From positions 1 to 10,615 of the forward strand of contig NZ_CALADU010000260.1 in NCBI RefSeq assembly GCF_937890665.1: a stretch of 10,615 nt of DNA, given 5' to 3'. Below the pieces are notes generated by a model, which worked only from the letters and a program-made list of their open reading frames with translations, was not told the DNA's origin and did not search any database. Within the stretch, counting starts at the first letter, position 1. The number at the start of each line of letters is the position of its first letter. The translations under genes and the position numbers were made by a program. This document shows, one piece after another, positions 1 through 10,615 of the stretch. The stretch is from an uncultured Subdoligranulum sp. GTDB lineage: Bacteria; Bacillota_A; Clostridia; Oscillospirales; Ruminococcaceae.

Positions 1-29
1 GCGCAAACGCGGATGGGCGTATCGTCCAT
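1..29 (-). CDS. Start of a leftward gene, paralogue of the 193-aa Fn3/GH28-like gene (partial)
   Basis: The complement of 27-29 is an ATG, preceded by an AAAGGAG ribosome site at a good distance. The nine complete codons in the window read MDDTPIRVC, identical in DNA and protein to the start of the gene at 6284-6865. Everything after codon 9 lies outside the window. From the intact start and its own ribosome site I infer a second copy of the same gene. It could be the full-length GH28-type enzyme of which the 193-aa gene is a shortened version, but that cannot be seen here. Its orientation makes it divergent from the DUF5107 gene, so both could share the 30-274 regulatory region. Confidence 0.6.
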
Positions 30-55
30 GGCAGGCTCTCCTTTCGGCGGCAGGT
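1..55. repeat. 55-bp direct repeat, copy 1 (matches 6837-6891)
   Basis: These bases are identical to 6837-6891. The repeat covers the first codons of a leftward gene, its ribosome site and the leader, and stops abruptly at 55/56. In the other copy the break falls at the stop codon of the GH115 gene. The left limit is set by the window edge, so the repeat may be longer. Perfect identity across non-coding bases points to a recent duplication or recombination. Confidence 0.95.
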
Positions 56-88
56 CCGCAGCCCCGCCGTACGGGATGTTTTTTCCCA

Positions 89-117
89 ATTGTAGCAGAG
101 GCCACCGTCGCCGGAAA
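89..117 (-). promoter_or_regulatory. Possible leftward promoter for the partial gene at 1-29
   Basis: On the minus strand, TACAAT (complement of 89-94) is preceded by TGC (95-97), giving an extended -10 element of the form TGnTACAAT. The region 17 bp upstream (112-117) reads TTTCCG, a poor -35, as extended -10 promoters tolerate. It lies about 60 bp upstream of the leftward ATG. The call is by motif only. Confidence 0.35.
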
Positions 118-176
118 GGTAAAAAACCGGCTTGTGCCGTGCACAAATCCGGGCATTCCGCCGGTCGGGCTGGACA

Positions 177-211
177 CCGCAGTTTTGGCGAACTTCTGCC
201 GCAGTTTTGGC
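177..211 (+). promoter_or_regulatory. Candidate AraC-type operator: 13-bp direct repeat at 22-bp pitch
   Basis: CCGCAGTTTTGGC occurs at 177-189 and again at 199-211. The start-to-start distance is 22 bp, about two helical turns, which places both copies on the same face of the DNA. Tandem half-sites about 21 bp apart are the classical arrangement bound by AraC-family dimers. The promoter-proximal copy ends two bases before the position expected for the -35 box of the DUF5107 promoter, as in activation at the -35 edge. The regulator encoded at 3566-4393 is the obvious candidate ligand. Binding itself is inferred. Confidence 0.55.
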
Positions 212-213
212 TA

Positions 214-242
214 GTGCGGCCGGATTTTCCCGGGTGTATGAT
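214..242 (+). promoter_or_regulatory. Likely promoter of the DUF5107-araC unit
   Basis: TATGAT at 237-242 is a good -10 box. Seventeen bases upstream the -35 position (214-219) reads GTGCGG, which does not resemble TTGACA. A good -10 with a missing -35 next to a direct-repeat operator is what an activator-dependent promoter looks like. Transcription would start near 249 and give a short leader containing the AGGGAGG ribosome site (261-267). Confidence 0.45.
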
Positions 243-274
243 GCAGAAAAAGCAAAAACCAGGGAGGTTTTATC

Positions 275-3200
275 ATGCAGCATCGACCCCATGAAGCCCA
301 GGTCTGGTCCAAGACCGTCACCATCCCCACTTACGGCGTGGGCCAGCCCGACAAGAACCCAATGTTCCTGGAAAAGCGTGTCTACCAGGGTTCCTCCGGC
401 AAGGTCTACCCCTACCCGGTCATTGACAAGATCCTGGACGAAAAGCAGGACAAAGAGTACACCGCTGTCTTTTTGGAGAACGACTACCTCAAGGTCATGA
501 TTCTGCCCGAATTGGGCGGCCGCATCCAGCGCGCCACCGACAAGACCAATGGCTACGACTTTGTCTACTACAATCATGTGATCAAACCGGCGCTGGTGGG
601 CCTGCTGGGCCCCTGGATCAGCGGCGGCATCGAGTTCAACTGGCCCCAGCACCATCGCCCCACAACCTTTGCCCCCACCGACTGGCAGATACTGGAGAAT
701 GCCGACGGCTCCAAGACGGTGGAGTGCAGCGAGGTGGACCAGATGTACGGCACCAAGGGCAAGGTGTCCTTCACCCTCTACCCCGACAAGGCCTACATCG
801 AGGTCAAGGGCCAGCTGTACAACCGCACGCCGCTGCCCCAGACCTTTTTGTGGTGGGCCAACCCGGCAGTGCCGGTCAACGACAACACCCAGTCCATCTT
901 TCCGCCCGATGTGAACGCGGTGTTTGACCACGGCAAGCGGGCGGTCAGCGACTTCCCCATCGCCACCGGCATCTACTACAAGCATGACTACGGCGCCGGG
1001 GTGGACATTTCCCGCTACAAGAACATCCCGGTCCCCACCAGCTATATGTGCGCCCACTCGGACTATGACTTTGTGGGCGGCTACGACTACGGCGTGGGCG
1101 CGGGCATCCTGCATGTGGCCGACCACCATGTCAGCCCCGGCAAAAAGCAGTGGACCTGGGGCTGTGGGGATTTCGGCCAGGCATGGGACCGCAATCTGAC
1201 CGACGCGGACGGCCCCTATGTGGAGCTGATGACCGGCATGTACTGCGACAATCAGCCCGACTTCACCTGGCTGGCCCCCTATGAGGAAAAGGTGTTCACC
1301 CAGTACTTCATGCCCTACAAGGCGGCGGCTCAGGTCAAGAACGCCAGCAAGGAGGCTGTTCTCGACCTGGAGGTGCAGGACGGCCGGGCCAGGGTCACCG
1401 TTTATACCACCCAGCCCTTCCCCGCCGCCCGGGTGCTGCTGACGGCGGACGGTGCGCCCCTGTTGGACCGCAGCGCCGACCTCTCCCCCACCCAGGTCTT
1501 TACCGCCGAGGTGCCCTTCACCGGCAAGGAAACCGTCCTGACCCTGGCGGTGTTCACCGCCGGCGGACGGGAGCTGCTCCGCTATACGCCGCGCCCCAAG
1601 ACCATCGAGAAGATCCCCGACCCCATGCCCCCGGCCAAGCAGCCAGAGGAGATCCAGACGGTGGAGGAACTGGTGTTCACCGGCCAACACATCGAGCAGT
1701 ACCGCCACGCCACCTACCTGCCGGCCCCCTACTATCAGGAAGCCCTGCGCCGGGACCCCGGCGACAGCCGCGCCAACACGGCCTACGGCATGCTGCTGCT
1801 GCGCCGGGGTCGCTTTGCCGGTAGCGAGCCCTATTTCCGCGCCGCCATCGCCCGGCTGACAGAGCGCAACCCCAACCCCTATGACAGCGAGTCCTACTAT
1901 GGCCTGGGACTGGCCCTGTTTTACCAGGGCCGGGAGGCGGAAGCCTACGACGCCTTCTACAAGGCTACCTGGACCGCCGCCCAGCAGGAGATGAGCTTTT
2001 ACTATCTGGCCTGCATCGACGCCCGGCGCGGGGAATACGCCCTGGCGCTGGAGCATGTGGAGCGCAGCCTGGTGAAAAACGGGCACAGCCTGAAGGCACG
2101 GGCCCTGCGTGGCCTGCTGCTCCAGGCCCTGGGCCGGGACGCCGAGGCCAGGACCTGGCTGCAGGAAAACCTGCGGCTGGACGGTTTTGACTACACCTCC
2201 CGCCTGGCGCTGGGTGACACCGACACCGCCCTGCGGCTGATGGGCGGCCGCCCCTCCACCTTTGTGGAATGTGCCATCGACCTGGCCGAGGCAGGCTTCT
2301 GGCAGAAGGCCGCCGATCTGCTGGACCGTTGCCCTGCGCCCACGCCTGTGGTATACTATCACAAAGCGCTGTATGCCGCCCGGTTCGACGCGGCCCGCAG
2401 CCAGGCGGCGCTGGCCGAAGCGGCCGGGGCCTCCAGCCTCTACTGCTTCCCCAACCGGCTGGAGGACATCGCGGCCCTGCAGTTCGCCATGGAACACAAC
2501 CCCGCCGACGCCAAGGCCCCCTACTACCTGGGCTGCCTGTGGTATGACCGCCGCCAGTACGACGATGCCATCGCCTTGTGGGAGCGCAGCGCCGGATCGG
2601 ACGGGCGTTTCCCCACGGTGTGGCGCAACCTGGCCCTGGCTTACTACAACAAACGGGGCGACGGCGCCAAGGCCCTTGCCAGCCTGGAAAAAGCCTACGC
2701 CCTGGACGAAGGGGACGCCCGGGTGCTGCTGGAACTGGATCAGCTGACCCGCAAGCTGGGCCATACCCCCGCCCAGCGGTTGGCCTTCCTGGAGGCGCAC
2801 CTGGATACCGCCCTGCGCCGGGACGACCTGTATGTGGAGTATGTGACACTGCTCAATGACCTGGGCCGCTATCAGGATGCCTACGACCGCATCATGGCCC
2901 ACACCTTCCATCCCTGGGAGGGCGGCGAGGGCAAGGTGACCACCCAGTACGCGGTGGCCCTGACCCAGCTGGCCCGGCAGGCTCTGGCCGCCGGGCAGCC
3001 CGCCCTGGCCAAGGAACTGCTGCAGAAGGCCCTGGTGTTCCCCCACAACCTGGGCGAGGGCAAGCTGGAGGGCGCCAAGGACAACAACATCTACTACTAC
3101 CTGGGCCTGGCCGAGCGCGCCCTGGGCCAGGAGGCGGAGGCCGCCGCCCACCTGCGCCGGGCCGCCGCCGGGGATGAGGAACCCGCCAGCGCCCTCTACT

Positions 3201-3541
3201 ACAACGACCAGCCCGCCGACCTGATCCTCTACGAGGGATTGGCCGCCCGGGCCCTGGGGGACGAGGAGCGGGCGTCCAGCCGGTTCCACAAGCTGATCTC
3301 CTACGGCAAGAAACACTACTACGATGAGGCGCACATCGATTACTTCGCGGTATCGCTGCCCGATCTGCAGCTCTTCGACGAGGACCTGACCCAGCGCAAC
3401 CGCGCCCACTGCGAATACCTCATCGGTCTGGGCAGCTATGGTCTGGGCGATGCCGCCACTGCCGCCCGCTGCTACGAGGCTGTGCTTTCCATCGACGCCG
3501 CCCACCAGGGCGCCCTGCTGCACAGGGCTCTGCTGGGGTAA
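275..3541 (+). CDS. DUF5107 domain and tetratricopeptide-repeat protein
   Basis: The 1088-aa protein starts at an ATG 7 bases after AGGGAGG. Residues about 40-350 look like a DUF5107 domain, a family I associate with galactose-mutarotase-like beta-sandwich folds. It is rich in aromatic residues, with the signature GPWISGGIEFNWPQHHRPT at 112-130 and the PGKKQWTWG stretch at 288-296. Residues about 368-440 form a short beta-rich, Ig-like linker. From about 490 to the C-terminus the protein is helical with many TPR-like units, for example around 500-620 and again through 800-1080. No signal peptide or membrane segment is visible, so it is probably cytoplasmic. The biochemical role is not established from sequence. 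The conserved aromatic and histidine motif suggests sugar binding or a glycosidase/epimerase-like activity, with the TPRs as a scaffold. It is followed 24 bp later by an AraC regulator, probably in one transcript. Confidence 0.85.
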   Translation: MQHRPHEAQVWSKTVTIPTYGVGQPDKNPMFLEKRVYQGSSGKVYPYPVIDKILDEKQDKEYTAVFLENDYLKVMILPELGGRIQRATDKTNGYDFVYYNHVIKPALVGLLGPWISGGIEFNWPQHHRPTTFAPTDWQILENADGSKTVECSEVDQMYGTKGKVSFTLYPDKAYIEVKGQLYNRTPLPQTFLWWANPAVPVNDNTQSIFPPDVNAVFDHGKRAVSDFPIATGIYYKHDYGAGVDISRYKNIPVPTSYMCAHSDYDFVGGYDYGVGAGILHVADHHVSPGKKQWTWGCGDFGQAWDRNLTDADGPYVELMTGMYCDNQPDFTWLAPYEEKVFTQYFMPYKAAAQVKNASKEAVLDLEVQDGRARVTVYTTQPFPAARVLLTADGAPLLDRSADLSPTQVFTAEVPFTGKETVLTLAVFTAGGRELLRYTPRPKTIEKIPDPMPPAKQPEEIQTVEELVFTGQHIEQYRHATYLPAPYYQEALRRDPGDSRANTAYGMLLLRRGRFAGSEPYFRAAIARLTERNPNPYDSESYYGLGLALFYQGREAEAYDAFYKATWTAAQQEMSFYYLACIDARRGEYALALEHVERSLVKNGHSLKARALRGLLLQALGRDAEARTWLQENLRLDGFDYTSRLALGDTDTALRLMGGRPSTFVECAIDLAEAGFWQKAADLLDRCPAPTPVVYYHKALYAARFDAARSQAALAEAAGASSLYCFPNRLEDIAALQFAMEHNPADAKAPYYLGCLWYDRRQYDDAIALWERSAGSDGRFPTVWRNLALAYYNKRGDGAKALASLEKAYALDEGDARVLLELDQLTRKLGHTPAQRLAFLEAHLDTALRRDDLYVEYVTLLNDLGRYQDAYDRIMAHTFHPWEGGEGKVTTQYAVALTQLARQALAAGQPALAKELLQKALVFPHNLGEGKLEGAKDNNIYYYLGLAERALGQEAEAAAHLRRAAAGDEEPASALYYNDQPADLILYEGLAARALGDEERASSRFHKLISYGKKHYYDEAHIDYFAVSLPDLQLFDEDLTQRNRAHCEYLIGLGSYGLGDAATAARCYEAVLSIDAAHQGALLHRALLG

Positions 3542-3565
3542 ACCATCACCCGGGGAGGGGTGCCC

Positions 3566-4393
3566 ATGTTTTCCTGTGAACCGCTGGTCACACCCGGTTC
3601 CCGCTATTACAACTACGCCGCCGGGGCCCTGGCCCGGTCCAGCCTGCTCTGCCTGCAGTGCATCGGGCTCTTCACCTACCTGCCCGGCTACCAGCTGGCC
3701 CGCCGTTCCTACGACAGCTTTCTGCTGGAGGTGATCCTGGACGGCGAGCTGGAGGGAGAGAGCGACGGCAGACCCTTTCGGGCGGTGCGCGGCAACGCTG
3801 TATTGCTGGACTGCTACCGTCCCCACCGCTACGCCTCCGCCACCGGGTGGCAGGCGCTGTGGCTGCACTTTGACGGGCCCGGCGCCCGGGGCTACTACGA
3901 TTGGATCACCCGGCCCGGCGGTCCCGTGCTGGCCCCCGAAAACTTTGAGGAACTGCACCGCAGTCTGGCAGGATTGTTCCAGCAGTTCGACAACGGCCCC
4001 ATTCCCGGTGAGGGGCAGATGGCCCGGGAGATCGCCGGGGCGCTGGGGCTGCTGCTGGACCCGCCGGAAACGCCCCCGGGCAGCGGCGGGCTGGACAGGG
4101 TGCTGCGCACCATCAACGAAAACCTGCATTGGGAACTCTCGGTGCGGCAGCTGGCGGAGCAGGCCCATTTCAGCGAGTATCACTTTATCCGGCTGTTCCG
4201 CAGCCAGGTGGGCATGACACCGCGGCAGTACATCATCACCGCCCGCATGGAACGGGCCCGCCACCTGCTCAAGACCACCGACCTGCCGCTGGAGACCATC
4301 AGCGAGCAGGTGGGCTACACCTCCGACAGCGTGTTCTGCACCCAGTTCAAGCGCCGCTACGGGGTGACCCCAACCGAGTACCGCCAAACTTGA
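3566..4393 (+). CDS. AraC-family transcriptional regulator
   Basis: This 275-aa protein has the usual AraC layout. The N-terminal half (about 10-150) is a cupin-like sensing domain, and residues about 183-275 form the double helix-turn-helix DNA-binding domain. The first HTH begins LSVRQLAEQAHFSEYHFIRL at 191. The second starts at LPLETISEQVGYTSDS (240), followed by FKRRYGVTPTEYR at 261-273, the family hallmark. I chose the ATG at 3566 over the GTG at 3560, because GGGGAGG at 3552-3558 sits 7 bases before the ATG and would overlap the ribosome footprint for the GTG. It lies 24 bp behind the DUF5107 gene and in front of a strong terminator. It probably senses a sugar and controls the promoter upstream of the DUF5107 gene, and possibly the opposing enzyme genes. 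Confidence 0.93.
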   Translation: MFSCEPLVTPGSRYYNYAAGALARSSLLCLQCIGLFTYLPGYQLARRSYDSFLLEVILDGELEGESDGRPFRAVRGNAVLLDCYRPHRYASATGWQALWLHFDGPGARGYYDWITRPGGPVLAPENFEELHRSLAGLFQQFDNGPIPGEGQMAREIAGALGLLLDPPETPPGSGGLDRVLRTINENLHWELSVRQLAEQAHFSEYHFIRLFRSQVGMTPRQYIITARMERARHLLKTTDLPLETISEQVGYTSDSVFCTQFKRRYGVTPTEYRQT

Positions 4394-4405
4394 TACCTGA
4401 CAGAA

Positions 4406-4441
4406 AACCGCCCGGGCAGCCTTACGGCTGCCCGGGCGGTT
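4406..4441. terminator. Bidirectional intrinsic terminator
   Basis: The arms 4406-4421 and 4426-4441 are perfect 16-bp complements with a TTAC loop, and the stem is very GC-rich. On the minus strand the stem runs into TTTT, so it ends leftward transcription well. Rightward, the tail (CGCTGTTGT) is less U-rich. It lies 12 bp after the AraC stop codon and 13 bp beyond the stop of the leftward fragment at 4455, so it separates two convergent units. Confidence 0.88.
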
Positions 4442-4454
4442 CGCTGTTGTGGTT

Positions 4455-4943
4455 TTATGACGGACCGGCTTTGGCTTTCATGGCCTCGTAGAGGGCCAGG
4501 TCGTCTAGGTGGTTCTCCATATTGGTGATGAGCACCACCCGCGCCTGGGCGGGGGTGTAGAGCACCTGGCGCTGCCAGGTGTAGAAGTAGGGGCCGTCCC
4601 CCTGGTTGCGCAGGCAGCCCATCAGGGTGCTGCCGTCCAGGCTATACTGTTCGGTGGAAGAGAAGGTGTCCTCCGTATCCACCTTCATGCGCACAGTGGC
4701 AATGTAGTCGGTGTCCGGCTGCACGGCGATGGTCTGGTGCACTTCGCTCTGGTCGGCCAGCTGTACAGCCTGGCTGCCGGTATCGGCGGCATTGGTCAGC
4801 GTGACCGTGCCTTTAGTCTGCCAGCCATCCAGACCGTCTTCAAAGTTCCAGTTGCTGACGGGATTGTTGTCGCTGGCGTCCAGTGTGATCTCGATGTCAT
4901 CGAGGGAAAGACCGTCTGTGTAGTTGACAAAGGTCAGTGTCAT
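4455..4943 (-). pseudogene. Gene fragment: carbohydrate-binding-like domain fused to the GH115 C-terminus
   Basis: The reading frame ends at TAA (4455-4457) just before the terminator. Read from the only ATG (4943) it gives 162 aa, but that ATG has no ribosome site. The frame stays open for 65 further codons back to a TGA at 5139-5141, with no ATG, GTG or TTG. Coding-like sequence appears to begin near 4990. Residues 1-106 look like the end of one beta-sandwich module and most of a second, CBM-like one: NWNFEDGLDGW at 31-41, then SEVHQTIAVQPDTDYIATVR at 66-85. Residues 107-156 are identical to residues 600-649 of the GH115 protein at 6891-8861, after which the tails differ (AKAGPS here). I read it as the 3' remnant of a second gene, scrambled by recombination. 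A functional small protein is unlikely but not excluded. Confidence 0.75.
4476..4626. repeat. 151-bp direct repeat, copy 1 (matches 6915-7065)
   Basis: It aligns without gaps to 6915-7065 at 149 of 151 positions. The two differences are T at 4506 versus C at 6945, and G at 4596 versus A at 7035. Both are silent third-position changes in the shared reading frame. The match ends sharply on both sides, at residue K156/K649 on the left and after L107/L600 on the right. Confidence 0.95.
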
Positions 4944-5058
4944 CTGGCCGTTGTAGACCAGGACATTGCGGTGCGCGGCTTCTAAAGCGCCAACTTTTCC
5001 AGGTATATAAAAAGAATTTCGGAAAATATCAAACTTTTCGACTTGGCCCTTCCAAAAG

Positions 5059-5101
5059 AATACGTCTCGAATTGTACAAGCTGCACAATTCGAGACGTAT
5101 T
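5059..5101. terminator. Perfect 17-bp inverted repeat; probable terminator of the leftward enzyme run
   Basis: The arms 5059-5075 (AATACGTCTCGAATTGT) and 5085-5101 are perfect complements around the 9-base loop ACAAGCTGC. On the minus strand the stem continues into TCTTTTGG and on the plus strand into TTTACG, so it can act as a terminator in both directions. It lies 95 bp beyond the stop codon of the CE2-type gene. The stem is only moderately GC-rich and fully perfect, so an operator or a mobile-element end is an alternative. The rest of about 4985-5195 holds no gene I can support and is AT-richer than its surroundings. Confidence 0.55.
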
Positions 5102-5195
5102 TTACGTTCCAAGGTTCTCCCTTTACCCGGCTACAAATTCAGCGAACCTCGTTTTCCCATCACTTTCGCATGCTTCTTTCCTGTACGGATGGGGA

Positions 5196-6284
5196 TCATT
5201 GTGGCAAAAGCGGGCGCAGGGCGTCCGACAGGATTTTTGCCACGACGGTATGGGCCGCGGCGGAAGGATGGTTGTTCGCTCCGATTTGTTCCGATGGCGT
5301 AGGAGGAAGGGGCACATACTGTACCGTATCCCCGCTTTCACCGGTATACCGGCGGATGGCTTCCATAATGTAGGGTTGCATCACCTGGCCAAACATGCCG
5401 TATGCCCAGACCAGACGCGCGCCCGGGTTGCAACGGCGCAGTTTCTTTAAAAAAGCAACGCCGCACTGCACAAAACGTTCCGCCGTTTCCGTGTCAGGAA
5501 GTCCGTCAGGGCCTCGCCGCAGACAAAAACCATCCTGAAAGGGAGGCTCATCCAGTGCAAAACCGTCATTATACCCCAAGTGCACCAGGACGATATCAGG
5601 TTGCCAGGCGGCAAAGTCGTTCGGCTGTGCCGCCCCCAGTGCGGCGGCCTGCAGGCCGGGCACCAGGCCGCAGACCATTTCGTAATATGGTGGTAGCGTT
5701 TTGGCCCGGTCATTATCCCAGCCTGCTAACAATCCCCAACCGCTTTGCGATAGGATGCGCAGGTCGGCAGCGAGTGCCCGCGCCGTTTGCAGTGCATAAT
5801 GGTTTTCGGTAGAAAACACCATGGAGACACCATCCTTGGTGCTGACAGCCCCTGCCAATCCCTCGCCGCTGGAAATGCTGTCGCCGATCACTTCGATCTT
5901 GTAAGGGCGGGGCGGTATGGCGCGCAGTTCCCCTTCGCAGATGATCGTTGCCAACGTCAGCAACGAAGATGGGTCACGCTGCATGGGCTGGGTCTCTTTA
6001 TACAGCCGCACGCGCCGCCAGCTGCCCGAAGTCATGTCTCGCCACACGGTCAGGGTATTTTGTCCGCGGCCGAGCGGCTGGCGCAGTACAGTCGCGCCGT
6101 CCACCTCCACACGCACCCACGGCTCGCGGGTAGTAAAGCTGGCATCCAGTACAAAGGCCAGCATCCTGGCGTTGGTCTCCAGCTCGACGCCGGAGGCTGT
6201 CCAGAACAGCGGCAGCGGGATCTGACGCACCGTGCGGCCATGGATGACGACGCGCGGATCCAGCGGTGAAATTTTCTGATTCAT
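5196..6284 (-). CDS. CE2-type SGNH carbohydrate acetylesterase
   Basis: The 362-aa protein has two parts, as in carbohydrate esterase family 2. The N-terminal beta-sandwich (about 10-120) contains VVIHGRT (12-18) and LFWTASGVELET (26-37). The SGNH hydrolase domain (about 128-360) has EVIGDSISSGEG at 131-142 with the nucleophile S136, HLGYND at 235-240 as the oxyanion block (usually GTND), and GANNHPS at 335-341 with the probable catalytic H339. Family members remove O-acetyl groups from xylan or related oligosaccharides. No signal peptide is visible, so it probably acts on imported sugars. Its ATG overlaps the TAA of the upstream gene by one base (TAATG), with AGGGAGG inside that gene's end, so translation is coupled. 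It appears somewhat less GC-rich than the GH115 gene. The exact CE family and substrate are inferred. Confidence 0.82.
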   Translation of the reverse strand: MNQKISPLDPRVVIHGRTVRQIPLPLFWTASGVELETNARMLAFVLDASFTTREPWVRVEVDGATVLRQPLGRGQNTLTVWRDMTSGSWRRVRLYKETQPMQRDPSSLLTLATIICEGELRAIPPRPYKIEVIGDSISSGEGLAGAVSTKDGVSMVFSTENHYALQTARALAADLRILSQSGWGLLAGWDNDRAKTLPPYYEMVCGLVPGLQAAALGAAQPNDFAAWQPDIVLVHLGYNDGFALDEPPFQDGFCLRRGPDGLPDTETAERFVQCGVAFLKKLRRCNPGARLVWAYGMFGQVMQPYIMEAIRRYTGESGDTVQYVPLPPTPSEQIGANNHPSAAAHTVVAKILSDALRPLLPQ

Positions 6285-6865
6285 TAGTCTTCCTCCCTGT
6301 CAGGCGCAGTCGCGAAGCTCACTTCGCAGCAGCGCCGCAGCCGCAGTTCGCAGCCATTTTCAGCAAACGTACAGCCGTAAAAATGCACCCTGCATACCTC
6401 GCCGCCCGGTTCCTCAAATCCTTCGACCTCGACCGGGCAGACCTCCTGCCAGGCCCCCTGCACCAGCGCGCGGCCTGTCAACGTCACGCCGGTGAAGGTA
6501 AAGTCAGAAAATTTCGGCGGCTGCGGGGCCGGCATGCCATCGTTGTTGTAGGGCACGGCGTGGATCAGAACGCGCGGGGCGCGGCAGTCCCGCACGGTGA
6601 TGTCCCGCGCATCCAGCCGGGGCAGCCGCGGTTCGGTGGAGGCCCGGCAGGTCCCCAGGGACCGGCCCTCCAGCCAGACTTCCAGGGTATATTCGGTGGC
6701 GGGGGCAAGTCCCGTCAGGGTGCAGTGGGTGTGGGCCACCGTCACCGGAATGCGCCCCCCGGCGCAGACCTCGTAACGGCAGTCCGCCGGTGCCCCGGCG
6801 GGTTTGTCCCAGTAGAGGGTCAGGGTATCGGCGGTGGCGCAAACGCGGATGGGCGTATCGTCCAT
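6284..6865 (-). CDS. Fn3 domain plus GH28-like C-terminal remnant (internally deleted?)
   Basis: This 193-aa protein starts at an ATG 8 bases after AAAGGAG and lies 25 bp behind the GH115 gene. Residues 1-78 form a fibronectin-III-like domain (LTLYWDKPAG at 15-24, LTGLAPATEYTLEVWLEG at 50-67). Residues about 86-193 look like the last rungs of a GH28 pectinase beta-helix: ITVRDC (89-94), PYNNDGMP (105-112), and PPKFSDFTFTGVTLTG (116-131), like the PxxSDITFxNI pattern near GH28 C-termini. Bacterial GH28 enzymes with an N-terminal Fn3-like domain are usually around 500 aa and carry the catalytic Asp residues in the middle, all of which are absent here. I infer an in-frame internal deletion near residues 85-90. 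It has 12 cysteines, many for its size. It could instead be a binding protein in its own right; intact signals and coupling to CE2 suggest it is still translated. Confidence 0.6.
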   Translation of the reverse strand: MDDTPIRVCATADTLTLYWDKPAGAPADCRYEVCAGGRIPVTVAHTHCTLTGLAPATEYTLEVWLEGRSLGTCRASTEPRLPRLDARDITVRDCRAPRVLIHAVPYNNDGMPAPQPPKFSDFTFTGVTLTGRALVQGAWQEVCPVEVEGFEEPGGEVCRVHFYGCTFAENGCELRLRRCCEVSFATAPDREED

Positions 6866-6891
6866 GGCAGGCTCTCCTTTCGGCGGCAGGT
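6837..6891. repeat. 55-bp direct repeat, copy 2 (matches 1-55)
   Basis: Identical to 1-55. Here the repeat spans the first codons and ribosome site of the 193-aa gene up to the last base of the GH115 stop codon. It is separated by 23 bp from the 151-bp repeat at 6915-7065. Confidence 0.95.
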
Positions 6892-8861
6892 TACGGCTGC
6901 TGCAGCTTTTTCTGTTTCATGGCCTCGTAGAGGGCCAGGTCGTCCAGGTGGTTCTCCATATTGGTGATGAGCACCACCCGCGCCTGGGCGGGGGTGTAGA
7001 GCACCTGGCGCTGCCAGGTGTAGAAGTAGGGGCCATCCCCCTGGTTGCGCAGGCAGCCCATCAGGTCCCGCAGCAGCCAGGCCGTGTGCTTCACATCGGT
7101 CAGGCACTCGTTGGCGTAAAAAACCTGCCACTTGCCGTGCTCCCGGCTGCGCAGGGCGGCGTCGGCGGCCAGGTATTCCTCCCGGGCCTGCCCGGCCTTG
7201 TAGAAGGCGGTCAGGTACTGCCCCGCCAGCCCGTCAAGGATGGCCTCGGCAGCCAGGGCGCCGCCGGCGTAGCACCGGCGATAGACATCCATCTGCAGCA
7301 GCACGCTATCCTGCAGCAGGGCGGGGGCATCAGGGTCGGGGGCCGGATAGCGGCGGGCACCCTCCCGGCAGAGGTCCCGGTACCAGGCCGCCTGCTGCGC
7401 CAGGGTGGGCAGTGGGGCTGCCCAGTCCAGCTCATGCTCCGAGCCCTCGCCGCCGTGCATGTACCGGCTGATGAGCACCCGGGCCGGATAGTTGGCGAAC
7501 TGTTCCCCGGCCACGTTGTCCTCGTGGGGACCAAAATGGAGGGCCGCCGTGTAATATTGGCGGAACGCCTGCTCCGCCCGGGAGGCGTCGGGGCCGTAAT
7601 AGCGCCGGACATAGCTTTGCAGGAAAGCCCCGGCGGGGGTGGGGCCGTCCTGCCAGATCCGGGCGATGTAAGCCAGGGTGAACAGGTGGGGCTTTACGTT
7701 GGAAGCATTGATGATCCAGTATTCCTTCACGCCCCGGTCCAGAACCCGGCCCAGTTCCCGCTCCACGAATTCCGGCGGGGTGGGCAGCATGGTGATGTGG
7801 TTGGCCGCCTGCAGGTCGTAGAAGGAGGCGTGATAGTAGATGCCGTGGGGCCCCGGCTCCCCGGGCCCGGGCAGGGCGGGCACCCGGGGGTCGTGGTTGC
7901 CCTGGCGGCGGCTGACCATGGCGCCGTAGCCGTTGTCCGCCCAGATCTTGATGACCGCCGGGGGCAGCTGCAGATAGCCGTCCCGGTAGAGCTCCATCAC
8001 CTCGCCGTACAGGTTGGTTGCGCAGGCCGCGCCGGGGTAGCGCTGCTGCACCAGCTCATACTGGCGGCGGATAAGGCGGCTCATCAGGGCGCCCCGGGCG
8101 GCGGGGGTGTCGTAGCGTGGGTCATCCACCCAGAAAGGCCGGTCCCCCTGGCCGCGGAACCCCAGGTTCCAGACCACGTCGGGGCCCTGTTCTTCCAGGG
8201 CGGCGATCCACAGCGCCTCGAACTCGGCAGGGTGTTCGTCATAGCGGGGGTCCAGATCGGGGTAGGCCTCGCAGAACAACTGCGCCCCCAGGGGCTCGGC
8301 GTGGTGGTGGGTCACGGCCAGTCCCATGCGCTGGGCCAGGGCCCGGTGGCGGGCGGCGTTCTGGCCGGTGCCGGGGATCACCATGTTGCCGCCGCAGCGC
8401 AGCAGGGCCTCCAGGGCCATCTCCCAGGGCAGCTCGCTGCTTCCGCCGGGCCGCCAGGCGCTCAGCAGCACCTCATCGTTGAGGAACCACCCCCGCCAGC
8501 GCACCGCCGCCGGACGGCTCTGCCGGGCGTAGCCCCCGGCCACCGGGATGCTCTCCTGCGGGGTGAAGTGCTGGTCATTCCAGAACCAGAAGTCCTCCAC
8601 CCCCAGCAGTTCCCGGCTAATGGCCAAAAGGCCGTAGAGAAAGCCCCGGTCATTCCCGGCGGTCACCGTCAGGGTATCCCCGGCGGCGGTCAGCTGCCAG
8701 CTTTCCGGCGGCAGATCCGCCGGTACCAGCCGGATCTGCCCCCCGGGCCGGGCAGTGGGCAGGCAGACGGTGTCCAGGTCCCGGCGCAGGATGTCCATGC
8801 CGTGGCGCACCGGGCCGGAGGGATGTTCTGCGATGATCCGGGTATTGCGGTTCAGTTCCAT
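6891..8861 (-). CDS. GH115-family alpha-glucuronidase-like glycoside hydrolase
   Basis: The protein has 656 aa. I start it at the ATG complementary to 8859-8861, which has a textbook AAGGAGGT site 5 bases upstream. The frame continues further upstream but only over the esterase gene. Features of family 115 are: an N-terminal GH20b-like domain ending in GFLYGLLAISRELLGV (73-88); RWRGWFLNDE (121-130), matching the RGIFINDE signature; IWADNGYGAM (306-315); GNHDPRVPA (321-329); and HGIYYHASFYD (339-349). Family members remove (4-O-methyl)glucuronic acid side chains from glucuronoxylan or arabinogalactan. There is no signal peptide, and the protein is shorter than the secreted Bacteroides enzymes, probably lacking their C-terminal beta-sandwich. 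Its last 50 aligned codons (600-649) are duplicated at 4476-4626. It follows the CE6-type gene by 11 bp. Confidence 0.85.
   Translation of the reverse strand: MELNRNTRIIAEHPSGPVRHGMDILRRDLDTVCLPTARPGGQIRLVPADLPPESWQLTAAGDTLTVTAGNDRGFLYGLLAISRELLGVEDFWFWNDQHFTPQESIPVAGGYARQSRPAAVRWRGWFLNDEVLLSAWRPGGSSELPWEMALEALLRCGGNMVIPGTGQNAARHRALAQRMGLAVTHHHAEPLGAQLFCEAYPDLDPRYDEHPAEFEALWIAALEEQGPDVVWNLGFRGQGDRPFWVDDPRYDTPAARGALMSRLIRRQYELVQQRYPGAACATNLYGEVMELYRDGYLQLPPAVIKIWADNGYGAMVSRRQGNHDPRVPALPGPGEPGPHGIYYHASFYDLQAANHITMLPTPPEFVERELGRVLDRGVKEYWIINASNVKPHLFTLAYIARIWQDGPTPAGAFLQSYVRRYYGPDASRAEQAFRQYYTAALHFGPHEDNVAGEQFANYPARVLISRYMHGGEGSEHELDWAAPLPTLAQQAAWYRDLCREGARRYPAPDPDAPALLQDSVLLQMDVYRRCYAGGALAAEAILDGLAGQYLTAFYKAGQAREEYLAADAALRSREHGKWQVFYANECLTDVKHTAWLLRDLMGCLRNQGDGPYFYTWQRQVLYTPAQARVVLITNMENHLDDLALYEAMKQKKLQQP
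6915..7065. repeat. 151-bp direct repeat, copy 2 (matches 4476-4626)
   Basis: This copy encodes residues 600-649 of the GH115 protein and is the intact context of the repeat. Two silent differences separate it from the copy at 4476-4626. Confidence 0.95.
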
Positions 8862-8872
8862 AAAGGACCTCC

Positions 8873-9661
8873 TTATTTGGGTCGTGCCGCCAAAAGCCCG
8901 AGGGCGTGGACGGCGTTTTGGGCGGCTTCCGCCCCTACTTCGTTGTAAGCTTGCTGATAATAGTGGAACGCATCCTGCATCAGGCCCCTGGCCTTCATAC
9001 CGGCGAAAGTGGTGGAGACAAGGTGGACATGGGACAGTTCCCGGCACAGTTCCTCCTGCGCCTGGCGGATCGGTCCATAGCAGACAGCGGGGGCCTCCCC
9101 GTTGTAGCAGCCGATGCGGATCAGGAGGCAATCCTCCACGCCCTGCTCCTGCAGCGCGTGGAACATTTGTGTGAAACGCTGCTTGTATAAGGCGGGCGGT
9201 GTGGCCGCGTCCCCGTCCGATTCGCCCTGGCACCAGAGCACCAGACAGCGGCGGATCTGCCATCCGCTTCGGGCAAGGAAGCTCCGGGCCGACTCCAGGC
9301 GTTCCTTGGCATCTGTCAGATAGCGGCTGCCAGGCAGCCATTCTTCGATGCGGCTGCCGCCCTTGGACGCCGATACGCCCACCACCGGAACGCCGGTCCG
9401 GGCAAACCAGGTGTTGGCAAAGGCGGTGGCAAGGGAGCCGGTCTTTCTCTGCCCATCATCGATGCCGCCGGGGCGGTCCTCCGTGGCGCCGAAGGGTTCT
9501 TCCAGGGGGAACAGCCGGCCGGGGGCGGATATGGCACGATATTCATACCCGGCCCCCGGCACAGGTGCCGGGGCGGGCTGAGGGTGCAGCGCATCGGTGA
9601 TACCGCGCCCTGCCATGTTGGATTGGCCCATAAACAGGACCAGATCGGCCGTATTTTGCAT
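8873..9661 (-). CDS. SASA/CE6-type carbohydrate acetylesterase
   Basis: The 262-aa protein is a single-domain SGNH hydrolase of the sialate O-acetylesterase/CE6 type. VLFMGQSNMAGRG (8-20) carries the nucleophile S14. SASKGGSRIEEWLPG (97-111) and VLWCQGESDGD (141-151) are the next conserved blocks, and QDAFHYYQQAYNEVG (229-243) supplies the probable catalytic D230 and H233. CE6 enzymes deacetylate xylan or xylo-oligosaccharides, while relatives act on sialic acids. Next to a GH115 enzyme, a plant hemicellulose or pectin substrate is more likely. No signal peptide is present. The start has GGAAGGA 7 bases upstream. It is the first gene after the hairpin that separates the ABC permease from the enzyme genes, and its stop codon overlaps the GH115 ribosome site. 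Confidence 0.87.
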   Translation of the reverse strand: MQNTADLVLFMGQSNMAGRGITDALHPQPAPAPVPGAGYEYRAISAPGRLFPLEEPFGATEDRPGGIDDGQRKTGSLATAFANTWFARTGVPVVGVSASKGGSRIEEWLPGSRYLTDAKERLESARSFLARSGWQIRRCLVLWCQGESDGDAATPPALYKQRFTQMFHALQEQGVEDCLLIRIGCYNGEAPAVCYGPIRQAQEELCRELSHVHLVSTTFAGMKARGLMQDAFHYYQQAYNEVGAEAAQNAVHALGLLAARPK

Positions 9662-9693
9662 AGTGCCATCCTTCCGGTGTTTGAAACAGAAAC

Positions 9694-9748
9694 CGGCAGG
9701 AACACGCGGGGGACCAGGCCTTTGCCCGGTCTCCCTGCGTTCCTGCCG
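9694..9748 (-). terminator. Long two-part hairpin after the ABC permease (terminator or attenuator)
   Basis: The outer arms 9694-9703 and 9739-9748 pair perfectly over 10 bp. The inner arms 9712-9719 and 9724-9731 pair over 8 bp with one G-U, around a 4-base loop. On the minus strand it is followed by GGTTTCTGTTTC, a moderate U-rich tail. It lies 45 bp after the permease stop and 32 bp before the CE6-type start. It may end the transporter transcript, or only reduce read-through into the enzyme genes. I see no convincing promoter between it and the CE6-type start. Confidence 0.6.
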
Positions 9749-9793
9749 TGTTTGGAAAACGTCGGGCGTTGCGCAAACGGCTTTGCGGGGGTA

Positions 9794-10615
9794 TCAGCCC
9801 TTGATGCCGTCGGTGGCGATGCCCTCCACCAGGTATTTCTGGAAGATGATGAACACGACGATGACCGGGATCAGCGACACCACGGACATGGCGAAGAGGC
9901 CGCCGTAGTTGTTGAAGCTGTTGGGGTCGGTGTACATGTTCAGCGCCAGCGGGATCGTGAAGTTCTTGGGGCTGCCCACAAAGATCAGCGGCTGGAAGAA
10001 GTCCTGCCAGATCCAGTAGAAGGCGAAGATGGAGGCCGAGACGATGGCGGGCTGCACCACCGGCACCAGGATGCGGAACAGGATGCCGATCTTGCTGCAG
10101 CCGTCGATCTGGGCGGCTTCATCCAGCTCCTTGGGCACGCCGCGCATGTACTGCACGATGAGGAAGATGAAGAAAGCGTAGCCGAAGCACCAGGGCAGCA
10201 CCATGGCGGCCAGGGTGTCGTTGAGATGCAGCGCCCGCAGAATGATGTACTGGGGCACCACCATGACCTGGCTGGGGATCATCATCGTCATGATGACGCA
10301 GCCGAACCAGAAGCCGGAGCCCCGGAACTTGACGCGGGCCAGGGCGTAGGCCGCCAGCAGCGAGCTGAAGATGCTGGTCACCACCGACACCAGGGTGACG
10401 ATCACCGAGTTCTTGAAGAAGTGCATAAAGCTGTATCCGGCCACGCCTGCCAGACCGCTGAGGTAGTTCTGCACCACGTCCCAGGTCTCCGGGATCAGGG
10501 AGTAGGTGTTGTGGAACATGGTGTCGTTGGACTTGAAGGAGCTGGCCAGCAGCCACAGCAGCGGGTAGATCATGATGAAGCCCAGCAGGCAGGAAAATAC
10601 ATGGAACAGCACCGA
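9794..10615 (-). CDS. Carbohydrate ABC transporter permease, MalG/AraQ-type (5' end outside window)
   Basis: About 272 residues are visible, ending in the typical EGIATDGIKG tail. Six membrane segments can be seen, at about 1-22, 67-92, 100-125, 132-155, 186-212 and 238-260 (counting from the first GTG at 10612). The cytoplasmic EAA loop that docks on the ATPase is ELDEAAQIDGCSKIGILFRI (162-181). These are the marks of the second permease of CUT1 sugar importers, which take up oligosaccharides. The frame is still open at the window edge and the first membrane segment is already under way, so the true start is probably upstream. The partner permease and binding protein should lie to the right. 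It likely imports the oligosaccharide handled by the enzymes downstream. Confidence 0.93.
   Translation of the reverse strand, partial: SVLFHVFSCLLGFIMIYPLLWLLASSFKSNDTMFHNTYSLIPETWDVVQNYLSGLAGVAGYSFMHFFKNSVIVTLVSVVTSIFSSLLAAYALARVKFRGSGFWFGCVIMTMMIPSQVMVVPQYIILRALHLNDTLAAMVLPWCFGYAFFIFLIVQYMRGVPKELDEAAQIDGCSKIGILFRILVPVVQPAIVSASIFAFYWIWQDFFQPLIFVGSPKNFTIPLALNMYTDPNSFNNYGGLFAMSVVSLIPVIVVFIIFQKYLVEGIATDGIKG

Follow-up and report, generated by a model that had tools for sequence, protein, structure and literature searches.

Tandem duplications with 9-bp microhomology borders were selected in Escherichia coli in one report, where microhomology is described as not strictly needed (PMC11111574). 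Contigs assembled by metaSPAdes and MEGAHIT have been described as keeping maxK end sequences at their breaks, namely at repeats, shared regions, and strain variation (PMC10914622). We describe here a window of 10,615 nt (the whole stretch of DNA that was analyzed), which looks like a commonplace local duplication with rearrangement; one of its ends is probably a product of the assembly. Its features are the following.

1..55, minus strand: start of the left Fn3 gene (upstream region and first 9 codons), a 55/55 match to 6837-6891
56..274, no strand: intergenic region from the left Fn3 start (minus) to the DUF5107 gene (plus)
177..211, plus strand: candidate AraC operator, a 13-nt direct repeat (177-189 and 199-211, 22 nt apart, two exact matches)
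275..3541, plus strand: DUF5107-TPR protein, 1088 aa (PF17128, 7.4e-62, and TPR families)
3560..4393, plus strand: AraC-family regulator, 277 aa (PF00165, PF12833, PF02311)
4400..4447, no strand: GC-rich hairpin separating araC from the left GH115 tail, stable on both strands
4455..4626, minus strand: GH115 3' tail, left copy, 56 codons and stop (149/151 to 6915-7065 over 4476-4626)
4617..4626, minus strand: fusion-joint sequence CCTGATGGGC, encoding Leu-Met-Gly, a putative short-homology joint
4627..4985, minus strand: CBM_4_9 fragment lacking both of its ends and joined in frame to the GH115 tail
5059..5101, no strand: possible terminator, a hairpin with 20-nt arms lying downstream of the esterase gene
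5196..6284, minus strand: probable CE2-type SGNH/GDSL carbohydrate esterase (Pfam and NCBIfam scores all below curated cut-offs)
6284..6865, minus strand: Fn3-type gene without the GH28 catalytic region (fn3 23.1 vs cut-off 25)
6837..6891, minus strand: 55-nt repeat, right copy (identity to 1-55)
6891..8861, minus strand: GH115, full-length, 656 aa (domain search)
6915..7065, minus strand: 151-nt repeat, right copy, within the GH115 3' end
8873..9661, minus strand: SASA-type carbohydrate esterase (PF03629)
9794..10612, minus strand: ABC transporter permease, sugar type (PF00528)

Pairwise comparison within the window showed that 1-55 and 6837-6891 are identical (55/55) and that 4476-4626 and 6915-7065 agree at 149/151 positions, with mismatches only at 4506 and 4596; the GH115-frame translations of the two 151-nt copies are identical, so that both mismatches are synonymous. 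Order and orientation are kept in both families, and the two parts are separated by 23 nt on the right (6892-6914) and 4,420 nt on the left (56-4475), in agreement with a preliminary description of this DNA, which had reported the same repeats 23 bp apart on the right and about 4.4 kb apart on the left. The repeats are genuine: these are the two longest direct repeats of the window, the longest exact one reaches 89 nt against a maximum of 17 nt in 200 first-order Markov sequences, and identity in the flanks drops to 0.25-0.32 over 60 nt.

The genes belong to a plant-fibre gene cluster of a gut-type bacterium. The Fn3-type gene following GH115 had been called Fn3-GH28, a name that we do not retain since the GH28 catalytic region is missing and the protein has 193 aa, compared with 495 aa in the related locus L001. 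The esterase at 5196..6284 scored 30.0/32.9 (PF13472), 25.0/27.9 (PF17996), and 23.4/23.6 (PF00657) against the Pfam cut-offs and 73.5 against the cut-off of 500 for NCBIfam AxeC2, while the best NCBIfam models for the permease were sugar permeases, below cut-off. A consensus scan gave 1 promoter-like site vs 2.0 expected and 9 terminator-like sites vs 6.5, missed both long hairpins, and was left out of the interpretation.

The left GH115 copy consists of the 3' tail only, in frame with the CBM_4_9 fragment, and therefore at least one extra breakpoint (4626/4627) is required. The DUF5107-araC unit does lie between the repeats, as had been proposed, but a whole duplicated junction carrying a clean insert is not what the left side holds. 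GH115 has the Leu-Met-Gly of the joint, as does the CBM relative P0005; the CBM relative P0007 has Lys-Leu-Gly, and the two relatives continue differently past the joint. From this protein comparison, a putative short homology would be about 8-10 nt long. The C-termini differ between the copies (MKAKAGPS on the left vs MKQKKLQQP on the right). The fusion is seen again, along with its AKAGPS/AKADPS ending type, in the 106 member sequences of database cluster P0002, which makes a one-off misassembly at this joint unlikely, and we dropped a one-off chimaera at 4626/4627 as contradicted by this recurrence. In another cluster, P0006 (18 members, 7 contigs), the fusion ends in KQKKLQQP instead. Also returned by this search were GH115 tails joined to a BirA-like N-terminus (P0009, n=5) or to an ABC ATPase-like one (P0010, n=1); these are probably chimaeras, so that such false joins do occur.

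In our judgment the chances are about even that the left part of the window arose by tandem duplication and represents a second GH115-Fn3 junction, incomplete and rearranged. Read on the minus strand, the order would be permease, SASA esterase, GH115, Fn3, esterase, CBM fragment, GH115 3' tail, araC and DUF5107 in reverse, and a second Fn3 start. Illegitimate recombination at the short sequence common to GH115 and the CBM gene would duplicate the segment between the two points and create the in-frame joint at 4626/4627, from which the fused tail would lead into the second Fn3 gene, and the DUF5107-araC pair would end up flanked by the second GH115 tail and the second Fn3 start. We infer this tandem arrangement, the order of events, and everything to the left of base 1 from the window. 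Several observations speak against this reading. The simple model leaves unexplained the second cut in the CBM fragment, at about 4985; the Leu-Met-Gly occurs in P0005 only, not in P0007; and the window stops 55 nt into the second Fn3 start, before the rest of the supposed second unit. The false joins just mentioned count against it too, as do four points given below: the length of the exact repeat core, the P0133 and P0134 endings, the gene order in other loci, and the frequency of the operator word.

At base 1, where the second Fn3-type gene extends off the window, the left 55-nt repeat begins, and it is exactly 55 nt long, diverging at 55/56 (C vs T at 56/6892). A k of 55 is common in assemblers. 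Because the repeat starts at the first base of the window and its length equals this k, its edge is probably not a natural one, and 1-55 is probably a vertex or end of a k=55 assembly graph; this presumes that the window is the whole contig and that the record was built with k=55, both of which we infer. The left boundary coincides with this probable graph break, and the window therefore does not fix the extent of the left copy. Where an exact 55-nt repeat sits at the edge of a contig, a possible assembly signature should be considered before any biological conclusion is drawn. The main rival is a mixture of strains or an artefact of the assembly path: a GH115-Fn3 strain and a strain carrying CBM/GH115-tail-araC-DUF5107-Fn3 would have been joined where they share sequence, at the 55-mer and at the 89-nt core within the 151-nt repeat. 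An assembly path could switch there since this exact core is longer than 55 nt, the left end is just such a 55-nt overlap, maxK ends are described at breaks caused by strain variation or repeats (PMC10914622), and P0006 combines the fusion with the other GH115 ending. Against this, the contig carries the pairing that is commoner in the database (AKAGPS/AKADPS; P0002 with 106 vs P0006 with 18) and runs through unique sequence between the two copies, and we consider the mixture possible but somewhat unlikely.

AraC-family regulators bind direct-repeat operators upstream of their target promoters. In the left intergenic region, a 13-nt run at a spacing of 19-23 was reached in 1 of 5000 Markov samples of 56-274, and the operator word at up to 3 mismatches is no commoner than chance in the window (6 vs 5.0 expected). 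AraC probably binds this direct repeat upstream of DUF5107 and controls DUF5107, and it may affect the divergent second Fn3 gene as well. The DUF5107 match is strong (209.5 bits vs a cut-off of 24.4, covering 5-309 of the 310 profile positions), and AraC has an HTH domain (PF00165 in two stretches, PF12833) and an N-terminal AraC binding domain (PF02311), all above cut-off; araC lies downstream of DUF5107 in the same direction. The hairpin behind it (about -48 kcal/mol per strand, z -8.8 and -9.95) is likely a bidirectional terminator. The unit spans at most 56-4454, because the left GH115 tail still occupies 4455-4475 with its final codons and stop. The 4.4 kb had been said to comprise exactly promoter, DUF5107, araC, and terminator; the right boundary of the unit is the GH115 stop at 4455 and not 4476, and the two parts between which the DUF5107-araC pair lies are indeed nearly contiguous on the right.

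Whether the unit was gained on the left or lost on the right is a sub-question of the duplication, with which its odds overlap. In L001, Fn3-GH28 directly follows the GH115 match at a distance of 107 nt, and since the unit is absent there, polarity may lean slightly, on this one good relative, towards a gain on the left. A loss from an ancestral GH115-(araC/DUF5107)-Fn3 order would suit the left GH115 tail with its own stop, the terminator-like hairpin adjoining araC, and the "KAG" that the left ending shares with P0133 and P0134; these two, the closest among the relatives listed (80%), end in MKRKAGQQP and MKRKAGQ, with features of both copies. L001 argues against it, as do the right C-terminal codons, which show no filler scar because they resemble P0136 (MKQKRLQ) and P0138 (MKQKRLK; ends compared in 28 of the 120 listed relatives), and we regard loss as unlikely. 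No DUF5107 match was found downstream of GH115 in 80 loci, 7 of which have <2 kb there. A GH28 gene precedes GH115 in L008, L018, and L019 and lies on the opposite strand about 6 kb off in L142, so the order of GH115 and Fn3-GH28 is not alike elsewhere. Member sequences number 113 for the AraC of the unit (P0012), a similar 106 for the fusion (P0002), and 205 for GH115 (P0132), counted as cluster entries whose individual meaning the source does not define. With up to 6 candidates scored per genome, AraC matched at E <= 1e-50 in 2 of 396 family and 4 of 391 class genomes, all six with araC upstream of DUF5107 on the opposite strand. GH115 matched in 13 of 35 genomes from the genus of G001 (best 72%), and the window DNA in 105 of 396 family genomes, a subset of a larger group, with 2 first-look candidates scored per genome (best stretches 72-79%, excepting short ones). 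No same-species genome occurs among the 35, the 396, or the 4 + 4 from the genera of G163 and G002.

The compact gene pair, the operator-like repeats, and the terminator-like hairpin would fit a transposable or integrating unit, a reading that we hold to be very improbable. Pfam and NCBIfam scans of the 8 main ORFs showed no recombinase or transposase, and the unit ends carry no target duplication or terminal inverted repeat above background (longest direct match 4-5 nt and inverted 6 nt, against means of 4.8 and 6.0 for 965 random position pairs); the lack of a transposase and of a target duplication had been noted earlier. Transposon or integron insertion was dropped. Phage and plasmid records gave no megablast match, and GC3 of the unit (DUF5107 0.87, araC 0.86) is similar to that of GH115 (0.89). 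Viral contigs contained no relatives for one exact 40-nt pattern or for DUF5107, GH115, and CBM, and nothing in the window reached the Rfam gathering score.

A further, quite doubtful proposal is that the unit, lying next to the duplicated GH115 tail on one side and to a second operon of Fn3(-GH28) on the other, would give the second copy a new divergent promoter controlled by AraC. The first copy would remain in the GH115 operon, having lost the GH28 catalytic part, and this regulatory and functional division would be kept as a population polymorphism. Should the duplication hold in single genomes, it would catch in mid-process the recent copying and trimming of a fibre-degradation operon and its acquisition of a new regulator, with no indication that a mobile element took part.

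The arrangement reminds us of bacterial tandem duplications with short-homology (illegitimate) joints, with which it shares direct neighboring copies (both are directly oriented here), a new joint of otherwise unrelated genes (the CBM fragment and the GH115 tail), and a putative very short shared sequence; unlike in the classic case, the second unit lies partly outside the window and a gene pair sits inside the second copy. The left edge likewise resembles the contig end overlaps of de Bruijn graphs (the maxK ends used by COBRA), with an exact repeat of standard k at the contig start and a diverging next base, while the internal 151-nt repeat (149/151) is of a different kind. DUF5107-TPR genes of Clostridia with an AraC-family neighbor show the same pairing of DUF5107 beside an AraC-family gene, but an araC match is on the opposite strand and <=400 nt upstream of DUF5107 in 12 of 18 relative loci, and downstream on the same strand, as here, in none of the 18.

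The preliminary description had aligned two stretches at the left of the window with two on the right, and this alignment was reproduced: 1-55 is identical to 6837-6891 (55/55), while between 4476-4626 and 6915-7065, 149 of 151 positions agree and both mismatches leave the encoded peptide unchanged. These two pairs exceed all other direct repeats of the window in length, and an exact match extends over as many as 89 nt (at most 17 nt in 200 Markov sequences). Their borders are sharp, because identity immediately outside is at background level (0.25-0.32 over the flanking 60 nt). The features concerned are as follows.

275-3541, plus strand, DUF5107-TPR protein
3560-4393, plus strand, AraC-family regulator
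4455-4626, left GH115 tail, consisting of the last 56 codons and stop only
4627-4985, CBM_4_9 fragment, upstream of the left GH115 tail and in frame with it
6837-6891, minus strand, start of the Fn3 gene (9 codons) with the region upstream of it
6891, minus strand, last base of the GH115 stop in the right copy

While the observation is sound, its reading as a DUF5107-araC cassette within a duplicated GH115/Fn3-GH28 junction holds in part only. The right side carries on the minus strand, in order, an ABC permease, a SASA esterase, a full GH115, the Fn3 gene, and a probable CE2-type esterase, the CE2-type esterase and fn3 matches scoring under the curated cut-offs. When the Fn3 protein (6284-6865, 193 aa) is aligned with the 495-aa Fn3-GH28 protein of Gemmiger formicilis An812 (locus L001), it covers 85 residues at the N-terminal end of the latter and about 108 at the C-terminal end; the middle that it lacks has the GH28 match (residues 187-395), so that the right Fn3 copy would be an apparent in-frame deletion form or else an assembly collapse.

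The left repeat spans base 1 to base 55, after which the copies diverge (C vs. T). An exact k-nt repeat that branches at the next base is the mark of a contig start in de Bruijn assembly, and the usual largest k of SPAdes is 55. Since the repeat here would fit this pattern, its length probably carries no information on the biological repeat, base 1 presumably being the contig start; the biological repeat likely continues leftward into a second Fn3 gene. In PMC10914622, k lists include 55 but extend to 99 or 127, and maxK end sequences are reported for contig breaks in repeats, in shared regions, and at strain variation. Assembly of a strain mixture is the main rival to a duplication within one genome.

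Where the left GH115 tail begins, the CBM relatives P0005 (STLMGLLV) and P0007 (TKLGMMV) run on differently. The CBM::GH115-tail fusion recurs in the database protein clusters P0002 (106 member sequences), P0003 (4 members, whose tail has a short gap), and P0004 (8 members, ending inside the tail), and with another GH115 ending in P0006 (18 members). The same search found GH115 tails joined to other N-termini in P0009 (5 members) and P0010 (1 member), which, from sequence and listed Pfam domains, we take to be BirA-like and ABC ATPase-like, respectively; these two are probably assembly chimaeras, indicating a background of false joins. The tail concerned in them corresponds to 4455-4626 and 6891-7163. 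The search accepts only lengths of 0.55-1.75x the query, and therefore favours short or chimaeric forms.

As to gain or loss of the unit, Fn3-GH28 lies 107 nt past the GH115 match in L001 (GH115 identity 72%), and a weaker GH28 match lies 57 nt past it at L037. The GH28 match precedes GH115 at L008, L018, and L019 and lies some kilobases off on the other strand at L142; thus, the GH115/GH28 order is not widely conserved. At L043 (10001-11993; Candidatus Faecalibacterium gallistercoris), the GH115 match falls in two overlapping pieces, suggesting a frameshift. Among the best 80 of 113 GH115 loci from named genomes, no DUF5107 match was found downstream of GH115 (7 of the 80 span <2 kb downstream), and DUF5107 matches occur at L034 and L054 only, >8 kb before the GH115 end. 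The final GH115 codons of the right copy resemble the GH115 relatives P0136 and P0138, and 'KAG' in the left ending is common to P0133 and P0134. On balance, though the evidence is thin, the right copy looks like the ancestral form and the left like the one that acquired the unit.

The GC3 of DUF5107 (0.87) and araC (0.86) resembles that of GH115 (0.89), and hence gives no sign of recent foreign origin. The absence of a target duplication, as described previously, was borne out, direct and inverted matches at the ends of the unit both being no higher than background. Between araC and the GH115 tail, either strand can fold into a hairpin of about -48 kcal/mol. A 13-nt word is present at 177-189 and again at 199-211; Markov sampling of the region gave a 13-nt run at spacings of 19-23 in 1 of 5000 draws. 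Because such a two-repeat layout is that of an AraC-family operator, autoregulation by AraC at the candidate operator 177-211 is plausible. Elsewhere in the window, the word at ≤3 mismatches is not above chance (6 found vs. 5.0 expected). Twenty-two loci of relatives were examined, 18 with a long DUF5107 match and 4 without. An araC match lies on the opposite strand ≤400 nt upstream of DUF5107 at 12 of the 18, with a match further upstream at three (L141, L143, and L161), a weak same-strand match upstream at one (L138), and no match in the stretch covered at two (L133 and L135). The window order (araC after DUF5107 on the same strand, 275-4393) is unusual among those seen, since it occurs at none of the 18, four of which were chosen for their AraC (AraC identities 20-40%).

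The structure seen is what a tandem duplication predicts if one of its end points lay in GH115 and the other in a CBM gene downstream of the esterase: in order, an intact first copy, a CBM::GH115-tail joint, and a second Fn3 gene. At the joint, CCTGATGGGC codes for Leu-Met-Gly, which is shared with GH115 and, of the two CBM relatives, with P0005 only; judged from these residues, it is a candidate short homology. The CBM fragment has a second cut at ~4985, which the tandem-duplication model does not account for, and its end adjoins an AT-rich stretch (GC 0.42 over 4985-5200 vs. 0.64 in the window). This stretch also contains a hairpin with 20-nt arms (5059-5101). The left side is best explained by a recent local duplication that has a short-homology joint and underwent further rearrangement; its second copy holds a probably AraC-controlled DUF5107 gene. 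In PMC11111574, whose authors state that microhomology is not strictly required, a tandem duplication via 9-bp microhomology borders was selected in E. coli.
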